Source: Aequorivita sp. (GTDB lineage Bacteria; Bacteroidota; Bacteroidia; Flavobacteriales; Flavobacteriaceae). From it: DNA of 64,000 bases. Every line of letters starts with the position of its first letter. Positions within the stretch are counted from its first letter, which is position 1. The stretch is taken from assembly GCA_024637015.1 (NCBI GenBank), contig JAGXGE010000011.1, positions 124,001 through 188,000 of the forward strand. The letters run 5' to 3'. Positions 1 to 64,000 of this stretch are shown piece after piece. The notes below the pieces were generated by a model that made no database searches, had not been told where the DNA came from, and saw nothing but the letters and a program-made list of their open reading frames with translations. The position numbers were made by a program, and so were the translations under genes.

Positions 1-796
1 TTTTTTTCATGCTGTAAAAACATTGGATTGCATTTCCGTGTTTCAGGCCCCACTTCATTTTCCAAGAAACAACCACTTCATCACCTACGTATTGATAAAC
101 CTCGCCTCGGGTTTGTACAATTGCTGGAGCAATATGTCTGAAGAAGTCCTTTAGGAAATTAAAGTATTTTTCTTCGCCCAAACTTTCTGCGATTCCAGTT
201 GCGTTTTTTATATCGGCAAACATAAAAATACGCCGTTCGTGCTTTGGTCTAAAATACCTTCCTATTAAATAATCAGGAAAGACTCCGGGACCGTATTTAT
301 CATTCACCATCAAAACGATGAGCGTAACCAAAACGATAAAAAGCCAAATAATATAATTCTTTATGAAAAGCCACGAGCCAAAGAAATAAAAAATCTCTTG
401 AATTACTTCCCAATAATAAAAAGGAACACCTAGGTCTTCACTTGTTATGTATAGCGCACCAATGGAACCAACGAGTAATGCCGTAAGAGTGTAAGCTATT
501 ATTAAATAGAGGAGGGCTTTCCAAAAAACTAAGCGTCGCAGCCAGCGTTCCATCAGGTTTACAGTTACTATTCCGCCAATGAGCCCTGCTGAAATGGCGA
601 CGATGAGGTTGGCCATAAGAGCCGAATAAAAGTCATAACTGGAACTCAACACGCCGTTGCTTTTCAGCGTGATAACTTCATAAAAAAACATAATGTTTGA
701 AATAATGACCCAAGCCACCAAAATCCAAAATGCACGCCGAGTATAAAACCATAATTGGCGGATGGTGTATCTTTCAAAATTCGGTTTAATGGCCAT
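1..796 (-). CDS. Adenylate/guanylate cyclase, membrane-bound, truncated by window edge
   Basis: This is the first ~265 residues of a class III nucleotide cyclase; the frame is still open at base 1, so the C-terminus lies outside the window. About four hydrophobic segments fill residues 15-165 (for example FWILVAWVIISNIMFF and WLFIVLVTLIVLMV). A catalytic domain then begins at RRIFMFADIKNAT, where the Asp matches the metal-binding position of the family, and continues to YVGDEVVVSW, which carries the conserved GDE. It would make a cyclic nucleotide at the inner membrane. The ATG overlaps the stop of the upstream gene by one base (TAATG), which suggests co-transcription and translational coupling. 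Confidence 0.85.
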   Translation of the reverse strand, partial: MAIKPNFERYTIRQLWFYTRRAFWILVAWVIISNIMFFYEVITLKSNGVLSSSYDFYSALMANLIVAISAGLIGGIVTVNLMERWLRRLVFWKALLYLIIAYTLTALLVGSIGALYITSEDLGVPFYYWEVIQEIFYFFGSWLFIKNYIIWLFIVLVTLIVLMVNDKYGPGVFPDYLIGRYFRPKHERRIFMFADIKNATGIAESLGEEKYFNFLKDFFRHIAPAIVQTRGEVYQYVGDEVVVSWKMKWGLKHGNAIQCFYSMKK

Positions 797-1382
797 TAAC
801 AGTTTTTGTATTTATCATTAAGTCCAATGCCCTTTTTTATCAGTTCAATAGATTTTTCAAGTCGGGTTTGTTGTGTGGCTTCGCGTTTAGCTTCGCCAAT
901 ATATTGCGCATATTCCCTCTGTTTTCCGGGCGTTAAGCTATTGAAACTTTTCTGTAATTCTTTGTCTTCAGCAAGCGCACTTTTGAAGATTTGAGGAATG
1001 GAAACTTCTTTTTTAACTGCTTCTTTTCCTGCTGATGCATTTACAATGGCTTCTTTGATATATTCCAATACAAGATTGGAATCAATTTCATCCTCTTCCT
1101 CAAATCGCCATTGGCGCAACGCTTTTGTTACACCTTCCTGCGCATTGATCAGTTTTTTTGTCTGTCTTTCAAAAATACCCCTTGATGGAACCAAAGCGCC
1201 ATGTGGTTTTTGAAATCTGCCATTGCAGCAACCATCTTTCCATCCATAGTATATGTGGGCTTGCCCCATTTTACTTCTTCTGTAAGTTCTGTTTTTTGAA
1301 AAACAGCGCGAAGTTGCTGCAACTTTTCTTTCCACTTTGTCTGCTTAGCTATAAAAGCATCTACTTTTTGCGAATCAGTCAT
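796..1382 (-). pseudogene. YdeI/OmpD-associated (DUF1801-like) family protein, frameshifted
   Basis: Two overlapping frames make one protein of about 195 residues. The N-terminal part (from MTDSQKVDAFIA) has a DUF1801-like fold segment with EVKWGKPTYTMDGKMVAA. The C-terminal part, from about KKLINAQEG, has the YdeI-type features PQIFKSALAEDKELQKSFNSL and TPGKQREYAQYIGEAKREATQQTR. The frames join at an A7 run on the coding strand near 1150-1160, and one additional A would restore QKKLINAQEG in frame. I therefore read it as a single gene with a 1-base deletion, either real or a sequencing error. The family is cytoplasmic and has been linked to stress and bacteriocin protection, but its biochemistry is unclear. 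The start at 1382 was chosen because similarity begins at MTDSQK and not at the upstream ATG. Confidence 0.75.
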
Positions 1383-1601
1383 GTTGCTTTGTTTTCTTCC
1401 GAAGATACAATTTACAATTTTTGCTTCAGAAAAAAGTAGAATAGAATTTTTGCAAAATGCCTTTAAAATCAAAAGCTTTACCCTTCTTTACTGTAGAAAA
1501 TTATATTAAGAATTATTTTATTTGTCGAAAAATAAAACATATTTATTGTTTATCAATAAATATTTATTTAAATTCGCCAAGTAATTTTAATTCAATCAAT
1601 T

Positions 1602-2123
1602 ATGAAAACAAGTATTATTTTGAAATTAATGAACATACTTTTCTGGATAGTATTCATTGGTCTTTGTATTAAAACTGGCGCGTTGCTCATTTCTTTTTTT
1701 GTAAGTCTTTTCGTTAATCCCGAAGGCGGGCAGGATCTTTATCTCGGATTAAATCTTCATGATGTTTATAGTTTTGATCTTGAAAAATACATTGGTGTGG
1801 CCAGCATGTTAATTGCCTTAACAGCAATGAAAGCATACCTTGCCTTTCTGGTGGTAAAACTTTTTTTGAAGTTCGACTTAAATTATCCTTTTAATGAAAA
1901 CACGGCTTCGCTCATTTCCAAAATCAGTTATTATGCATTGAGTATTGGCGTTGTAGCTATAATTGCAGAGCAGTATGGACACCGTATAATAAAACAGGGA
2001 ATTACATTAGAAATAGATTGGGGCGCGGAACAATTTCTTTTTTTTGCAGGTATCATTTACATAATAGCGTTGGTCTTTAAAAAGGGTGTGGAGATACAAA
2101 GCGAGAACGAACTAACAATCTAA
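1602..2123 (+). CDS. DUF2975 domain membrane protein
   Basis: This 173-residue protein has four hydrophobic segments, at about residues 8-32, 65-92, 103-124 and 143-160. The overall pattern matches DUF2975 membrane proteins, with a soluble loop after TM1 and NEN(T)ASLISKISYYAL before TM3. The function of the family is not known. It is followed after two bases by a small XRE/Cro-type regulator, an arrangement typical of DUF2975 genes. The protein may sense or respond to an envelope signal together with that regulator, which is inference. The upstream 150 bases are very AT-rich and hold no other gene. Confidence 0.8.
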   Translation: MKTSIILKLMNILFWIVFIGLCIKTGALLISFFVSLFVNPEGGQDLYLGLNLHDVYSFDLEKYIGVASMLIALTAMKAYLAFLVVKLFLKFDLNYPFNENTASLISKISYYALSIGVVAIIAEQYGHRIIKQGITLEIDWGAEQFLFFAGIIYIIALVFKKGVEIQSENELTI

Positions 2124-2125
2124 TT

Positions 2126-2329
2126 ATGCCAATAGTTGTAAACCTAGACGTAATGATGGCAAAACGGAAAATGTCATTAAATGAGCTTTCCGAAAAAGTG
2201 GGACTGACGCTTTCTAACCTTTCTATTTTGAAAACTGGAAAAGCAAAGGCAGTTCGCTTTAGCACACTGGAAGCTATTTGTGAAGTATTGGAATGTCAGC
2301 CTGGGGATATTTTAGAATTTGTTGAATGA
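2126..2329 (+). CDS. Small XRE-family helix-turn-helix regulator
   Basis: The 67-residue protein is almost entirely one HTH domain. MSLNELSEKVGLTLSNLSILKTGKAKAV contains the helix-turn-helix, and LEAICEVLECQPGDILEF is the typical C-terminal helix of the YozG/Cro-like group. It lies two bases after the DUF2975 gene and is almost certainly co-transcribed with it. It probably controls its own operon. There is no ligand or dimerisation domain beyond the HTH. Confidence 0.88.
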   Translation: MPIVVNLDVMMAKRKMSLNELSEKVGLTLSNLSILKTGKAKAVRFSTLEAICEVLECQPGDILEFVE

Positions 2330-2462
2330 GTTTAATGAATTAAATTCTATTAAATAACTAAATATTACAATTGGGCAATCCATTTTCACAATTCGGTTTG
2401 TTTTTTTCTGAAAAGATAAGCCAATATTTAACCTTTGAGCTGAAAATAAAACCAACCAATTC

Positions 2463-4616
2463 ATGAAAATTTCAGTCATTACTTTTTTTTCACTTTTTTC
2501 ACCCTTTTTCATTTTTGGTCAAAACACAGTTGCCGGCTCGGTTACAGATAATAACGGAACACCAATTATTGGCGCGAATGTATATATCGAGGGCTCTTAT
2601 GACGGAGCATCTTCAGACGACAACGGAAAATTTTCTTTTGAAACTTCGGAAACAGGAACTCAAACCTTAACTATTTCCTTTGTTTCCTTTGAAACTTTCA
2701 AACTGACCGATGATATTTCAAAAATGAAAAACCTAAAGATCGTGCTTCGGGATGATGTTAATTCTTTAGAAACTGTAACCATTTCTGCAGGGTCATTTTC
2801 TGCAGGTGACAATAGCAAGATTTCAGTTTTAAAACCTTTGGATATTGTGACAACCGCAAGTGCATTGGGCGATTTTGTGGGCGCTTTGCAAACGCTACCT
2901 GGAACCACAACTGTTGCCGAAGATGGTCGTCTTTTTGTTCGTGGTGGTGATGCTGGTGAAACCCAGATTTTTATTGACGGCATTCGTGTTTTTACTCCCT
3001 ATAGTCCAACAACCGATAACATTCCGACCCGTGGAAGATATAGTCCGTTTCTTTTTGACGGAATTACTTTTTCAACTGGAGGGTATTCAGCAGAATATGG
3101 GCAGGCGCTTTCCTCTGTTTTACTATTGAATACAATTGATGAACCCACACAGGAAAAGACCGATATTGCGATTATGAGCGTTGGTGGCGGCTTAGGGCAT
3201 ACTGAAAAGTGGGAAAAAAGTTCGTTGAGTTTAAATGCTTCCTATATAAATCTTGCGCCATATATTGCAATCCTTCCTGATAGAAATGATTGGCAAAAGC
3301 CTTTTGAAACAGCTTCAGGTGAAGCGGTTTTCCGACAGAAAATAGGGGATGGGTTGTTGAAAGTTTATGGAGCATTTGATACTTCCAACTTTGCGCTTAC
3401 ACAGGAGGATGTTAACCAGTCCGAAGGAGTTCGTTTTAAATTGAACAATCAAAATTTTTATACCAACGCCAGTTTCAGTGAAATGCTAGAAAACGATTGG
3501 ACAATTTTTGCTGGGGGAAGTTATACTTACGGAAACACAAAGGTGGGTATTGATGAATCGGATATTAAAGATGTGGAAAATTCTGCACATTTAAAGTTGA
3601 AGTTGAAAAAACGTTTCAGCAATCGGTTTAAACTGAATTTTGGTGCAGAACAATTTGTGACCGATTTCAATGAAAATTACGAAGAACCCAATTTTGCATC
3701 GAAGCTTGAATTTAACAATAATATTTCAGCGGCCTTTACTGAAGCAGATATTATCTTTTCACGAAAACTTGCTTTAAAGTTGGGCGTTCGTGGAGAATAC
3801 AGCGAGCTGTTTACGGAGTTTACGGTTTCGCCCAGAGCTTCTTTCGCCTATAAAACAGGGAAGAACAGTCAACTTTCTTTGGCTTACGGTGATTTCTTTC
3901 AGCAACCGGAAAATGAAGTTTTGAAATTCACGAATGATTTGCAAGCACAGCACACACAACATTATATAATGAACTATCAATATTCCGCTAATAACCGAAT
4001 TTTTCGTGCGGAAGTTTATAGAAAGAAATATAGCAATTTGGTGACTTATAATGAAGCAATGCCAGATGTGAATAGCATATTTGATAATAGCGGTGATGGT
4101 TATGCACAAGGATTGGATTTATTTTGGCGCGATAATGAAACCCTAAAAAATATAGACTATTGGGTAAGTTATTCCTATTTGGATACTGAGCGGAAATATA
4201 AAAATTTTCCGATTGAAGCTACCCCGAGCTTCGCGAATACTCACAATCTTTCGGTTGTCGCAAAATACTGGATCAACGATTGGAAAAGTCAAATAGGCTT
4301 CAGCTACCAATACGGAAGTGGCCGGACTTATACAGATTTAAATGAACCAGGATTTCTTCAGAAAAAAACAAAAGGGTATAACAGTGTGAGTTTGAACTGG
4401 GCATATTTATTATCACAACAAAAGATTCTCTATTTTTCAATAAACAATGCTTTCGCCTTTAAGAATGTTAATGGATATCAATACGCAAATACGGCAGATT
4501 CCAACGGAAATTTTGCGCGAAGAGAGCTTCGCCCAGCAGCGGATCAGTTCTTTTTTGTTGGATTCTTTTGGACCATTAGCGATGATAAAAAGGATAACCA
4601 ACTAGATAATTTGTAA
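2463..4616 (+). CDS. TonB-dependent outer-membrane receptor with carboxypeptidase-D-like N-terminal domain
   Basis: The 717-residue protein starts with a signal peptide (MKISVITFFSLFSPFFIFG|Q). A carboxypeptidase-regulatory-like beta-sandwich follows (residues ~22-105, VAGSVTDNNGTPIIGANVYIEG). Next is a plug domain (residues ~120-230, with LFVRGGDAGETQIFIDGIRV) and then an outer-membrane barrel ending in FFVGFFWTISDD. It should import a substrate through the outer membrane using TonB energy. The substrate cannot be told from sequence and no SusD partner is adjacent. It heads a same-strand run that continues with a small membrane peptide, a TPR protein and a LytS/LytTR system, so it may be a target of, or sensor input to, that system (inference). 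Confidence 0.9.
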   Translation: MKISVITFFSLFSPFFIFGQNTVAGSVTDNNGTPIIGANVYIEGSYDGASSDDNGKFSFETSETGTQTLTISFVSFETFKLTDDISKMKNLKIVLRDDVNSLETVTISAGSFSAGDNSKISVLKPLDIVTTASALGDFVGALQTLPGTTTVAEDGRLFVRGGDAGETQIFIDGIRVFTPYSPTTDNIPTRGRYSPFLFDGITFSTGGYSAEYGQALSSVLLLNTIDEPTQEKTDIAIMSVGGGLGHTEKWEKSSLSLNASYINLAPYIAILPDRNDWQKPFETASGEAVFRQKIGDGLLKVYGAFDTSNFALTQEDVNQSEGVRFKLNNQNFYTNASFSEMLENDWTIFAGGSYTYGNTKVGIDESDIKDVENSAHLKLKLKKRFSNRFKLNFGAEQFVTDFNENYEEPNFASKLEFNNNISAAFTEADIIFSRKLALKLGVRGEYSELFTEFTVSPRASFAYKTGKNSQLSLAYGDFFQQPENEVLKFTNDLQAQHTQHYIMNYQYSANNRIFRAEVYRKKYSNLVTYNEAMPDVNSIFDNSGDGYAQGLDLFWRDNETLKNIDYWVSYSYLDTERKYKNFPIEATPSFANTHNLSVVAKYWINDWKSQIGFSYQYGSGRTYTDLNEPGFLQKKTKGYNSVSLNWAYLLSQQKILYFSINNAFAFKNVNGYQYANTADSNGNFARRELRPAADQFFFVGFFWTISDDKKDNQLDNL

Positions 4617-4723
4617 TAATTACAATTCAGTCATAAAAAACTACAGTTGGGTGTTTCTAATTTTAGAAATCGCTCATTTTGAAAGAAATTTGAATTCAAT
4701 AATAACCATTAAACCAAAAAGTT

Positions 4724-4831
4724 ATGTTAGGAATACTTTTAAAAAAACAGAACAAAGGAAAAACATTGAAAGCATTACTTTTAATAAGTATATTACTTTT
4801 AACAGGAGGAATCGTTATGGTCCTTTTCTAA
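4724..4831 (+). CDS. Candidate 35-residue single-pass membrane peptide
   Basis: An ATG at 4724 opens a 35-codon frame ending TAA at 4831. It reads as a basic N-terminus (LLKKQNKGKTLK) followed by one hydrophobic helix (ALLLISILLLTGGIVMVLF), the classic layout of a small inner-membrane protein with positive-inside topology. It lies between the TonB receptor and the TPR gene on the same strand, in a region otherwise empty. A longer overlapping frame at 4651-4845 has no protein-like composition. I do not recognise a family, so the call rests on composition and position only. Confidence 0.5.
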   Translation: MLGILLKKQNKGKTLKALLLISILLLTGGIVMVLF

Positions 4832-4871
4832 AAACTTTAAATTAAAATCCAACAACTTAAATCTGAAAATT

Positions 4872-5531
4872 ATGCAAAACCTAGTTACTTATATTGTTTT
4901 ATTTTTTACTGCAATAGTAATGCAGGCCCAGACTGAAACAGAAACAAATGCAGATGCTGCACCAACAAAATACCAACAGGGCATGCGAAAAGCTTTCCAA
5001 TTGTGGCAAGAAGACAAATCATGGGAAGCAGCCAACACTTTTGAGCGCATAGCCGCGGTGGAGCCAGATAATTGGTTACCACCATATTATGTAGCACAAA
5101 TAAACGTGATCAATAGTTTTACAGAAAAAGATCCAGCAAAACTAAAAGCCCAATTGGACAAAGCACAGGATTTCATTAATGACGCCACGGCAATTTCTAA
5201 GGACAACCCAGATTTGTTGGTATTACAAGCGCAATTATATACCGCGTGGATTGTTTTTGACGGCCAACAATACGGCATGACTTATTCCGCAAAAGCGTCT
5301 GAACTTTATAATAAAGCTTTGGCTTTGGCTCCTGACAACCCTAGAATAGTTTTAGCAAAAGCAGAATGGGATATGGGCGGCGCAAAATATTTTGGACAAT
5401 CCATTGAGCCCTATTGCAAAGACATACAAAGAGCCATAGATCTTTTTGCTACCTTTAAACCTGCAGGTGAATTTTATCCAACTTATGGCGAGGAGCGCGC
5501 GAAACAAATTCAGGCGGAAAGCTGTAAATAA
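4872..5531 (+). CDS. Secreted TPR-repeat protein
   Basis: The 219-residue protein has a signal peptide (NLVTYIVLFFTAIVMQAQ) and then helix pairs typical of tetratricopeptide repeats: KAFQLWQEDKSWEAANTFERIAAVEPDNW, a degenerate middle unit, and ASELYNKALALAPDNPRIVLAKAE. It is probably periplasmic and acts as a binding scaffold. It sits 40 bases after the small membrane peptide and before the LytS-type kinase. A palindromic repeat lies directly downstream. A periplasmic partner for the receptor or the kinase is plausible but unproven. Confidence 0.7.
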   Translation: MQNLVTYIVLFFTAIVMQAQTETETNADAAPTKYQQGMRKAFQLWQEDKSWEAANTFERIAAVEPDNWLPPYYVAQINVINSFTEKDPAKLKAQLDKAQDFINDATAISKDNPDLLVLQAQLYTAWIVFDGQQYGMTYSAKASELYNKALALAPDNPRIVLAKAEWDMGGAKYFGQSIEPYCKDIQRAIDLFATFKPAGEFYPTYGEERAKQIQAESCK

Positions 5532-5539
5532 AAACTTAG

Positions 5540-5587
5540 ACCACGAATTCACGATTACTTTTTAAATATTATTAGTGAATTCGTGGT
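5540..5587. repeat. Dispersed palindromic repeat (CCACGAATTCAC family), copy 1
   Basis: A perfect 13-base inverted repeat (ACCACGAATTCAC at 5540-5552 and its complement at 5575-5587) surrounds a 22-base AT-rich loop between the TPR and kinase genes. A second copy with the related arm CCACGAATGCACGAAT occurs at 32246-32286. The shared arm sequence and intergenic placement suggest a genome-wide repeat family in this organism. It could form a hairpin that ends or stabilises the upstream mRNA, but it lacks a clean T-tract. Confidence 0.7.
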
Positions 5588-5605
5588 TTACAAAATGTTA
5601 TTTCA

Positions 5606-6934
5606 ATGTTTATTTTAAAAGAATTTGGTAAGGCATTTTTTGTTGGAACCCTTGTATTTATAATATTGGGGTTAATTCAGTATATCAACGGATATGAATT
5701 TGCCAATGGTAAGGAAATTCTTATAGCGTTTCTTTATAATCAACTGTATTCGGTTGTTCTTTATATGGTCAACGCTCACTATTTTGGGTTTTTGCTGAAA
5801 AAATTTCCAAACCAGGTTTTTAAGGCTAGAAATCTTTTAAAAGGGCTTTTAGGTGGAATTTTGGTCACACTTTTGGGGCTCTTTTTTATTCGCGTAATAA
5901 CGGAAGTAGTAATTGAAGGAAGAAGTTTTTCAGAATTTATATCTTATGAAAAGATTGAATATTATTATATATCGTTTATCATTTCTGTTGTAGTTACCAC
6001 TATTTTTTATGCTTTTTATTATTACCGAAATAAACAGCAAACCATTGTAACCGAGCAAAAAATAATAGCTGGCACGGCTTCGGCAAAGTTTGACGCCCTT
6101 AAAAACCAATTAGATCCACACTTTCTTTTTAATAGCTTGAACGTACTCACCAGCTTAATTGAAGAAAACCCTGAGGCTGCAACCCGTTTTACAACTTCCC
6201 TCTCAAAAGTCTATCGCTATGTTTTGGAACAGAAAAGCAAAAAATTGGTAACGTTGGAGGAAGAACTTAAATTCGCTAAATTATACATGTCTTTGTTGGC
6301 AGTTCGTTTTGAAGACAGCATTGTTTTTACTTCGCCTTCAAAATTAGAGAACCCACAGGCGAAAGTGGTTCCGTTGTCGCTTCAACTTTTATTGGAAAAT
6401 GCCGTGAAGCACAATCAAGTTACGCCTTACAAGAAACTTTACATAACTATCGCTGAAGATAACGGTAATTTGGTTGTGACCAATAACAGCCAGCCCAAAC
6501 AGGTTTTAAAAGAAAGCACAGGAGTTGGGCTGCGAAACATTCGCGACAGATATTCACTTTTAACAAAGCGGCCCGTAATTATTAATCAGAACCAAAAAGA
6601 ATTCAGTATTGCGATTCCTATTTTAGGAGAAAATATTCAAATAATGAATACACCGGATACATTTATTTCAGAAAAAAAATACAGGATTGCCAAAAAGCGA
6701 GTTGAGAAGCTGAAAGGTTTTTACATTCACTTGTTTATCTATATCCTCTTTGCACCTTTTTTTATTTATTTAAATTACATATCAAATACAAGTTTTCCTT
6801 GGGCGCTCTTTCCTATTGTGGGGTGGGGCATTGGCGTTATGGGCCATGCTGTAGAAACCTTTAACTACAACCCTCTCTTCGGAAAAAACTGGGAGGAGCG
6901 TAAAATAAGGGAATTGATGGACAAGGATGAATAA
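5606..6934 (+). CDS. LytS-type sensor histidine kinase with C-terminal 2TM domain
   Basis: The 442-residue protein has four hydrophobic segments within residues 10-145. A His_kinase (PF06580-type) domain follows with the phospho-accepting His172 in QLDPHFLFNSLNVL. The HATPase region has LQLLLENAVKHN as its N-box and TGVGLRNIRDRY as its G-box. After the kinase, residues ~360-442 form an additional 2TM domain (RIAKKRVEKLKGFYIHLFIYI ... GWGIGVMGHAVETF ... WEERKIRELMD). Putting a membrane domain after the ATPase is unusual. The kinase should phosphorylate the LytTR regulator at 7771. Two free 2TM proteins lie between them, so the three 2TM modules may form one membrane complex (inference). Confidence 0.9.
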   Translation: MFILKEFGKAFFVGTLVFIILGLIQYINGYEFANGKEILIAFLYNQLYSVVLYMVNAHYFGFLLKKFPNQVFKARNLLKGLLGGILVTLLGLFFIRVITEVVIEGRSFSEFISYEKIEYYYISFIISVVVTTIFYAFYYYRNKQQTIVTEQKIIAGTASAKFDALKNQLDPHFLFNSLNVLTSLIEENPEAATRFTTSLSKVYRYVLEQKSKKLVTLEEELKFAKLYMSLLAVRFEDSIVFTSPSKLENPQAKVVPLSLQLLLENAVKHNQVTPYKKLYITIAEDNGNLVVTNNSQPKQVLKESTGVGLRNIRDRYSLLTKRPVIINQNQKEFSIAIPILGENIQIMNTPDTFISEKKYRIAKKRVEKLKGFYIHLFIYILFAPFFIYLNYISNTSFPWALFPIVGWGIGVMGHAVETFNYNPLFGKNWEERKIRELMDKDE

Positions 6935-7032
6935 GTTACGGTTCATCCTATAAATATCACGGTTGGGAAGGTTCTTTTTTATATTGGTTTTCAGCTGCTT
7001 TACTTTTATACTATTATTTAAAAACAAATATT

Positions 7033-7344
7033 ATGGAATCTGAAAATAATAAAGACAGCAAATATTTTAAAGCGAAACGTCGCGTTGCAGAAATAAAGAA
7101 ATTCTACAGCAGTTTGATGTTTTATGTCATCTTTATTGCCGCGTTAGCAGGGTTGAACTATTATGTGAATGAACTTCGTCATCCTTGGTTTTTATGGGCG
7201 GCATTTGGATGGGGGATCGGAATCTTTTTTCAGGCTATTAAAACATTTAAATGGACGCCTTTTATTGGAAAAGGTTGGGAAGAAAGAAAGATTAAAAAAT
7301 TTATGGATGAAGAGGAATGTCGTGAAGACAAAACACGACTTTAA
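7033..7344 (+). CDS. 2TM domain protein (first of two)
   Basis: This 103-residue protein is nearly only a 2TM domain. An N-terminal amphipathic KYFKAKRRVAEIKKFYSSL leads into two membrane helices (FYVIFIAALAGLNYYV and WFLWAAFGWGIGIFFQAI), closed by the family signature GKGWEERKIKKFMDE. It is paralogous to the C-terminal domain of the upstream kinase and to the next gene. The family has no established biochemical role but is commonly found beside LytS/LytTR pairs. It lies about 100 bases after the kinase and 12 bases before the second copy. Confidence 0.88.
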   Translation: MESENNKDSKYFKAKRRVAEIKKFYSSLMFYVIFIAALAGLNYYVNELRHPWFLWAAFGWGIGIFFQAIKTFKWTPFIGKGWEERKIKKFMDEEECREDKTRL

Positions 7345-7356
7345 AAATATAGTACT

Positions 7357-7665
7357 ATGGAAACCAAAAAAAGTATAAGCTATTTACGAGCAAAGCGGAA
7401 AATGGAAACGCTAAAAGGTTTTTACAGCCACTTAGCCGTTTATATTCTTGTAAACACTGGAATTATAATTGTTTCAGCGAACGTTTTTAATTCTGAAAAA
7501 ATCGATTTTGCCGACTGGGGTAATTATGTTACAGCCTTTTTCTGGGGTATCGGTTTAGTATCGCATGCGCTTTATGTTTTTTATATATTAAATATTGAAA
7601 ATAATATTTTTAAGCGCTGGGAAGAGAAAAAAATTAAGCAATTTTTGGATGAAGATCAATTTTGA
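7357..7665 (+). CDS. 2TM domain protein (second of two)
   Basis: The 102-residue protein has the same plan: YLRAKRKMETLKGFYSHLAVYI, a first helix through NTGIIIVSANVF, a second helix in VTAFFWGIGLVSHALYVFYI, and the closing RWEEKKIKQFLDED. It is more diverged from the kinase domain than its neighbour. It is in the same operon as the LytS kinase and the LytTR regulator. The start ATG at 7357 is clear, since it follows the previous stop by 12 bases. Confidence 0.87.
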   Translation: METKKSISYLRAKRKMETLKGFYSHLAVYILVNTGIIIVSANVFNSEKIDFADWGNYVTAFFWGIGLVSHALYVFYILNIENNIFKRWEEKKIKQFLDEDQF

Positions 7666-7690
7666 AATACTAAGTCTAAGGTAATTTAGA

Positions 7691-7765
7691 TCAACCATCA
7701 ACCATCAACCATCAACCATCAACCATCAACCATCAACCATCAACCATCAACCATCAACCATCAAC
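7691..7765 (+). repeat. Heptanucleotide tandem repeat (TCAACCA)x10 in leader of LytTR gene
   Basis: Ten uninterrupted copies of TCAACCA plus a partial eleventh (TCAAC) lie between the second 2TM gene and the LytTR start, ending five bases before the ATG at 7771. The unit is not a multiple of three and the tract is untranslated as annotated. Copy-number change by slippage would alter the spacing or structure immediately before the start codon, so phase-variable or length-tuned expression is possible. This is inference. Confidence 0.95.
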
Positions 7766-7770
7766 TTCGA

Positions 7771-8526
7771 ATGAACGCATTAATAATTGAAGACGAAAAA
7801 CCATCTGCCCGCTATTTGCAACGTATGCTTGAAAAGCTGGATGTAAACGTAAACCAAATGCTACACAGTGTTGAAGAAGCGGTAAATTGGTTTCAAAACA
7901 ATCCACACCCAGACCTTATTTTTTTGGACATTCAGCTGAGCGATGGGCTTTCTTTTGAAATTTTTGATGTGGTTGAGGTGAAAAGCGCCATCATTTTCAC
8001 AACTGCTTTTGATGAATATGCTTTGCAGGCCTTCAAATTGAACAGTATAGATTATCTACTGAAGCCTATTGACGAAGAAGAATTGCAAACTGCGGTTAAA
8101 AAGTACAAATCATTAAAACCTGCATTCCAAAATGTGCAATTCAATTTTGAGGATATTAAAAAATTGCTTGTCAATCCTCTGGAGCGCGAGTATAAAAAAC
8201 GTTTTACCACAAAAATAGGGCAGCATATAAAAATGATTTCTATAGATGAAATAGAGTGTTTCTATTCTGAAAACAAAGGTACATATGCACACACGGAAGA
8301 TGGTCGCGATTATCTTTTGGAAACTACCTTAGAGCAGTTGGAGCAGGAGCTTTCTCCAGAAACCTTTTTTAGAATCAGCCGAAAATTCTATATTAATATA
8401 AATTCCATAAAAGATATAATTTCCTATACCAATTCCAGACTTCAGTTAAAACTTAATAGCTATAAAGATCAAGATGTAATTGTTGCCCGAGAGCGAGTTA
8501 AGGATTTTAAGCTCTGGTTGGAATAG
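7771..8526 (+). CDS. LytTR-family response regulator
   Basis: The 251-residue protein has an N-terminal receiver domain (IIEDEKPSARYL; phospho-acceptor Asp53 in LIFLDIQ; FTTAFDEYALQAF; YLLKPI with the conserved Lys). Residues ~140-250 form a LytTR DNA-binding domain (IDEIECFYSENKGTYAHTED ... FFRISRKFYININSI). It is the expected partner of the LytS-type kinase at 5606. Regulators of this type usually act on a few membrane or envelope genes. Its targets here may include the operon itself. The start codon directly follows the heptanucleotide repeat. Confidence 0.93.
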   Translation: MNALIIEDEKPSARYLQRMLEKLDVNVNQMLHSVEEAVNWFQNNPHPDLIFLDIQLSDGLSFEIFDVVEVKSAIIFTTAFDEYALQAFKLNSIDYLLKPIDEEELQTAVKKYKSLKPAFQNVQFNFEDIKKLLVNPLEREYKKRFTTKIGQHIKMISIDEIECFYSENKGTYAHTEDGRDYLLETTLEQLEQELSPETFFRISRKFYININSIKDIISYTNSRLQLKLNSYKDQDVIVARERVKDFKLWLE

Positions 8527-8528
8527 TG

Positions 8529-9752
8529 CTATTTTTTCTTTTTCTCAATTTGAATTCTATTTTCCTGAAATGAAGAAGGCAAAAGTTTCGGAATAAATTT
8601 TACCAAAAGCGGTAAAAGCACTCCACCGCCTGGTAAAAGAAAAATGGTTAGAGAAGGAATGCTTTTGCAAACATCAAGTAATTGTTCTTTCACTTTTGTT
8701 TTTTCTTCAGCTGATAAATCACGTAATGTAGATTGACCTAAAAGAACCACCAATTCACCACTTTCTTCTAGCTCACGTGCCAAACGGTCTTTATTGCGAA
8801 TAATCAAAAGCTTTACGGTAGAGGAAGATTGTTTATAAAACTGCTTGACCGGATGTGAATATTCAAAAAGAAGAATTTTTTTGGTATATTTTTCTGAAAA
8901 AGTATTTAAAGCGAAAAGGCTCTCCCTTAGTGCATCTTCTGAAAAATCGAGTGTTACCAGCATTTGCTGCAAAAACTGATGCTCGGCTTCGTCAAGCTTT
9001 AAGTCTTCCCAAACGGTAAGACAGCAAAGATCCAGCATATATCTTTTTTCCAGAGAATCTTCACTGTTATTAATATAGTTTATGCTTTCCAAAAAAGTAG
9101 CGGCCCCGCCATCGGCATCATCAATTATGTATTCAGAGGAAGTTTCAAACAATTCAATTAAAAGTTTGTCGTATTTAGACTTTTTCTTTTTTGACTTTAA
9201 GGTATAAAAACAACCCGTTAGCACAACAGTTTCCAGTTGTTTATAATAGTTTTTGGTAATGCTTGGATCAATCTGCCATTGTTTATAGGCCAATACGTCC
9301 AAATATAACAAAGCATGGGTAAGTAGGGAAACCGTGTTTTTCTTTAATAAAGTATTGGCATCCTGCAATCGTGTGGAAAGTATATACTCTAAAGTATTTG
9401 CAGGGCTTTGTGAAAGTGAAAATCTTTGAAAGAAGCCCGCTTTTCTTTTTTCAAGTTGTTGGTAAAAAGAAAGGATATTGACAATAGCCTCTTCGTTGGT
9501 TCCATTTCGATTCTTCTTATAAAACTGAAAAAGCAAAGCGTGGAACAGGTTTATTTTTGTGTATTCCTCTTCTGTTAGCTTTAAGTTTCCGAGCGTTTTT
9601 TTTGGAACTGCCGCTACTGAGACTCCATATATAAAACCAGTTTGTTTTAGTGCATCATAAAATAAGGTGCCATTTTCAAACGGGTCTATAAGGTCCTTTC
9701 TTTCAAAATGGTTTAAAAATTTTAAAATCCAATCGGGCGCAGATGGGTTCAT
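8529..9752 (-). CDS. LETM1-related (biofilm-associated-type) protein
   Basis: The 407-residue protein is mostly helical. It ends with a LETM1-like signature, LFLLPGGGVLLPLLVKFIPK followed by LLPSSF, where LPGG is the conserved core of the mitochondrial LETM1 ribosome-binding/membrane domain. The middle region (LDLCCLTVWEDLKLDEAEHQFLQQM) resembles TerB-like helical bundles. Flavobacterial homologues carry the name LETM1-related biofilm-associated protein, and their mechanism is unknown. Its stop lies two bases from the convergent LytTR stop. There is no signal peptide. Confidence 0.75.
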   Translation of the reverse strand: MNPSAPDWILKFLNHFERKDLIDPFENGTLFYDALKQTGFIYGVSVAAVPKKTLGNLKLTEEEYTKINLFHALLFQFYKKNRNGTNEEAIVNILSFYQQLEKRKAGFFQRFSLSQSPANTLEYILSTRLQDANTLLKKNTVSLLTHALLYLDVLAYKQWQIDPSITKNYYKQLETVVLTGCFYTLKSKKKKSKYDKLLIELFETSSEYIIDDADGGAATFLESINYINNSEDSLEKRYMLDLCCLTVWEDLKLDEAEHQFLQQMLVTLDFSEDALRESLFALNTFSEKYTKKILLFEYSHPVKQFYKQSSSTVKLLIIRNKDRLARELEESGELVVLLGQSTLRDLSAEEKTKVKEQLLDVCKSIPSLTIFLLPGGGVLLPLLVKFIPKLLPSSFQENRIQIEKKKK

Positions 9753-9898
9753 TGTATTTTTTATAATTATTTTAGGGCGCTCAAAAAGTGGATTTTCACG
9801 TTAACAAAAGATTAACGAGCTTTTAAAAACCATAAGTTACATTTAAGCGTAAGTATAAGCGAACAAGTAAAAATAAATAATAAAAACCAACAAAAAAG

Positions 9899-10585
9899 AT
9901 GAAAAAATCAAAATTTTTTGCAGTAATCGGTGGACTAGGCTTAGCCGCACTATCGATATTTTTAATCTCCGCGGATCACATTGATGCGCCCGCCGTTGCA
10001 GGTACCAGCGCAGATATTACAGACTTTTACGCTTTTCAGGGCGAGAATAATGGCAACTTTGTTTTTGCCGCCAATGTACAAGGATTGTTAGCTCCTGGTC
10101 AGCCAACAAGTCAAGCGGTGTTTGATGAAACCGTATTGATAGAGATTAACATAGATAATGACAATGATCTTAAGGAAGACTTGGTAATCCAAGCCATTAA
10201 GCGTGGAGATTCTATGTATTTCTTTGGACCAACCGCCCCTGCTATGCAAGGTTTGGAGAGTACTATTGCAACTTCAGCGCGAAGAAGCGTGAAAATCTCA
10301 ACCAAAGATGATGTTCAAATTGCCGAAAAAGACGGTATGAAATTTTTTGCAGGACCACGGGAAGATCCTTTCTTCTTTGACTTTAATCAATATAACGCAG
10401 TACTTGCCGGTACAGCAAGTGGTTTTAACAACCCTGGCGTAGATACATTTGCTGGAACAAACGTACTGAGTATTGTTATTGAGGTTCCTAAATCTATGAT
10501 TCCCGGTGGAGTTGCAGGTGTAAATCCTTTTGCTCCTAATACACCTATCTATAATGTATGGGTTGAAGCCAAAAGAAAAATATAA
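9899..10585 (+). CDS. DUF4331 family secreted protein
   Basis: The 228-residue protein has an N-terminal signal or anchor (SKFFAVIGGLGLAALSIFLISA) and then the DUF4331 opening motif DHIDAPAVAGTSADITDFYAFQ. IEINIDNDNDLKEDLVIQ and FAGPREDPFFFDFNQY are also typical of the family. Usual DUF4331 proteins are longer and end with a GR-L-DDV-D motif. That motif is absent here but is present in the next gene, so the two may together supply the parts of a full-length member. The function is unknown. A TTACATTTA element lies at 9837-9845. Confidence 0.8.
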   Translation: MKKSKFFAVIGGLGLAALSIFLISADHIDAPAVAGTSADITDFYAFQGENNGNFVFAANVQGLLAPGQPTSQAVFDETVLIEINIDNDNDLKEDLVIQAIKRGDSMYFFGPTAPAMQGLESTIATSARRSVKISTKDDVQIAEKDGMKFFAGPREDPFFFDFNQYNAVLAGTASGFNNPGVDTFAGTNVLSIVIEVPKSMIPGGVAGVNPFAPNTPIYNVWVEAKRKI

Positions 10586-10699
10586 TAATTGCTAACCTTG
10601 ATAAAATTTAAAAAGATGAAATGCCTACATACAAATTATAAATTTAATTAAAGATTACAAGGGCATTCCATCTTCCTAACTCTAAAATAAAATATACAG

Positions 10700-11326
10700 A
10701 TGAAAACATTAAAATATATAACCCTTTTTGCTGCAATATCAACATCATTATTGTTTGTGCAGTGTAAAGATGACGATGATAACGTAATAGTACAGGAAAC
10801 TTGTACCGATGGAATTATGAATGGTGAAGAAACCGGAATAGACTGCGGTGGAACTGCTTGCGAACCTTGCGGACTAGTACTTGACTTTAGTGGAACTTAC
10901 AGACAGGAAGATCAAATGGGCCGTCCGGGTATAAATACTGTTTTTGGCAGTACAGGATTTAAAGATGCATTTAACACTACGGTTCCTTCTGAAATGCAAG
11001 TTGCTTTTCAAACAAAATTTCAAGATAAATTGCTTGCACTAAATGCAGGTTACACATCAAATGCTTTAGGTCTAACAGCAGAAGAATTCACAACTGTATT
11101 GTCAAATGATGTATTATGGTTGGGTAAAACAGGTATCACTACATATTTTAACGGTACAGAAATTTTAACAGGTAGAGCTCTAAGTGATGATGTGATAGAT
11201 GTATCATTGCTATTGGTATTTGGTGGTCCTGATGGATCTGAAAACCCGGACTTAACAAGCGATGGTGTGCCAACAAATGATGTTGCTTTTTTAAGCAGCT
11301 TCCCATATTTGGCAGGTCCTTTTTAA
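10700..11326 (+). CDS. DUF4331-like lipoprotein with C-rich linker
   Basis: The 208-residue protein has a lipoprotein signal (FAAISTSLLFVQ|C). An acidic stretch follows (KDDDDN), then a small Cys-rich module (CTDGIMNGEETGIDCGGTACEPC). The C-terminal part, GRALSDDVIDVSLLLVFGGPDG through DVAFLSSFPYLAGPF, matches the closing motifs of DUF4331 proteins. It lies 114 bases after the first DUF4331 gene on the same strand. It is probably held at the outer membrane. The role is unknown; binding a partner of the preceding protein is inference. Confidence 0.7.
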   Translation: MKTLKYITLFAAISTSLLFVQCKDDDDNVIVQETCTDGIMNGEETGIDCGGTACEPCGLVLDFSGTYRQEDQMGRPGINTVFGSTGFKDAFNTTVPSEMQVAFQTKFQDKLLALNAGYTSNALGLTAEEFTTVLSNDVLWLGKTGITTYFNGTEILTGRALSDDVIDVSLLLVFGGPDGSENPDLTSDGVPTNDVAFLSSFPYLAGPF

Positions 11327-11424
11327 TTAGTATAGTTTAAATTCAGAAAAGAGAACCGTCCGTGTTCTCTTTTTTGGTTTAAATGATATTTCAAAAAAAA
11401 TACGACTAACAAAAACACTTTAAA

Positions 11425-12702
11425 ATGAAAAAAATAATAACAATACTCACAATTGTATTTCTGTTTGGGTGCCAAGAAAAGCCAAAAGGAGTAACAGACA
11501 GCAAAGATTATGATCAATACTTGGTCACTAACAAAACGCCCGGAAAAGATGCCATCCATAAAGATTTAGAATTTTGGCAAGCACGTTTCAATAATGACTC
11601 TACTCATTTGATGGAAATGAGCCGTTTGTCTGGAATCCACGCAGCTCTTTTTGGCAGCACAGGAGATATTTCAGAATTGAAGACTTCGGAAATGCTAATT
11701 AAAAAGTCGCTTGATGTTTCTGCAAGAAACAAGGATTCTTATTTACGCAGTTTGGCACACAACTATATTTCGCAACATCGTTTTAAAGAAGCTCAAGTTT
11801 TGCTGGATAGTGCATATACTTATGAAGACAACAGAAAGGAAACTGAAATGATGCTCTTTGATGTAGCGATGGAATTAGGTGAGTACAACAGAGCTGATAC
11901 ACTTCTAGGGAACATAAAAGACCCGAAAGATTTTAATTATTTAATACGTTTGGCAAAATGGAGCGACCATAATGGAAACCTGGATGCTGCCATAAAATAT
12001 ATGGAACAGGCAAAACAGATAGCGGAGGAACGGGATAATAAAGGATTGAAATTGTGGGTATATAGCAATATTGGCGATTTTTACGGTCATGCGGGAAGAA
12101 TTAAAGACTCCTACGATAGTTACTTGAAGACGTTGGCCATTGAACCAGATAATCATTATGTAAAAAAGCAACTTGCTTGGATGGTATATTCTTCTGAAAA
12201 GAACACTGAAGAAGCAAACCGTATTTTGGATTCTGTAATGGTAAACCACAAAGCGCCGGATTATTATCTTTTGAAAGGCGAAATGGCCGAATTTGACGGA
12301 AACACTTCCGAAGCAAAGAAACAATATGAGAAGTTCATAAATGCAACCGAAAACCCCAATTATGGAAGTATGTATAATACCTATCTTATAAACCTTTATG
12401 CTGAAACTGATTCTGAAAAAGCATTAAAGTTAGCTGCCAAGGAAATAACCAATCGCGCCACGCCAGAAACGTATCAATTGTTGGCTTATTCCCAATTGAA
12501 ATCTGGGGACAAGGAAAGTGCCCTTAAAACGATTGAAGAATATGTGGAAGGTAAAACTTCGGAACCTAAAGCACTTTTCCATTCCGCTTTAATATATAAA
12601 GCCAATGGAATGAAAGACAAAGTAGCCCCACTAAAAGAAGAGCTTATGGGCGCTTTTTATGAGTTAGGGCCTGTAAAGGCAAAAGAAATTGAAAAATTAT
12701 AG
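11425..12702 (+). CDS. TPR-repeat lipoprotein
   Basis: The 425-residue protein begins with a lipobox (TILTIVFLFG|C). It is followed by a chain of TPR-like helix pairs, including LRSLAHNYISQHRFKEAQVLLDSAYTYE, LKTLAIEPDN, LLKGEMAEFDGNTSEAKKQYEKFI and LAYSQLKSGDKESALKTIEEYVEG. It is likely a periplasm-facing lipoprotein scaffold. It follows the DUF4331 pair on the same strand and is closed by two rightward terminators, so the three genes form a unit. Confidence 0.75.
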   Translation: MKKIITILTIVFLFGCQEKPKGVTDSKDYDQYLVTNKTPGKDAIHKDLEFWQARFNNDSTHLMEMSRLSGIHAALFGSTGDISELKTSEMLIKKSLDVSARNKDSYLRSLAHNYISQHRFKEAQVLLDSAYTYEDNRKETEMMLFDVAMELGEYNRADTLLGNIKDPKDFNYLIRLAKWSDHNGNLDAAIKYMEQAKQIAEERDNKGLKLWVYSNIGDFYGHAGRIKDSYDSYLKTLAIEPDNHYVKKQLAWMVYSSEKNTEEANRILDSVMVNHKAPDYYLLKGEMAEFDGNTSEAKKQYEKFINATENPNYGSMYNTYLINLYAETDSEKALKLAAKEITNRATPETYQLLAYSQLKSGDKESALKTIEEYVEGKTSEPKALFHSALIYKANGMKDKVAPLKEELMGAFYELGPVKAKEIEKL

Positions 12703-12782
12703 AAATTAGAAAACCAACCTTTTTAATTTTTACGTAAGTATGGTTGAGGTTGGTTATCTATCAAGAAATTGATAGATTATAC

Positions 12783-12807
12783 AAAACCGGTTAAACCCGG
12801 TTTTTCA
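12783..12807 (+). terminator. Intrinsic terminator 1 after the TPR lipoprotein
   Basis: The arms AAAACCGG (12783-12790) and CCGGTTTT (12797-12804) enclose a 6-base loop and run into T residues. It lies 80 bases past the stop of the TPR lipoprotein gene and points right. Confidence 0.7.
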
Positions 12808-12826
12808 GAGTTTTTTTGTTAGTTGA

Positions 12827-12855
12827 AGCGCCCGCAGTTTGTGGGCGCTTTTTAT
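12827..12855 (+). terminator. Intrinsic terminator 2 (strong GC stem)
   Basis: AGCGCCCGC (12827-12835) pairs with GTGGGCGCT (12841-12849) around a five-base loop with one G-U pair and is followed by TTTTTAT. It points right and backs up the preceding terminator. It also separates the rightward unit from the convergent anti-sigma gene. Confidence 0.85.
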
Positions 12856-12905
12856 ATATAATATTTTGTATTTATTTATGGTTTTTTTGTGAAGTTTATT
12901 TTTGT

Positions 12906-13700
12906 TTAAATAGTAATCATTCCTAGAGTATACAATTGCGATAGGGTAGGTGTTTCACTTCCGCCCTCAGGCTCCAGTGTTATTCCGAATGCTTCGGGGT
13001 TTGGGAAGTTTACGAACTTGTAAATTCCTTCGCTGGTTTTATTTTCAGAAGAAATTAGACCGACGCTCGTTGGTGTAAGCGGTTCCATTTTGAGGGACCA
13101 AACTTGATAAACTTTTCCGCGGGGAGGTGTGGGCAAGCCTTTAATATCAATATATGCCACATTTTCGGTTTTGTTTAAATATACTTTCGCAAATGCTTCT
13201 GGCGCAACAGCCTGATTTCCGGGAAGTGTATATGATTGATATTTTTTTGATCTTAAAACTTCCAAGATTTCGTTGTTTTCGACAAGCTGGTTTTCAGCGT
13301 TGGCTTTATCCTCTTTTAATATTGTATTCTCGGTAGTAGTAACTTGAAGTGAATCGTTCAAATCATTTGTTTGTTTCAACATCCACATAATTCCACCCAT
13401 AAATATAATGGCTGCAGCCCAACCTGTGATTGCTGGCCAGTTTAAGCTTCTTACTTTGGAGTCATTTGTGTTGTTTAGATTTCTGATTGAATTTAAAATA
13501 TGAGTCCAAGTCATTGCTTGTAAAGGGGGAGCAACCGTTTCGGCCAAGTGCACTAACGATTCCTCAATAAGCTCAACTTCGCGCTTTACTTCAGGATAGG
13601 CGGAAATTGCTCTTTCTATTTCAAGTGCTTCCTCTGGTGGCAATGCACCACACACATACATCTCTAAATTTCCTGATGTTATAATTTCTTCGGGTTCCAT
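12906..13700 (-). CDS. Anti-sigma factor, RskA-like
   Basis: The 264-residue protein has a cytoplasmic N-terminal anti-sigma domain (GNLEMYVCGALPPEEALEIERAI ... AYPEVKREVELIEESL). A single membrane helix follows (WAAAIIFMGGIMWML, residues ~92-107), then a coiled coil. The periplasmic RskA/anti-sigma-K domain has VYLNKTENVAYIDIKGLP, GKVYQVWSLK and FGITLEPEGGSETPT. It should hold the ECF sigma factor encoded nine bases upstream and release it on an envelope signal. The regulon probably includes neighbouring genes, possibly the DUF4331 set (inference). Confidence 0.88.
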   Translation of the reverse strand: MEPEEIITSGNLEMYVCGALPPEEALEIERAISAYPEVKREVELIEESLVHLAETVAPPLQAMTWTHILNSIRNLNNTNDSKVRSLNWPAITGWAAAIIFMGGIMWMLKQTNDLNDSLQVTTTENTILKEDKANAENQLVENNEILEVLRSKKYQSYTLPGNQAVAPEAFAKVYLNKTENVAYIDIKGLPTPPRGKVYQVWSLKMEPLTPTSVGLISSENKTSEGIYKFVNFPNPEAFGITLEPEGGSETPTLSQLYTLGMITI

Positions 13701-13708
13701 ATTGTTTT

Positions 13709-14242
13709 TTATCCTAAGACCATTACCCGTAAATCATTGATACAGGTTCGGTTTCTTGTTTTTATTGTTCCTAATGGTATGTCCAATGTTTTCGATGCTT
13801 CCGCTTGAGTAAAACCTTTAAAATAAAGCAGGTCAATTATTTTTATACAGGCTGGTTTAAGGGCATCTACAAACTTTTTTAAGCCTATGGCATTGGTCTT
13901 CTTGTTTAAACTATCGGAGGGTGATAATATATCTACGAAGTTTGTAGTGCTTAGGTTTTTTTTAGAGTTTTTAAATGCTTTTGAACGTGTTTCATCGATA
14001 GCTGTATTCCTTGCAAAGTTTAGCAACCAAGTAAAAAAGCGACCTTTGTTGATGGAATAGGAAGCAGCATTGTTCCAAACTTTTATAAAAACATCCTGTA
14101 GTAATTCTTCAGCAGTATTTTCGTCCAAAACAATACTGTAAATTATACCATATATAGCTTCACTATACATAGTATATAAACTGGAAAATGCCTTTTCACT
14201 TCCGTTTTGCATCTCTAGAATGAGATCGTTGGGTTGTTCCAT
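13709..14242 (-). CDS. ECF-type RNA polymerase sigma factor (SigK-like)
   Basis: The 177-residue protein has sigma region 2 (SLYTMYSEAIYGIIYSIVLDENTAEELLQDVFIKVWNN). Region 4 has the recognition helix (LYFKGFTQAEASKTLDIPLGTIKTRNR). It is co-transcribed with the RskA-like anti-sigma gene. A TTACATTTA sequence lies on its strand at 14260-14268, and the same 9-mer is found before the DUF4331 gene. That could be a shared sigma target or just a weak TAnnTTTG promoter. Confidence 0.92.
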   Translation of the reverse strand: MEQPNDLILEMQNGSEKAFSSLYTMYSEAIYGIIYSIVLDENTAEELLQDVFIKVWNNAASYSINKGRFFTWLLNFARNTAIDETRSKAFKNSKKNLSTTNFVDILSPSDSLNKKTNAIGLKKFVDALKPACIKIIDLLYFKGFTQAEASKTLDIPLGTIKTRNRTCINDLRVMVLG

Positions 14243-14454
14243 TGAACTTTTTTTGAAAGTAAATGTAATAAAATTATTAGTTACGCTTTAGGAGAGATTT
14301 TAGAAATACCATAAAAAATACTAATTGTTTTATATTACCCCCTATGTTAAATTTATTGTGAATCTTAAGAAAAAGTTGTGAAAAATATATTTTTTAATAG
14401 CTTTACAAAAACTTAACCTCCTTAAACTAATATTAATCTAAACAAATCAAAGAA

Positions 14455-17400
14455 ATGAAAAATGTTACCCGGAGTTTTTTCTTGGCAATTATGTGCGTTT
14501 TTTCAGGCACTATGATTGCACAAAACTTTTCAGGAGCAATCGATCAACAATTGAATCATTTTGTAGAGCAAAATGAATTATTGACGCAAGATGTTCAATG
14601 GCAAGTAACGAGTGAAACTGTTAGTAGAACTAGTGGTATTCAACACGTTTATTACAGACAGTTATTCAATGGAATTGAAATTTACGGAACTGAATCCAGT
14701 ATTCACCTTTTGTCCAATGGACAAGTAATTTCAAAAGACAGCAAATTCATTAAAAACACTACTCAAAAATTGGCAGGTTCCAGTTCTCCTGCACTTACAG
14801 CTACACAAGCTGTCCAGGCAGCTGCTGCACAATTGAATTATTCTATTTCCCAGCCGCTTTCAATTTTAGAAGGTGCTCGTGGAGTAGATAAAAAAACATT
14901 GCTTAGCGATGGTGGAATTTCATTGAGCCCAATCCCTGCAAAATTGATGTATAGCCTTACTGATACCAACGAAATGGTTTTAACGTGGGATATTTCAATT
15001 CAAGAAAAAAGCCAACAAGATTGGTGGAGCTTAAGAGTGGATGCCAATACAGGAACTATTATAAACAGAGCAAACTGGATGGTAAGTTGTGCAACTCATC
15101 ACGATCATAGCAATGATGTGAAAGAAATCAATTTCAACACAAATTTATATGATATTCCAGATTATGCTGAGCTTAAAGCTAATTCGCCTCTTGCCTGCGT
15201 AGAATGCTATGAAGTATTTAAGTTACCTCTTGAAAGTCCTTATTACGGCGCACGTTCAATAGAGGTACTACCTGCAAATGCAACTGCTTCTCCATTTGGA
15301 TGGCATGATACCAATGGGGTAGCTGGAGCTGAGTTTACAACTACTCGCGGAAATAATGCAAATGCTTATGAAGATGGAAATAATTCAGGTTATCAACCAG
15401 ATGGAGGTGCAGATTTGGATTTTTCAGGATTCCCTTTCAGCCAGATATATACTAATGCAAACCAATATGAGGACGCTGCAATCACTAACCTTTTCTATAT
15501 GAACAATATCTTCCATGATGTTATGTATCAATATGGATTTGATGAAGCGGGCGGTAACTTTCAAGAAAACAATTATGGAAACGGTGGCGCAGGTAGTGAT
15601 TCTGTAAATGCAGAAGCTCAAGACGGTTCAGGAACTTGTAATGCTAACTTCGGAACACCTCCAGATGGAAATAACCCAACTATGCAAATGTATATTTGTG
15701 GTGATAAAGATGGAGATTTTGACAACTTGGTAATTTTGCACGAATACGGTCATGGTATTTCAAATCGCTTAACTGGTGGACCTAGCGCATCAGGTTGTTT
15801 GCAAAACCAAGAGCAGATGGGAGAAGGATGGAGTGACTTTTTTGGCGTATTATTGACTATAGAGCCTGGAGATTTAGGTACAGATGCCCGTGCGGTTGGA
15901 ACTTATCTTTTTGGACAAGGTCAAGGAGGTTCTGGGATCCGTGATTATCCATACAGTACAGATATGGGAGTTAATCCACAAACCTATGATTTTATTAAAA
16001 CAGCTGCTGTGCCTCACGGTGTTGGTTCTGTTTGGGCCGAAATGCTTTGGGAAGTAACTTGGGCTTTAATTGATGAACACGGTTTTGATCCCGATATTTA
16101 TAATTTTACAGGAGATGTTAACCAAGATGCAGGAAACATAATGGCATTGGCTATTGTTACTGAAGGTATGAAATTACAGCCTTGTAGCCCTGGTTTTGTT
16201 GATGGACGTGATGCAATATTTGCTGCAGATCAAGCTATTTATGGCGGTGCAAACCAATGCCTACTTTGGGATGCATTTGCAAAAAGAGGTTTAGGTTTTA
16301 GCGCTAGCCAAGGTTCTTCTGGAAGTAGAAGTGATGGAACGCAAGCATTTGATACTCCTTCCCAACTGGCTTCCCTATCTGTTCTGGAAGAGGTTTGTGC
16401 TTCATCTGAAGTACTTACAGATTTAGGCGGTGGATCTCCAAGTGGTGGTACATACAGCGGGCCAGGTGTTACGGATAACGGAAACGGTTCAACATTCACT
16501 TTTGATCCTGCAGTTGCAGGAGTTGGTGTACACACAATTACTTATGATATCCAAGCAAGTGCTTGTGCAGTTGCTTCCTCAGATACTGATACCATTGAAG
16601 TACTAGCAGTTCCTGCTGGACCTGCTACTACAGGGGTTAGTGATTTTTGTGTTGGTGATGATGTAACAGTTACAGCTACACTAAACGATCCTGGAAATGT
16701 TATTAGATGGTTTGATGCCCTAACAGATGGAAACTTCCTTTTTGAAGGAATTTCATATACATTTACTCCAACTGGAACAATAAATGTATATGCACAAGAA
16801 AGTGCGCCAGGACCATTATCACAATTGGTTATTTCAGAAATCAACTTGGAAACTCCTGATAGATTTGAAATTCAAAATGTAGGAGTCGCTACAGATTATA
16901 GTGGATACAAAGTTGCGGCAAGTGATACTCCTTATAATAATATTAACTCCGTAAACGCAATTGTAAAAACTCTAGGCAGTATGGCTGCAAACTCTGTTAT
17001 TGATTATAATGATGACGGAGGAGCTGGGTATTGGGGTAATAACCTATTCTGGGACAATACTGGCTCAGGATGGATTTTAATTATAGACCCAAGCGGAAAC
17101 GTTGTAGATTCAGTATTCTGGAACTTTACCGCTGCTGAAATAGCTGGATTCAATGTTACAATAAGTGGATTCAATATTACTGCTGCTGACCTTGACTGGT
17201 CTGGTATTGGTGCTTCGTTGACTGGTGATTGTCCATCTGGTTCTTTCAGAAGAGTTGGAGATACAGACATGGCTGCAGATTGGGGTGGAACCTGTGAAAC
17301 TGCAGATTTCGGAACACCAAACAGCGATATCAATCTTGGAACTCCAGGTTGTGCAGGAGAGCGCACACTCACAGAGGTTAATGCTGAAACTGAAGCGCCA

Positions 17401-17904
17401 GTAATCACTTGCCCTGCAGATGTAATAGTACAAGTAAATGTAGGCGATCAATATACATTGCCAGATTATACAGGCGACGCTTCAGCAACTGACAATTGTA
17501 GTCCAGAAGCAGTGATCACTCAAGATCCTGCTGCAGGAACTATGGTTGGAGTAGGTGTTACAACTATGACAATGACTGCAACTGATGCTGCCGGAAACGC
17601 TGACACTTGTACCTTTGATGTTACAGTAGAAGAAGTTTTAGGTCTTGAGGATAGCGAATTTTATAACAATATTACCCTATATCCAAATCCAACAACCGGT
17701 CAAATTACATTGATGAATAAAACAACTGCGCAATTAGAAACTGCAGTTATTACTGATGTAAATGGCAGAACCATTAAAACAATAGACCTTACTGAAGCTG
17801 GAATAGAAACTAATTTCTCATTGGAAAGTCTAGCCACAGGAATGTATTTTGTGAAAATAAATGCTGAAAACACAAGTGTTGTAAAGCGTATTGTGAAGCT
17901 ATAA
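14455..17904 (+). CDS. Secreted M36 (fungalysin-type) metalloprotease with T9SS sorting domain
   Basis: The 1149-residue protein has a signal peptide (SFFLAIMCVFSGTMIA). An FTP/prodomain follows (HVYYRQLFNGIEIYGTE), then an M36 catalytic domain whose zinc motif HEYGH puts His429, Glu430 and His433 at the active site; EGWSDFFG supplies the later ligand region. Downstream lie an Ig-like region, a lamin-tail domain (LVISEINLETPDRFEIQNVG), an HYR domain (PVITCPADVIVQVNVGDQYTLPDYTG) and a type A T9SS sorting domain (NNITLYPNPTTGQITLMN ... GMYFVKI). It is exported by the type IX system and degrades extracellular protein. Its own terminator follows. Confidence 0.93.
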   Translation: MKNVTRSFFLAIMCVFSGTMIAQNFSGAIDQQLNHFVEQNELLTQDVQWQVTSETVSRTSGIQHVYYRQLFNGIEIYGTESSIHLLSNGQVISKDSKFIKNTTQKLAGSSSPALTATQAVQAAAAQLNYSISQPLSILEGARGVDKKTLLSDGGISLSPIPAKLMYSLTDTNEMVLTWDISIQEKSQQDWWSLRVDANTGTIINRANWMVSCATHHDHSNDVKEINFNTNLYDIPDYAELKANSPLACVECYEVFKLPLESPYYGARSIEVLPANATASPFGWHDTNGVAGAEFTTTRGNNANAYEDGNNSGYQPDGGADLDFSGFPFSQIYTNANQYEDAAITNLFYMNNIFHDVMYQYGFDEAGGNFQENNYGNGGAGSDSVNAEAQDGSGTCNANFGTPPDGNNPTMQMYICGDKDGDFDNLVILHEYGHGISNRLTGGPSASGCLQNQEQMGEGWSDFFGVLLTIEPGDLGTDARAVGTYLFGQGQGGSGIRDYPYSTDMGVNPQTYDFIKTAAVPHGVGSVWAEMLWEVTWALIDEHGFDPDIYNFTGDVNQDAGNIMALAIVTEGMKLQPCSPGFVDGRDAIFAADQAIYGGANQCLLWDAFAKRGLGFSASQGSSGSRSDGTQAFDTPSQLASLSVLEEVCASSEVLTDLGGGSPSGGTYSGPGVTDNGNGSTFTFDPAVAGVGVHTITYDIQASACAVASSDTDTIEVLAVPAGPATTGVSDFCVGDDVTVTATLNDPGNVIRWFDALTDGNFLFEGISYTFTPTGTINVYAQESAPGPLSQLVISEINLETPDRFEIQNVGVATDYSGYKVAASDTPYNNINSVNAIVKTLGSMAANSVIDYNDDGGAGYWGNNLFWDNTGSGWILIIDPSGNVVDSVFWNFTAAEIAGFNVTISGFNITAADLDWSGIGASLTGDCPSGSFRRVGDTDMAADWGGTCETADFGTPNSDINLGTPGCAGERTLTEVNAETEAPVITCPADVIVQVNVGDQYTLPDYTGDASATDNCSPEAVITQDPAAGTMVGVGVTTMTMTATDAAGNADTCTFDVTVEEVLGLEDSEFYNNITLYPNPTTGQITLMNKTTAQLETAVITDVNGRTIKTIDLTEAGIETNFSLESLATGMYFVKINAENTSVVKRIVKL

Positions 17905-17927
17905 TTATTTTAATTTTCTTTTTTAAG

Positions 17928-17962
17928 AACCCGCGTCAAATTTTTTGACGCGGGTTTTTTTA
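17928..17962 (+). terminator. Intrinsic terminator after M36 protease
   Basis: The 13-base arms AACCCGCGTCAAA (17928-17940) and TTTGACGCGGGTT (17944-17956) close a hairpin followed by a run of T. It separates the protease from the next transcription unit. Confidence 0.9.
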
Positions 17963-17977
17963 AACCTCACTTTTCAA

Positions 17978-17985
17978 TAACTTTG
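17978..17985 (+). promoter_or_regulatory. Bacteroidetes -7 promoter box (TAACTTTG)
   Basis: TAACTTTG fits TAnnTTTG exactly and ends five bases before the ATG at 17990. The predicted start of transcription falls at or next to the start codon, so the FMN reductase mRNA may be leaderless. Confidence 0.65.
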
Positions 17986-17989
17986 GCAG

Positions 17990-18532
17990 ATGAAAAAAAT
18001 TCTATTCTTTGCTGGCAGCAACAGCAGTAAATCGATCAATCATAAGCTCGTCGGTTTTGCCTCATCCCAAATTGCTGGGCACGACGTTGAGTTAATTAAG
18101 CTAACAGATTATGAACTTCCCTTGTTTGGAGAAGACATTGAACGGGAAAAAGGCTATTCTGTAGACTTAAAAATGCTTTATAATAAAATAAAAGAAGTTG
18201 ATGCATTAGTTATTTCTGTTAATGAGCACAATGGAATGGTTTCAGCCTATTTTAAAAACACAATGGATTGGCTTTCAAGGCTGGATCGAAATTTTCTCGA
18301 AGGAAAAAAAGTTTTATTGATGAGTACATCAAATGGAAAACGGGGAGCTGCTTCTGCTTTAGAGTACACAAAAAATGTTTTACCCAGATTTGGAGCAACT
18401 GTAGTAGAAAGTTTCAGTATTCCTTCTTATTCTGAAAATTTTTCTGAAGAAATCAACTCAATTTCTAACGAAGTTTTATTACTCGGATTTACCGACGTCC
18501 TCCAGAATTTTGTGCATCAAATTGAACAATAA
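17990..18532 (+). CDS. NADPH-dependent FMN reductase (flavodoxin-like)
   Basis: The 180-residue protein has the FMN-binding opening ILFFAGSNSSKSINHKL and the family segment DALVISVNEHNGMVSAYFKNTMDWLSR. It also has KKVLLMSTSNGKRGAASAL. It reduces FMN or quinone-like substrates in the cytoplasm. Its stop overlaps the pabB start by one base, so the two are coupled. No direct functional link to folate synthesis is evident from sequence. Confidence 0.9.
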   Translation: MKKILFFAGSNSSKSINHKLVGFASSQIAGHDVELIKLTDYELPLFGEDIEREKGYSVDLKMLYNKIKEVDALVISVNEHNGMVSAYFKNTMDWLSRLDRNFLEGKKVLLMSTSNGKRGAASALEYTKNVLPRFGATVVESFSIPSYSENFSEEINSISNEVLLLGFTDVLQNFVHQIEQ

Positions 18533-19833
18533 TGCGCACTGTAAAGAAATATCCCTTTTCTTTAACCGAAGATGCGAAAACACGTTTTCTAAATTGGGCG
18601 CAGCAATTTGAAGAAGTTATCTGGCTGGATAGCAACAACTATTCACAAAAACACGAAACTTATCAAGCAATTTTGGCCGTTGATGCTTTCACGGGGCTAA
18701 AGACTGATTTTAAAAATGCTTTTGACAATTTAAAGGAATATCAAGCCACCACTGCAGATTGGATTTTCGGATATCTTACATATGATCTGAAAAACGATGT
18801 TGAAAGGCTACATTCCAATAATTTTGACGGGTTGGGCTTTCCTGATTTGTATTTTTTTCAACCTAAAAAACTTTTCTTTTTTTCTGAAAATAGTGTTGAA
18901 ATTCTGTATTTGAATATGGTTGCTGATGAAATAGAAGAAGATTGGATAGCCATTTTTGAAACGAATGAGAAATCCGATTCTCCTGAAATCTCTAAAAGCC
19001 TAGGCATAAAAATCCGAACCACAAAGGACAGCTACATTCAGAAAGTAGAGGAGGTGCTTGAACATATTAAACGTGGTGATATATACGAAGTAAATATCTG
19101 TCAGGAATTTTATTCCGAAGATGTTGAAATCAATCCCCTGGAAACATTTCTTCAGCTAAATAAGATTTCAAAGCCTCCCTTTTCAGTTTTTTTGAAATTA
19201 AATACCCTTTTTGCGCTTTCAGCTTCACCGGAGCGCTATCTCAAAAGAACGGAAAATACCGTTATTTCCCAACCCATTAAAGGCACTGCTAAGCGTTTGG
19301 GAAATAAAGAAGAAGATGTGAAAATGGCGCAACAATTAGTCAAAGACCCCAAAGAACGCAGCGAAAATATTATGATTACAGATCTGGTGCGTAACGATTT
19401 GTCGCGCATTGCCGAAAAAGGCAGTGTTGTAGTTGATGAACTTTGCAAAATTTATACTTTTGAGCAGGTGCATCAAATGATTTCGACTATTAGTTGTTCC
19501 GTTCCACAGAATTATTCCAGTGTTGAGATTTTGAGAAACACATACCCAATGGGCAGTATGACGGGTGCTCCAAAAATTTCAGCAATGCAAATTATTGAAG
19601 AGACTGAAGATGCCAAACGCGGATTATACAGTGGTGCTATTGGTTATTTTTCACCTTCTGGTGATTTTGATTTTAATGTGGTTATTAGAAGTATTCTCTA
19701 TAATGCTTCCAAAAAATACGTCAGCTTTTCAGTGGGAAGTGCAATCACTATAAATTCCATTCCCGAAAAAGAATATGAAGAATGCTTACTCAAAGCAAAG
19801 GCAATGCGGGAAGTACTGAATACTTCTTTATAA
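18532..19833 (+). CDS. pabB: Aminodeoxychorismate synthase component I
   Basis: The 433-residue protein is a chorismate-binding enzyme. The signature PIKGTAKR carries the Lys typical of PabB. SASPERYL, LVRNDLSRIAEKGSV, GSMTGAPKISAMQIIEE and GLYSGAIGYFSPSGDFDFNVVIRS are the usual active-site blocks. It converts chorismate and ammonia to aminodeoxychorismate for folate. No glutamine amidotransferase subunit is adjacent. A trpE-like role is less likely because of the PIKGT motif. Confidence 0.88.
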   Translation: MRTVKKYPFSLTEDAKTRFLNWAQQFEEVIWLDSNNYSQKHETYQAILAVDAFTGLKTDFKNAFDNLKEYQATTADWIFGYLTYDLKNDVERLHSNNFDGLGFPDLYFFQPKKLFFFSENSVEILYLNMVADEIEEDWIAIFETNEKSDSPEISKSLGIKIRTTKDSYIQKVEEVLEHIKRGDIYEVNICQEFYSEDVEINPLETFLQLNKISKPPFSVFLKLNTLFALSASPERYLKRTENTVISQPIKGTAKRLGNKEEDVKMAQQLVKDPKERSENIMITDLVRNDLSRIAEKGSVVVDELCKIYTFEQVHQMISTISCSVPQNYSSVEILRNTYPMGSMTGAPKISAMQIIEETEDAKRGLYSGAIGYFSPSGDFDFNVVIRSILYNASKKYVSFSVGSAITINSIPEKEYEECLLKAKAMREVLNTSL

Positions 19834-19920
19834 GTGTTTGAGCTTATAAAAACACTTTATTAGTGTTTAGGCTTATAAATACTATTTATTAGCTTATAAG
19901 CTAATAAATTTATATATTTG
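19832..19920 (+). promoter_or_regulatory. Operator-like palindrome cluster and promoter of the satD unit
   Basis: A perfect 26-base palindrome occupies 19884-19909, with the core TTAGCTTATAAGCTAA. Two further GCTTATAA motifs lie upstream at 19842-19849 and 19871-19878. The first of these sits inside an inverted repeat, AAGTGTTT (19832-19839) and AAACACTT (19850-19857). A consensus -7 box TATATTTG lies at 19913-19920, directly after the palindrome. A protein bound there would block RNA polymerase. SatD itself carries a C-terminal HTH and is the natural candidate (inference). Confidence 0.75.
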
Positions 19921-19936
19921 AATAAAATTATAATGA

Positions 19937-20623
19937 ATGAACTATTCAGTTATATCTGGAGACATTGTTTCATCAACAAGTTTAAACCTTGAAGACAGCA
20001 AGTTTGTTGAGGAAAACTTAAAAAGCTTGCTTAATAATTTAAAGCAGGAATTTAATGTCTATGGTCGTATTATAAAAGGAGACTATTTAGAATGTGTAAT
20101 ACCCAATCCTGCTGAGGGCCTGCAAGTAGCATTGGCCATTAAAAGTTTTGTAAAAGCTATTCCAATAGAAACCAAAAAGTATATAAAAGACGATAACCGT
20201 GTAAAACAGTTTAAAATCCACGGAATAAGACTCGCAATCGGTTATGGTGAACTGAGCCGTTACAATCCCGAGGAGGGAGTAATAGACGGGGAGGCTATTT
20301 ATTTTTCAGGTCGCGAAATTAGCGGTGAAACTACATACAACAAGGAACGAATCGTTATAAAGAACACTTTGTTTTTTGTTTCAAAAAATGAAGATTTAAA
20401 TAAAAATTTCCAACCTTTACTGGCGCTGCTGGATGTTTTGTTAAGCAAAGCAACCTCTCGGCAATGCGAAGTTTTATATTTAAAACTAATGAACAACCAA
20501 GAAGATGAAATAGCCAAACAGCTCGGTATTGGCCAATCTGCCGTCAATCAGCACTCAACAAGTGTAGGCTGGAACGCCATTGAAGATGCGGTTAACTATT
20601 TTAAAATGATAATTTCAAAATAG
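19937..20623 (+). CDS. SatD family protein with C-terminal HTH
   Basis: The 228-residue protein opens with YSVISGDIVSSTSL, has GRIIKGDYLECVIPN and GIRLAIGYGELS, and includes EAIYFSGREIS. These are typical of the SatD family, whose fold recalls nucleotide cyclases. Its C-terminus reads as a sigma-4-like HTH (LYLKLMNNQEDEIAKQLGIGQSAVNQHSTSVGW). Some databases mislabel the family. It probably regulates its own two-gene unit, since a large palindrome lies on its promoter. The ATG at 19933 is out of frame; the start is 19937. Confidence 0.82.
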   Translation: MNYSVISGDIVSSTSLNLEDSKFVEENLKSLLNNLKQEFNVYGRIIKGDYLECVIPNPAEGLQVALAIKSFVKAIPIETKKYIKDDNRVKQFKIHGIRLAIGYGELSRYNPEEGVIDGEAIYFSGREISGETTYNKERIVIKNTLFFVSKNEDLNKNFQPLLALLDVLLSKATSRQCEVLYLKLMNNQEDEIAKQLGIGQSAVNQHSTSVGWNAIEDAVNYFKMIISK

Positions 20624-20628
20624 AAGTT

Positions 20629-21333
20629 ATGGGTTTAAAAGAATTATTACTACTCCAATTCATTGCACATTTGTGTTTGGATTATTTTTTTCAAACCGAT
20701 AAATTGGCAAAGCAAAAAAACACAATCGGTTTTAAAAGCTCTTTTTTGTATTGGCACGCACTAGCTTGTTTTGCGCTATCGTGGTTATTTTCTTTGCAAG
20801 TGAATTTCGTTTTGGCTGCGGCAATAATTGCAATAACTCATTTTTTGATAGATGGGTTTAAACGTCATCTCAACAATAGTAAGCATTTTGGAAGATATGC
20901 TTTCTTCATAGACCAAGCAATTCACTTAATCATTCTGACAGTTGTTGTTGTTTTGTTTGATAAATGGTACGGAATAAACCCTTCAATTGAAGTTTCCCTT
21001 AATTTTAAATATCTTTTGATAATTACTGGATATTTAGTGTGCTTAAAGCCAGCAAATATTTTTATAAAAGAAGTATTTCAAGCAACCGAAATACAAGTAT
21101 CCAGCGATAACGAAATGCCCAATGCTGGTAAGGTAATCGGCGTTTTGGAACGAATTTTAACACTCACTTTCATTATTGTTTCACAATATTCAGCGGTAGG
21201 TTTTTTAATTGCCGCCAAATCTATTCTGCGTTATAGAAATGATGAGACTCTAAAAACCGAATACGTACTCATTGGTACGATGCTCAGCTTTGGAATTGCC
21301 GTTATTGCTGGAATAATCATTAATTTCTTCTAA
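20629..21333 (+). CDS. DUF3307 membrane protein
   Basis: The 234-residue protein has about six hydrophobic segments. It shows the DUF3307 features: LLLLQFIAHLCLDYFFQTDKLAKQK at the start, FKSSFLYWHALACFAL, and ITHFLIDGFKR with FFIDQAIHLIILTVV. Conserved His and Asp residues sit close to the membrane helices. It follows satD by five bases, the recurring pair in many bacteria. The substrate or role is unknown. Confidence 0.85.
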   Translation: MGLKELLLLQFIAHLCLDYFFQTDKLAKQKNTIGFKSSFLYWHALACFALSWLFSLQVNFVLAAAIIAITHFLIDGFKRHLNNSKHFGRYAFFIDQAIHLIILTVVVVLFDKWYGINPSIEVSLNFKYLLIITGYLVCLKPANIFIKEVFQATEIQVSSDNEMPNAGKVIGVLERILTLTFIIVSQYSAVGFLIAAKSILRYRNDETLKTEYVLIGTMLSFGIAVIAGIIINFF

Positions 21334-21345
21334 ATCATAATAAGA

Positions 21346-22653
21346 TTGCTAGCTAGATTCAAAAAAAATATTGAAACCAAATTTCCTTTTTTAGCAGGAA
21401 AAAAACTGCTCATTGCCTGCAGCGGTGGCTTGGACAGTGTAGTTTTAACCCATTTGATGAAGGAATTGGATTTCGAAACTGCCTTAGCACACTGCAATTT
21501 TTCGCTACGAGGAAAGGAAAGTGATGGCGATGAAATGTTTGTGGTCGGCTTGGCAAAAAATATTGAAATTCCAGTTTTTGCCGAAACTTTTGATACGAAA
21601 AAATTTGCCAAGGAACAGAAAATTTCAACCCAAATGGCAGCTCGCGATCTTCGTTACAATTGGTTTACCGAAATTTTAAAAAATTTTAAATACGATTATT
21701 TATTGACCGCTCATCATTTGGACGACGATTTGGAAACGTTTTTCATCAACCTTTCTCGTGGCACTGGTTTAAACGGACTCACAGGAATTCCGAAGGAAAA
21801 CAACAGAGTGATAAGGCCACTTTTGAATTTTTCACGTGATGAAATTTTGCAATATGCCGAAGCAAACAATTTGAAATGGCGTGAAGACAGCAGCAACAAA
21901 AAAACAGACTACCTTCGGAATAAGATACGTTTGGAAGTGTTGCCACAATTCAAAGAAATAAATGAATCGGTTCTAAAAAACTTTCAAAAAACCCAACAAA
22001 ACCTACAAGCTACACAAAATCTTATTGAAGATTATATGGCGTTGGTTTATAAACTAGTTATTTCCGAAGAGATAGATTCTTATAAAATCAACATTCAGAA
22101 AATCAAAGAATTACCGCATACCGAAGCCTTGCTTTATGAATTGTTGAATGGTTTTGGATTTACGGAATGGGAAGATGTTTCAAGTTTACTAGTTGCACAA
22201 ACGGGCAAGCAGCTTTTTTCAAAAACGCACCGGCTTTTGAAGAATCGTGAAGAATTGGTTCTGACGGAAATTGATTCAGAAAAAGTAAATGAAGAATTTT
22301 TGGTTTACGAAAAAGGAATTACTTCGCCAATCAATTTGAAAATTGAGCCTTCTGAATATATTGGTGAAACCGAGAAAAACTTAATTTATGTTGCCTCTGA
22401 AAAATTAAATTTTCCTTTAAAGCTTAGAAAATGGAGTAGTGGTGATACTTTTCAACCTTTCGGAATGAAGGGAAAAAAGAAAATTAGTAAATTTTTTAAA
22501 GACGAAAAAATCCCTTTAACTGAAAAAGAAAAAATCTGGCTACTTTTAAGCGATGATAAGATAGTTTGGGTAGTCGACCATCGCATGGATGACCGTTTTA
22601 AGATAACTGAAGGAACAAAAAAAATCATCAAAATAACTTATTTTCCAGAGTAG
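21346..22653 (+). CDS. tilS: tRNA(Ile)-lysidine synthetase
   Basis: The 435-residue protein has the PP-loop SGGLDSVVLTHLMKEL. TAHHLDDDLETFFINLSRGTGLNGLTGIP is the N-type ATPase signature. A C-terminal TilS domain follows (FQPFGMKGKKKISKFFKDEKIPLTEKEKIWLL). It converts cytidine 34 of tRNA-Ile(CAU) to lysidine and is normally essential. The most upstream start compatible with the conserved N-terminus is TTG at 21346, because no ATG lies before the P-loop in frame. Confidence 0.93.
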   Translation: MLARFKKNIETKFPFLAGKKLLIACSGGLDSVVLTHLMKELDFETALAHCNFSLRGKESDGDEMFVVGLAKNIEIPVFAETFDTKKFAKEQKISTQMAARDLRYNWFTEILKNFKYDYLLTAHHLDDDLETFFINLSRGTGLNGLTGIPKENNRVIRPLLNFSRDEILQYAEANNLKWREDSSNKKTDYLRNKIRLEVLPQFKEINESVLKNFQKTQQNLQATQNLIEDYMALVYKLVISEEIDSYKINIQKIKELPHTEALLYELLNGFGFTEWEDVSSLLVAQTGKQLFSKTHRLLKNREELVLTEIDSEKVNEEFLVYEKGITSPINLKIEPSEYIGETEKNLIYVASEKLNFPLKLRKWSSGDTFQPFGMKGKKKISKFFKDEKIPLTEKEKIWLLLSDDKIVWVVDHRMDDRFKITEGTKKIIKITYFPE

Positions 22654-22670
22654 AGAGAAGTTAAAATTCT

Positions 22671-23033
22671 ATGAATGTATTAAAAATACTATTAGTTTTA
22701 TTATTTATCAGTTTCGTTTCATTCGCACAGGACGAAAATTATGTAAAGGAAAATTACAACAAAACGGAAACCATAATCACAATGCGAGATGGCGCGAAGC
22801 TTTTCACGGTAATTTATTCTCCAAAAGATACTTCGAAAAAATATCCCATACTTTTCCAAAGAACACCTTATAGTTGCCAACCTTATGGCGAGGATCAATT
22901 TCGTTCAAAAATTTCTCCCAATGAATTTTTAATGAAAGAAGGATTAAAGAGGATAGGTACAAAAAACAAGTTTCCCGACCATTGGCCGGGAAACTTTAAC
23001 AAACCTAACTTAGTAAACTTTAAAGTGCACTAA
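22671..23033 (+). pseudogene. CocE/NonD-type hydrolase, N-terminal fragment
   Basis: The first 91 residues look like the start of an X-Pro dipeptidyl-peptidase (S15)/CocE hydrolase. There is a signal peptide (LLVLLFISFVSFA) followed by ETIITMRDGAKLFTVIYSPKD and YPILFQRTPYSCQPYG, ending at NEFLMKEG near 22943. A full enzyme would have over 500 residues including the catalytic triad, and none of it is present. The remaining ~29 codons run into a minus-strand RNA gene and are not protein-like. I read it as a gene cut off by a deletion. Confidence 0.75.
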
Positions 23034-23088
23034 GAATATTTTCTATCCCCACAAAAAATATTTCTTTGTGCATTATCCACTAATTCTA
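22961..23088 (-). ncRNA. Structured small RNA with 6S-like architecture (candidate 6S RNA)
   Basis: A minus-strand promoter (23094-23124) drives about 128 bases that end in an intrinsic terminator: stem GTTTCCCG/CGGGAAAC at 22970-22994, then a T-run on the minus strand at 22961-22966. Between them is an imperfect closing stem (23079-23086 with 23007-23014), an asymmetric internal loop (23073-23078 against 23015-23025), and a long terminal hairpin (GTGCA/TGCAC, then CTT/AAG, then AAAATATT/AATATTTT) with a 12-base loop. Closing stem, central bubble and terminal stem is the layout of 6S RNA, and a 6S-Flavo family is known in this group. The match to that family was not tested. Confidence 0.6.
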
Positions 23089-23093
23089 TGATT

Positions 23094-23124
23094 CAAATAT
23101 AGACTAGTTATTAAATTTTCACAA
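23094..23124 (-). promoter_or_regulatory. Promoter of the minus-strand small RNA
   Basis: On the minus strand a consensus -7 box TATATTTG (23094-23101) is preceded by a TTG -33 element (23122-23124) at a 20-base spacing. The predicted transcription start is near 23088. No protein gene on the minus strand lies downstream of it. Confidence 0.7.
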
Positions 23125-23194
23125 TACGTACTTACACGTATTTTTCTGATTAAAATCATTTTAAATTGCAAACAATAATAGTAACTTTCAGACT

Positions 23195-24178
23195 ATGAAA
23201 AAACCAATTAAAATAGGTGTTTTAACCAGTGGAGGAGATGCCCCAGGAATGAATGCAGCTATTAGGGCAGTAGTTAGGTCCTGTGTATATCATAAAATGG
23301 AATGCGTAGGTATTTATCGTGGTTATGAAGGTTTAATTGAAGGAGATTTTAAGGAGCTAAATGCGCGCTCGGTAAAAAATATAATTAACCGAGGTGGCAC
23401 ATTTCTCAAATCTGCCCGTTCAAAGGGGTTTATGACCGTCGAAGGTAGAAAAAAAGCTTTCGAAAATCTTAAAAATGCAAACATTGATGCCTTGGTAGTC
23501 ATTGGTGGCGACGGAACTTTTGCTGGAGCTTCTGTGTTTATAAAAGAATTTAATTTCCCCATTGTTGGCCTTCCAGGAACTATTGATAATGATATTAACG
23601 GAACGGATTACAGCATAGGCTATGACACTGCTTTAAATACCGCTGTAGAAGCGATTGATAAAATTCGCGATACAGCAAATTCACACAATCGTCTTTTCTT
23701 AGTAGAAGTGATGGGCCGCGATGCAGGCGATATTGCATTAAACGCAGGAATTGGAGCCGGAGCAGAGGAAATTTTGATTCCCGAACAAAATATGGGCCGC
23801 GAACGTTTGTTGGAATCTTTAAACCGAAGTAAGAAATCAGGAAAATCATCAAGTATCGTTGTAGTTTCCGAAGGAGATCAAATTGGAAAAAACATCTTTG
23901 GTCTTGCTCAATATATTGAAGAAAACTTAAAAGAATATGAAGTGCGGGTTACCGTTCTCGGCCATATTCAACGTGGTGGTTCACCCAGTTGTTATGACCG
24001 TGTTCTTGCCAGTCGCTTAGGTGTTGGAGCGATTGATGCGCTATTGCGAGGTGAAACAAACGTTATGATTGGTATAATTCATAATAGAGTAACCTCGGTT
24101 CCCTTTTCCGAAGCAATAAAAGGAAACAATGAAATTGACGAAGAATTGATACGTGTAGCAGATATAATTTCAATTTAA
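23195..24178 (+). CDS. pfkA: ATP-dependent 6-phosphofructokinase
   Basis: The 327-residue protein has the ATP-site motif LTSGGDAPGMNAAIRAVV, GGDGTFAGA, and the catalytic segment GLPGTIDNDINGTDYSIGYDTALNTA with the catalytic Asp. VEVMGRDAGDIAL and LGHIQRGGSPSCYDRVLASRLG complete the substrate site. It makes fructose 1,6-bisphosphate. It is the first gene of a tight sugar operon with gap, an N-acetylglucosamine kinase and pgi. The small RNA gene lies directly upstream on the other strand. Confidence 0.97.
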   Translation: MKKPIKIGVLTSGGDAPGMNAAIRAVVRSCVYHKMECVGIYRGYEGLIEGDFKELNARSVKNIINRGGTFLKSARSKGFMTVEGRKKAFENLKNANIDALVVIGGDGTFAGASVFIKEFNFPIVGLPGTIDNDINGTDYSIGYDTALNTAVEAIDKIRDTANSHNRLFLVEVMGRDAGDIALNAGIGAGAEEILIPEQNMGRERLLESLNRSKKSGKSSSIVVVSEGDQIGKNIFGLAQYIEENLKEYEVRVTVLGHIQRGGSPSCYDRVLASRLGVGAIDALLRGETNVMIGIIHNRVTSVPFSEAIKGNNEIDEELIRVADIISI

Positions 24179-24202
24179 AATTTAAAAAAATAAAATTCAG
24201 GA

Positions 24203-25201
24203 ATGAAAACGAAAATAGGAATTAACGGCTTTGGCCGAATTGGGCGTTTAGCCTTCAGAATAGCATCCCAAAGAAAAGATATGGAAATTGTTGCGGTAAA
24301 TGATTTGCTAGAAGTAGATCATCTCGCATATTTATTGGAATATGATTCCGTTCACGGAAAATATCCAGGTACAGTTAAGGTTAAAGACGGAAATTTAATT
24401 GTTGATGATAAAATAATAAGGGTCACTGCCGAAAAAGATCCTGAAAATTTGAAATGGGACGAAGTTGGTGCAACCATAATTATAGATTGTACAGGAATTT
24501 TTAAAGAAGTTGATACGGCTTCTACACACCTAAAAGCTGGCGCAAAAAAAGTTGTACTTTCTGCTCCTTCAAAAACAGCTCCAATGTTCGTAATGGGAGT
24601 TAACCACAAAGAAATAAAGGCAACAGACACTATAATTTCAAATGCCTCTTGTACCACAAATTGTCTTGCGCCGATGGCAAAAATAATTAACGATGAATAC
24701 GGTATTGTTGAAGCTTTGATGACCACAGTACATTCCGTAACAGCTACTCAGTCCACGGTAGATCAGCCTTCAAAGAAAAACTATCGGTTGGGAAGAAGTG
24801 CGTTGAGCAATATTATTCCAACTAGTACTGGTGCTGCTGTAGCAGTAACCAAAGTTATTCCAGAGTTGAAAGGAAAACTGACAGGGATGGCTTTTCGGGT
24901 TCCAACCACAGATGTTTCCGTTGTAGATTTAACAGTTCGAACTGAAAAACCAACTACTTACGAAGAAATTAAAAAGCTTTTCAAAAAAGCTTCCGAAAAC
25001 GACTATCACGGAATCGTGAATTATACCGAAGACGAAGTAGTTTCCCAAGATTTCGTTTCAGACCCGCACATTTGTACTTTTGACGCGAACGCTGGTATTG
25101 CGCTTAACGATAATTTCTTTAAGTTAGTGGCTTGGTATGATAATGAATACGGCTACTCCGCAAAACTTGTAGATTTGGCCGCTTACATTGCAACTTTATA
25201 A
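24203..25201 (+). CDS. gap: Glyceraldehyde-3-phosphate dehydrogenase, type I
   Basis: The 332-residue protein has the NAD-binding start [13 protein letters not shown] and Asp34 in AVNDL, which suggests NAD preference. The active-site Cys150 is in [13 protein letters not shown]. The end [15 protein letters not shown] is typical. It oxidises glyceraldehyde 3-phosphate in glycolysis. It lies 24 bases after pfkA and three bases before the kinase gene. Confidence 0.96.
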
Positions 25202-25204
25202 AAT

Positions 25205-26056
25205 ATGACTCTAATTACCGACGGTGGTTCTACAAAGTGTGACTGGGTATTGCTGGATAATTCTGGCAACCTTGTCTTTAAGACCGCAACCTTAGGTTTA
25301 AATCCCACTGTGGTTCCAAAAGAAGAATTATTGCTTCGCATTGCTTCAAACGAAATGTTGAAAAACTATTTTAATAGCGTTGAAGCACTAGATTTTTATG
25401 GAGCTGGTTGCGGTACGGAAACGCCACGAAAAATTTTAAAAGAAGCCCTAGAAGAATTATTTACAAAGGCAAAAGTAAGCGTTTCCGAAGATATGGCTGC
25501 GGCAGTTTTTGCTGCTACCAGTGAACCTGGAGTTATTTGTATTTTAGGTACGGGCAGTAACAGTTGCTATTTTGATGGCACCGATATTCATACGCCAATT
25601 CCAGCTTTGGGCTATATTTTAATGGATGAAGCCAGTGGAAATTACTTTGGAAAAAGATTGATTCGTGATTATTATTACCATCGAATGCCACCGAAAATTG
25701 CTTTGGAATTTGAAAAATGTTACAATTTGGAGGCTGATGATATAAAAATGAATTTATATAAAAAGCCCAATCCAAATGCATATTTGGCCTCTTTTGCGCA
25801 ATTCATTTTTACTCAGAAAGAAATAAACCCATACTTTTACAAGTTGATTAAAGAAGGTGTTTTAAATTTTATTGAATGCCACATTCTTTGTTTTGAAAAA
25901 GCACACGAAGTTCCAGTTCATTTTATTGGATCCATCGCACATTTTTCGGAAGAAATAATCAAAGAATGTTTTACAGAACACAATCTTGAACTTGGAAATA
26001 TCGTTCAACGTCCAATTGACGGATTGATTGAATATTATAAAAAAAAGCAACTCTAA
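25205..26056 (+). CDS. N-acetylglucosamine kinase-like BadF/BadG ATPase
   Basis: The 283-residue protein has the ASKHA phosphate-1 motif TDGGSTKCDWVLLD and a second phosphate loop in ICILGTGSNSCYFDG. ALGYILMDEASGNYFGKRLI resembles bacterial and eukaryotic N-acetylglucosamine kinases, and VHFIGSIAHFS is a late nucleotide-binding element. It probably phosphorylates GlcNAc or a similar amino sugar from cell-wall or chitin turnover. Its place between gap and pgi agrees with feeding sugar phosphates into glycolysis. Confidence 0.85.
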   Translation: MTLITDGGSTKCDWVLLDNSGNLVFKTATLGLNPTVVPKEELLLRIASNEMLKNYFNSVEALDFYGAGCGTETPRKILKEALEELFTKAKVSVSEDMAAAVFAATSEPGVICILGTGSNSCYFDGTDIHTPIPALGYILMDEASGNYFGKRLIRDYYYHRMPPKIALEFEKCYNLEADDIKMNLYKKPNPNAYLASFAQFIFTQKEINPYFYKLIKEGVLNFIECHILCFEKAHEVPVHFIGSIAHFSEEIIKECFTEHNLELGNIVQRPIDGLIEYYKKKQL

Positions 26057-26058
26057 GA

Positions 26059-27633
26059 ATGTCTTTACCTTCCATAAATCCTACAAAAACTGAAGCTTGG
26101 AAAGCACTTGAAAAACATTTTCAGCAAATTGAATCGCAGGAAATGCAACAAGTTTTTTTGGAAAATCCTAACCGAGCAGAACGTTTCAAGATTGAATGGC
26201 AGGATTTCTATGTTGATTATTCGAAGAATCGAATTACCGAGAAAACCATTTCACTTCTATTCAAACTTGCCGAAGAAGTAAAACTGAAGGAAGCCATAAC
26301 CCAACAATTTTCTGGAGAAAAAATAAACGAGACTGAAAATCGGGCCGTGTTGCACACTGCGCTCCGCGATTTCGACAATATGAAACCTGAAGTGAAAGCC
26401 GCACTTCAGAAAATAAAGCTTTTTTCAGAGAAAATAATCAGTGGAAATCACAAGGGGTATACTGGAAAAGCGATTACAGATATTGTGAACATTGGGATTG
26501 GTGGAAGTCATTTAGGGCCAGAAATGGTAACTGAAGCGCTTCAGTTTTACAGAAATCATATAAAAATTCATTTCATTGCCAATATCGATGGCGATGATGT
26601 GACGGAAAAACTCAATAAACTAAATCCTGAAACAACACTTTTTATAGTAGTTTCCAAAAGTTTTACAACACAGGAAACTATTGCGAATGCTTCGGTTGTA
26701 AGAGAATGGTTTTTGAAAAAAGGCGCTGAAAATGACATTCAAAAACACTTTGTAGCTGTTTCAGCGAATGAAAAAGGCGCAAAAGAGTTCGGCATTTCCG
26801 AAGATAATATTTTTCCAATGCAAGATTGGGTTGGCGGTAGATTTTCGCTTTGGAGTTCTGTTGGACTTTCCGTTTGCTGTGCCGTTGGTTTCAAGAATTT
26901 TGAGGAACTGCTTAAAGGCGCTTTTGAAATGGACAATCATTTCAAAAAGGAAGATTTTGAAAAAAACATTCCGGTTGTGCTTGCTTTACTTTCAATTTGG
27001 TACAATAATTTTTTTAAAGCGGAAAGTGAAGCTGTTGTTGCATATTCACAATATCTAAACAAACTGGTTCCTTACCTTCAGCAGGCCGTGATGGAAAGCA
27101 ACGGAAAAAGCGTGGACAGAAATGGAGAAAAAGTAAACTATCAAACAGGAACAATTGTTTGGGGAAATGTTGGCAGTAATTCGCAACATGCCTATTTTCA
27201 ACTTTTGCATCAGGGCACAAAATTGATCCCTACCGATTTTATAGGTTTCAGTGAACCTTTGCACGACAATATTGAAAACCACAATATTTTAATGGCCAAT
27301 TTTTTTGCGCAGACCGAAGCGCTTTGCGAGGGAACATATAATAAAAAAGTTGAAAATCCCTTCAAATATTTCGAAGGTAACAAACCGACCAATACAATTC
27401 TGATAAAAAAACTTACCCCAAAAAATCTCGGAAGCCTTATAGCACTTTATGAACATAAACTTTTTGTGCAAGGGATAATTTGGAATATTTTTAGCTTCGA
27501 TCAGTGGGGTGTAGAACTTGGAAAGACTATTGCAAAAGGCACTTTAGCCACAATTGAAAAAAGAGAACCTTCAGCTATTGTATCTGCTTCAACACAACAA
27601 TTAATTAATAAGTTTTTGGAACTTAAATCATAA
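26059..27633 (+). CDS. pgi: Glucose-6-phosphate isomerase
   Basis: The 524-residue protein has VNIGIGGSHLGPEMV, VVSKSFTTQETIANA, DWVGGRFSLWSSVGLSV, ESNGKSVDRNGEKV with the conserved Glu, and FDQWGVELGKTIA near the end. It interconverts glucose 6-phosphate and fructose 6-phosphate. It is the last gene of the sugar operon, three bases after the kinase gene. Confidence 0.97.
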   Translation: MSLPSINPTKTEAWKALEKHFQQIESQEMQQVFLENPNRAERFKIEWQDFYVDYSKNRITEKTISLLFKLAEEVKLKEAITQQFSGEKINETENRAVLHTALRDFDNMKPEVKAALQKIKLFSEKIISGNHKGYTGKAITDIVNIGIGGSHLGPEMVTEALQFYRNHIKIHFIANIDGDDVTEKLNKLNPETTLFIVVSKSFTTQETIANASVVREWFLKKGAENDIQKHFVAVSANEKGAKEFGISEDNIFPMQDWVGGRFSLWSSVGLSVCCAVGFKNFEELLKGAFEMDNHFKKEDFEKNIPVVLALLSIWYNNFFKAESEAVVAYSQYLNKLVPYLQQAVMESNGKSVDRNGEKVNYQTGTIVWGNVGSNSQHAYFQLLHQGTKLIPTDFIGFSEPLHDNIENHNILMANFFAQTEALCEGTYNKKVENPFKYFEGNKPTNTILIKKLTPKNLGSLIALYEHKLFVQGIIWNIFSFDQWGVELGKTIAKGTLATIEKREPSAIVSASTQQLINKFLELKS

Positions 27634-27711
27634 CTTCAGTTTTATACTTCCTACATACAACATTTTTTAGTATCTTTCTTGTGTAGACTCCCCGTTTATA
27701 ATGAACATGTT

Positions 27712-29253
27712 ATGCTCACAAAAGTCTATGGAAGCGCTGTCTTTGGTGTTGAGGCCACAACTATTACTGTTGAAGTAAATGTTGATAGTGGAATAGGTTA
27801 TCATTTGGTTGGCCTGCCCGATAACGCTATCCGCGAAAGCAATTTTCGTATTGCCGCTGCCCTGCAAAACAACGGTTACAAAATTCCTGGAAAAAAATTA
27901 ATTCTCAATATGTCGCCTGCAGATCTTCGGAAAGAAGGTTCAGCGTATGATCTTACTTTGGCGATGGGAATTCTAATTGCTACAGAACAAATTGAGGAAA
28001 AAAATCCACTCTCTGAATATATTATTATGGGTGAATTGTCTTTAGACGGAAATCTACAGCCCATCCGTGGTGCTTTACCAATTTCTTTAAAGGCTAAAGA
28101 AGAAGGTTTTAAAGGATTCATTCTTCCGAAACAAAATGCTAAGGAAGCAGCCATAGTAGAAGACATCGAAGTTTTTGGAATAGAGAATATAAAGGAAGTA
28201 ATCGATTTTTTCAACGAAAACATTCCGCTCGAAAAAACTGAAGTTGATATGGAAGCGGAATTCTATAACCATTTGGAACATCCTGAGTTCGACTTCGCTG
28301 ATGTGAAAGGGCAGGAGTCCATTAAACGGTGTATGGAAATTGCCGCAGCTGGCGGACACAATATTATTTTGATCGGTCCACCGGGTTCTGGAAAAACGAT
28401 GCTAGCGAAACGATTGCCAAGTATTTTACCGCCAATGACTTTACAGGAAAGTCTAGAAACCACGAAAATTCATAGCGTTGCTGGACGAACCATGGAAAAA
28501 GGTGGCGTCATGACTTCACGACCGTTCCGAAGCCCACACCACACAATTTCTGACGTCGCGCTCGTTGGCGGAGGACAATATCCTCAGCCCGGCGAAATTA
28601 GTTTGGCTCACAACGGAGTTTTATTTTTAGACGAACTGCCCGAATTTAAACGCGGCGTTTTGGAAGTGATGCGTCAGCCCTTAGAAGATCGTGATGTAAC
28701 CATTTCTAGAGCAAAATTTACTGTTACCTACCCTTCAAGTTTTATGCTCGTAGCAAGTATGAACCCGAGCCCTGGTGGTTATTTTAACGATCCCGACGCA
28801 CCAGTAATGTCTTCACCTGCAGAAATGCAAAGGTATTTGAGTAAAATTTCTGGGCCACTTTTGGACAGAATTGATATTCACATTGAAGTAACTCCAGTTC
28901 CTTTTGAAAAACTGAGTGATGAACGCCGTGGTGAGTCTAGCATTGTTATTCGCGAGCGGGTTACCAATGCCAGAAAAATCCAGTCCGAACGTTTTTTGGA
29001 ATTTGAAAAGGTACACTACAACGCACAAATGGGCGTGAAGCAAATTCGTCAGTTCTGTAAGCTTGATGAGGCGTCACTACAGCTTTTAAAAACCGCGATG
29101 GAACGATTGAATCTTTCCGCGCGCGCTTATGATAGAATTTTAAAAGTAGCCAGAACCATTGCCGATTTGGAGGCCACTAAAGAATTGAATGGTAATCATA
29201 TTTCCGAAGCAATTCAATATAGAAGTTTGGATAGGGATGGGTGGTTTGGATGA
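27712..29253 (+). CDS. YifB/ComM family Mg-chelatase-like AAA ATPase
   Basis: The 513-residue protein has an N-terminal Lon-like ChlI domain (VYGSAVFGVEATTITVEVNV, VGLPDNAIRESNFRI). The AAA+ core has Walker A (LIGPPGSGKTMLAKR), Walker B (GVLFLDELPEF) and sensor region MNPSPGGYF. The C-terminal Mg-chelatase domain includes LNLSARAYDRILKVARTIADLE. ComM-type members act as helicases that promote branch migration in natural transformation. The start at 27712 (LTKVYGSAVFG) fits the family; upstream in-frame codons do not. Confidence 0.92.
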   Translation: MLTKVYGSAVFGVEATTITVEVNVDSGIGYHLVGLPDNAIRESNFRIAAALQNNGYKIPGKKLILNMSPADLRKEGSAYDLTLAMGILIATEQIEEKNPLSEYIIMGELSLDGNLQPIRGALPISLKAKEEGFKGFILPKQNAKEAAIVEDIEVFGIENIKEVIDFFNENIPLEKTEVDMEAEFYNHLEHPEFDFADVKGQESIKRCMEIAAAGGHNIILIGPPGSGKTMLAKRLPSILPPMTLQESLETTKIHSVAGRTMEKGGVMTSRPFRSPHHTISDVALVGGGQYPQPGEISLAHNGVLFLDELPEFKRGVLEVMRQPLEDRDVTISRAKFTVTYPSSFMLVASMNPSPGGYFNDPDAPVMSSPAEMQRYLSKISGPLLDRIDIHIEVTPVPFEKLSDERRGESSIVIRERVTNARKIQSERFLEFEKVHYNAQMGVKQIRQFCKLDEASLQLLKTAMERLNLSARAYDRILKVARTIADLEATKELNGNHISEAIQYRSLDRDGWFG

Positions 29254-29353
29254 AATTTCACCATCAATAATTCCGATCTCGTTTTAACTTATTTTTAAGA
29301 TTTAAAAACACTTCACATAGTATCTTTAAAACTTTCTTAAAAATCAATTCATT

Positions 29354-32221
29354 ATGTTTAAAACTTCCCTTAAAATGAGCTTTGTAGCTTTGGCTTCTGT
29401 AGCTCTTTTTGCAATTTCCTGCAAAAATGAAAAGGCCATTACCAAAGACGATAGTGCAAAACTCTCTGTTCCATTTGAAAAATATGAACTCGAAAATGGG
29501 CTCGATGTAATTCTTCATCAAGATAAAAGTGATCCCATTGTTTCACTCGCTATTCAGTATGGCGTTGGTTCCAACCGTGAAAAAACAGGCAGAACTGGGT
29601 TCGCCCACTTGTTTGAACACATGCTTTTTCAGGAATCTGAAAATGTACCGCAGGATCAATTTTTCAAAACCATCCAGGATGCTGGAGGAACGCTAAATGG
29701 TGGAACTTGGAAAGATGGAACGGTTTATTATGAAGTGGTTCCAAAAAACGCAATGGAAACCGTAATGTGGTTGGAAAGCGACAGAATGGGTTACTTGATA
29801 AACACGGTAACCGAATCTGCGTTTGAAAATCAGCAGGAAGTGGTCCAAAACGAAAAACGCCAACACGTGGATAACAATCCTTACGGCCATACCAGTTGGG
29901 TGATTGACAAAAACTTATATCCCGAAGGTCACCCTTATAATTGGCAAGTAATTGGTGAATTGGAAGATCTTCAAAATGCAACTGTGGAAGACGTAAAAGA
30001 GTTTTACGATCGTTTTTACGGTCCAAACAACGCTACTTTAGTTTTGGCAGGTGATTTTGATACGGCGGAAGCCAAAAAAATGATTGAAAAATATTTTGGT
30101 GAAATAAAGCGACTTCAAGAGGTTGAACCTTTAAAGCCTCAACCAGTAACTCTTTCGGAAACCAAAAGATTTTATCACGAAGATAATTTTGCCACCGCAC
30201 CACAGCTGAATATGGTTTGGCCAACTTTGGAACAATACACTGAAGATGCTTATGCATTAGACTTTTTGGGCGAAATTCTTTCCCAAGGAAAAAAGGCACC
30301 GCTTTATAAAGTATTGGTAAAAGAAAAAGATTTAACGTCAAGAACAACAGCTTACAATAGCTCAAATGAATTGGCCGGAGATTTTCAAATTTCAATAACA
30401 GCAAATAATGGTGTGGATTTGGATTCTGTTGAAAGTGGAATTAATGAAGCGTTTGTGCTTTTTGAAAAAGAGGGAGTTACAGATCGTGATATTGAAAGAA
30501 TTAAAGCTGGTTTAGAAACTCAGTTTTACAATGGAATCAGCAGCGTTTTGGGGAAATCTTTTCAACTTGCCAGATATAATGTTTTTACTGGTGACCCTGG
30601 TTTTATAACACAAGATATTGAAAACATCAAAAAAGTTACGAAAGAAGATGTAATGCGTGTTTACAACAAATACATCAAAGACAAACCTTATGTAATGACC
30701 AGCTTTGTTCCAAAAGGACAACTGAATCTGATTGCAGAAAATTCTGAAAAAGCAAAAATTGTAGAGGAAGAAATCAAAGAAAACGTTACCAAAAAAGTGG
30801 AAGATGAAAATACTGAAATAGTAAAAACACCTTCCAATTTTGACCGTTCAAAACCACCCGTTCAAGGGCCTGCACCTGAACTTAACGTACCTGAAATGTG
30901 GACGACAAATTTGGAAAATGGTATGAAAGTTTCAGGAATTGAACAAAATGAAATTCCAACAGTAAACTTCAGTTTGGTGATTGAAGGTGGCCATCTGCTG
31001 GATGATATGAAAAAGAACGGCGTAGCAAATTTGATGAGCGATATAATGATGGAAGGTACAGCCAATAAAACTCCAGAGCAGTTGGAAGAAGAAATAGATC
31101 TTTTGGGCGCAAGCATAAGGATGTACACTACTGATGAATCTATCGTGATTCGCGGAAATACACTGACCCGTAATTTTGATAAAACAATGGATTTGGTTAC
31201 CGAAATACTTTTGGAGCCACGTTGGGATGAAGAGGAATTGACGCGTATTAAAACCAAGACCATTAACGAAATTGAACGCTCTGATGCAAATCCAAATGTG
31301 GTTGCAAGTCGAGTTTACAACAAAGTGCTTTATGGTGATGATCACATTTTCAGTTATCCAACTGTTGGAAATGTAGAGTCGGTGAAGGCTATTACAATGA
31401 GTGATTTGAAAGATTATTATACCAAGAATTTTTCGCCTTCAATAAGCACGTTCCAAGTAGTTGGAAAAATTGATAAAGACTCTGTGTTGAAAGATTTGAA
31501 AGGTTTGGAGGAGCGTTGGCCTTCTAAAGAAGTAACTATTCCCGAATATCCAATAGCTAACAATAGGGATAAGGCTTCGCTGTATTTTGTTGATATGCCA
31601 AACGCGAAACAATCGGTTATTGATATTGGATACATTGCTTTGCCACGAACCGACAAAGACTTCTATTCTGCAGAAGTGATGAACTATAAATTGGGCGGTT
31701 CTTTCTCAGGAAATGTGAACTTGATACTTCGCGAGGAAAAAGGGTATACCTATGGAGCACGGACTAATTTCAGCGGAAGCAAAATTCCAGGAACATTTAC
31801 AGCTTCGTCAAGTGTTAGAACCAATACTACTGGTGAATCCGTTCAAATTTTCAGAGATGAAATTTCAAAATACAAAGAAGGCATTTCCCCTGAAGATCTC
31901 GAATTTACTAAAAATGCACTTATAAAATCGAACGCCAGACGTTTTGAGACCCAAGGTTCATTATTGGGAATGTTACAGGAAATAAACGAGTATAATTTAC
32001 CTGCCAATTATATTGAAAACGAAGAAGCAACCATTAAAAACATGACGTTAGAGCAGCACAAAGCGTTGGCTAATAAATATTTGGATGCTTCCAAAATGGC
32101 TTATTTAGTAGTTGGAGATGCTGCTACTCAATTCGCACAGTTCAAAAAAATGGGTTTTGATGAAGTGAAACTTTTAGATAAAAATGGAGAGGAAGTGAAA
32201 TTAGAAGATGTGAAATTGTAA
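29354..32221 (+). CDS. M16 family zinc metallopeptidase, lipoprotein
   Basis: The 955-residue protein has a lipobox (VALASVALFAIS|C). The first M16 unit carries the inverted zinc motif HLFEH (in GFAHLFEHMLFQESENVP) with the downstream Glu in ENQQEVVQNEKRQ. A second M16-like unit (residues ~510-930, with MKKNGVANLMSDIMMEGT) lacks the zinc motif, as is normal for the inactive half of pitrilysin-type enzymes. It should be anchored at the envelope and degrade peptides. A palindromic repeat follows its stop. Confidence 0.93.
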   Translation: MFKTSLKMSFVALASVALFAISCKNEKAITKDDSAKLSVPFEKYELENGLDVILHQDKSDPIVSLAIQYGVGSNREKTGRTGFAHLFEHMLFQESENVPQDQFFKTIQDAGGTLNGGTWKDGTVYYEVVPKNAMETVMWLESDRMGYLINTVTESAFENQQEVVQNEKRQHVDNNPYGHTSWVIDKNLYPEGHPYNWQVIGELEDLQNATVEDVKEFYDRFYGPNNATLVLAGDFDTAEAKKMIEKYFGEIKRLQEVEPLKPQPVTLSETKRFYHEDNFATAPQLNMVWPTLEQYTEDAYALDFLGEILSQGKKAPLYKVLVKEKDLTSRTTAYNSSNELAGDFQISITANNGVDLDSVESGINEAFVLFEKEGVTDRDIERIKAGLETQFYNGISSVLGKSFQLARYNVFTGDPGFITQDIENIKKVTKEDVMRVYNKYIKDKPYVMTSFVPKGQLNLIAENSEKAKIVEEEIKENVTKKVEDENTEIVKTPSNFDRSKPPVQGPAPELNVPEMWTTNLENGMKVSGIEQNEIPTVNFSLVIEGGHLLDDMKKNGVANLMSDIMMEGTANKTPEQLEEEIDLLGASIRMYTTDESIVIRGNTLTRNFDKTMDLVTEILLEPRWDEEELTRIKTKTINEIERSDANPNVVASRVYNKVLYGDDHIFSYPTVGNVESVKAITMSDLKDYYTKNFSPSISTFQVVGKIDKDSVLKDLKGLEERWPSKEVTIPEYPIANNRDKASLYFVDMPNAKQSVIDIGYIALPRTDKDFYSAEVMNYKLGGSFSGNVNLILREEKGYTYGARTNFSGSKIPGTFTASSSVRTNTTGESVQIFRDEISKYKEGISPEDLEFTKNALIKSNARRFETQGSLLGMLQEINEYNLPANYIENEEATIKNMTLEQHKALANKYLDASKMAYLVVGDAATQFAQFKKMGFDEVKLLDKNGEEVKLEDVKL

Positions 32222-32245
32222 AAACTCCTATTGAAATTATAATTG

Positions 32246-32286
32246 CCACGAATGCACGAATTCTTTTTTTATTCGTGCATTCGTGG
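32246..32286. repeat. Dispersed palindromic repeat (CCACGAATGCACGAAT family), copy 2
   Basis: Perfect 16-base arms (CCACGAATGCACGAAT at 32246-32261 and its complement at 32271-32286) close a 9-base T-rich loop. The element is related in sequence to the palindrome at 5540-5587. It lies between the M16 and DUF2891 genes and could form a strong hairpin at the 3' end of the M16 mRNA. Confidence 0.8.
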
Positions 32287-32324
32287 TTTTTATATTTAAT
32301 TATCTTTATCTAAATACTTTTTCT

Positions 32325-33449
32325 ATGAATAAATTCTACGTTCTTTATTTCTCCTTAGCCCTTCTTTTTGGTTGTAAAAACAATCAAAATGAAAATTCAA
32401 AAATTTCTAAAAAAGAAGAAATTTCAGTCCAAAAATTTCCCGAGCCAACTTTCACTTTGGCCGAAGCCAATAAATTGATTGAACTCCCTTTGCATTGTGT
32501 TGGCACGGAATATCCTTATAAGCCAGGAGAAACTTTGGAAAGCAAATCAGATTTAGTTGAACCTACAACAGTTCATCCAATTTTTTACGGTTGTTTTGAT
32601 TGGCATAGTGCCGTACACGGCTATTGGTCTATGGTCACGTTACTAAAGCAATTCCCTGAAATGAACAGGGCGGAAGAAGTTCGAAAATTGTTGAAAGAAA
32701 AAATCACAGCTGAAAACGTGGCGACTGAGGTTGTATATTTTGAAAAGCCCATCAATAAATCTTTTGAAAGAACTTACGGCTGGGCTTGGCTACTGAAACT
32801 ATCTGAAGAACTTCACAATTGGGACGACCCAATGGCGAAGCAATTGGAACAAAACCTAAAACCATTAGCTGATATTATAGTATTTCGTTATAAGGAATTT
32901 CTGCCAAAACTCAATTACCCCATTCGTGTTGGGGAGCATACCAATACAGCTTTTGGATTGACATTCGCTTATGACTATGCAGAAGCAGTAAACGATTTAG
33001 AACTGAACCAATTAATTGAAAAACGCGCACGAGATTTTTATTTCAATGACGAAAATTGTCCAATAGCTTGGGAGCCCAGTGGATATGATTTTCTTTCACC
33101 TTGTTTGGAAGAAGTGGATATTATGCAGCGCGTGCTTTCTTCAGAAGAATTCACGGCTTGGATGGATGCTTTTTTGCCACAACTTGCTGATGAAAACTAT
33201 CATTTGAAAGTAGGCGAGGTTAGTGACCGCACCGATGGAAAACTGGTACATCTGGACGGATTAAATTTTAGTAGAGCTTGGGTTTTTTACGGTTTGGCAA
33301 AACAGTACCCAAAATACAAACACCTTCAAAATCTTGCCAATGAACACGTAGCGTATTCATATCCAAATTTGGTAGGTGATAGTTACGAAGGTGGCCACTG
33401 GCTGGGCAGCTTTGCAATTTATGCACTGAATACGTTGCACGGAAAATAA
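32325..33449 (+). CDS. DUF2891 family lipoprotein
   Basis: The 374-residue protein has a lipobox (LYFSLALLFG|C). The DUF2891 pattern follows: PTFTLAEANKLIELPLHCVGTEYPYK, HPIFYGCFDWHSAVHGYW, YGWAWLLKLSEELHNW, VGEHTNTAFGLTFAYDYA and EGGHWLGSFAIYAL. Conserved His, Trp and Asp residues suggest an alpha/alpha-toroid enzyme, but no activity is established. The start at 32325 is chosen because it precedes the lipoprotein signal; the longer frame adds an unlikely hydrophobic leader. Confidence 0.88.
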   Translation: MNKFYVLYFSLALLFGCKNNQNENSKISKKEEISVQKFPEPTFTLAEANKLIELPLHCVGTEYPYKPGETLESKSDLVEPTTVHPIFYGCFDWHSAVHGYWSMVTLLKQFPEMNRAEEVRKLLKEKITAENVATEVVYFEKPINKSFERTYGWAWLLKLSEELHNWDDPMAKQLEQNLKPLADIIVFRYKEFLPKLNYPIRVGEHTNTAFGLTFAYDYAEAVNDLELNQLIEKRARDFYFNDENCPIAWEPSGYDFLSPCLEEVDIMQRVLSSEEFTAWMDAFLPQLADENYHLKVGEVSDRTDGKLVHLDGLNFSRAWVFYGLAKQYPKYKHLQNLANEHVAYSYPNLVGDSYEGGHWLGSFAIYALNTLHGK

Positions 33450-33461
33450 TTTAACCAATTT

Positions 33462-36035
33462 TTAAAAAACAATTTCGGGGTTTGTGTTTTTCTCTACATT
33501 TTTACTTTTAATAAGGGTTTCAATTTCTGAGAATTGTTCCTTTAGTAACGGATGCTCTAAAATTGCTTGAATATAATTCAGACTACTTTTGCTTAAATGC
33601 CTTGAAAGAGTTGGTTCGTAAAATTCCCACGGATCAAAGAAGGATTTGTCTGGCTTTTCGGTAATGGAAAGAATTAGATTGTTTTCTTTTTCTAAAAAGG
33701 TCTCAAGTTTTGATTGAGTCTTCGGATTTGTGATTTTTCCCTTAAAAAGTGCTTCCACATCGTCCATTGAAACTTTGTGTGGCATAAAAATTTTGAAATA
33801 ACGCAGTTCGCCATTCTCATATTTTTCCCAGTTGGTAATATAATCACTCAAATATCCAGGAATTTTATCGAGGTTCAATCCAGTTTCAAGGTCCACCATG
33901 ATATTGTCTGATTCATTTTCGTTTTTATGGATATGAACGATTTTGTTTTCCTTTTTAAATTTTTCAACCAAATAATTTACATATAAGCTCTTGCTGTTTA
34001 TGACTTCAATATATGCTATCTGTTTGTTTTTCAAAACTTGCTTGCGAAGCAGATAGTTGTGTAAATCTAAGCAGCCCAAAAGTCCACTGTTGTCAATTGC
34101 TCCGGCATCAATAAAATGACCGTGGCCTTTTATTTTTGCAGCAGGGCTGAAGATGGGAAATCGATTTGTTGTAGAAACAGCTTGGTAATAAGGCAAAGTT
34201 TTGTTGCCAGCCAGATCGGCCAAGTTCTCGGCATATGGAAAGATATCTTCAAAGTTATTTTGTTTTACTGACCACAGGATGCCTCTGTTTCCTTTCTGTC
34301 CAGCTGTGTTCATAATCAAAGAAGGGAAATAACCATCTTTCATAAATGCTTCTTTCCAGTAATCGCGGAAAGAAATTTCCGATAGATATTTGGAGGGTGT
34401 GTTTTGAATATTATTTTGATACTTTACCATAGCATAATATGGGCGGTCATGAAGCCCAATGCGTTGGCTCAAGGGCCAGATTTTTCGGTAAGTATCCAAC
34501 CCAAAAGTAAGTGTTAAATCTAACGATGTATAGTTTTGTTTTGCCAAGGAATCTATTTTCTTTTGAATGCGAAGTGTATCCAGTCCATCTTCTTTATAAA
34601 GACCGCTATAAAGAGCTAAACCGAGTGAACCGCCAGATGCGCCAGAAAAAGCAATACTTTGCTTAAGAAGCTTCCCTTTTGTTTTTGACTGTAACCTGTT
34701 AAGTACATTCAATGTCCAAACGTTGGCTTTTAGGCCACCACCATGAGAGGCGATAAAGAAAAGTGTATTATCTTTTTTAGCTTTTAAACTGTCGAGAAAT
34801 ACCGATTCTGGAACTTCTGTTTTTGTGTTTTCAACCAAATCGAGTTCGTGGGTTGTTACTTCTCTATTGGTGAAATTGGAGATAATTACAAGAACAACCA
34901 ATACAAAAATCGTCACTAAAAAAACTTTATAGCTCGTGGTGTTTCTTAATTTATTTTTTCGTGTCACAAAAAAATACTTACCCAAACTTGCGAAGATGAA
35001 ATAGTAGAAATAAAAGAAAGCTAATAGGATTGGAATTCCATTCAGAAGTTGCCACCCCAAGATGCTCGCCAGTGTTGAAAAAAGCAACAAAACAACAGCA
35101 ACCAAAAAGTTAATATAGAACATTAAAAGATAATTTTCAGACTTCTCTAAAAAGTGAATTCTTTCAAAAAAGATAGAAGCAGGAAGGTATTTTGAGCTGT
35201 TCAAAGTGCCTAAAATAACACCGAATTTTGACCGTAACAATCTAAAAAATATATAATTGAACATAAAAACGTAACTAGTCAATAACAGAAGGATAAATCC
35301 ACCGGGACTGAAGTTCCCCCAAGAAAGGGTGTTGAGCAACAAAACGATACAGGCAATGACAATTATGAGATACCAAAGGGCTAATTTTCTGTAGAGTTTG
35401 GTTAGCTTTTCGGGAAGCTCTTTCGAAGTTTTCTCACTTTCGTATTTTGTTATTTTTTCTTTTAGATAGATGTATAATATAAAAGGAACCAGCAAAAGTA
35501 GATAAATGATAATTTTTACATCGTCAAACGGAAAATTCTCAAAAATAAAATTTGGTTTAAAACTACTTATAATGAAGTGGATCCATACAATATGTATTAA
35601 AATCCCCGTGAAATAGCGGAAATAATTGGCCCAATTGTCTGGTTTGTAATCTGTGTTTTTCTCGGTTGTAAAAGTATAAACAGTGTAATGCTTAAAAATC
35701 CACCATTTTAATGGATGTTTGGCATGCCATTTAGTATAATCGCCACTATTGTTTAAATCTGCAGCATAATAGGTATAGATTGGATAATGAGAAAGGGCCA
35801 CCGCCAAACCATTAATGAAGAAAAAAGAAAGGAGCATGGAGAGCCATTTACTTTCTATCAAGTCCACCATCATCGTGAATGCTTGATCCATTTGCGTTAG
35901 CAGCAAAAGAATAATCAGTATTACAAACAAACTTAATATTGAAGACTTAAAAAAGTTTTTAAACGATCTAAAAAGATGGTGAACAATGTCCATCAACTTT
36001 GCTATCCAGGATTTTTTTTCTTCTGTTTCCTCCAT
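33462..36035 (-). CDS. Patatin-like phospholipase fused to a multi-pass membrane domain
   Basis: The 857-residue protein has about nine hydrophobic segments in residues 30-390. A patatin-like domain follows: an oxyanion loop in FIASHGGGLKANVW, the Ser nucleophile elbow GASGGS, and the catalytic DAG in GHFIDAGAIDNSGLLG. Ser and Asp form the patatin dyad. It should hydrolyse lipid acyl chains at the membrane. The large membrane part is unusual for a patatin and resembles no transporter that I recognise. It converges on the DUF2891 gene. Confidence 0.85.
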   Translation of the reverse strand: MEETEEKKSWIAKLMDIVHHLFRSFKNFFKSSILSLFVILIILLLLTQMDQAFTMMVDLIESKWLSMLLSFFFINGLAVALSHYPIYTYYAADLNNSGDYTKWHAKHPLKWWIFKHYTVYTFTTEKNTDYKPDNWANYFRYFTGILIHIVWIHFIISSFKPNFIFENFPFDDVKIIIYLLLLVPFILYIYLKEKITKYESEKTSKELPEKLTKLYRKLALWYLIIVIACIVLLLNTLSWGNFSPGGFILLLLTSYVFMFNYIFFRLLRSKFGVILGTLNSSKYLPASIFFERIHFLEKSENYLLMFYINFLVAVVLLLFSTLASILGWQLLNGIPILLAFFYFYYFIFASLGKYFFVTRKNKLRNTTSYKVFLVTIFVLVVLVIISNFTNREVTTHELDLVENTKTEVPESVFLDSLKAKKDNTLFFIASHGGGLKANVWTLNVLNRLQSKTKGKLLKQSIAFSGASGGSLGLALYSGLYKEDGLDTLRIQKKIDSLAKQNYTSLDLTLTFGLDTYRKIWPLSQRIGLHDRPYYAMVKYQNNIQNTPSKYLSEISFRDYWKEAFMKDGYFPSLIMNTAGQKGNRGILWSVKQNNFEDIFPYAENLADLAGNKTLPYYQAVSTTNRFPIFSPAAKIKGHGHFIDAGAIDNSGLLGCLDLHNYLLRKQVLKNKQIAYIEVINSKSLYVNYLVEKFKKENKIVHIHKNENESDNIMVDLETGLNLDKIPGYLSDYITNWEKYENGELRYFKIFMPHKVSMDDVEALFKGKITNPKTQSKLETFLEKENNLILSITEKPDKSFFDPWEFYEPTLSRHLSKSSLNYIQAILEHPLLKEQFSEIETLIKSKNVEKNTNPEIVF

Positions 36036-36104
36036 AAAAGATGTATAAGATTCTAATTTACAGACAATAATGAAATATTCTGGTTTTTAATGTTTTATAA
36101 GGAA

Positions 36105-36922
36105 CTACACCAAAGGCTCAATTGAAAATACATCCAACTTTGAATTCCTGAAATTTCGGGTTCTTTTCATCACGGCAATTCCGTTTCGGGAACCTGCTTG
36201 ATTGGTGTTTTCTTCTATGGTTTCAATCACATCGTTGCTTACAGAAGTTATTATTCCCGTATGTGTCCAATCATGTCTAGATTTTTGTAGTAAGAAAAAA
36301 TCACCAGGTTTCATTATTGAAGGATTGTTTCGAATGGCTTGGTAACGGGTCAATAAATTTTTTGAAGACCTGTTGTCCCCACAGTATCACAACTGTAAGT
36401 AAGTGGCATCAAACTCCGAAAATCTTTTCCAAGGGCACTTGTGGCTTGATCTAAAACTGTTTGTGCAAAACCCATACACCAGTACCATGGCGAACCATCA
36501 TGGCCGTCCATATAGGCGCGTACCCATGGTCCGCTATTGGATTGTCCTTTTATTTCAAGCTCGAAAGGACCGTTTTTCAAATGGTTTTCAGCAACTTCTA
36601 AAACGGCATTCCTGAGAGAAGTTGATTGTAAAGGTGTTTCAAAGGCATCTTTCATTCCTTCACAAAGTTTATTGAAAAGTTGTGTGGTAACTATTCCCGA
36701 TGAACCTATGTTTATAGCATTTTGAAAATTTTTAACCGCCTTTTCGGTTGCAGGACCAAAGTCGCCATCAATGCCTGTTGCTGTTCCTCTTTCGGGGTGC
36801 TGAATGGCGAAGAGTAAAAGCCAAGATTGGATTTTCAATACATCTTTTTTGTTGTTATCACTACCGTTTCTTTTTTGTGTGTTAGCGATTTTTAGCTCTT
36901 TTATGTATTTGTTTTTTTTCAT
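36105..36922 (-). pseudogene. Peptidoglycan-binding, CHAP/NlpC-like protein, frameshifted
   Basis: Two frames on the minus strand form one protein of about 272 residues. The first (from MKKNKYIKELKIANT) has a peptidoglycan-binding domain (TGIDGDFGPATEKAVKNFQNA) and a segment with a likely catalytic Cys (WYWCMGFAQTVLDQ). It stops at TTGLQKIY. The second carries the likely catalytic His (DWTHTGII) and GIAVMKRTRNFRNSKLDVFSIEPL. An A6 run on the coding strand near 36355-36362 marks the switch, and one additional A would give QKNLLTRYQAI in frame. It lacks a signal peptide. The family looks endolysin-like; the target is inferred from the binding domain. Confidence 0.72.
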
Positions 36923-37081
36923 GACTTTTTTATTTTTTTGAACAATAACTGTCATCTGTATTATGCTCAATTTGTGGGTGAATTTTTTAAATAAAACTTA
37001 AAAATAAATATACTCATCAATAATAAACTGTACAACAGTGTTTTACCTAAATTTTGGCAGGTTTTCTACTTACAGTTAATT

Positions 37082-37139
37082 AGGGAAAAACCTTATGTTG
37101 ATATAGGAAAAACCCTTTTTATTTAAGGGGTTTTTCCCT
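37082..37139. promoter_or_regulatory. Three phased GGGTTTTTCCC-type elements
   Basis: Three near-identical motifs lie between the divergent peptidoglycan-binding gene and the kinase/regulator operon: AGGGAAAAACC (37082-37092), AGGAAAAACCC (37105-37115) and AGGGGTTTTTCCCT (37126-37139). Their centres are 22-23 bases apart, about two helical turns, so a protein could bind all three on one face. Copies 2 and 3 could also fold into a hairpin. The regulator encoded at 39028 is the natural candidate (inference). Confidence 0.6.
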
Positions 37140-37218
37140 GTTTATTTGTTTTATAAAATGCTTATTTAATTGTTTTTGCTAAATTCGTTCAAACTAAACC
37201 AATAAATCAATTTCAATT

Positions 37219-37569
37219 ATGTCAAAACCATCAAACTGTATTACCGAAGCAGAAGCAAGACAATTGCAAAATAACTGGGTAGCAACACGCGCTGTTGATA
37301 TTGAACAGGCCATGGGCTCTCCAGATACAAGAGAGTTTTTATTCAGCGTTGCTGAACTTCAGCAGTTTTTAGATTATATAAAAGCCGGATCTGGTATGGG
37401 TGCACAACCTGGAGTTCGCATATATTTTGCAGCTTATGATAATGCTACCAATGATAAAGCGACCGTGTTTTTAGCTCCAACTTCAGGGGTTACGGCAGGT
37501 TCGCCTAATAACTATAACTTACAGCCTTTGAATAAAAGTATTACTGGATTTCCTCCTACAAATTATTAA
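37219..37569 (+). CDS. Unrecognised 116-residue protein, operon with NarL two-component system
   Basis: I do not recognise a named family. The protein starts MSKPSNCITEAEARQLQNNW, has a helical first half (FLFSVAELQQFLDYIKAG) and then a beta-rich segment (GVRIYFAAYDNATNDKATVFLAP). There is no signal peptide, membrane helix or obvious catalytic motif. It is separated from the following membrane protein by two bases and is the first gene after the three GGGTTTTTCCC elements. It is likely made in response to, or works with, the two-component system (inference). Confidence 0.75.
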   Translation: MSKPSNCITEAEARQLQNNWVATRAVDIEQAMGSPDTREFLFSVAELQQFLDYIKAGSGMGAQPGVRIYFAAYDNATNDKATVFLAPTSGVTAGSPNNYNLQPLNKSITGFPPTNY

Positions 37570-37571
37570 TA

Positions 37572-38276
37572 GTGATAGCAGTTCTATTAGTAAATTTTTT
37601 AGAATTTTTAGCATTCTTTGTTGGAGTAATCTATTATAAAAAAAATAAATCCAAGCCTACATTATATCTAGTTTGGTTCTTAGGGATTACGATTTTTAAT
37701 GAATTGTTTGGATGGTATGCTTATTTTTTAGATTCACCATTCTTAAGTTTTTTAAAAGGGACTCCTTTCGAAGATAATTATTGGTCAGGAAATATTTATT
37801 CAATATTAAGTTACTTATTTTATATCAATTATTTTAAATGGTATTTATTATCTAAAAAATCCACAATCATTATTGATCGCATTTCGATTTTATTTTTTAT
37901 TGTGAGTATTTTAGAAATTTTATTTTCTAATGGATTCTTTATAAAATTTATGCCAATTTCCAATATTGTTGGAACTTTATTTGTTTTCTTAAGTATAGCT
38001 TTTTATTATCTGGAATTGCTGAAAAGTGACCAAATACTTAAAGTGCATAAAAGCTTGCCCTTTTATGTTTCTGTTGGAGCATTGATTTTCCACCTTTGTA
38101 CAACCCCATTTTTTATCTATAGCACATATTATAGTAATTCTATTGACCCTGGCTTTGTCAGTTTATATAGACAGGTTATCTTTGGATCTAATTACTTGCT
38201 TTATTCCATTTATATAGCTGGATTTTTAATATGCTTACGGAAAAAGGACCCTTACTCCCTCAGGAAAAACTTTTAA
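37572..38276 (+). CDS. Unrecognised multi-pass membrane protein
   Basis: The 234-residue protein has about seven hydrophobic segments and little soluble sequence. It begins with a GTG codon two bases after the previous stop. Its end overlaps the start of the histidine kinase by 46 bases in another frame. The kinase has only one membrane helix, so this protein may serve as its membrane sensor, a role that fits the tight overlap (inference). AT content is higher than that of its neighbours. Confidence 0.72.
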   Translation: MIAVLLVNFLEFLAFFVGVIYYKKNKSKPTLYLVWFLGITIFNELFGWYAYFLDSPFLSFLKGTPFEDNYWSGNIYSILSYLFYINYFKWYLLSKKSTIIIDRISILFFIVSILEILFSNGFFIKFMPISNIVGTLFVFLSIAFYYLELLKSDQILKVHKSLPFYVSVGALIFHLCTTPFFIYSTYYSNSIDPGFVSLYRQVIFGSNYLLYSIYIAGFLICLRKKDPYSLRKNF

Positions 38277-39031
38277 TAGTATACTTTATTGCAGTTCTGC
38301 TGTTCTTGACAATTTTTGCTATTGTTTTTGTTATAGCTTTTCAAAGACGAAAAAATAAATTTCTTAAAGAGCGCTATATGGCAGAGCAACGCTACCAGAG
38401 CGAACTTTCAGCTTCACAAATAGAAATTCAGGAACAAACGCTTAAAAACATTGCTTGGGAACTTCACGATAATGTGGGCCAGTTGCTTTCCGTGGCCAAC
38501 ATTCAATTGAATGTTTTAATGAACTCTATCCCTGAATCTTTTTATGTCCAAATAAATGAAACTAAAGGTATCTTGCAAGAAACGGTGCAGGAAATTCGTT
38601 CGCTTTCAAAAGTACTCAATAACGATGTGGTTCTTAAAAATGGATTAATAGGATCACTACAAGTAGAGCTTGACCGATTTAAACGATTGGGTTATTTGGA
38701 CCCTTCATTAAGTATAACGGGAGACATAATACCAATAAACAGCCCGAGTGAAATTATTATTTTCCGAATTCTTCAAGAATTTCTATCAAACGTGGTTAAG
38801 CATGCAAGAGCTTCAAAATTATTCGTACATTTAGATTATAAAGAAAATTCATTGGATATATCAGTAATTGATGACGGTGTCGGTTTTGATGCTTCTATAA
38901 AAACAGACGGCTCGGGAATGGAAACTATGAGCAGCCGGGCCGCACTTTTAAATGCAGATTTTTCAATTGTTTCGGAAACAGGAAAAGGCACCCAATTATT
39001 TTTAAGTTACCCATATAAAAATACACAATGA
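38231..39031 (+). CDS. NarL-type (HisKA_3) sensor histidine kinase
   Basis: The 266-residue protein has one N-terminal membrane helix (LLIVYFIAVLLFLTIFAIVFVI), then a coiled coil. A HisKA_3 dimerisation domain follows with the phospho-accepting His79 in AWELHDNVGQLLSVANIQLN. The ATPase domain has LQEFLSNVVKHARAS (N-box), VIDDGVGFD (G1) and GSGMETMSSRAALL. It has no extracytoplasmic sensor domain, which points to the overlapping upstream membrane protein as the input. It phosphorylates the next gene product. Confidence 0.92.
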   Translation: MLTEKGPLLPQEKLLIVYFIAVLLFLTIFAIVFVIAFQRRKNKFLKERYMAEQRYQSELSASQIEIQEQTLKNIAWELHDNVGQLLSVANIQLNVLMNSIPESFYVQINETKGILQETVQEIRSLSKVLNNDVVLKNGLIGSLQVELDRFKRLGYLDPSLSITGDIIPINSPSEIIIFRILQEFLSNVVKHARASKLFVHLDYKENSLDISVIDDGVGFDASIKTDGSGMETMSSRAALLNADFSIVSETGKGTQLFLSYPYKNTQ

Positions 39032-39681
39032 ACAAAGAAGGCAAACATACTGTCGCAGTAGTTGATGATCACTCCCTTTTTGCAGGTTCATTGGAAAAAC
39101 TCATTAATTCTTTTCCAAACTTCAAGGTTCTTTTTCACGCAAAAAACGGTTTGGAGCTGAAAGACCTTATTAATGAAGGAGAAAAGTTGCCAGATATAAT
39201 TTTGCTGGATATAAATATGCCCATAATGAACGGGTTTGAAACGGCTGAATGGATTATGGAAAACCATCCGAAAATAAAAATTCTAGCCCTTTCTATGGAA
39301 GATGATGAGCAAACAATTCTTAAAATGCTTCGCAAAGGTGCAAAAGGATACTTACTGAAAGATATTCATCCAGAAATTTTGAACACTGCATTGAATGAAT
39401 TAATAGAAAAAGGATTCTATCATTCAGAGAAAGTTTCTGAAACATTATTACATTCTATAAGCCCTAATGAAGAAGGAATAATTATGGATTTTAAGGAAAA
39501 TGAACTCATCTTTCTCCAGTTGGCTTGTTCGGAAATGACCTATAAAGAAATAGCAGATGTAATGGACTTAAGCCCCAAAACCATTGATGGTTATCGGCAA
39601 GATCTATTTAAGCGGCTCAAAATAAAAAATAGGGTAGGGTTGGTAATCTTTGCACTAAAGAAAAATTTAATAAAAATTTAA
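39028..39681 (+). CDS. NarL/LuxR-type response regulator
   Basis: The 217-residue protein has a receiver domain (VAVVDDHSLFAGSLEKL; phospho-acceptor Asp61 in IILLDINMPIMNG; LLKDIHPE with the conserved Lys). A C-terminal LuxR HTH follows (LACSEMTYKEIADVMDLSPKTIDGYRQDLFKRLKIKNRVGL). It overlaps the kinase gene by four bases (ATGA). It likely binds the repeated elements before its own operon. Confidence 0.93.
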   Translation: MNKEGKHTVAVVDDHSLFAGSLEKLINSFPNFKVLFHAKNGLELKDLINEGEKLPDIILLDINMPIMNGFETAEWIMENHPKIKILALSMEDDEQTILKMLRKGAKGYLLKDIHPEILNTALNELIEKGFYHSEKVSETLLHSISPNEEGIIMDFKENELIFLQLACSEMTYKEIADVMDLSPKTIDGYRQDLFKRLKIKNRVGLVIFALKKNLIKI

Positions 39682-40334
39682 GTGCAAGCATTCCAAATCG
39701 AATCGTCGGGTGTGGGCGCTTCAATAACAATTTCTTCTTTTTGGACTGGATGTGTTAACTTCAGCTTTTTTGAGTGAAGGTGAATGCTTCCGTCTGCATT
39801 GCTTCTATCAAAGCCATATTTCAAATCGCCTTTTATGGAACAGCCAATGGCCGAGAGTTGTGAACGGATTTGATGATGCCTACCTGTTTCCAGAACAATC
39901 TCCAGTAAATAATAATTGTCCAGTTTTTTCAGAAGTTTATAATGGAGTACTGCTTTTTTACTGTCCGGCACTTCTTTTATGTGGGCGTAGGATTTGTTTT
40001 GCTTTGGGTTTCTTTTTAAATAATGTGTCAGCGTATCTTCGGTTTCTGGCGGAGCATTTTTGACGATTGCCCAATATATCTTTTCCGTTTCCCTTTCGGA
40101 AAACATTTTGTTCAGACGTGCTAAGGCTTTTGAAGTCCTTGCAAAAACCACAACCCCACTCGTGGGGCGATCTAATCTATGAACTACGCCAAGAAATACA
40201 GCGCCGGGTTTGTTATACTTTTCGGCTATGTATTCTTTTACAACTTCGGAAAGGGGGGCATCGCCAGTTTTGTCACCCTGCACAATATCGCCCGGTCGTT
40301 TGTTAACAACAATCAGGTGATTGTCTTCAAACAA
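39678..40334 (-). CDS. RluA-family RNA pseudouridine synthase
   Basis: The 218-residue protein has the RluA signature GVVHRLDRPTSGVVVFARTSKA with the catalytic Asp. It also has IYWAIVKN, the GRHHQIRSQLSAIGCSIKGDLKYG block, and SIHLHSKKLKLTHP. It converts uridine to pseudouridine in rRNA or tRNA; the target is not clear. There is no ATG upstream in frame near the conserved start LFEDNHLIVVNK, so TTG at 40334 is used. Similar residues (KIQKSSIHSTKDNLQV) continue in frame upstream without an ATG, so the true start may be a rare codon further up. It converges on the response regulator with a 4-base overlap. Confidence 0.85.
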   Translation of the reverse strand: MFEDNHLIVVNKRPGDIVQGDKTGDAPLSEVVKEYIAEKYNKPGAVFLGVVHRLDRPTSGVVVFARTSKALARLNKMFSERETEKIYWAIVKNAPPETEDTLTHYLKRNPKQNKSYAHIKEVPDSKKAVLHYKLLKKLDNYYLLEIVLETGRHHQIRSQLSAIGCSIKGDLKYGFDRSNADGSIHLHSKKLKLTHPVQKEEIVIEAPTPDDSIWNACT

Positions 40335-40407
40335 AACCTGAAGGTTGTCTTTGGTGCTATGTATACTGGATTTCTGGATTTTTAGATTGTTGGGTTTGTT
40401 GGATTAC

Positions 40408-40443
40408 TAGATTGTTGGATAATTCTAAAAATCCAACAATCTA
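40408..40443. repeat. Intergenic hairpin of GATTGTTGG repeats
   Basis: The 13-base arms TAGATTGTTGGAT (40408-40420) and ATCCAACAATCTA (40431-40443) surround a 10-base loop. Two further partial copies of the same unit lie at 40383-40405. The element sits between panB and the pseudouridine synthase gene, both leftward. It has no GC-rich stem, so it is not a typical terminator. It may belong to a low-complexity intergenic repeat family. Confidence 0.6.
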
Positions 40444-40448
40444 ATTAT

Positions 40449-41267
40449 CTAATACTGTTCGTTATCGTTCGGAAAATCACCGCTTTTCACATCGGCACTG
40501 TACTGGCTGAAAGCATTTTTCATTTCAGTATATAGATCCAGATATCTCCGCAGAAAACGCGGATTGAACTCGTGCGTCATTCCAAGCATATCATGTGTTA
40601 CCAAAACTTGTCCGTCCACATCATTTCCTGCACCAATACCAATTACGGGAATGCTTATTCTTTCAGCAACTTCTTTAGCCAACTTAGCCGGAACCTTCTC
40701 CAAAACAACTGCAAAACAACCCGTTTTTTCCAGTAAAATGGCATCTTCAAGCAATTTTTCGGCTTCTTCTTCCTCTTTGGCGCGTACTGTGTATGTTCCA
40801 AATTTATAAATGGATTGCGGCGTCAAGCCTAAATGGCCCATTACGGGGATTCCAGCATTCAAAATTCGCTTTATGGATTCTTTTATTTCTTTTCCGCCTT
40901 CAAGCTTCACGGCATGTCCGCCACTTTCTTTCATAATTCTAATGGCTGACCGAAGTGCTTCTTTTGGATCACTTTGGTAACTTCCGAAAGGCAAATCCAC
41001 AACAACTAAACTCCTTTCTATGGCGCGAACTACAGAGGCTGCATGATAAATCATCTGATCTAGCGTGATGGGCAAAGTGGTTTCGTGCCCAGCCATTACA
41101 TTACTGGCAGAATCACCCACTAGAATAACGTCTATTCCAGCGCTGTCCACAATTTTCGCCATCGTAAAATCATAAGCAGTGAGCATGGAAATTTTTTCGC
41201 CTTTCTTTTTCATATCCACCAAAGTTTTAGTGGTGATACGCTTGTATTCTTTTTTGGCTGTTGACAT
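40449..41267 (-). CDS. panB: 3-methyl-2-oxobutanoate hydroxymethyltransferase
   Basis: The 272-residue protein has [61 protein letters not shown] and [20 protein letters not shown], the full PanB signature set. It makes ketopantoate for pantothenate and coenzyme A. No panC or panD is adjacent. The family is a (beta/alpha)8 barrel and cytoplasmic. Confidence 0.97.
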
Positions 41268-41304
41268 ATTTTTTTAAAATAAATATATTAAAGTGTAAAA
41301 ATAC

Positions 41305-41312
41305 TACTTTTG
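41305..41312 (+). promoter_or_regulatory. -7 promoter box (TACTTTTG)
   Basis: TACTTTTG matches TAnnTTTG and lies 24 bases before the ATG of the NTF2-like protein. It sits in the 69-base divergent gap from panB. Confidence 0.55.
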
Positions 41313-41336
41313 ATTACTAACACTTAAAATTTTATT

Positions 41337-41801
41337 ATGAAATCCACACTGTTACTTTTTTTAGCATTAATAAGTGCCGTCTGTTTTTCCCAAGAATCAC
41401 TCTCCACGGCAAATGGAAAAATAATTATTGACATTTTCATGAATGGTTATAAAACTGGAGATACTTTAAAAATGAAATCGGTTATGCATCCAAATATGAC
41501 GATGCAAAGAGCCTATCTCGATAAAGAACAACAAAATGTGTTGCTTTACACAAACCCAGCTAACTTGTTGAAATATGCTGCCACCACTGGACAAAACCAA
41601 GAGTGGGAGGAAAAACTGACTGATTATGTTGTTAGTAGCGATGGAAACCTAGTCCATGTTTGGACTCCCTACGAATTTTATACAGATGGAAAATTCAGTC
41701 ACTGTGGCGCAAATTCTTTTACCCTAGTATATACTGATGACAGCTGGAAAATTTTGAACCTGATAGATTCCATACGTATTGGAAGTTGTCATAAAGAATA
41801 A
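41337..41801 (+). CDS. Secreted NTF2-like/lumazine-binding-type protein
   Basis: The 154-residue protein has a signal peptide (LLLFLALISAVCFS|Q) and a cone-shaped NTF2-like domain. The markers are FMNGYKTGDTLKMKSVMHPNMTM in the first half, VVSSDGNLVHVWTPYEFYTDGKFSHCGANSFTLVY, and WKILNLIDS at the end. It lacks clear catalytic residues. It is likely a periplasmic protein with a small-molecule pocket; substrate and role are unknown. Confidence 0.75.
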   Translation: MKSTLLLFLALISAVCFSQESLSTANGKIIIDIFMNGYKTGDTLKMKSVMHPNMTMQRAYLDKEQQNVLLYTNPANLLKYAATTGQNQEWEEKLTDYVVSSDGNLVHVWTPYEFYTDGKFSHCGANSFTLVYTDDSWKILNLIDSIRIGSCHKE

Positions 41802-41815
41802 TTTTCTCTTTTTGC

Positions 41816-43240
41816 TTAGCAATCACTGATATTTACTTGCACAGCAAGACCGCCTTCGCTAGTTTCTTTATATTTTGAAGTCATATCTTTTGCTGTTTCC
41901 CACATAGTGGCAATTACTTTATCAAGGGGTACTTTTGCTTTTGAAGGATCGCTATCCAAAGCCATTTCACAAGCATTAATGGCTTTAATAGCACCCATTG
42001 CATTGCGTTCTATACAAGGAATTTGCACTAAACCGGCAATGGGATCGCAGGTCAGCCCAAGGTGATGTTCCATAGCAATTTCACTGGCCATTAAACATTG
42101 TTCAGGTGTTCCACCCATCAATTCGCAAAGTGCTCCAGCGGCCATAGAGGATGAAACCCCGATCTCTGCTTGGCAACCGCCCATAGCAGCAGAAATAGTA
42201 GAACCTTTTTTGAAAAGGCTTCCAATTTCTCCTGCAACTAAAAGAAATTTTTTCACATCATCAAAATTCGCATCATGGTTTTCAATTACCATATAATACA
42301 TCATAACGGCAGGAATTACGCCTGCGCTCCCATTAGTAGGTGCAGTAACCACACGTCCCAATGAAGCGTTTACTTCGTTCACGGCGAGGGCAAAACAAGA
42401 AACCCATTTCAAAATTTGACGGAATTTTACTTCGGTGTTTCTAATGGCACCAATCCACTCTATAGCGTTGCTGTATTTTGTGTCGCCAATTAGGTTCTTG
42501 TTCATCTCGAATGCACGGCGGGTAACATTCAATCCGCCGGGCAATGTTCCTTCAGTGTGAGCACCAACGTACATTGAGTCCAGCATCACGTCCCAAATTT
42601 TCTTTAAACCGTCATTTATTTCAATCTCGCTCCTGAGTGATTTTTCGTTTTCGAAAACTATTTCTGAAATGGATTTTCCTTCACTTTTACAATAGGCTAA
42701 CAATTCCACACCATTTTGGATTTGGAAAGGAAACTTTGCAAATTTTGCCATTTTAATTTTTCTGCGCTTTCGTTCCTTTTTCACTGTAAAACCACCGCCG
42801 ATGGAATAGAACGATGAAGACTTTTTGGAACCATCTTTTAAAGTAGCCCTAAACGTCATTCCGTTTGGGTGAAATTCCAAAAATTTGCGATTGAAGATAA
42901 TATTTTGCTTTGGAAAAAAGGGAACTTCCAATTCGCCGTTTAATTTCAATTTATTTTTAGAATTTATAAAATCAATCTCCCGTTCAATGTTTTCAATAGG
43001 GTAGGTAACTGGATCAAAACCCGAGAGTCCCAACATCACCGCAATATCTGTGGCGTGGCCTTTTCCAGTAAGCGATAATGAACCGTAAAGATCCACTGAA
43101 ATTCCTACTACTTCCTCAAACTGGTTTTTCTCTTTCAGTTCACCAATCCATCGCAACGCAGCGCGCCATGGCCCCAATGTATGGGAGCTAGATGGTCCAA
43201 CTCCTATTTTTAACATGTCGAAAACACTGATACTTTCCAT
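41816..43240 (-). CDS. sdaA: L-serine ammonia-lyase, single-chain iron-sulfur type
   Basis: The 474-residue protein has both parts of the enzyme. The N-terminal beta part has [25 protein letters not shown]. The C-terminal alpha part has [22 protein letters not shown] and [42 protein letters not shown] completes the expected 4Fe-4S cysteine set. It deaminates serine to pyruvate. It is a monocistronic leftward gene, divergent from umuDC. Confidence 0.95.
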
Positions 43241-43333
43241 AAATTCAATCTTGATTCAAACCTAAGAAATTTTAAGATAACTGCTAAGTGGAAAGTTATT
43301 AATTGTTCATAATAATTATTGGAAATAATCCAT

Positions 43334-43358
43334 AAAATAGGAAATATTCCTATTTTTG
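43334..43358 (+). promoter_or_regulatory. Operator-like palindrome overlapping the umuDC -7 box
   Basis: The arms AAAATAGGAA (43334-43343) and TTCCTATTTT (43347-43356) are perfectly complementary around the spacer ATA. The right arm is shared with a -7 box TATTTTTG (43351-43358). The umuD ATG follows four bases later, so the transcript is probably leaderless or nearly so. A repressor here would hide the promoter completely. LexA is the expected type, but this sequence is not a site I can assign to LexA. Confidence 0.75.
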
Positions 43359-43362
43359 AGCT

Positions 43363-43731
43363 ATGGAAATCTTCACTTCAGGAAAACTCACAAAAGTAAA
43401 AAGCAGACACGAGCCTGGCGTTTCAAAGCAAACTGGTTTTGCAAGCCCCGCCACACATTATTTAGAGCCCACTATAGATTTGAACCAAGAATTAGTGATT
43501 AATCGCGACGCTACTTTTTTTGTGCGGGTTGATGGAGACATTTTTAAAGAACACAATATTCTCAACAAAGATGTTTTGATTATTGATCGTTCCTTATCCA
43601 GAAATTTTGATGATTTGGCATTGGTAATTCAAGATGGTGAATTTAAAATAAAGCATATTCCTTTTGGCTTTTCCGAAGAAGAATTCACCGTTTGGGGAAT
43701 TATTACGTATATAATCCATTACGCGCGATGA
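43363..43731 (+). CDS. umuD: UmuD-like S24 family protein lacking the catalytic Ser
   Basis: The 122-residue protein follows the UmuD pattern: GFASPATHYLEPTIDLNQELVIN, then FFVRVDGD, then VLIIDRS and DGEFKIKHI. E. coli UmuD has the catalytic Ser in GDSM; here the motif reads GDIF, so the nucleophile is missing, while the Lys region (FKIKHI) is kept. The residue before the usual cleavage Gly is Thr. Self-cleavage is therefore unlikely, and the protein may act uncleaved. The ATGA overlap with umuC implies translational coupling. Confidence 0.82.
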   Translation: MEIFTSGKLTKVKSRHEPGVSKQTGFASPATHYLEPTIDLNQELVINRDATFFVRVDGDIFKEHNILNKDVLIIDRSLSRNFDDLALVIQDGEFKIKHIPFGFSEEEFTVWGIITYIIHYAR

Positions 43732-45002
43732 TTGCATTGGTAGATTGCAATAGTTTTTACGCCTGCTGCGAGCAGGTTTTTAGGCCTGATCTTTTGGGAA
43801 AACCCGTAGTGGTGCTCAGTAATAATGACGGCTGCGTGATTGCCGTCAACAAAGAAGCTAAAGCTATTACGGCCATCCCAATGTTTGAACCAGTTTTTAA
43901 AATTAAAGACCAATTGATTGCAAACAAAGTGAACTTTTTTTCTTCAAATTATACGCTCTATGGCGAAATGTCGCAACGGATGATGAATATTCTCGGAACC
44001 TTTTCCCCAAATATTGAAGTATATAGTATTGACGAAGCTTTTGCAGATTTGTCAGGGATGAAAAATGTTTCTTTGAGAGAATACGGGCATTTAATCAAAG
44101 ACACCATTTTCAAAAACACAGGATTACCAGTGGGCGTAGGGATTGCACCGACAAAAGGATTGGCAAAGCTGGCCAACAAAATGTCAAAAAAAATTGCAGA
44201 TAACAACCACGTTTGTGTGATTGATTCTGAAGAAAAAAGGATTGAGGCATTGAAATGGTGCAAGATAGGTGATGTGTGGGGTATTGGTAGAAAACACGCC
44301 GAGCGGTTGAAAAACATAGAGGTTTATAATGCTTTTCAATTTACCGAAACCTCGCTGAAATGGATTCGAAAAGAAATGACCGTGGTAGGCGAACGCACCT
44401 GGCGCGAGCTGAGAGGCGAACCTTGCAATGAATTTGTAACGCAACCACCGCCCAAAAAAGGGATTGGCACCGCAAAATCCTTCGGTATCAAACTGCCCGA
44501 TTTGGAACGTATTGAGGAAGCCTGCGCGTATTACATTAGTGAAGTGAGCGAGGTGCTTCGCGCACAAAAATCATGTGCCACCTATGTGCAGGTTTTTATC
44601 ATTACCAACTATCACAGCAATGTGGATAAGCAATACTCCAACAGCCGCACGGTGACACTGGATATTCCCACAAACGATACTTTTAAACTTATTTCTGCGG
44701 CGCGAAAAGCATTAGTAGAAATTTATAAGCCAGGCTATCGCTACAAAAAAGTAGGAGTGAACCTTACTGGAATTATTCCGCAGGATTATGTGCAGGGCAA
44801 TCTGTTTCATCAGCCATCAAAACTGAACAACGAAAAACTGATCAAGACCTTTGACGCCATCAACCGGAAATTTGGAAAGGCCACCATTTCCTCAGGTTTG
44901 GTTGGCACGCGGGTTAGTGAATGGGAACTCATTAAAAAGGAAAGAAGCCCCAGGTATACCACGCAATGGAAAGAACTGCTTAGAGTAAATGCTAAACGCT
45001 AA
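43728..45002 (+). CDS. umuC: Y-family DNA polymerase V catalytic subunit
   Basis: The 424-residue protein has the first catalytic motif MIALVDCNSFYACCEQVFRP. VVVLSNNDGCVIAVNKEAK and YSIDEAFADL supply the second set of catalytic acids. LPVGVGIAPTKGLAKLANKM and the helix-hairpin-helix around IGDVWGIGRKHAERL are typical. It performs error-prone translesion synthesis. I place the start at 43728 because MIALVDCN is the conserved N-terminus; the upstream in-frame ATG falls inside umuD. Confidence 0.95.
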   Translation: MIALVDCNSFYACCEQVFRPDLLGKPVVVLSNNDGCVIAVNKEAKAITAIPMFEPVFKIKDQLIANKVNFFSSNYTLYGEMSQRMMNILGTFSPNIEVYSIDEAFADLSGMKNVSLREYGHLIKDTIFKNTGLPVGVGIAPTKGLAKLANKMSKKIADNNHVCVIDSEEKRIEALKWCKIGDVWGIGRKHAERLKNIEVYNAFQFTETSLKWIRKEMTVVGERTWRELRGEPCNEFVTQPPPKKGIGTAKSFGIKLPDLERIEEACAYYISEVSEVLRAQKSCATYVQVFIITNYHSNVDKQYSNSRTVTLDIPTNDTFKLISAARKALVEIYKPGYRYKKVGVNLTGIIPQDYVQGNLFHQPSKLNNEKLIKTFDAINRKFGKATISSGLVGTRVSEWELIKKERSPRYTTQWKELLRVNAKR

Positions 45003-45088
45003 ATTTTTCACAAGAAGACATAATTCTATATGAAACTCAACTTTTCTAATTAATTTACTTCTAATATAAATTTTGAAAAAGAAATGGC

Positions 45089-45955
45089 ATGAAAATAACA
45101 TTTATAGGATTGGGAATTATGGGAAGTAGAATGGCTTCACATTTATTGGAAAATGACGTTCATCTCACAGTCTACAACTGAAGTGAGGAAGCAATGAAAC
45201 CTTTAAAAGAAAAAGGTGCAAAAACAGTAAATTCAATAAACGAAGCGGTGAAAGATGCAGATGTTGTTTTTAGTATGCTTTCCACACCAAAAGCGGTAGA
45301 AGAAGTGTTTTTCGGAAAGAATGGCGCATTAACTTCGATGAAGAAAGATGCTATTTGGGCTGATTGTTCTACTGTAAATCCAACATTCAGTTTAAAGGCT
45401 TTTGAAGAAGCAAAAAAACAAAACATCAAATTTTTGGATACGCCCGTTTCGGGATCTAAACCACAGGCGGAGGCAGCAGAACTGATTTTCTTGGTAGGCG
45501 GCGAAAAAAAAGAAGTTGAAATATTGGAACCCTACTTAAATATGATGAGCAAAAAAGTGTTACATATTGGCGGTACAGGAAAAGGTGCTTCCTTTAAAAT
45601 GATTGTGAATATGATGTTGGCGCAATCGATGCTTATCTTTTCGGAAGCTACTTTGTTAGGGCAAAAATTGGGAATTGAAAAGGAATTCCTATTGGAGACA
45701 ATCCCAAACCTTATTGTTTCAGCACCATTCACAAAGTTTAAAGCGGAAAATATAAAGAAAGATAATTATGATGTTCAATTCCCTTTGGAATGGATGCTAA
45801 AAGATTTGCACTTAGCTTCAATTACTGCCTATGAAAATGGACAACCTTTATATCTTTCCAATCTTGCAAAAGAAATATTTACAGAAGCAAACCGAAATGG
45901 AATGAGTAGAATGGATTTTTCTGCCATTCATAAATATCTGGAAGAAAAAATGTAA
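45089..45955 (+). pseudogene. 3-hydroxyisobutyrate dehydrogenase-type oxidoreductase with in-frame stop
   Basis: An ATG at 45089 opens the NAD(P)-binding motif FIGLGIMGSRMASHLLEN. Codon 31 is TGA (45179-45181), where the family usually has Arg or another residue in the segment VYN-x-S. The frame then continues without a break for the rest of the enzyme (SEEAMKPLKEKGAK, FLDTPVSGSKPQAEAAEL, and GKGASFKMIVNMMLAQSM with the catalytic Lys) to 45955. A single substitution breaks an otherwise complete gene. It may be a recent pseudogene, a sequence error, or a downstream restart giving a protein without the cofactor loop. Confidence 0.8.
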
Positions 45956-45958
45956 AAA

Positions 45959-46717
45959 TTATAAAGCTGTACTTGTAATTCCGCCATCTACAACTAGGTT
46001 TTGCCCAGTTATATAAGAAGAGTTATCCATTGCAAGGAAAGCAATTACATTTGCCATTTCTTCGGCTTGAGCAACGCGCCCGATTGGAGTATGTTTTAAA
46101 ATGGGGTCTATGCGCTCTTTTTGGCCCAATAATTTTTTTGTAAGAGGTGTTTCAGTAAACCAAGGAGACATGGCATTTACACGAATTCCATCTTTTGCCC
46201 ATTCCGTAGCGAGATTTTTTGTTTGCATAACAAGACCCGCTTTAGACATTCCATAAGGTGATCCGGTTTTGGTGTCTACAACAGCAGAGACAGAAGCTAC
46301 ATTTATAATGGATGCATTTCCGGACTTTTTCAGAAATGGATATAATTTTCGACTTAGCATAAATGGGGCAGTCAAGTTGATTCCAATTATTTTTTGGTAT
46401 TCTTCGTCGGAATATTCCACGGCACTTTTTCGAATATTAATTCCGGCATTGTTTACTAGAATATCCAAAGTTCCCCATCGTTTTTCTACTTCTGAAACAA
46501 TTGCGTCCCGACCTTCCGCTTCAGAAACATCACTTAAAACCCCAAAGACTTTGTGTCCTTCCTTTTGAAGTTCTTTTTCAATAGCAGTAATTTCTTCTTT
46601 ATTTCGAGATGTGAATATTACTTCTGCACCCAAAGCTAAAAATTCCATTAACGTAGCTTTTCCTATTCCTTTTGTACCACCTGTAATTACAGCTTTTTTA
46701 TTTTTTAAATTCCACAT
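45959..46717 (-). CDS. SDR family oxidoreductase
   Basis: The 252-residue protein has the cofactor motif [23 protein letters not shown], the catalytic Ser in NVASVSAV and the YGMSK pair. It ends [10 protein letters not shown] like tropinone-reductase or gluconate-dehydrogenase-type members. The substrate is uncertain. The Arg in FTSRNKEE could favour NADP. It converges on the broken oxidoreductase three bases away. Confidence 0.9.
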
Positions 46718-46821
46718 AGTTCTGAAAATATTCTAAACTTCAAACCCCAAAAAAGAATTTGGAATTTGCCATTTTATTGATAAATAAGTATTTCAACTGT
46801 TCTTAATGTAATATCCATTCT

Positions 46822-47826
46822 CTAGGGAACCAATACCACTCTAAACCTCGCTTTATTATCCATCATTCTTTTAAACGCTTTTTCCACATCATCAAGTTTA
46901 TAGGTTTCAATCATTGGTTTTGTATTGGTCATTACACTAAAATTGAGTGTGTCTTCACTATCAATAGCAGTTCCGCTGGGCCACCCAGAGATTGATTTTC
47001 TTTGTGGTAGTAATTGCATTGGTGAAACTTCTACGGCATCGCCCGTGGCACCAATACAGATCAATTGTCCGTCTATTCCCAATCCATCTACAACTGCGCT
47101 AATAGCATCGGCGTATGGAGCAGTGGCAACTATAAGTTTTGCGCCACCCAACTTTTGAAGTTCTTTTACAGCATCATCCTTTTTAGTATTTATATAATGG
47201 TGTGCGCCCAAATCTTTGGCAAGCTTCTTTTTATCATCAGAGTGGGAGAGGGCTACGGTTCTCATCCCCATTTTGTTTGCATATTGAATGGCAAGATGTC
47301 CCAAACCTCCAATTCCCTGTATGGCAACCAAATCTCCTGGGCGGATATTACTGTTTCGCATGGCATTGTAAACGGTTATTCCAGCACATAAAAGTGGTGC
47401 GGCTTCTTCACTTGATAGTTCTTTTGGAATGCTCGCCAAAGCTTCCTGTGGGGCACACATATATTCAGCATAACCACCATCATAAGAAATTCCGCATACT
47501 TTGGCATTTTCACAATTAATGAAGTTACCTCGTCGGCAAGGTTCGCAGGTGAAGCAGTGTCCACCGTGCCAGCCTACGCCAACTCGTTGGCCTTTTTTCC
47601 AGTTTCTTACGTCTTTACCGACTTTCTCTACAATCCCCACAACTTCATGACCAGGAACTCGCGGATATTCCAAACCAGGAAAACCGCCTTGTTTTACAAA
47701 ATTGTCACTATGACAAATGCCGCAGGCTTCCACTTTTATTAGTACTTCGTTGTCTTTCGGAGTGGGTTTGTCAATATCTACTATTTTAAAGTCTGCGCCT
47801 GCTTCGGGTACTTGTACTGCTTTCAT
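46822..47826 (-). CDS. Zinc-dependent alcohol dehydrogenase
   Basis: The 334-residue protein has the catalytic zinc ligands in ACGICHSDN and GHEVVGIVEKVG. A structural zinc-like loop follows (CFTCEPCRRGNFINCENAKVCG), and then the Rossmann motif IQGIGGLGHLAIQYANKMG. It oxidises alcohols or reduces aldehydes. It lies 104 bases upstream of the SDR gene on the same strand, so they may form a redox unit. Confidence 0.93.
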   Translation of the reverse strand: MKAVQVPEAGADFKIVDIDKPTPKDNEVLIKVEACGICHSDNFVKQGGFPGLEYPRVPGHEVVGIVEKVGKDVRNWKKGQRVGVGWHGGHCFTCEPCRRGNFINCENAKVCGISYDGGYAEYMCAPQEALASIPKELSSEEAAPLLCAGITVYNAMRNSNIRPGDLVAIQGIGGLGHLAIQYANKMGMRTVALSHSDDKKKLAKDLGAHHYINTKKDDAVKELQKLGGAKLIVATAPYADAISAVVDGLGIDGQLICIGATGDAVEVSPMQLLPQRKSISGWPSGTAIDSEDTLNFSVMTNTKPMIETYKLDDVEKAFKRMMDNKARFRVVLVP

Positions 47827-48010
47827 TTCTTTTGTTTTTGGATTTTTTAATGATTTTAAAGGTACTAATTGTGTTTAGGCTTTTGTTTTAAGGGAAAGTT
47901 AAAAGGAAATTACTTTTTGGAAATTTGGTAAAAAATAAAAAGAGGCTACGAAGCCCACACTATACTAAACAATGGGGGGACTTCTGAAAGTTAAGAGTAG
48001 ATAATTGCAA

Positions 48011-49498
48011 TTAAAAAGAAACTTTATTAAAAACAACAGCTCCATTCCCATCGATTACTTCATAAACTCCAAAAGGAGCATCTTCGCCTACAATTAAGAA
48101 GCTTTTATCTTTTTCAAGATAGTTAAGATAAGTATCGTTTTCCGCGAGGTATGAAAATAAAATTCTAAACAAGTTGACATTGGTTTTAAGTTCACCGTCA
48201 AAATGAGGTGCTTCATTATTAGGCCATTTTATGGCGAGCATAGAAGTAAATATAGAATTGATAAGGTCTTGGTCTGTTATTTTCTTATAGCGCTCTGAGG
48301 TAGCGTTCAAGCCAACAAAACCTCCATGATCCGCAACTATTACTATTAATGAATTGGGATCTTCTCGGGTTATTAAAGTAATTATCTCCTGAAGCCAAAC
48401 GTTTGCTTTTCCGATTTTTTCCATATAGGTTTTTCTTTCTTCGTCCTTTCCTTTTGAGTTATTTTTTGAAACTGAAATATGACCGGGAAGTATTTTTTCA
48501 ATAAAGTAAAAATTTGATTGGTTTTTATTTTCCTCAATAGCTCGCTGCATTTGCTTTAGGCTATTTTTTGATAAATCAAACCCTCGCGACAAAAAAGATA
48601 ATTCGTCATAATCTATAGAAGAATAATCATAAGCCATCTTTGGCCTGTTAACAATAAGATAGGAAGACTCAATGATTAAAGAGGTTTTGTAATTGTTGTT
48701 GTTGAAAATTGATAAAACAGCATTATTGTCCGAAATACTTTTGCGCAGTCCGTAAGGTTCTTTTGTATTGGGTTTGGGGTTTTTATAATAGTGGTGATTC
48801 ATGGCAAACAATGAACTGTTGGAAGTTATTGTGTTGGAATAATTGCTTCGGAAGTTGGGATAAATCTTAAAATCATTTTCAGTCAAGAAACTTTCGAACT
48901 CGCTATTGTCAATGTTGTAAGGTTCCTTTTTTAAAATGCTTGGATTGGCATAACCGTCAGGCTGAATAATATAAACATTCGGTTTTTTACTGAAAGTAGC
49001 TTCTGAAATGTCATCGGGAAGTTGCTTCCATTTTGTAGAAAAATTTATATTGTTGCCAATATAAAAACCTAATTGAACTGCAACAATCAGTGCAAGTATA
49101 TATTCCAATATAATCACTTTCCTTAAATGGTTTTTTACTAAAAAGGCAAGTCCAACAGCAAGAACTATAACAAGCAGAATCAACTTTTTTTTAGGTCCTA
49201 CCAAACTGAAGATCATCAATGCAGCAAATCCTGCTAAATTCGAGATGCTCAATAGAAGCATATAGTTTTTGGAAATAAAAGCTGTTTTTTTTGAAAAGAA
49301 CTTTAATAGAATATTTATTGCCACTGGAAGCATTAAAAAGAAGGCAATAAAAAAGAAGAATTGGCTTACTGAATCAACTAGTGTGAAATTTGTATAATAA
49401 TTGTAAAGCAGTGGATATAGACCTGTTGCTACTCCTACTATTAAGGGATTTATTTTAATAAATTCTCTTTTCAAAAAAAAGATTGGTTTGTATTTCAA
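48011..49498 (-). CDS. Membrane-anchored sulfatase-fold transferase/hydrolase
   Basis: The 495-residue protein has about five membrane helices in residues 15-160. An alkaline-phosphatase-fold domain follows: VYIIQPDGYANPSIL with the first metal Asp, NTITSNSSLFAMNHHYY with a likely Thr or Ser nucleophile, and VIVADHGGFVGL with the closing metal Asp-His. It resembles phosphoethanolamine or lipoteichoic-type transferases. It may modify a surface glycolipid or polysaccharide; the donor is not known. It is divergent from dnaK. Confidence 0.78.
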   Translation of the reverse strand: MKYKPIFFLKREFIKINPLIVGVATGLYPLLYNYYTNFTLVDSVSQFFFFIAFFLMLPVAINILLKFFSKKTAFISKNYMLLLSISNLAGFAALMIFSLVGPKKKLILLVIVLAVGLAFLVKNHLRKVIILEYILALIVAVQLGFYIGNNINFSTKWKQLPDDISEATFSKKPNVYIIQPDGYANPSILKKEPYNIDNSEFESFLTENDFKIYPNFRSNYSNTITSNSSLFAMNHHYYKNPKPNTKEPYGLRKSISDNNAVLSIFNNNNYKTSLIIESSYLIVNRPKMAYDYSSIDYDELSFLSRGFDLSKNSLKQMQRAIEENKNQSNFYFIEKILPGHISVSKNNSKGKDEERKTYMEKIGKANVWLQEIITLITREDPNSLIVIVADHGGFVGLNATSERYKKITDQDLINSIFTSMLAIKWPNNEAPHFDGELKTNVNLFRILFSYLAENDTYLNYLEKDKSFLIVGEDAPFGVYEVIDGNGAVVFNKVSF

Positions 49499-49528
49499 AA
49501 CTACTAATTAATTTTTTATCTTAAATAC

Positions 49529-49571
49529 TGACACCATGTCAGCACGCCTTCCGCTGGCACAATCATTGTCT
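49529..49571 (+). promoter_or_regulatory. Sigma-54-like promoter and palindrome before dnaK
   Basis: CTGGCAC (49555-49561), a five-base spacer and TTGTC (49567-49571) follow the sigma-54 consensus CTGGCAC-N5-TTGCW with one mismatch and the right spacing. A palindrome CTGACACCATGTCAG (49529-49543) lies 11 bases upstream and could be an activator site. I find no CIRCE element. The predicted start of transcription is near 49582, giving a leader of about 47 bases. Confidence 0.5.
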
Positions 49572-49628
49572 TATAAAAAGCGTAAATAAAAAATTAAGAA
49601 TCTAAATTAATAATATAACACAATAGAT

Positions 49629-51545
49629 ATGAGTAAAATAATTGGAATCGACTTAGGTACAACCAACTCCTGCGTTGCCGTTATGGAAGGTAGCGAGCCA
49701 ACGGTTATTCCTAACGCCGAAGGAAAAAGAACAACCCCTTCCGTAATTGCATTTGTGGAAGGTGGCGAAATTAAAGTAGGTGATCCTGCAAAACGTCAGG
49801 CCGTTACAAACCCTACAAAGACCATTAGCTCCATAAAAAGATTTATGGGGAACAAATATTCCGAATCAAAATCTGAAGCGGAACACGCAGCATACAAAGT
49901 TGTAAAAGGTGACAACGACACCGCCCGTGTTGACATTGACGGACGTCTGTACACTCCACAGGAATTGAGCGCGATGATTCTTCAGAAAATGAAGAAAACC
50001 GCTGAAGATTACTTGGGTCAGCCAGTAACTCGTGCGGTAATTACCGTTCCTGCATATTTTAATGACAGTCAACGTCACGCAACTAAAGAAGCGGGCGAGA
50101 TTGCTGGACTTAAAGTAGAAAGAATTATTAACGAACCAACCGCAGCAGCACTTGCTTATGGTCTTGACAAAAAAGGTACAGACCAAAAGATTGTAGTTTT
50201 TGACTTTGGTGGTGGTACGCACGACGTTAGTATCCTAGAATTGGGTGATGGCGTTTTTGAAGTACTTGCTACTGATGGTGATACCCACTTGGGAGGTGAT
50301 GATGTTGACCAAAAAATCATTAACTGGTTGGCAGATGAGTTTAAAGCAGAAGAAGATTTTGACCTTCGCAAAGACCCAATGGCACTTCAACGTTTGAAAG
50401 AAGCTGCTGAAAAAGCAAAAATTGAACTTTCTTCGGCTACACAAACAGAAATTAATTTACCTTATATTACAGCTACTGCCAGCGGACCAAAACACTTGGT
50501 AAAAACGTTGACACGCGCCAAGTTTGAGCAATTGATTGAAGATCTTGTAAAAAGAACAATTGCGCCTTGCGAAAAAGCAATGAAAGCTGCTGGATTGAGC
50601 AAAAGCGATATTGATGAAATTATATTGGTAGGTGGTTCCACCCGTATTCCTGCAGTGCAGGAAGCTGTGGAAAAATTCTTCGGAAAAAAACCTAGCAAAG
50701 GTGTAAACCCAGACGAAGTTGTGGCCGTAGGTGCTGCAATACAAGGTGGTGTATTGACTGGAGATGTGAAAGACGTTCTTTTATTAGACGTAACACCACT
50801 TTCCCTTGGTATTGAAACTATGGGTGGTGTAATGACCAAATTGATTGAAGCCAACACAACTATTCCTACCAAGAAAAGCCAGGTATTCTCTACTGCAGCA
50901 GATAATCAACCAAGTGTTGAGATTCACGTATTGCAAGGGGAGCGCCCAATGGCGAATGACAACAAGACAATTGGTCGTTTCCACTTGGATGGTATTCCAC
51001 CAGCACAGCGCGGTACTCCACAGATTGAAGTAACGTTTGATATTGATGCCAACGGTATCATTAAAGTAAGCGCTACCGACAAGGCTACCAACAAATCGCA
51101 AGACATCCGTATTGAGGCTTCTTCTGGATTGACTGAAGATGAAATCAAAAAGATGAAAGCAGATGCAGAAGCAAATGCTGAAAGCGATAAAGCCACGAAA
51201 GAAAAAGCTGAAAAGTTGAACGAAGCTGATGGAATGATCTTCCAAACTGAAAAGCAACTGAAAGAATTTGGTGAAAAATTATCTGACGATAAAAAGAAAC
51301 CAATTGAGGATGCTTTGGAAGAATTGAAAAAAGCGTACGAAACCAAAGAAGTTGAAACCATTCAACCCGCTTTGGATAAAATAAACGAAGCTTGGAAAAC
51401 TGCTTCTGAAGAAATGTACAAAGCCCAAGCAGACCAGCAAGGCGCCCCAACCGGTGATGCCGGAGCAGGACCAGAGCAAGGAAGCACAGGCGGCGGAGCT
51501 GAAAACAGCGACGTTGAGGACGTAGACTTCGAAGAAGTGAAATAA
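49629..51545 (+). CDS. dnaK: Hsp70 chaperone DnaK
   Basis: The 638-residue protein has the ATPase motifs [35 protein letters not shown] and [16 protein letters not shown]. The linker [16 protein letters not shown] leads to a substrate-binding domain ([20 protein letters not shown]-like) and a helical lid. The tail is Gly-rich and acidic, ending [10 protein letters not shown]. It folds proteins with DnaJ and GrpE, neither of which is adjacent. A hairpin terminator follows. GC content is higher than in neighbouring genes, as usual for highly expressed genes. Confidence 0.98.
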
Positions 51546-51567
51546 GCTTCTAAAATAGCTAAATATA

Positions 51568-51600
51568 AAAACCGCAACCTGAAAGGGTTGCGGTTTTTTT
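51568..51600 (+). terminator. Intrinsic terminator after dnaK
   Basis: AAAACCGCAACC (51568-51579) pairs with GGTTGCGGTTTT (51586-51597) around a 6-base loop and runs into T residues. It ends the dnaK transcript. Confidence 0.92.
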
Positions 51601-51623
51601 AATAATCAAATGGGAGGTAAATA

Positions 51624-52139
51624 TTATTTAACCTCTTTTTGAACATAGGCTTGCAACTCGCTTTCGTCCATTTTTAGCAATTTTTCTAGCTGTCTACTTT
51701 TAGTTATTCCTTTCCCTACATTTTCCGAATATATTTTTAGCACACATTTTACACCTGCAAGATTGCCCATAAGCTTATTGCTTTTTTCGGACGGATTTTC
51801 AATGGCGTATTTTGTCCAACCTCCTAAGTATGCAATTAATAAGTCTGGGTTATCTTTAGTTAAGCCTGTTTGGAATTCTCCTAAATCTATTGTTATATCT
51901 GGTGCACCAGTAATCCATTGCAGTAGAAATCCATTTACTTGCTTTCTTTTAGCTGATTGTTGGTTTACAGGTGTGTTTTCTAGCCAAGTAACCGCATTTA
52001 CCACATTGGTTTCATATTTTTTGTAATCTTGGTCATTGTTTAGGGTAATATTTTGGGGTACTTGAAATTCCTGAGCTGACAATAAATTGCTTGTCATTAC
52101 AAAAAAGAGGACAAGGGAAATAGTTTTAATGATTTTCAT
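51624..52139 (-). CDS. Secreted protein of unknown function
   Basis: The 171-residue protein has a signal peptide (TISLVLFFVMTSNLLSA|Q). The mature part is helical, with AVTWLENTPVNQQSAKRKQVNGFLLQWI and LLIAYLGGWTKYAIENP, plus one Cys in GNLAGVKCVLKIYSEN. I do not recognise a family. It is transcribed alone after a 130-base gap from a broken EVE gene. Confidence 0.75.
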   Translation of the reverse strand: MKIIKTISLVLFFVMTSNLLSAQEFQVPQNITLNNDQDYKKYETNVVNAVTWLENTPVNQQSAKRKQVNGFLLQWITGAPDITIDLGEFQTGLTKDNPDLLIAYLGGWTKYAIENPSEKSNKLMGNLAGVKCVLKIYSENVGKGITKSRQLEKLLKMDESELQAYVQKEVK

Positions 52140-52269
52140 AAATAAAAATTAAAGGTTAGTGTTTTTGCTTTGGAAATATAGTAAATAGAATTAAAACCTA
52201 AGCCTAAAAAATTAGATGCAATTAAAGGTTTGTTTTGGCGAGGATTACAACTCAAAAACAGCACCAATC

Positions 52270-52656
52270 CTAGCCCATGGTAAACCCTTGGTGCGACACT
52301 ATTTCTGTTAAGTCTGTTTGCTGATAAAAAGCGAAAACTGGAAAAATAGGGGGCGAAAAAGGACATTCTTCATAAAAAGATTTTACAAAAAACATCCTTG
52401 AAAGTACTGAAATAAATTTGAATTTTTCATCTACTGAAACTTGAAATGCTTCATCATCAATTACTTTTCCCAAGGCGGTGAAATATTGATAAGGTTTTTA
52501 ATCTCCATAGTTCGCTTTGGAAGAATAATAAATTATCCAATCGCCCTTTTTCAATTTGTCAAGTTGTGTGCGTTTGCCGTGACCAGCTTGCGCAAAACCA
52601 CCTTCAATTCCTTTTTGAACGTGATCTTTAGATGCTACAATTATAAAAAATGACAT
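52270..52656 (-). pseudogene. EVE-domain (UPF0310-like) protein, degraded
   Basis: From ATG at 52656 the minus strand reads FFIIVASKDHVQKGIEGGF, then KKGDWIIYYSSKANYGD, which is the start of an EVE domain. A TAA stop then breaks the frame where a Lys codon (AAA) would fit. The same frame goes on with KPYQYFTALGKVIDDEAFQVSVDEKFKF. The final ~35 codons no longer match the family. EVE domains bind modified bases or RNA. This copy is probably dead; its start lies four bases after the upstream hydrolase stop. Confidence 0.7.
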
Positions 52657-52659
52657 CGT

Positions 52660-53658
52660 CTATTCCTTTAAAAAGTTAACAAGCGGACTTATGAATTCTT
52701 GAAAAGCTTCAATATGCGGTAAATGCCCAACATTCGGTATTTCAACCAATTCAGCATTTGGAATGGCATCCCGTGTCTTTTTGCCCAATTCATTATAAAG
52801 TCCCATCGTTTTCCGAACTTCTTCTGAGACTAATGGTTTTCCCAAAGCGGTTCGGTCACGTGTACCAATAATCAAAAGTGTGGGAACTTTAATATTTGGA
52901 AATTCATACACCACGGGTTGGGTGAAAACCATCTCATAAGTTAAAGCTGCATTCCAGGCTATTAAAGGATAATTCTCGTTTAGCGTCCAACCTGCCAAGA
53001 GTTTTACCCACGGTTCATATTCAGGTTTCCAGTTTCCATCGTAATAGCTTTCTTTTTGATATGCTTTTATTTTATCGTAATCTTTTTCAAGTTCGTTTTT
53101 ATACCACCAATCCACAGGTTTGTAGGGCACTTTTAGCTTCCAGTCTTCTAGCCCGATTGGGTTTTCAAGAATCAATTTTTCAGTGGTTTCTGGATACATC
53201 AATGCGAAACGCGTTGCAAGCATTCCGCCCATTGAATGACCAAGAACGGCTACTTTTCTTATTCCCAAACTGTCCAACAAAGTTTTGGTGTTTTCTGCCA
53301 ATTGCTGAAAAGTATATTGAAAATGTTCGGGCTTGGATGATTTTCCAAAACCTATTTGGTCGGGAACTATTAAGCGAAATCCTTCTTTTGTAAGCTGGTT
53401 GATGGTAGTTTGCCAATAAGCTCCATTAAAATTTTTTCCGTGAAGCAAGAGCACATTCTTTCCATTATAATTTTTGGGCATCACATCCATATAACCCATT
53501 TTCAGATTTTGCTGCTGATTTTCTACGTTTATAAAAGAAACTTCAAAAGGGTATGTGTAGTTCTCAAGATTTATTTCTAGTTTCTCAACTTTATTATTTT
53601 GAGACGAAATAACTGTTGAGCAAAGAAGCAATAGAAGGATAGGTAGTATCTTTTTCAT
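52660..53658 (-). CDS. Secreted alpha/beta hydrolase
   Basis: The 332-residue protein has a signal peptide (ILPILLLLLCSTVISSQ). The alpha/beta hydrolase core has the oxyanion stretch VLLLHGKNFNGAYWQ, the nucleophile elbow GHSMGGMLATRFALMYP, and the late Asp and His in LLIIGTRDRTALG and VGHLPHIEAF. It resembles haloperoxidase- or lactonase-like esterases; the substrate is unknown. It is probably co-transcribed with the broken EVE gene. Confidence 0.92.
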   Translation of the reverse strand: MKKILPILLLLLCSTVISSQNNKVEKLEINLENYTYPFEVSFINVENQQQNLKMGYMDVMPKNYNGKNVLLLHGKNFNGAYWQTTINQLTKEGFRLIVPDQIGFGKSSKPEHFQYTFQQLAENTKTLLDSLGIRKVAVLGHSMGGMLATRFALMYPETTEKLILENPIGLEDWKLKVPYKPVDWWYKNELEKDYDKIKAYQKESYYDGNWKPEYEPWVKLLAGWTLNENYPLIAWNAALTYEMVFTQPVVYEFPNIKVPTLLIIGTRDRTALGKPLVSEEVRKTMGLYNELGKKTRDAIPNAELVEIPNVGHLPHIEAFQEFISPLVNFLKE

Positions 53659-53726
53659 AACAATTAAAGATATTTATTTTATATAAAAGTAATTGTTATG
53701 TGAAACAAATAATATTAAGTTTTTTA

Positions 53727-53757
53727 TAAAAAAAGAGCGACCTAAAAAGGTCGCTCC
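53727..53757 (-). terminator. Leftward intrinsic terminator
   Basis: On the minus strand GAGCGACC and GGTCGCTC (53735-53742 and 53749-53756) form a stem with a 6-base loop, followed by a run of T. It ends transcription arriving from the right, after the short frame at 53783-53866. Confidence 0.85.
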
Positions 53758-53782
53758 ATTTAAAAGCTATTTTAACCAAATA

Positions 53783-53866
53783 TTAAGCTTTAAGATCTTT
53801 GGAGTGGGTGGGGGCCACTGGATCCAAAAATCTAGCACAATCTACTAATAATTTTAAAGCTGGCAA
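53783..53866 (-). CDS. Possible 27-residue peptide between two terminators
   Basis: A minus-strand frame opening with TTG at 53866 encodes 27 residues rich in hydrophobic and charged positions, ending FLDPVAPTHSKDLKA and then TAA. It lies between two leftward terminators, so a separate short transcript would contain it. Composition looks protein-like, but the TTG start, small size and lack of a clear promoter make it uncertain. It might instead be a non-coding RNA or the remnant of a larger gene. Confidence 0.25.
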   Translation of the reverse strand: MPALKLLVDCARFLDPVAPTHSKDLKA

Positions 53867-53900
53867 TACATTTTAACGATAAAATATGGTTTTTATCGCA

Positions 53901-53926
53901 TAAAAAAGCGGCCCGTTAAAGGCCGC
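53901..53926 (-). terminator. Leftward intrinsic terminator after the LRR gene
   Basis: On the minus strand GCGGCC and GGCCGC (53921-53926 and 53908-53913) form a stem around a 7-base loop and are followed by a T-run. It lies about 28 bases past the LRR gene stop. Confidence 0.85.
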
Positions 53927-53953
53927 CTGGAAATGAGGAAATATAGAATAGTG

Positions 53954-54667
53954 TTAATCTTCAGATTCGTCCCTCTCCACAGCTATTATGGAATGGGTGG
54001 GTTCAGTATATGGTGAGTTTTCAAATAAGTCTATTTTTGCCCCAGAATTTGACAGCAAAATCACTGAAAAATCATTTGGATTGTTAAAATCATTTTCCGC
54101 TACCATTAGTTGTTTTAGGTTTTGACAATTTGCCAATCCCAATGGTAATGTTCCGTTTAAATTGTTATCAAAAACATTAAAAACTTCAATTTTTTTAAGC
54201 TTTTCAAAGCTTTCAGGAATTGTCCCGCTTAGTTGATTGCTGCTCAAGTGCAATTGCTTCAAGTTTGAAAGATTGCTTAAACTCTCAGGAATACTTCCAT
54301 TTAAGGCTGTCCCGTTGATGGCCAAAACTTCCAATTGTTGAAGATTGCCTAACTCTGCAGGAATGTTTCCAGAAATTGAATTGAAGGAAAGCTCCAGCTT
54401 TTTTAAATTTTCCAACTGTCCCAAAGATGATGGCAATGTTCCGTTCAAGTTATTGAACAACAAATTAATGCCGACTACCTTATTGTTTTCTAAAGCAATT
54501 CCATACCAAGTTTCCACGGGTGCTTCAAGGTTCCATTGATTGTTCCATTCAGGCCCATTGGTAGCTGTATATAGATTTAAAAGAACTTGTTTTTCTTGGT
54601 TGCTCACTTGCGCCAAAACTATAGACGCTATAAACATAAATACGCAGGTTAGTACTGCTTTTTCCAT
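53954..54667 (-). CDS. Secreted leucine-rich-repeat protein
   Basis: The 237-residue protein has a signal peptide (LTCVFMFIASIVLA|Q). An N-cap follows (LLNLYTATNGPEWNNQWNL), and then about five plant-type LRRs with the pattern N-L-x-G-x-I/L-P (NNLNGTLPSSLGQLENLKKL, NSISGNIPAELGNLQQLEVL and further units). The end is acidic (VERDESED) and has no T9SS sorting domain. It is likely periplasmic or surface-associated and binds protein. It has its own terminator. Confidence 0.88.
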   Translation of the reverse strand: MEKAVLTCVFMFIASIVLAQVSNQEKQVLLNLYTATNGPEWNNQWNLEAPVETWYGIALENNKVVGINLLFNNLNGTLPSSLGQLENLKKLELSFNSISGNIPAELGNLQQLEVLAINGTALNGSIPESLSNLSNLKQLHLSSNQLSGTIPESFEKLKKIEVFNVFDNNLNGTLPLGLANCQNLKQLMVAENDFNNPNDFSVILLSNSGAKIDLFENSPYTEPTHSIIAVERDESED

Positions 54668-54760
54668 AGTTGGGTCTATTAGTTGTTAAAGCGTAGTAAA
54701 AGAAAGAAAAAAGAAGTTAAAACACAAAATTATTCGATGAAATGCACAAAAAAGATGGAG

Positions 54761-55402
54761 CTATTTCGAAGTCTTTAATAGGAATTCCCTGCTCATTTCA
54801 TGGATACCCTCAAAAACCTCAATGTTTAAGCGGTCTTTGAAGAGTTTACTGCCTTTTAAATGTTCTTCAGTTTTACGGGCTTCAGTAATGTACTGATCTT
54901 TATCACCATAAACATATATGACCTCTGTGGAAGACTTCAAGAATTCAAAATCTGAAGGTAGCAATTCGTTTGGAATTCCGCCTGAATGAAGTATTAATTT
55001 ATCACATTGAATTTTTCGGCTCGCAACCCATCGGGTTGCAATGGAAACGCCTTGGGAATACCCTAAAACAATAAGGTTTGGCATTGTGTTTAAAACCTCT
55101 TTTTTAAAGACTGCATCCACATAATTCAAAATATTTTGGGTTTCTGCAACAGTATTTTCACGTGTCAGCCACGATGCGCCAACGTGCTTAAAAGCTCTAT
55201 CTTGATAGTATTTGGAAGGTGCTTGGGGGGCTATGATGTAATTTTCCTCAACACTGAGTTCTGAAAAATAGTTGATGAAATATTTACTCAAATAACCCAT
55301 TCCATGGAAAACCATCCAAACATTCTTAGTTTTTTCGGTAAGTTCATTAAGCGTATTGTAAGTATTTGTGGCCGTATAGGAAACCTTTTTTTGGATACTC
55401 AT
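54761..55402 (-). CDS. Serine esterase of the phospholipase/carboxylesterase type
   Basis: The 213-residue protein has VWMVFHGMGYLSKYF, the nucleophile elbow LGYSQGVSIATRWV with Ser in G-x-S-x-G, the Asp region VYGDKDQYI and a late His in FEGIHEMSREF. There is no signal peptide. It hydrolyses esters in the cytoplasm; the substrate is unknown. It is divergent from the thioesterase gene across a 45-base gap. Confidence 0.87.
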   Translation of the reverse strand: MSIQKKVSYTATNTYNTLNELTEKTKNVWMVFHGMGYLSKYFINYFSELSVEENYIIAPQAPSKYYQDRAFKHVGASWLTRENTVAETQNILNYVDAVFKKEVLNTMPNLIVLGYSQGVSIATRWVASRKIQCDKLILHSGGIPNELLPSDFEFLKSSTEVIYVYGDKDQYITEARKTEEHLKGSKLFKDRLNIEVFEGIHEMSREFLLKTSK

Positions 55403-55429
55403 TTTGTTGAATTCAATTTTGTATTTTTA

Positions 55430-55437
55430 CAAATGTA
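55430..55437 (-). promoter_or_regulatory. -7 promoter box for the esterase (TACATTTG)
   Basis: On the minus strand TACATTTG lies 28 bases before the esterase ATG and fits the TAnnTTTG consensus. A similar but weaker box (TATTTTTA, 55422-55429) faces the thioesterase gene. Confidence 0.55.
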
Positions 55438-55447
55438 AACCAATACA

Positions 55448-55870
55448 ATGAAGTACACCAACGAAGAAATTTTGGTCGCGTGTAACAAAATGTGCCAAAA
55501 TACATTAATGGAAACCTTGGAGATAGAATTCACTGAAGTAGGTGACGATTTCCTGGTTGCCAGAATGCCCGTGACACCAAAAGTGCACCAGCCAGACGGC
55601 GTTTTGCATGGCGGAGCGTCAGTAGCTTTGGCCGAAAGCGTTGGCAGTGCAGGGGCATTCTTCTTTTTAAATTCAAAAGACATTGTTATCCGCGGAATTG
55701 AAATAGCCGCCAATCATGTGAAAAGCGTTCGCGACGGCTATGTTTATGCCCATGCCAGTATTGTTCATAAAGGAAGAACCACACAACTTTGGCAGATAAA
55801 AATTACAAATGAAGAAGGGGCACTCGTTTCAATGATAAAACTTACAACCCTTACCTTACCTAAAAACTAG
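55448..55870 (+). CDS. PaaI-type hotdog thioesterase (candidate DHNA-CoA thioesterase)
   Basis: The 140-residue protein has the hotdog-fold active-site segment QPDGVLHGGASVALAESVGS, with the conserved Gly-Gly and Glu. IVIRGIEIAANHVKSVRDGYVYAHASIVHKGRTTQLW is also typical of the family. It is two bases from menF and in a menaquinone gene group, so it probably cleaves dihydroxynaphthoyl-CoA, the MenI step. The gene order supports this; the sequence alone does not decide the substrate. Confidence 0.85.
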   Translation: MKYTNEEILVACNKMCQNTLMETLEIEFTEVGDDFLVARMPVTPKVHQPDGVLHGGASVALAESVGSAGAFFFLNSKDIVIRGIEIAANHVKSVRDGYVYAHASIVHKGRTTQLWQIKITNEEGALVSMIKLTTLTLPKN

Positions 55871-55872
55871 TG

Positions 55873-56940
55873 ATGGACTTTAACCTATTGATCGAAAAAA
55901 TCTCAAAACAATATAATGATGATTTGCCTTTTGTGATTTTTTCAATGCCCGAAAGTGAAAGCGCAACTGCGCTTTTACAAAGAGATAACCTTCTTTATAC
56001 AGATGTAAAGCTTACTGATAACGGTTTTGTCTTTGCCCCATTTGAATATGAAGAGACCGTTTTTTACATTCCTGAAAATGATTCTGAAATGTTGCAGTGT
56101 CAACTGCTTAAAACAGATGTTGATTTAACTCCGGTAGATGTTTCAAAAGATATTAAAGAGAGGGATAAATACATCAAACTACTTAACAAAACTATTGAAA
56201 ATATTAAAAAAAGAAGGGCACAAAAAATCGTAATCTCCCGCTACAAGGATTTTGTTTTGGAAAATTTTTCGATTGAAAAATTGATAGAGCAATTGTTTTC
56301 AACTTATCCCAATGCTTTTAAATATATTTGGTGCCATCCTGAAACAGGCATTTGGTGCGGGGCCACACCTGAAACGCTGGTGCATATTGAAAATGATTCT
56401 TTTAAAACAATGGCATTGGCTGGAACGCAACCGTTTACAAACAAACAACCTGTAATATGGGGACCAAAGGAACTGGATGAGCAACAATTGGTTACTGATG
56501 CTATTACCACAAGCTTACAGAGGGTGACTTCGGTTTTAAAGGTTTCGAACCCACATACACATCGCGCGGGATCGTTATTGCACCTCCGTACAGACATTAC
56601 TGGAATTCTCAAAAACGGCAAAGCCACCTTAGCTACTATTGCGGCGGTAGTTCACCCAACCCCAGCCGTTTGTGGAAGTCCAAAAAAATATGCAAAGGAT
56701 TTTATAATTGAAAATGAAGGTTACGACCGGGAATTTTATACAGGTTTTTTGGGACCAATTATGGACAATGGGGCTTCGGCATCATTAATGGTAAACCTTC
56801 GCTGTATGAAGATTTTTGACAATACTGCCCGTCTTTTTGTGGGTGGAGGAATAACGCTCGGTTCACAACCAAATGAAGAATGGCAGGAAACGCAAAATAA
56901 AATGCAAACTATGCTACAAGTATTGAAACCAATGCTATAA
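55873..56940 (+). CDS. menF: Isochorismate synthase
   Basis: The 355-residue protein is a chorismate-binding enzyme. It has KRRAQKIVISRYKDF, WCGATPETLVHIEN, TMALAGTQPF (the MenF-type alternative to PIKGT), LRTDITGIL, HPTPAVCGSPK and FYTGFLGPI. It converts chorismate to isochorismate for menaquinone. A GTG at 55870 is in frame one codon upstream; I prefer the ATG. menD follows. Confidence 0.92.
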   Translation: MDFNLLIEKISKQYNDDLPFVIFSMPESESATALLQRDNLLYTDVKLTDNGFVFAPFEYEETVFYIPENDSEMLQCQLLKTDVDLTPVDVSKDIKERDKYIKLLNKTIENIKKRRAQKIVISRYKDFVLENFSIEKLIEQLFSTYPNAFKYIWCHPETGIWCGATPETLVHIENDSFKTMALAGTQPFTNKQPVIWGPKELDEQQLVTDAITTSLQRVTSVLKVSNPHTHRAGSLLHLRTDITGILKNGKATLATIAAVVHPTPAVCGSPKKYAKDFIIENEGYDREFYTGFLGPIMDNGASASLMVNLRCMKIFDNTARLFVGGGITLGSQPNEEWQETQNKMQTMLQVLKPML

Positions 56941-56957
56941 TATTTTAGGCTTCTTTG

Positions 56958-56965
56958 TACCTTTG
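56958..56965 (+). promoter_or_regulatory. -7 promoter box before menD (TACCTTTG)
   Basis: TACCTTTG fits TAnnTTTG and ends six bases before the menD ATG, giving a very short or absent leader. menD may therefore be expressed separately from menF. Confidence 0.6.
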
Positions 56966-56971
56966 TAATCC

Positions 56972-58636
56972 ATGAAATTCTCTGATAAAATTCTCTCACA
57001 AACTCTTGTGCAATTATGTTTGGATAAGGGTATTGATCACATTATAATTTCTCCAGGATCCCGCAATGCACCCCTAACTATTGGTTTTGCTGAAAACCCA
57101 AGCTTCAAATGCTTCAGTATTGTGGACGAGCGCTGTGCAGCTTTTTTCGCTTTGGGAATGGCGCAGCAATTAAAAAAGCCAACAGCGCTTTTTTGCACTT
57201 CCGGTTCTGCCTTGCTAAATTATTATCCCGCTATTGCGGAAGCGTTTTACAGCGATATTCCTTTAGTTGTAATTTCGGCTGATAGGCCCTCGAATTTTAT
57301 TGATATTGGGGATGGGCAAACCATCCGACAGGAAAATGTTTTTGCAAATCATATTCTTTATAGTGCCAATTGTGAGGAAGGCGAATCATTTCAGATAAAA
57401 AATGAAACCGAACTGAATACGGCACTCAATACGGCAATAGAACTTAATGGTCCAGTTCATATCAACATTCCTTTTTCGGAACCTTTGTATCACACTACAC
57501 AAAACCAATTGGTTTGGCCCCAAAATGTTCCACCTCGTATAGAGACTAAAGACATAACTGAAGATTTAACCACTTTTGCCGAACAATGGAACCAAAGTAA
57601 AAAGAAGATGATTCTTGTGGGAGTTTTACCACCCAATAGTGTGGAACAGCACTTTGTGGAACAACTTGCAAAAGATGAAAGTATTTTGGTATTGACGGAA
57701 ACAACTTCAAACCTTCATCATGAAAATTTTATTTCAGCAATAGATCAACTTATTGCGCCTTTGACCGATGAAGATTTCAAAAAACTACAACCCGATATTT
57801 TGCTCACATTCGGTGGAATGGTAGTTTCAAAAAAAATAAAGTCATTTCTGCGAAGTTTTCCGCCCAAAGCACATTGGCACGTTAATTCCAAAAAAGCTTA
57901 TGATACTTTTTTTGTGCTGAATCAGCATTTCAAAACGACTATAAGCAATTTTTTTGCTGAATTTCTTCCAAAGAAAATAACCATACACAGCGATTATCAA
58001 AACCATTGGCTTGCGATTAAGCGACACAGGTTGCAACGCCATGCAACATACGAAGATGAAATTCCATACTCAGATTTTATGGTTTTTTCCGAAATTTTTA
58101 AGCAGCTTCCCCAAAATAGGCAATTGCAGTTGAGCAATAGTGCAACCATTCGTTATGCACAGCTTTTTGATATTCACGATTCGGCTGAAGTATTTTGCAA
58201 CCGTGGCACCAGCGGCATTGATGGAAGCACGAGCACATCTGTTGGAGCGGCTTACGCTTCAAAACGGCCAACGGTTTTTATAACTGGCGACCTCAGTTTT
58301 TTTTATGACAGCAATGCGCTGTGGAACAATCATATTCCCAAAAATTTTAAAATAATTGTTATCAATAATGGTGGTGGCGGTATTTTCAGAATACTTCCGG
58401 GTGAAAAAAATTCCAAACTTTTTGATACTTATTTTGAAACAAAACACAGTTTAACTGCAAAACAGCTTTCGGAGATGTATGGATTTAGGTATACAACAAT
58501 AGACAAAGCGGAAGATTTAAAGAAAGAAATAAAAGAATTCTTCAGTAAAAATGAAGGGCCGGATTTATTGGAAATCTTTACACCTTCAACCGTAAACGAT
58601 AAAGTGCTTTTGGATTATTTCAAATTTGTTTCATAA
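56972..58636 (+). CDS. menD: 2-succinyl-5-enolpyruvyl-6-hydroxy-3-cyclohexene-1-carboxylate synthase
   Basis: The 554-residue thiamine-diphosphate enzyme has the N-terminal motif IISPGSRNAPLTIGF, the catalytic Glu in SIVDERCAAFFALG, and ALFCTSGSALLNYYPA. The cofactor block is GDLSFFYDSNALWNN, with INNGGGGIFRILPG. It makes SEPHCHC from isochorismate and 2-oxoglutarate. Its last 22 bases overlap the convergent STAS-like gene. Confidence 0.96.
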   Translation: MKFSDKILSQTLVQLCLDKGIDHIIISPGSRNAPLTIGFAENPSFKCFSIVDERCAAFFALGMAQQLKKPTALFCTSGSALLNYYPAIAEAFYSDIPLVVISADRPSNFIDIGDGQTIRQENVFANHILYSANCEEGESFQIKNETELNTALNTAIELNGPVHINIPFSEPLYHTTQNQLVWPQNVPPRIETKDITEDLTTFAEQWNQSKKKMILVGVLPPNSVEQHFVEQLAKDESILVLTETTSNLHHENFISAIDQLIAPLTDEDFKKLQPDILLTFGGMVVSKKIKSFLRSFPPKAHWHVNSKKAYDTFFVLNQHFKTTISNFFAEFLPKKITIHSDYQNHWLAIKRHRLQRHATYEDEIPYSDFMVFSEIFKQLPQNRQLQLSNSATIRYAQLFDIHDSAEVFCNRGTSGIDGSTSTSVGAAYASKRPTVFITGDLSFFYDSNALWNNHIPKNFKIIVINNGGGGIFRILPGEKNSKLFDTYFETKHSLTAKQLSEMYGFRYTTIDKAEDLKKEIKEFFSKNEGPDLLEIFTPSTVNDKVLLDYFKFVS

Positions 58637-59034
58637 ATACCCTTTCCCCAAATTGCGGCTTCGGTAAGATTATTAAAAACCCGGAATGGTTTTTTGCAGA
58701 ATTTGGCTTCCAGTTCAGAATTTAGATATCCAGCTTCAGTATAATTTACAACTCCCAAAGCTGTTAGAGATGGCACTTTATTCAAATATTTATAATCTAA
58801 TGGTTGTATAGAGTAGGAGTTAATTCTGTTTGAAATATAAACCCAAGGTTTACCTTCGGTGATATTCAAAATTAATAAAACGACGGAAATATCTTTTTTG
58901 TAGGATAATAATATTCCTTCTTTTGCTTCAACGATAACAATATTTTCATAGAAAAAATAATTCCCAATTTCCATTTCAATTACTTTGGTCAATTGGAATT
59001 CCGGCGGGAGATTATGTGGAGAAATTTGTTCCAT
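58615..59034 (-). CDS. STAS/SpoIIAA-like protein (paralogue 1)
   Basis: The 139-residue protein has the pattern PWVYISNRINSYSIQPLDYKYLN, then LTALGVVNYTEAGYLNSELEAKFCKKPFRVFNNLTEAAIWGK. It lacks a signal peptide and catalytic residues. The same pattern recurs at 63395-63790, so the two are paralogues, each next to a menaquinone gene. The fold is probably STAS-like, by comparison with SpoIIAA-type proteins. The role is unknown. Confidence 0.65.
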   Translation of the reverse strand: MEQISPHNLPPEFQLTKVIEMEIGNYFFYENIVIVEAKEGILLSYKKDISVVLLILNITEGKPWVYISNRINSYSIQPLDYKYLNKVPSLTALGVVNYTEAGYLNSELEAKFCKKPFRVFNNLTEAAIWGKGIYETNLK

Positions 59035-59106
59035 ATTGCCGTGAATTTACTTTTTAAGTTTCATTTCTATATACGTGTTTCACATTTTTTTAAGATTATA
59101 AAATAG

Positions 59107-59114
59107 TACCTTTG
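59107..59114 (+). promoter_or_regulatory. -7 promoter box before cvfB (TACCTTTG)
   Basis: TACCTTTG matches the consensus and ends five bases before the ATG at 59120. The arrangement is like those of menD and the FMN reductase. Confidence 0.6.
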
Positions 59115-59119
59115 CAGCT

Positions 59120-59950
59120 ATGATAAAACTGGGCGAATACAATACTTTGGAAATTCTTCGGGAAACTGAGCCAGGTCTATATTTAGGAGATGAAGAGGAA
59201 AATGTGGTGCTGCTGCCACATAAATATAAACCTGAGGAATATGAAATTGGTGATGATATTTCAGTCTTCATTTATCTCGATAACGAAGAAAGACCTATTG
59301 CTACAACCTTAGATCCTTTTCTACAATTAAACACTTTTGGATATTTGCACTGTAGCGACGTAACGGAATATGGCGCCTTTATGGATTGGGGTTTGGAAAA
59401 ACAATTGTTTGTCCCATTTAAGGAACAAGCGCGCCCTATGAAAAAGGGCAATTGGTATATTGTATACTTATATATTGATGAAAAGACAAATCGTTTGGTA
59501 GGCAGTAGTAAAACAAATCATTTTCTTAGCAATGAAACCTTGACTGTTGAACCATTTGCGGAAGTTGATATTTTGGTCACACACCTAACAGAAAAGGGAG
59601 CTAATGTTATTGTAAACGGTGTTCACAAAGGGTTAATTTATATAGAAGATATTTTTGAGGACATCCGCACGGGTGATAAAATGAAGGCTTTCATAAAAAA
59701 AATACGCCCTGATAATAAAATAGACATTGTGCTTCAAACCCCAGGTTACAAATGCATCGAGCCCAATGCAAACTTTATCCGTGAGGAGCTGGAAGCTGCT
59801 GGTGGATTCCTGCCCTTGCACGACAAATCGGACCCAGACTCAATAAAAAACTTATTGGGGATGAGCAAGAAAAGTTTTAAAAAAGCAATTGGAACACTCT
59901 ACAAAGACAAACAAATTACAATTAAGGAAGACGGTATAGAACTACTGTGA
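59120..59950 (+). CDS. CvfB-type S1 RNA-binding protein
   Basis: The 276-residue protein has an N-terminal S1-like fold (LGEYNTLEILRETEPGLYLGDEEENVVLLPHKY). A second S1 segment follows (NTFGYLHCSDVTEYGAFMDWGLEKQLFVPFKEQA), then a third (VEVDILVTHLTEKGANVIVNGVHKGLIY-like). It ends with a winged-helix region (FLPLHDKSDPDSIKNLLGMSKKSFKKAIGTLYKDKQI). CvfB relatives bind RNA and influence virulence or stability of transcripts. The 3' end overlaps the convergent gene by nine bases. Confidence 0.9.
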   Translation: MIKLGEYNTLEILRETEPGLYLGDEEENVVLLPHKYKPEEYEIGDDISVFIYLDNEERPIATTLDPFLQLNTFGYLHCSDVTEYGAFMDWGLEKQLFVPFKEQARPMKKGNWYIVYLYIDEKTNRLVGSSKTNHFLSNETLTVEPFAEVDILVTHLTEKGANVIVNGVHKGLIYIEDIFEDIRTGDKMKAFIKKIRPDNKIDIVLQTPGYKCIEPNANFIREELEAAGGFLPLHDKSDPDSIKNLLGMSKKSFKKAIGTLYKDKQITIKEDGIELL

Positions 59951-60421
59951 AGGCGAAGTATAAATGCCATAATCTACATAGAAACCACTCCGCCGAGGGC
60001 GTTGGAAAACACCGTAGGAATAGGGCATAAGTTCAGGTCTTAAAAACCCTCGCGACTCTTTATAGGCAATATTTCTAACGGTTGTTGAACCATCTGCAGT
60101 ATAGCTAGCATTTCCTCCATAAACTCCGTATTCTCTAGGGTCAAGGGAAATCTGAATATTAGACTTTACGTAACTTTCATTTGAGGCCATTGCATCAAAC
60201 ATACTCACGGGCTCGCGGTAGTTATCTTTGCTCAATTTAAAGGAAGGAAGTTTTTTGGAATATTTGTTCGAGAAATTTGATTCTGAAGGCAAGGAATTGG
60301 TCATCAAGCTTTCAATTTCGGGAAGCTTTACAAAATCAAGTTTAAATTTATTGCTCTCAAAATCCAACTGGGCCGAAGCGATCAGCGGAAGTAAAAGGAG
60401 AAGAAACAGTAGTTTTTTCAT
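59942..60421 (-). CDS. Secreted protein of unknown function
   Basis: The 159-residue protein has a signal peptide (LLFLLLLLPLIASA|Q). It ends with a basic-aromatic segment (YSYGVFQRPRRSGFYVDYGIY). In the middle, ISLDPREYGVYGGNASYTADGSTTVRNIAYKES is beta-rich. I know no family for it. It is leftward, next to a peptidase gene. Confidence 0.7.
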   Translation of the reverse strand: MKKLLFLLLLLPLIASAQLDFESNKFKLDFVKLPEIESLMTNSLPSESNFSNKYSKKLPSFKLSKDNYREPVSMFDAMASNESYVKSNIQISLDPREYGVYGGNASYTADGSTTVRNIAYKESRGFLRPELMPYSYGVFQRPRRSGFYVDYGIYTSPSQ

Positions 60422-60501
60422 TGCAACAAAGGTATCAAAATTTGAGCCAGTTTTAAAAGAGTTTGTTGAGGATTGTTCTTGGTTATCAGTTCCTCTGTCT
60501 G

Positions 60502-61620
60502 TTATAAATTTAGTTTGTTCGCTGTATTCTTTAGTAGCGCATCTTTATGAACTGTAATGCTTATCGCTTTTAAACGCATATACGCTTCGCTGAAATATAC
60601 ATAACCACCATTTGCAACCCTTGTTTCATCGGTGCCCCAGCTATTTTTCACTTTATAGTATTTTGTGCCGTTTTGATCGCGAAGCAATCCTGTAATATGC
60701 ATTAAATGGTCATCGGTTGTGTCAAAATTTTCAAATTCTTCTTGGCGATATCCTTGCGTTATTTTCTTTTCGGGATAAATAACCTGCAGCGCTTTTATAT
60801 TGTTTTCAGCATTTTCGGGAATAACCGCAACGCCATCTTTAGAAGAAAAAGTTTTTTCACTTACGTCACAATCCAGTTCTACCGAAAAACCTTTTTCCAA
60901 TGCATTGTCAATAGTTGCCATCATTTCATCTAAAGGAACATTATAAAAGCTGCCGTTGCTCCAGTTGTCTGGAATGTTGAGTATAAATTTTGAATAGAAA
61001 GGTGCTTGTGTAAAGCTGGTGATATTCACATAATCTTCTGGCTGTATTTTGGTCATTGCCAAAAAGGTTTGCGGGGTGTATTGTTTTCCTTCAAAAGTGA
61101 AATTGGTTACGTTTTTACCGATGTAGGCATCAAGTACACCTTCAATAGCGGTACGCCATTTCTTGCTTAGCTTTCTGCCAGGATTGTCTACGTAGGTTTT
61201 TAGCATCGCTTCTAGCACAGCAGCCATTTCAGCGTGGTTGTAAGTAGTTTCCCCAGCGAACAATCCGCTAAAGGCTTCTTCGGGAACTAAACCATTTCTT
61301 TCAACAGAATTCATCACATCGTGTGCCAAGCCACCTTCACTAAACTGTGCTTTCCCTTGACGCATAATGAAGTTTTCGGCTTTTATGGGATAAGTATTTC
61401 GCACTTGGTACATTTCGCTTAAATCGATTTTTTTTCCCGTAAGGCGAATAATTTCACTCTCCAAAAATGAAATGCTACTAAAACTCCAGCAAGTTCCCGT
61501 TACACCTTGGCTAATAACCGGCGTTGCTTCAAGGTTTGTAACGGTTGTAAACTTGTATGCCTCCTGTGCGGTAAGGAATGTTGTAAAAAGAATTGAAAAG
61601 AGTAGAAAAAAATGTTTCAT
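60502..61620 (-). CDS. C1 family papain-like peptidase (aminopeptidase C type)
   Basis: The 372-residue protein has a signal peptide (FFLLFSILFTTFLTA|Q). The catalytic Cys is in VTGTCWSFSSISFLESE, the catalytic His in DDHLMHITGLLRDQNG, and the Asn in YYKVKNSWGTD. The arrangement recalls bleomycin-hydrolase-type enzymes (PepC). It is exported and degrades peptides. The start at 61620 is preferred over an upstream ATG because it begins the signal peptide. Confidence 0.9.
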   Translation of the reverse strand: MKHFFLLFSILFTTFLTAQEAYKFTTVTNLEATPVISQGVTGTCWSFSSISFLESEIIRLTGKKIDLSEMYQVRNTYPIKAENFIMRQGKAQFSEGGLAHDVMNSVERNGLVPEEAFSGLFAGETTYNHAEMAAVLEAMLKTYVDNPGRKLSKKWRTAIEGVLDAYIGKNVTNFTFEGKQYTPQTFLAMTKIQPEDYVNITSFTQAPFYSKFILNIPDNWSNGSFYNVPLDEMMATIDNALEKGFSVELDCDVSEKTFSSKDGVAVIPENAENNIKALQVIYPEKKITQGYRQEEFENFDTTDDHLMHITGLLRDQNGTKYYKVKNSWGTDETRVANGGYVYFSEAYMRLKAISITVHKDALLKNTANKLNL

Positions 61621-61630
61621 TAGATATTGT

Positions 61631-62449
61631 TTAAATAGAGTTTTTAATAATATTGGAAATTTTTGAATCGATATTTCCATTGAACTTTAAGTTTTTAGCT
61701 TTTTTTTCTGTTAGCATTTCATAAAATATACAAGCATTTAAAAAGGCCCCTTCAACAGATGGATGCTGATCGTCAGCATATATCTTAATCTCAGGGTTAT
61801 TTTTCATGAAATTGTATACAATTTTTCCATTATTACTTTTTTCAATTGAGGTTGTTTTTACGATCGACTGATATGCTTTATCAATTAATTCTACTTCTTG
61901 TTTTAAATCTGCTATTCTTTCTGAACAGAATTTTGTTCCATCAATTTTTTTAGTAATTATAGAAGACGAGTAACAATATTCTTTAGGAAACTCAGCTTTA
62001 TTTGAAGCCCACGTATGAAAAATAATAAACTTGCATTTTTCATTTGTGGCTAAACTTTTAATTTTTTGGATTGCAGGTACCACTAGACTATTCTTAGCTT
62101 CAGGAATTAATAGTCTAACGGTTCCTTCCTGCATTACAATTACATCCCACGGTTTTTGAATGACCTTCTTTTCAGTGATTGTAGTATCTCCAGGATTTTT
62201 TTCATATCTGGAATTTTCTTTATTCGGGTCAGTCATATAATCTATATGACTCTCTAATGAAACTCCAGGAAATGTAATCTGATCTATTTTTATATTGAGG
62301 TCAGTTTCATTTAACATGTCTTGAAGTAACTGAGGCATTCCATTATAATACGTCAAACTATTACCAACAAAAAGAACATTAACAACTTTCTCCTGTGATT
62401 TGCAACCCCACAAAAAGAATAAAATTATTATCGGAAGAGTTTTTTTCAT
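61631..62449 (-). CDS. SGNH-hydrolase-type lipoprotein
   Basis: The 272-residue protein has a lipobox (PIIILFFLWG|C). Block I (VLFVGNSLTYYNGMPQLLQDML) supplies the catalytic Ser, and block V (YADDQHPSVEGAFLNACIFYEML) supplies the Asp and His. It likely removes acyl groups from a carbohydrate or lipid at the cell surface; the substrate is not known. It is leftward, 10 bases before the C1 peptidase start. Confidence 0.82.
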   Translation of the reverse strand: MKKTLPIIILFFLWGCKSQEKVVNVLFVGNSLTYYNGMPQLLQDMLNETDLNIKIDQITFPGVSLESHIDYMTDPNKENSRYEKNPGDTTITEKKVIQKPWDVIVMQEGTVRLLIPEAKNSLVVPAIQKIKSLATNEKCKFIIFHTWASNKAEFPKEYCYSSSIITKKIDGTKFCSERIADLKQEVELIDKAYQSIVKTTSIEKSNNGKIVYNFMKNNPEIKIYADDQHPSVEGAFLNACIFYEMLTEKKAKNLKFNGNIDSKISNIIKNSI

Positions 62450-62486
62450 TAAAAATTGACTGTAACTTTACGCTAAAATAACAATT

Positions 62487-63326
62487 ATGTCTTCACCCAA
62501 CTGGAAAACCGCCAAAGAATATACAGATATAACCTATAAAAAATCAAACGGCGTAGCACGGATAGCATTCAATAGACCTGACGTGCGCAATGCTTTTCGA
62601 CCCAAAACTACTGCGGAATTGCTTGACGCTTTTCACGATGCGCAGGAAGATACTTCCATTGGCGTCGTTCTATTTTCTGCCGAAGGGCCTTCCTCAAAAG
62701 ATGGTGTTTACAGTTTTTGCAGCGGTGGCGATCAAAAGGCGCGTGGTCACCAAGGGTATATAGGTGATGACGGGTATCACCGTTTAAATATTCTCGATGT
62801 GCAACGAATGATTCGTTTTATGCCGAAAGCCGTTATCTGTGTAGTTCCTGGCTGGGCTGTTGGTGGCGGCCATAGTTTGCACGTGGTTTGTGATTTAACT
62901 TTGGCGAGCAGGGAGCACGCAATCTTCAAACAGACCGATGCAGATGTTACCAGTTTTGATGGCGGCTACGGAAGTGCTTATTTAGCGAAAATGGTAGGGC
63001 AGAAGCGTGCCCGGGAAATCTTTTTCCTCGGAAGAAATTATTCGGCGCGGGAAGCTTTTGAAATGGGGATGGTGAATGCCGTGATTCCGCACGATGAATT
63101 GGAAGATACTGCTTATGAATGGGCTCAGGAAATTCTTGCGAAGTCTCCAACCTCTATCAAGATGTTAAAGTTCGCAATGAATCTTACTGATGATGGCATG
63201 GTAGGCCAGCAAGTATTTGCCGGGGAAGCCACGAGACTTGCTTATATGACGGACGAAGCAAAGGAAGGCCGCGATGCCTTTCTTGAAAAGCGCAAGCCGA
63301 ATTTTCAGAAGAAGTGGTTGCCTTAG
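62487..63326 (+). CDS. menB: 1,4-dihydroxy-2-naphthoyl-CoA synthase
   Basis: The 279-residue crotonase-fold enzyme has VARIAFNRPDVRNAFRPKTT, FCSGGDQKARG, the oxyanion segment VPGWAVGGGHSLHVVCDLTLASREH, and TDADVTSFDGGYGSAYLAKMVGQKRARE. The C-terminal EGRDAFLEKRKPNF is typical of MenB. It forms DHNA-CoA in menaquinone synthesis. It is separated from menF and menD by about 4 kb of other genes; menC, menE and menA are not in this window. Confidence 0.95.
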   Translation: MSSPNWKTAKEYTDITYKKSNGVARIAFNRPDVRNAFRPKTTAELLDAFHDAQEDTSIGVVLFSAEGPSSKDGVYSFCSGGDQKARGHQGYIGDDGYHRLNILDVQRMIRFMPKAVICVVPGWAVGGGHSLHVVCDLTLASREHAIFKQTDADVTSFDGGYGSAYLAKMVGQKRAREIFFLGRNYSAREAFEMGMVNAVIPHDELEDTAYEWAQEILAKSPTSIKMLKFAMNLTDDGMVGQQVFAGEATRLAYMTDEAKEGRDAFLEKRKPNFQKKWLP

Positions 63327-63394
63327 GTCAATTAACAATTACAATGAACAATAAGCAATAACACTGATAAGCCTACATTCTGCAACGTATAATA

Positions 63395-63790
63395 TTATTT
63401 TTTTTTAGCAATTTCACTTTTCACCAATTGCTTTTGCACCCATGCCATAGCTTCGCTCAGGGTTTCGAATATTGCAAAATTCTTTTTGTAGAACATGCTT
63501 TCCAATTGGGCATTGGATTTTGACATCTTGGTTTTGGCAACTATGGCCATGGCAACGAGGTTGTGTATTTTTGAGGTTTCTAGATAGGTGAGGGGATCTA
63601 CAGAATAGTTAAAGTGTCTGTTTGAAATATAAACCAATTTCTTATGGGCGAAATGCTTGTCCAGCACTTCACGTAATTTTTCGTTGTGCTCGGAAGTAAT
63701 GTTAACGCCTTCCTTTATTTGGTTCACAAGGAAATTATCGAAGATGAAAACTTCAGAATCTTTGAAATCATAATAATGGAATATACTCAT
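63395..63790 (-). CDS. STAS/SpoIIAA-like protein (paralogue 2)
   Basis: The 131-residue protein carries LVYISNRHFNYSVDPLTYLETSKIHNLVAMAIVAKTKMSKSN-type sequence followed by QLESMFYKKNFAIFETLSEAMAWVQKQL. It aligns with the protein at 58615-59034 across most of its length. No signal peptide, membrane helix or catalytic site is visible. It lies just after menB in the opposite direction. The function is unknown. Confidence 0.65.
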   Translation of the reverse strand: MSIFHYYDFKDSEVFIFDNFLVNQIKEGVNITSEHNEKLREVLDKHFAHKKLVYISNRHFNYSVDPLTYLETSKIHNLVAMAIVAKTKMSKSNAQLESMFYKKNFAIFETLSEAMAWVQKQLVKSEIAKKK

Positions 63791-64000
63791 AGCTTAGAAA
63801 TTTGGTTGGTTGTTTAAAGATAGGGAAATATTTTCCTTTTGCTTGAGGAGTTAGATTGTTAATTTTTGAAGAGAGGGTAACATACATAACTGGGGAGAGT
63901 GGGTCGGAAGTTTAGTGATTTGGCACAAGCTGTAAACATACGCAAACGAGGCGATATGCTCGTAGCACTAGGCCTACATTGCAAATGCTTTATTTAGACG
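63791..64000. other. Gene-free end of window
   Basis: These 210 bases have no convincing gene. The last ~90 bases (from about 63908) have visibly more GC than the region before and contain a short inverted repeat, ACGAG at 63946-63950 against CTCGT at 63959-63963. They may be the edge of a repeat, small RNA or mobile segment that continues beyond the window. Confidence 0.4.

Follow-up and report, generated by a model that had tools for sequence, protein, structure and literature searches.

A structured small RNA with a conserved upstream palindrome in Aequorivita and other Flavobacteriaceae, probably part of a two-component regulon

Between two plus-strand genes of Aequorivita sp. lies a region that a preliminary description read as a minus-strand RNA gene with the layout of 6S RNA. 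Is this RNA a real feature, does it belong to a known family, and what might it do? We addressed these questions in a 64,000-nucleotide stretch of DNA, referred to here as the window, and in homologous loci of related genomes. The names of neighbouring genes (pfkA, the hydrolase, TilS and others) were recognised from sequence and are those that we take to apply. The locus consists of the following parts.

22961..23089, minus strand: structured small RNA of about 129 nt (from the fold, homologue searches and compensatory changes)
23094..23101, minus strand: -7 promoter box TATATTTG, matching the Bacteroidetes consensus TAnnTTTG
23124..23141, minus strand: 18-bp palindrome ATACGTGTAAGTACGTAT, proposed to be the operator through which a response regulator controls the RNA promoter (from homologue loci)
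23075..23083, minus strand: 5' arm of the closing stem P1, UUAGUGGAU (from a G-U to U-A double change and single-sequence folds)
23010..23018, minus strand: 3' arm of P1, GUUUACUAA (on the same basis)
23039..23058, minus strand: apical hairpin UUUUUUGUGGGGAUAGAAAA with the near-invariant loop segment GUGGGGAUA (from alignments and folds of members)
22997..23009, minus strand: near-invariant 13-nt linker GUUAGGUUUGUUA from P1 to the terminator, proposed seed (from alignments)
22961..22996, minus strand: intrinsic terminator of 13 pairs and a 3-nt loop followed by GTTTTTT; its stem varies with compensation
23195..24178, plus strand: presumed pfkA, the divergent neighbour, shown for context only (name from sequence recognition)
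22671..22949, plus strand: remnant of a presumed S15/CocE-type hydrolase gene, outside the RNA, with an internal deletion near 22939-22943

The 5' end of the RNA was placed from the -7 box, which would lie about 4 nt upstream of it, and the 3' end from the terminator; both are predicted positions. Consensus scans alone do not single out the locus. They found 4 promoter-like sites where 5.0 were expected and 1 terminator-like site where 0.6 was expected, neither beyond chance, and the case for the RNA therefore rests on conservation. The RNA region folds at -43 kcal/mol, compared with -22.46 ± 3.05 kcal/mol for 200 shuffled sequences (z -6.73, none of the 200 as good). In the fold, a closing stem of 9 pairs encloses an asymmetric interior, a stem of 5 pairs and the apical hairpin, and the terminator hairpin follows. 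As first described, the region lacks a protein frame: the longest closed ATG-initiated sense frame among 80 distinct homologues spans 35 aa, and 20 of them contain none at all. An Rfam search of the 64-kb window gave no match to any family at the gathering score, which agrees with the earlier suggestion of a possibly new RNA, and a search of 20 distant homologue loci and one divergent member (L285) at the same threshold gave none either. Comparison of these sequences indicates that the structured standalone RNA running from about 23089 to 22961 on the minus strand is a real feature, and the originally proposed structured RNA of about 128 bases is borne out by both the fold and its conservation with covariation.

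The predicted fold is supported by compensatory changes, which the preliminary description had singled out as something to look for in relatives. In a genus alignment built blind to structure (A1), 98.0% of the cells form standard pairs, compared with 42-50% when the partner is slid, and 11 pairs have changed on both sides, a number that none of 500 shuffles reached. The strong intrinsic terminator reported earlier is present at 22996-22961, and within the genus 7 of the 13 pairs of its stem carry changes on both sides. A MAFFT alignment of 41 diverse sequences has 94.4% paired cells in the closing and apical stems (44-57% when slid) and contains 44 cells changed on both sides against a shuffle mean of 20 (0 of 500 shuffles as high; slid partners, 1-21). 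The number of pairs with double changes in this alignment, 5 against 3.6, is not significant, as 72 of 500 shuffles were as high and slid partners reach 6. In P1, a G-U pair is replaced by U-A in four of the 41 aligned sequences, and RNAalifold run on the MAFFT alignment of these distant sequences recovers the apical stem only. An Infernal-fitted alignment (A4) also agrees with the fold, with counts that lean towards the model. Folded singly, 74 of 80 members form P1 with at least 6 pairs and all 80 form the apical hairpin, the latter figure being favoured by the pattern used for collecting.

The stems vary freely, while the apical hairpin loop and the 13-nt linker ahead of the terminator are strongly conserved and constitute the most conserved parts of the RNA. 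The linker GUUAGGUUUGUUA is invariant in the genus alignment and nearly invariant in the broad set, with a mean unpaired probability of 0.73 over the 80 members (at least 0.8 in 39 of them). Because the pattern used to collect loci from named genomes fixed both loop and linker, their invariance in distant loci is partly built in.

A search with the 176-bp stretch 22955-23130 located the RNA in all 24 Aequorivita genomes, our own included. The query matched 25 of 39 genomes in total, and the sole match outside the genus was weak, covered 28 bases and came from another family. A pattern scan of named genomes yielded 70 stretches with the RNA pattern, which is also present in Altibacter, Ulvibacter, Patiriisocius, Marixanthomonas, Marinirhabdus, Cochleicola, Aureisphaera, Aureitalea, Pukyongia and Halomarinibacterium. 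Loci L003-L127 form the working set and correspond to 80 distinct members, 28 of them from Aequorivita by our count. Two covariance models were built, R1 on 24 sequences and R2 on 41. At E<=0.001, R1 matches 38 and R2 matches 52 of 397 Flavobacteriaceae genomes. With R2 at E<1e-10, 34 of the 397 genomes remain, from 22 genera by our tally and with one strong match each, and a gap separates this group from the next score at 2e-5. The weak R2 matches in the family fall in 20 places (E 2e-5 to 9e-4). Among the 16 inspected, one is a true divergent homologue, ten are another RNA, described below, and five are neither. The divergent homologue, L285, contains the palindrome, the loop and the linker, and adjoins presumed DsbD-like and TilS-like genes. 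Eight genomes matched by R1 had no assigned locus; four of these match R2 at E<1e-10 and four do not match R2, and one of the eight, G115, was represented later by loci L184 and L209.

Across 346 genomes of the order, R2 matches 10 at E<=0.001, two of them strongly (our own genome and G113). The other eight genomes have one weak match each, and G113 has a weak match besides its strong one, which makes nine weak places. Judged by eye, none of the weak loci of the eight genomes carries the RNA, and three carry the other RNA just mentioned. No R2 match was found in the 12 shown genomes of g142 (probably Flavobacterium), and the 346 genomes contain no convincing member outside Flavobacteriaceae.

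This other RNA is a second conserved RNA-like element, observed in other Flavobacteriaceae genera (L275-L279, L284, L286, L287 and L289, around base 3000). It consists of a hairpin like AATGTACAACTGGTAATTGTACATT, a linker GGTTAGTTTGGTTTGGTAT and a terminator, and is preceded by the conserved upstream sequence GCATCC...CGTATATA...ACGCTAA...TATAAAAT, in an alignment that covers seven of the nine loci. The element has no Rfam match. It looks unrelated to the RNA described here, yet has a similar G/U linker, GGUUAGUUUGGUUUGG.

The promoter was originally read as TTG-N20-TATATTTG. This arrangement is present in the window, and the -7 box is a perfect TAnnTTTG in 76 of 78 RNA loci, but TTG occupies the corresponding place in only 18 of the 78. 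The conserved element is instead the 18-bp palindrome that ends there, with the consensus ATACGTGnnnnYACGTAT. It is found upstream of the RNA (at least 12 of 14 letters) in all 78 distinct loci with enough upstream DNA, two of the 80 members being too short for the count, and is separated from the -7 box by 22 nt in 65 loci and by 21 nt in 13. Most Aequorivita loci were gathered with a query that holds the last 7 bases of the palindrome; the remaining loci were gathered with R1 and the pattern scan, neither of which includes any of it. Palindrome and spacing are retained at loci where pfkA is not the neighbour, indicating that the palindrome belongs to the RNA.

Two places in the own genome match TACGTGnnnnYACGTA exactly. 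The one away from the RNA lies directly behind a LuxR-type response-regulator gene and is followed by a poor -7 box, GATATTTA. A one-mismatch palindrome at C20:13368 has TATATTTG 22 nt downstream and stands ahead of a frame of 351 aa that gave no Pfam match. Allowing up to one mismatch, this genome contains the palindrome alone 10 times, no more often than its reversed pattern (11 times).

The composite of palindrome core, spacer and TAnnTTTG occurs in 78 of the 397 family genomes, with about 161 matches, compared with about 29 when the pattern is reversed (our sum); the RNA itself accounts for no more than some 34 of them. Genome G100, which carries the RNA, has an array of roughly ten secreted genes that look alike (L270, G100:C33:254000-269000), and four palindrome-promoter units lie within it, ahead of curlin-like genes. 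The three genes tested from this array are all Curlin_rpt, and csgE and csgF follow. LuxR-type regulators adjoin the site in four of the 37 site loci, namely L128, L273, L188 and L191. The query regulator genes came from L128 (ORF 835-1473) and L273, which leaves 2 of 35 as the independent count. These regulators share 36-54% identity over about 200 residues with the regulator of our own genome. A weak regulator match (23-24%) was obtained in one further site locus, L181, and the 90 comparison loci contain one weak match (27%). NarL-type regulators bind pairs of heptamers separated by 2 bp. The palindrome fits this layout as TACGTGT-AA-GTACGTA, two heptamers 2 bp apart at a fixed distance from the promoter. 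From the neighbourhood of the sites and the shape of the motif, we consider it fairly likely that a response regulator of the LuxR/NarL class activates the RNA, which probably belongs to a two-component regulon. The regulator would bind the palindrome with its centre near -44 and turn the RNA on from an activator position, replacing the non-conserved -33 element.

Other genes follow palindrome-promoter units as well. In three genera (L167, L180 and L182), the unit precedes genes for hydrophobic proteins of 59-70 aa ending in APTGS. G399 (L272) has 18 units; G382 (L271) has eight, seven of which fall in a stretch of about 47 kb.

By comparison of the loci, the RNA constitutes one unit of about 129 nt, which has a conserved fold, ends in a terminator of its own and is preceded by a TAnnTTTG promoter and, at a fixed distance, by the palindrome. 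We lean towards a new family of standalone, regulator-switched small RNAs of marine Flavobacteriaceae that would pair with mRNAs without Hfq. Hfq (PF17209) has no match in the own genome, and we do not take Hfq as defining in Bacteroidetes. The near-invariance of the linker GUUAGGUUUGUUA and the loop GUGGGGAUA suggests base-pairing with mRNAs. The RNA may act in trans through the linker, perhaps together with the loop, and the pairing sites might be leaders or start regions of mRNAs, plausibly those for surface or secreted proteins.

Searches for such sites did not exceed their controls. Allowing up to two mismatches, the linker complement matches only 50 places in the own genome, whereas its reversed pattern matches 109. 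The exact 12-mer AACAAACCTAAC has 54 matches in 27 RNA-bearing genomes, 27 of which are the RNA genes themselves. The other 27 do not outnumber the matches of the reversed pattern (about 37, our sum); a dinucleotide-matched control, AACCTAACAAAC, gives 17. Nine of the 27 sites are in sense orientation and lie at a start codon or up to 110 nt ahead of it, and the genes concerned mostly encode secreted proteins or lipoproteins as judged by eye; as 7 of the 17 control sites are also in leaders, with one place common to both sets, this does not count as evidence. The following observations were made post hoc and serve as leads. A loop complement of at least 7 nt follows within 60 nt downstream in 3 of the 27 seed sites and in none of the 17 controls, relative to a background of 1.3% of windows in a pool that includes loci holding the RNA. 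A secreted protein is preceded, at a distance of 48 nt, by a 19-nt perfect complement to the RNA of the same genome (L222, L184). Finally, L218 and L236 combine a seed site with an 8-nt loop complement in the right order.

It is possible, although in our view unlikely, that the partner of loop and linker is a protein or another small RNA, in which case the RNA would act as a protein-binding or sponge RNA and not on mRNAs. Strong conservation of these two segments next to freely varying stems fits such a role, as do the target tests that did not beat their controls, the only partly open linker in the folds and the missing Hfq match. Pairing seeds typically are conserved U/G-rich linkers beside a terminator, which is what the RNA contains, and the two sites whose complementarity covers loop and linker in the correct order, found post hoc, likewise speak for mRNA pairing.

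RNAs of the 6S type mimic a promoter, bind the RNA polymerase holoenzyme and template product RNAs. The preliminary description likened the predicted fold to 6S RNA and named as a possibility 6S-Flavo, listed as RF01685 in Bacteroidetes (Weinberg et al. 2010, PMC2864571). The RNA resembles 6S-Flavo in phylum, in its similar length and in being a standalone noncoding RNA. Its size and its long imperfect hairpin with an asymmetric interior would fit a 6S-type RNA, and the conserved UAGGUUUG happens to match the -7 consensus TAnnTTTG. The RF01685 model, however, has no match in the window at its gathering score of 85 bits and none at E<=10 within 22900-23200, and no 6S family of any kind matches the locus even at E 10. 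The genuine RF01685 gene of this genome is located elsewhere, on contig C1 (101.2 bits). The closing stem, asymmetric interior and terminal hairpin that were predicted are present, but conservation peaks at the apical loop and the linker before the terminator and not at a central bubble mimicking a promoter. We therefore regard it as very improbable that the RNA is RF01685 itself or a second 6S copy.

The two 6S-Flavo matches on C1 (L001 and L002) are exact reverse complements and symmetric about the centre of this 49,682-base contig. They probably reflect an assembly palindrome rather than two genes.

The 5' neighbour, assigned in 75 loci, is presumably pfkA in 46, beta-phosphoglucomutase in 9, a LacI-type regulator in 8, an amylase-like gene in 4 and another gene in 8. 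The 3' neighbour, assigned in 76 loci, is presumably the S15/CocE-type hydrolase in 30, a DsbD-like gene in 24, TilS in 20 and another gene in 2, and is convergent in 75 of them. With variable neighbours and a convergent 3' gene, the RNA appears to be an autonomous unit, and judged from sequence it has its own predicted promoter and terminator, independent of the neighbours. That it acts locally in cis on pfkA or the convergent gene, either as antisense or as leader, is very improbable: it adjoins pfkA in the Aequorivita loci L003-L026, but RNA, operator and spacing are kept in the 29 of 75 loci with a different 5' neighbour, the 3' neighbour is convergent behind the terminator in 75 of 76 and not the co-directional downstream gene expected of a cis leader or riboswitch, and we reject a cis element of pfkA in particular on the persistence of RNA and operator without that gene.

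The RNA had also been held to account for the truncation point of the adjacent hydrolase fragment. The remnant at 22671-22949 corresponds to the first ~91 codons of intact genes of ~613 aa at the same place in several other Aequorivita. Its DNA is 94.8% identical to L106 up to L106 base 5364, and the similarity resumes at 6924, near the gene end. As read from this alignment, the hydrolase gene is cut by an internal deletion of ~1.56 kb, which left the RNA in place, and not by the RNA.

To our knowledge, little is known about small RNAs of Bacteroidetes outside Bacteroides. Among the matches listed in the open-licence literature on Bacteroidetes and flavobacterial small RNAs, we recognised no description of the RNA. 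OmrA/B are enterobacterial small RNAs that are controlled by regulators and act on the curli network; together with RprA, they act on csgD and use Hfq. GibS is reportedly a trans-acting small RNA of Bacteroides thetaiotaomicron. Like GibS and FopS, the RNA described here is a small RNA of Bacteroidetes, with the trans action reported for those two being proposed for ours. FopS, from the same species, represses translation of SusC-like transporters and is described as having 14 paralogues in one genome (PMC11697453), which would set it apart from our RNA with one strong match per genome (34 genomes). The closest flavobacterial precedent is Rfp18 of Flavobacterium psychrophilum, whose deletion lowers the mRNA of two metalloproteases (PMC9723704). 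Like our RNA, it is a structured small RNA of flavobacteria whose conservation extends past its own species; its predicted pairing through a third stem-loop would distinguish it.

RprA is an enterobacterial small RNA under regulator control that acts on the curli network (PMC3465796). Our RNA shares with RprA and OmrA/B the proposed control by a regulator and a tie to a curli regulon; here the tie consists of a shared operator in one related genome (G100). A wider reading, which we consider quite doubtful, is that a two-component system commands, through one operator at fixed spacing, both curli-type matrix genes and an RNA that would grip mRNAs at two sites simultaneously without Hfq, for which the RNA with the GGUUAGUUUGGUUUGG linker may substitute in genera without the present RNA.

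The regulation and the targets of the RNA are now directly testable, as a covariance model and some 80 sequences are available, along with a predicted promoter, a defined operator and a candidate family of regulators. Marine flavobacteria are major polymer degraders. If the shared operator holds true, post-transcriptional control would be linked to the curli and extracellular-matrix programme of these bacteria.
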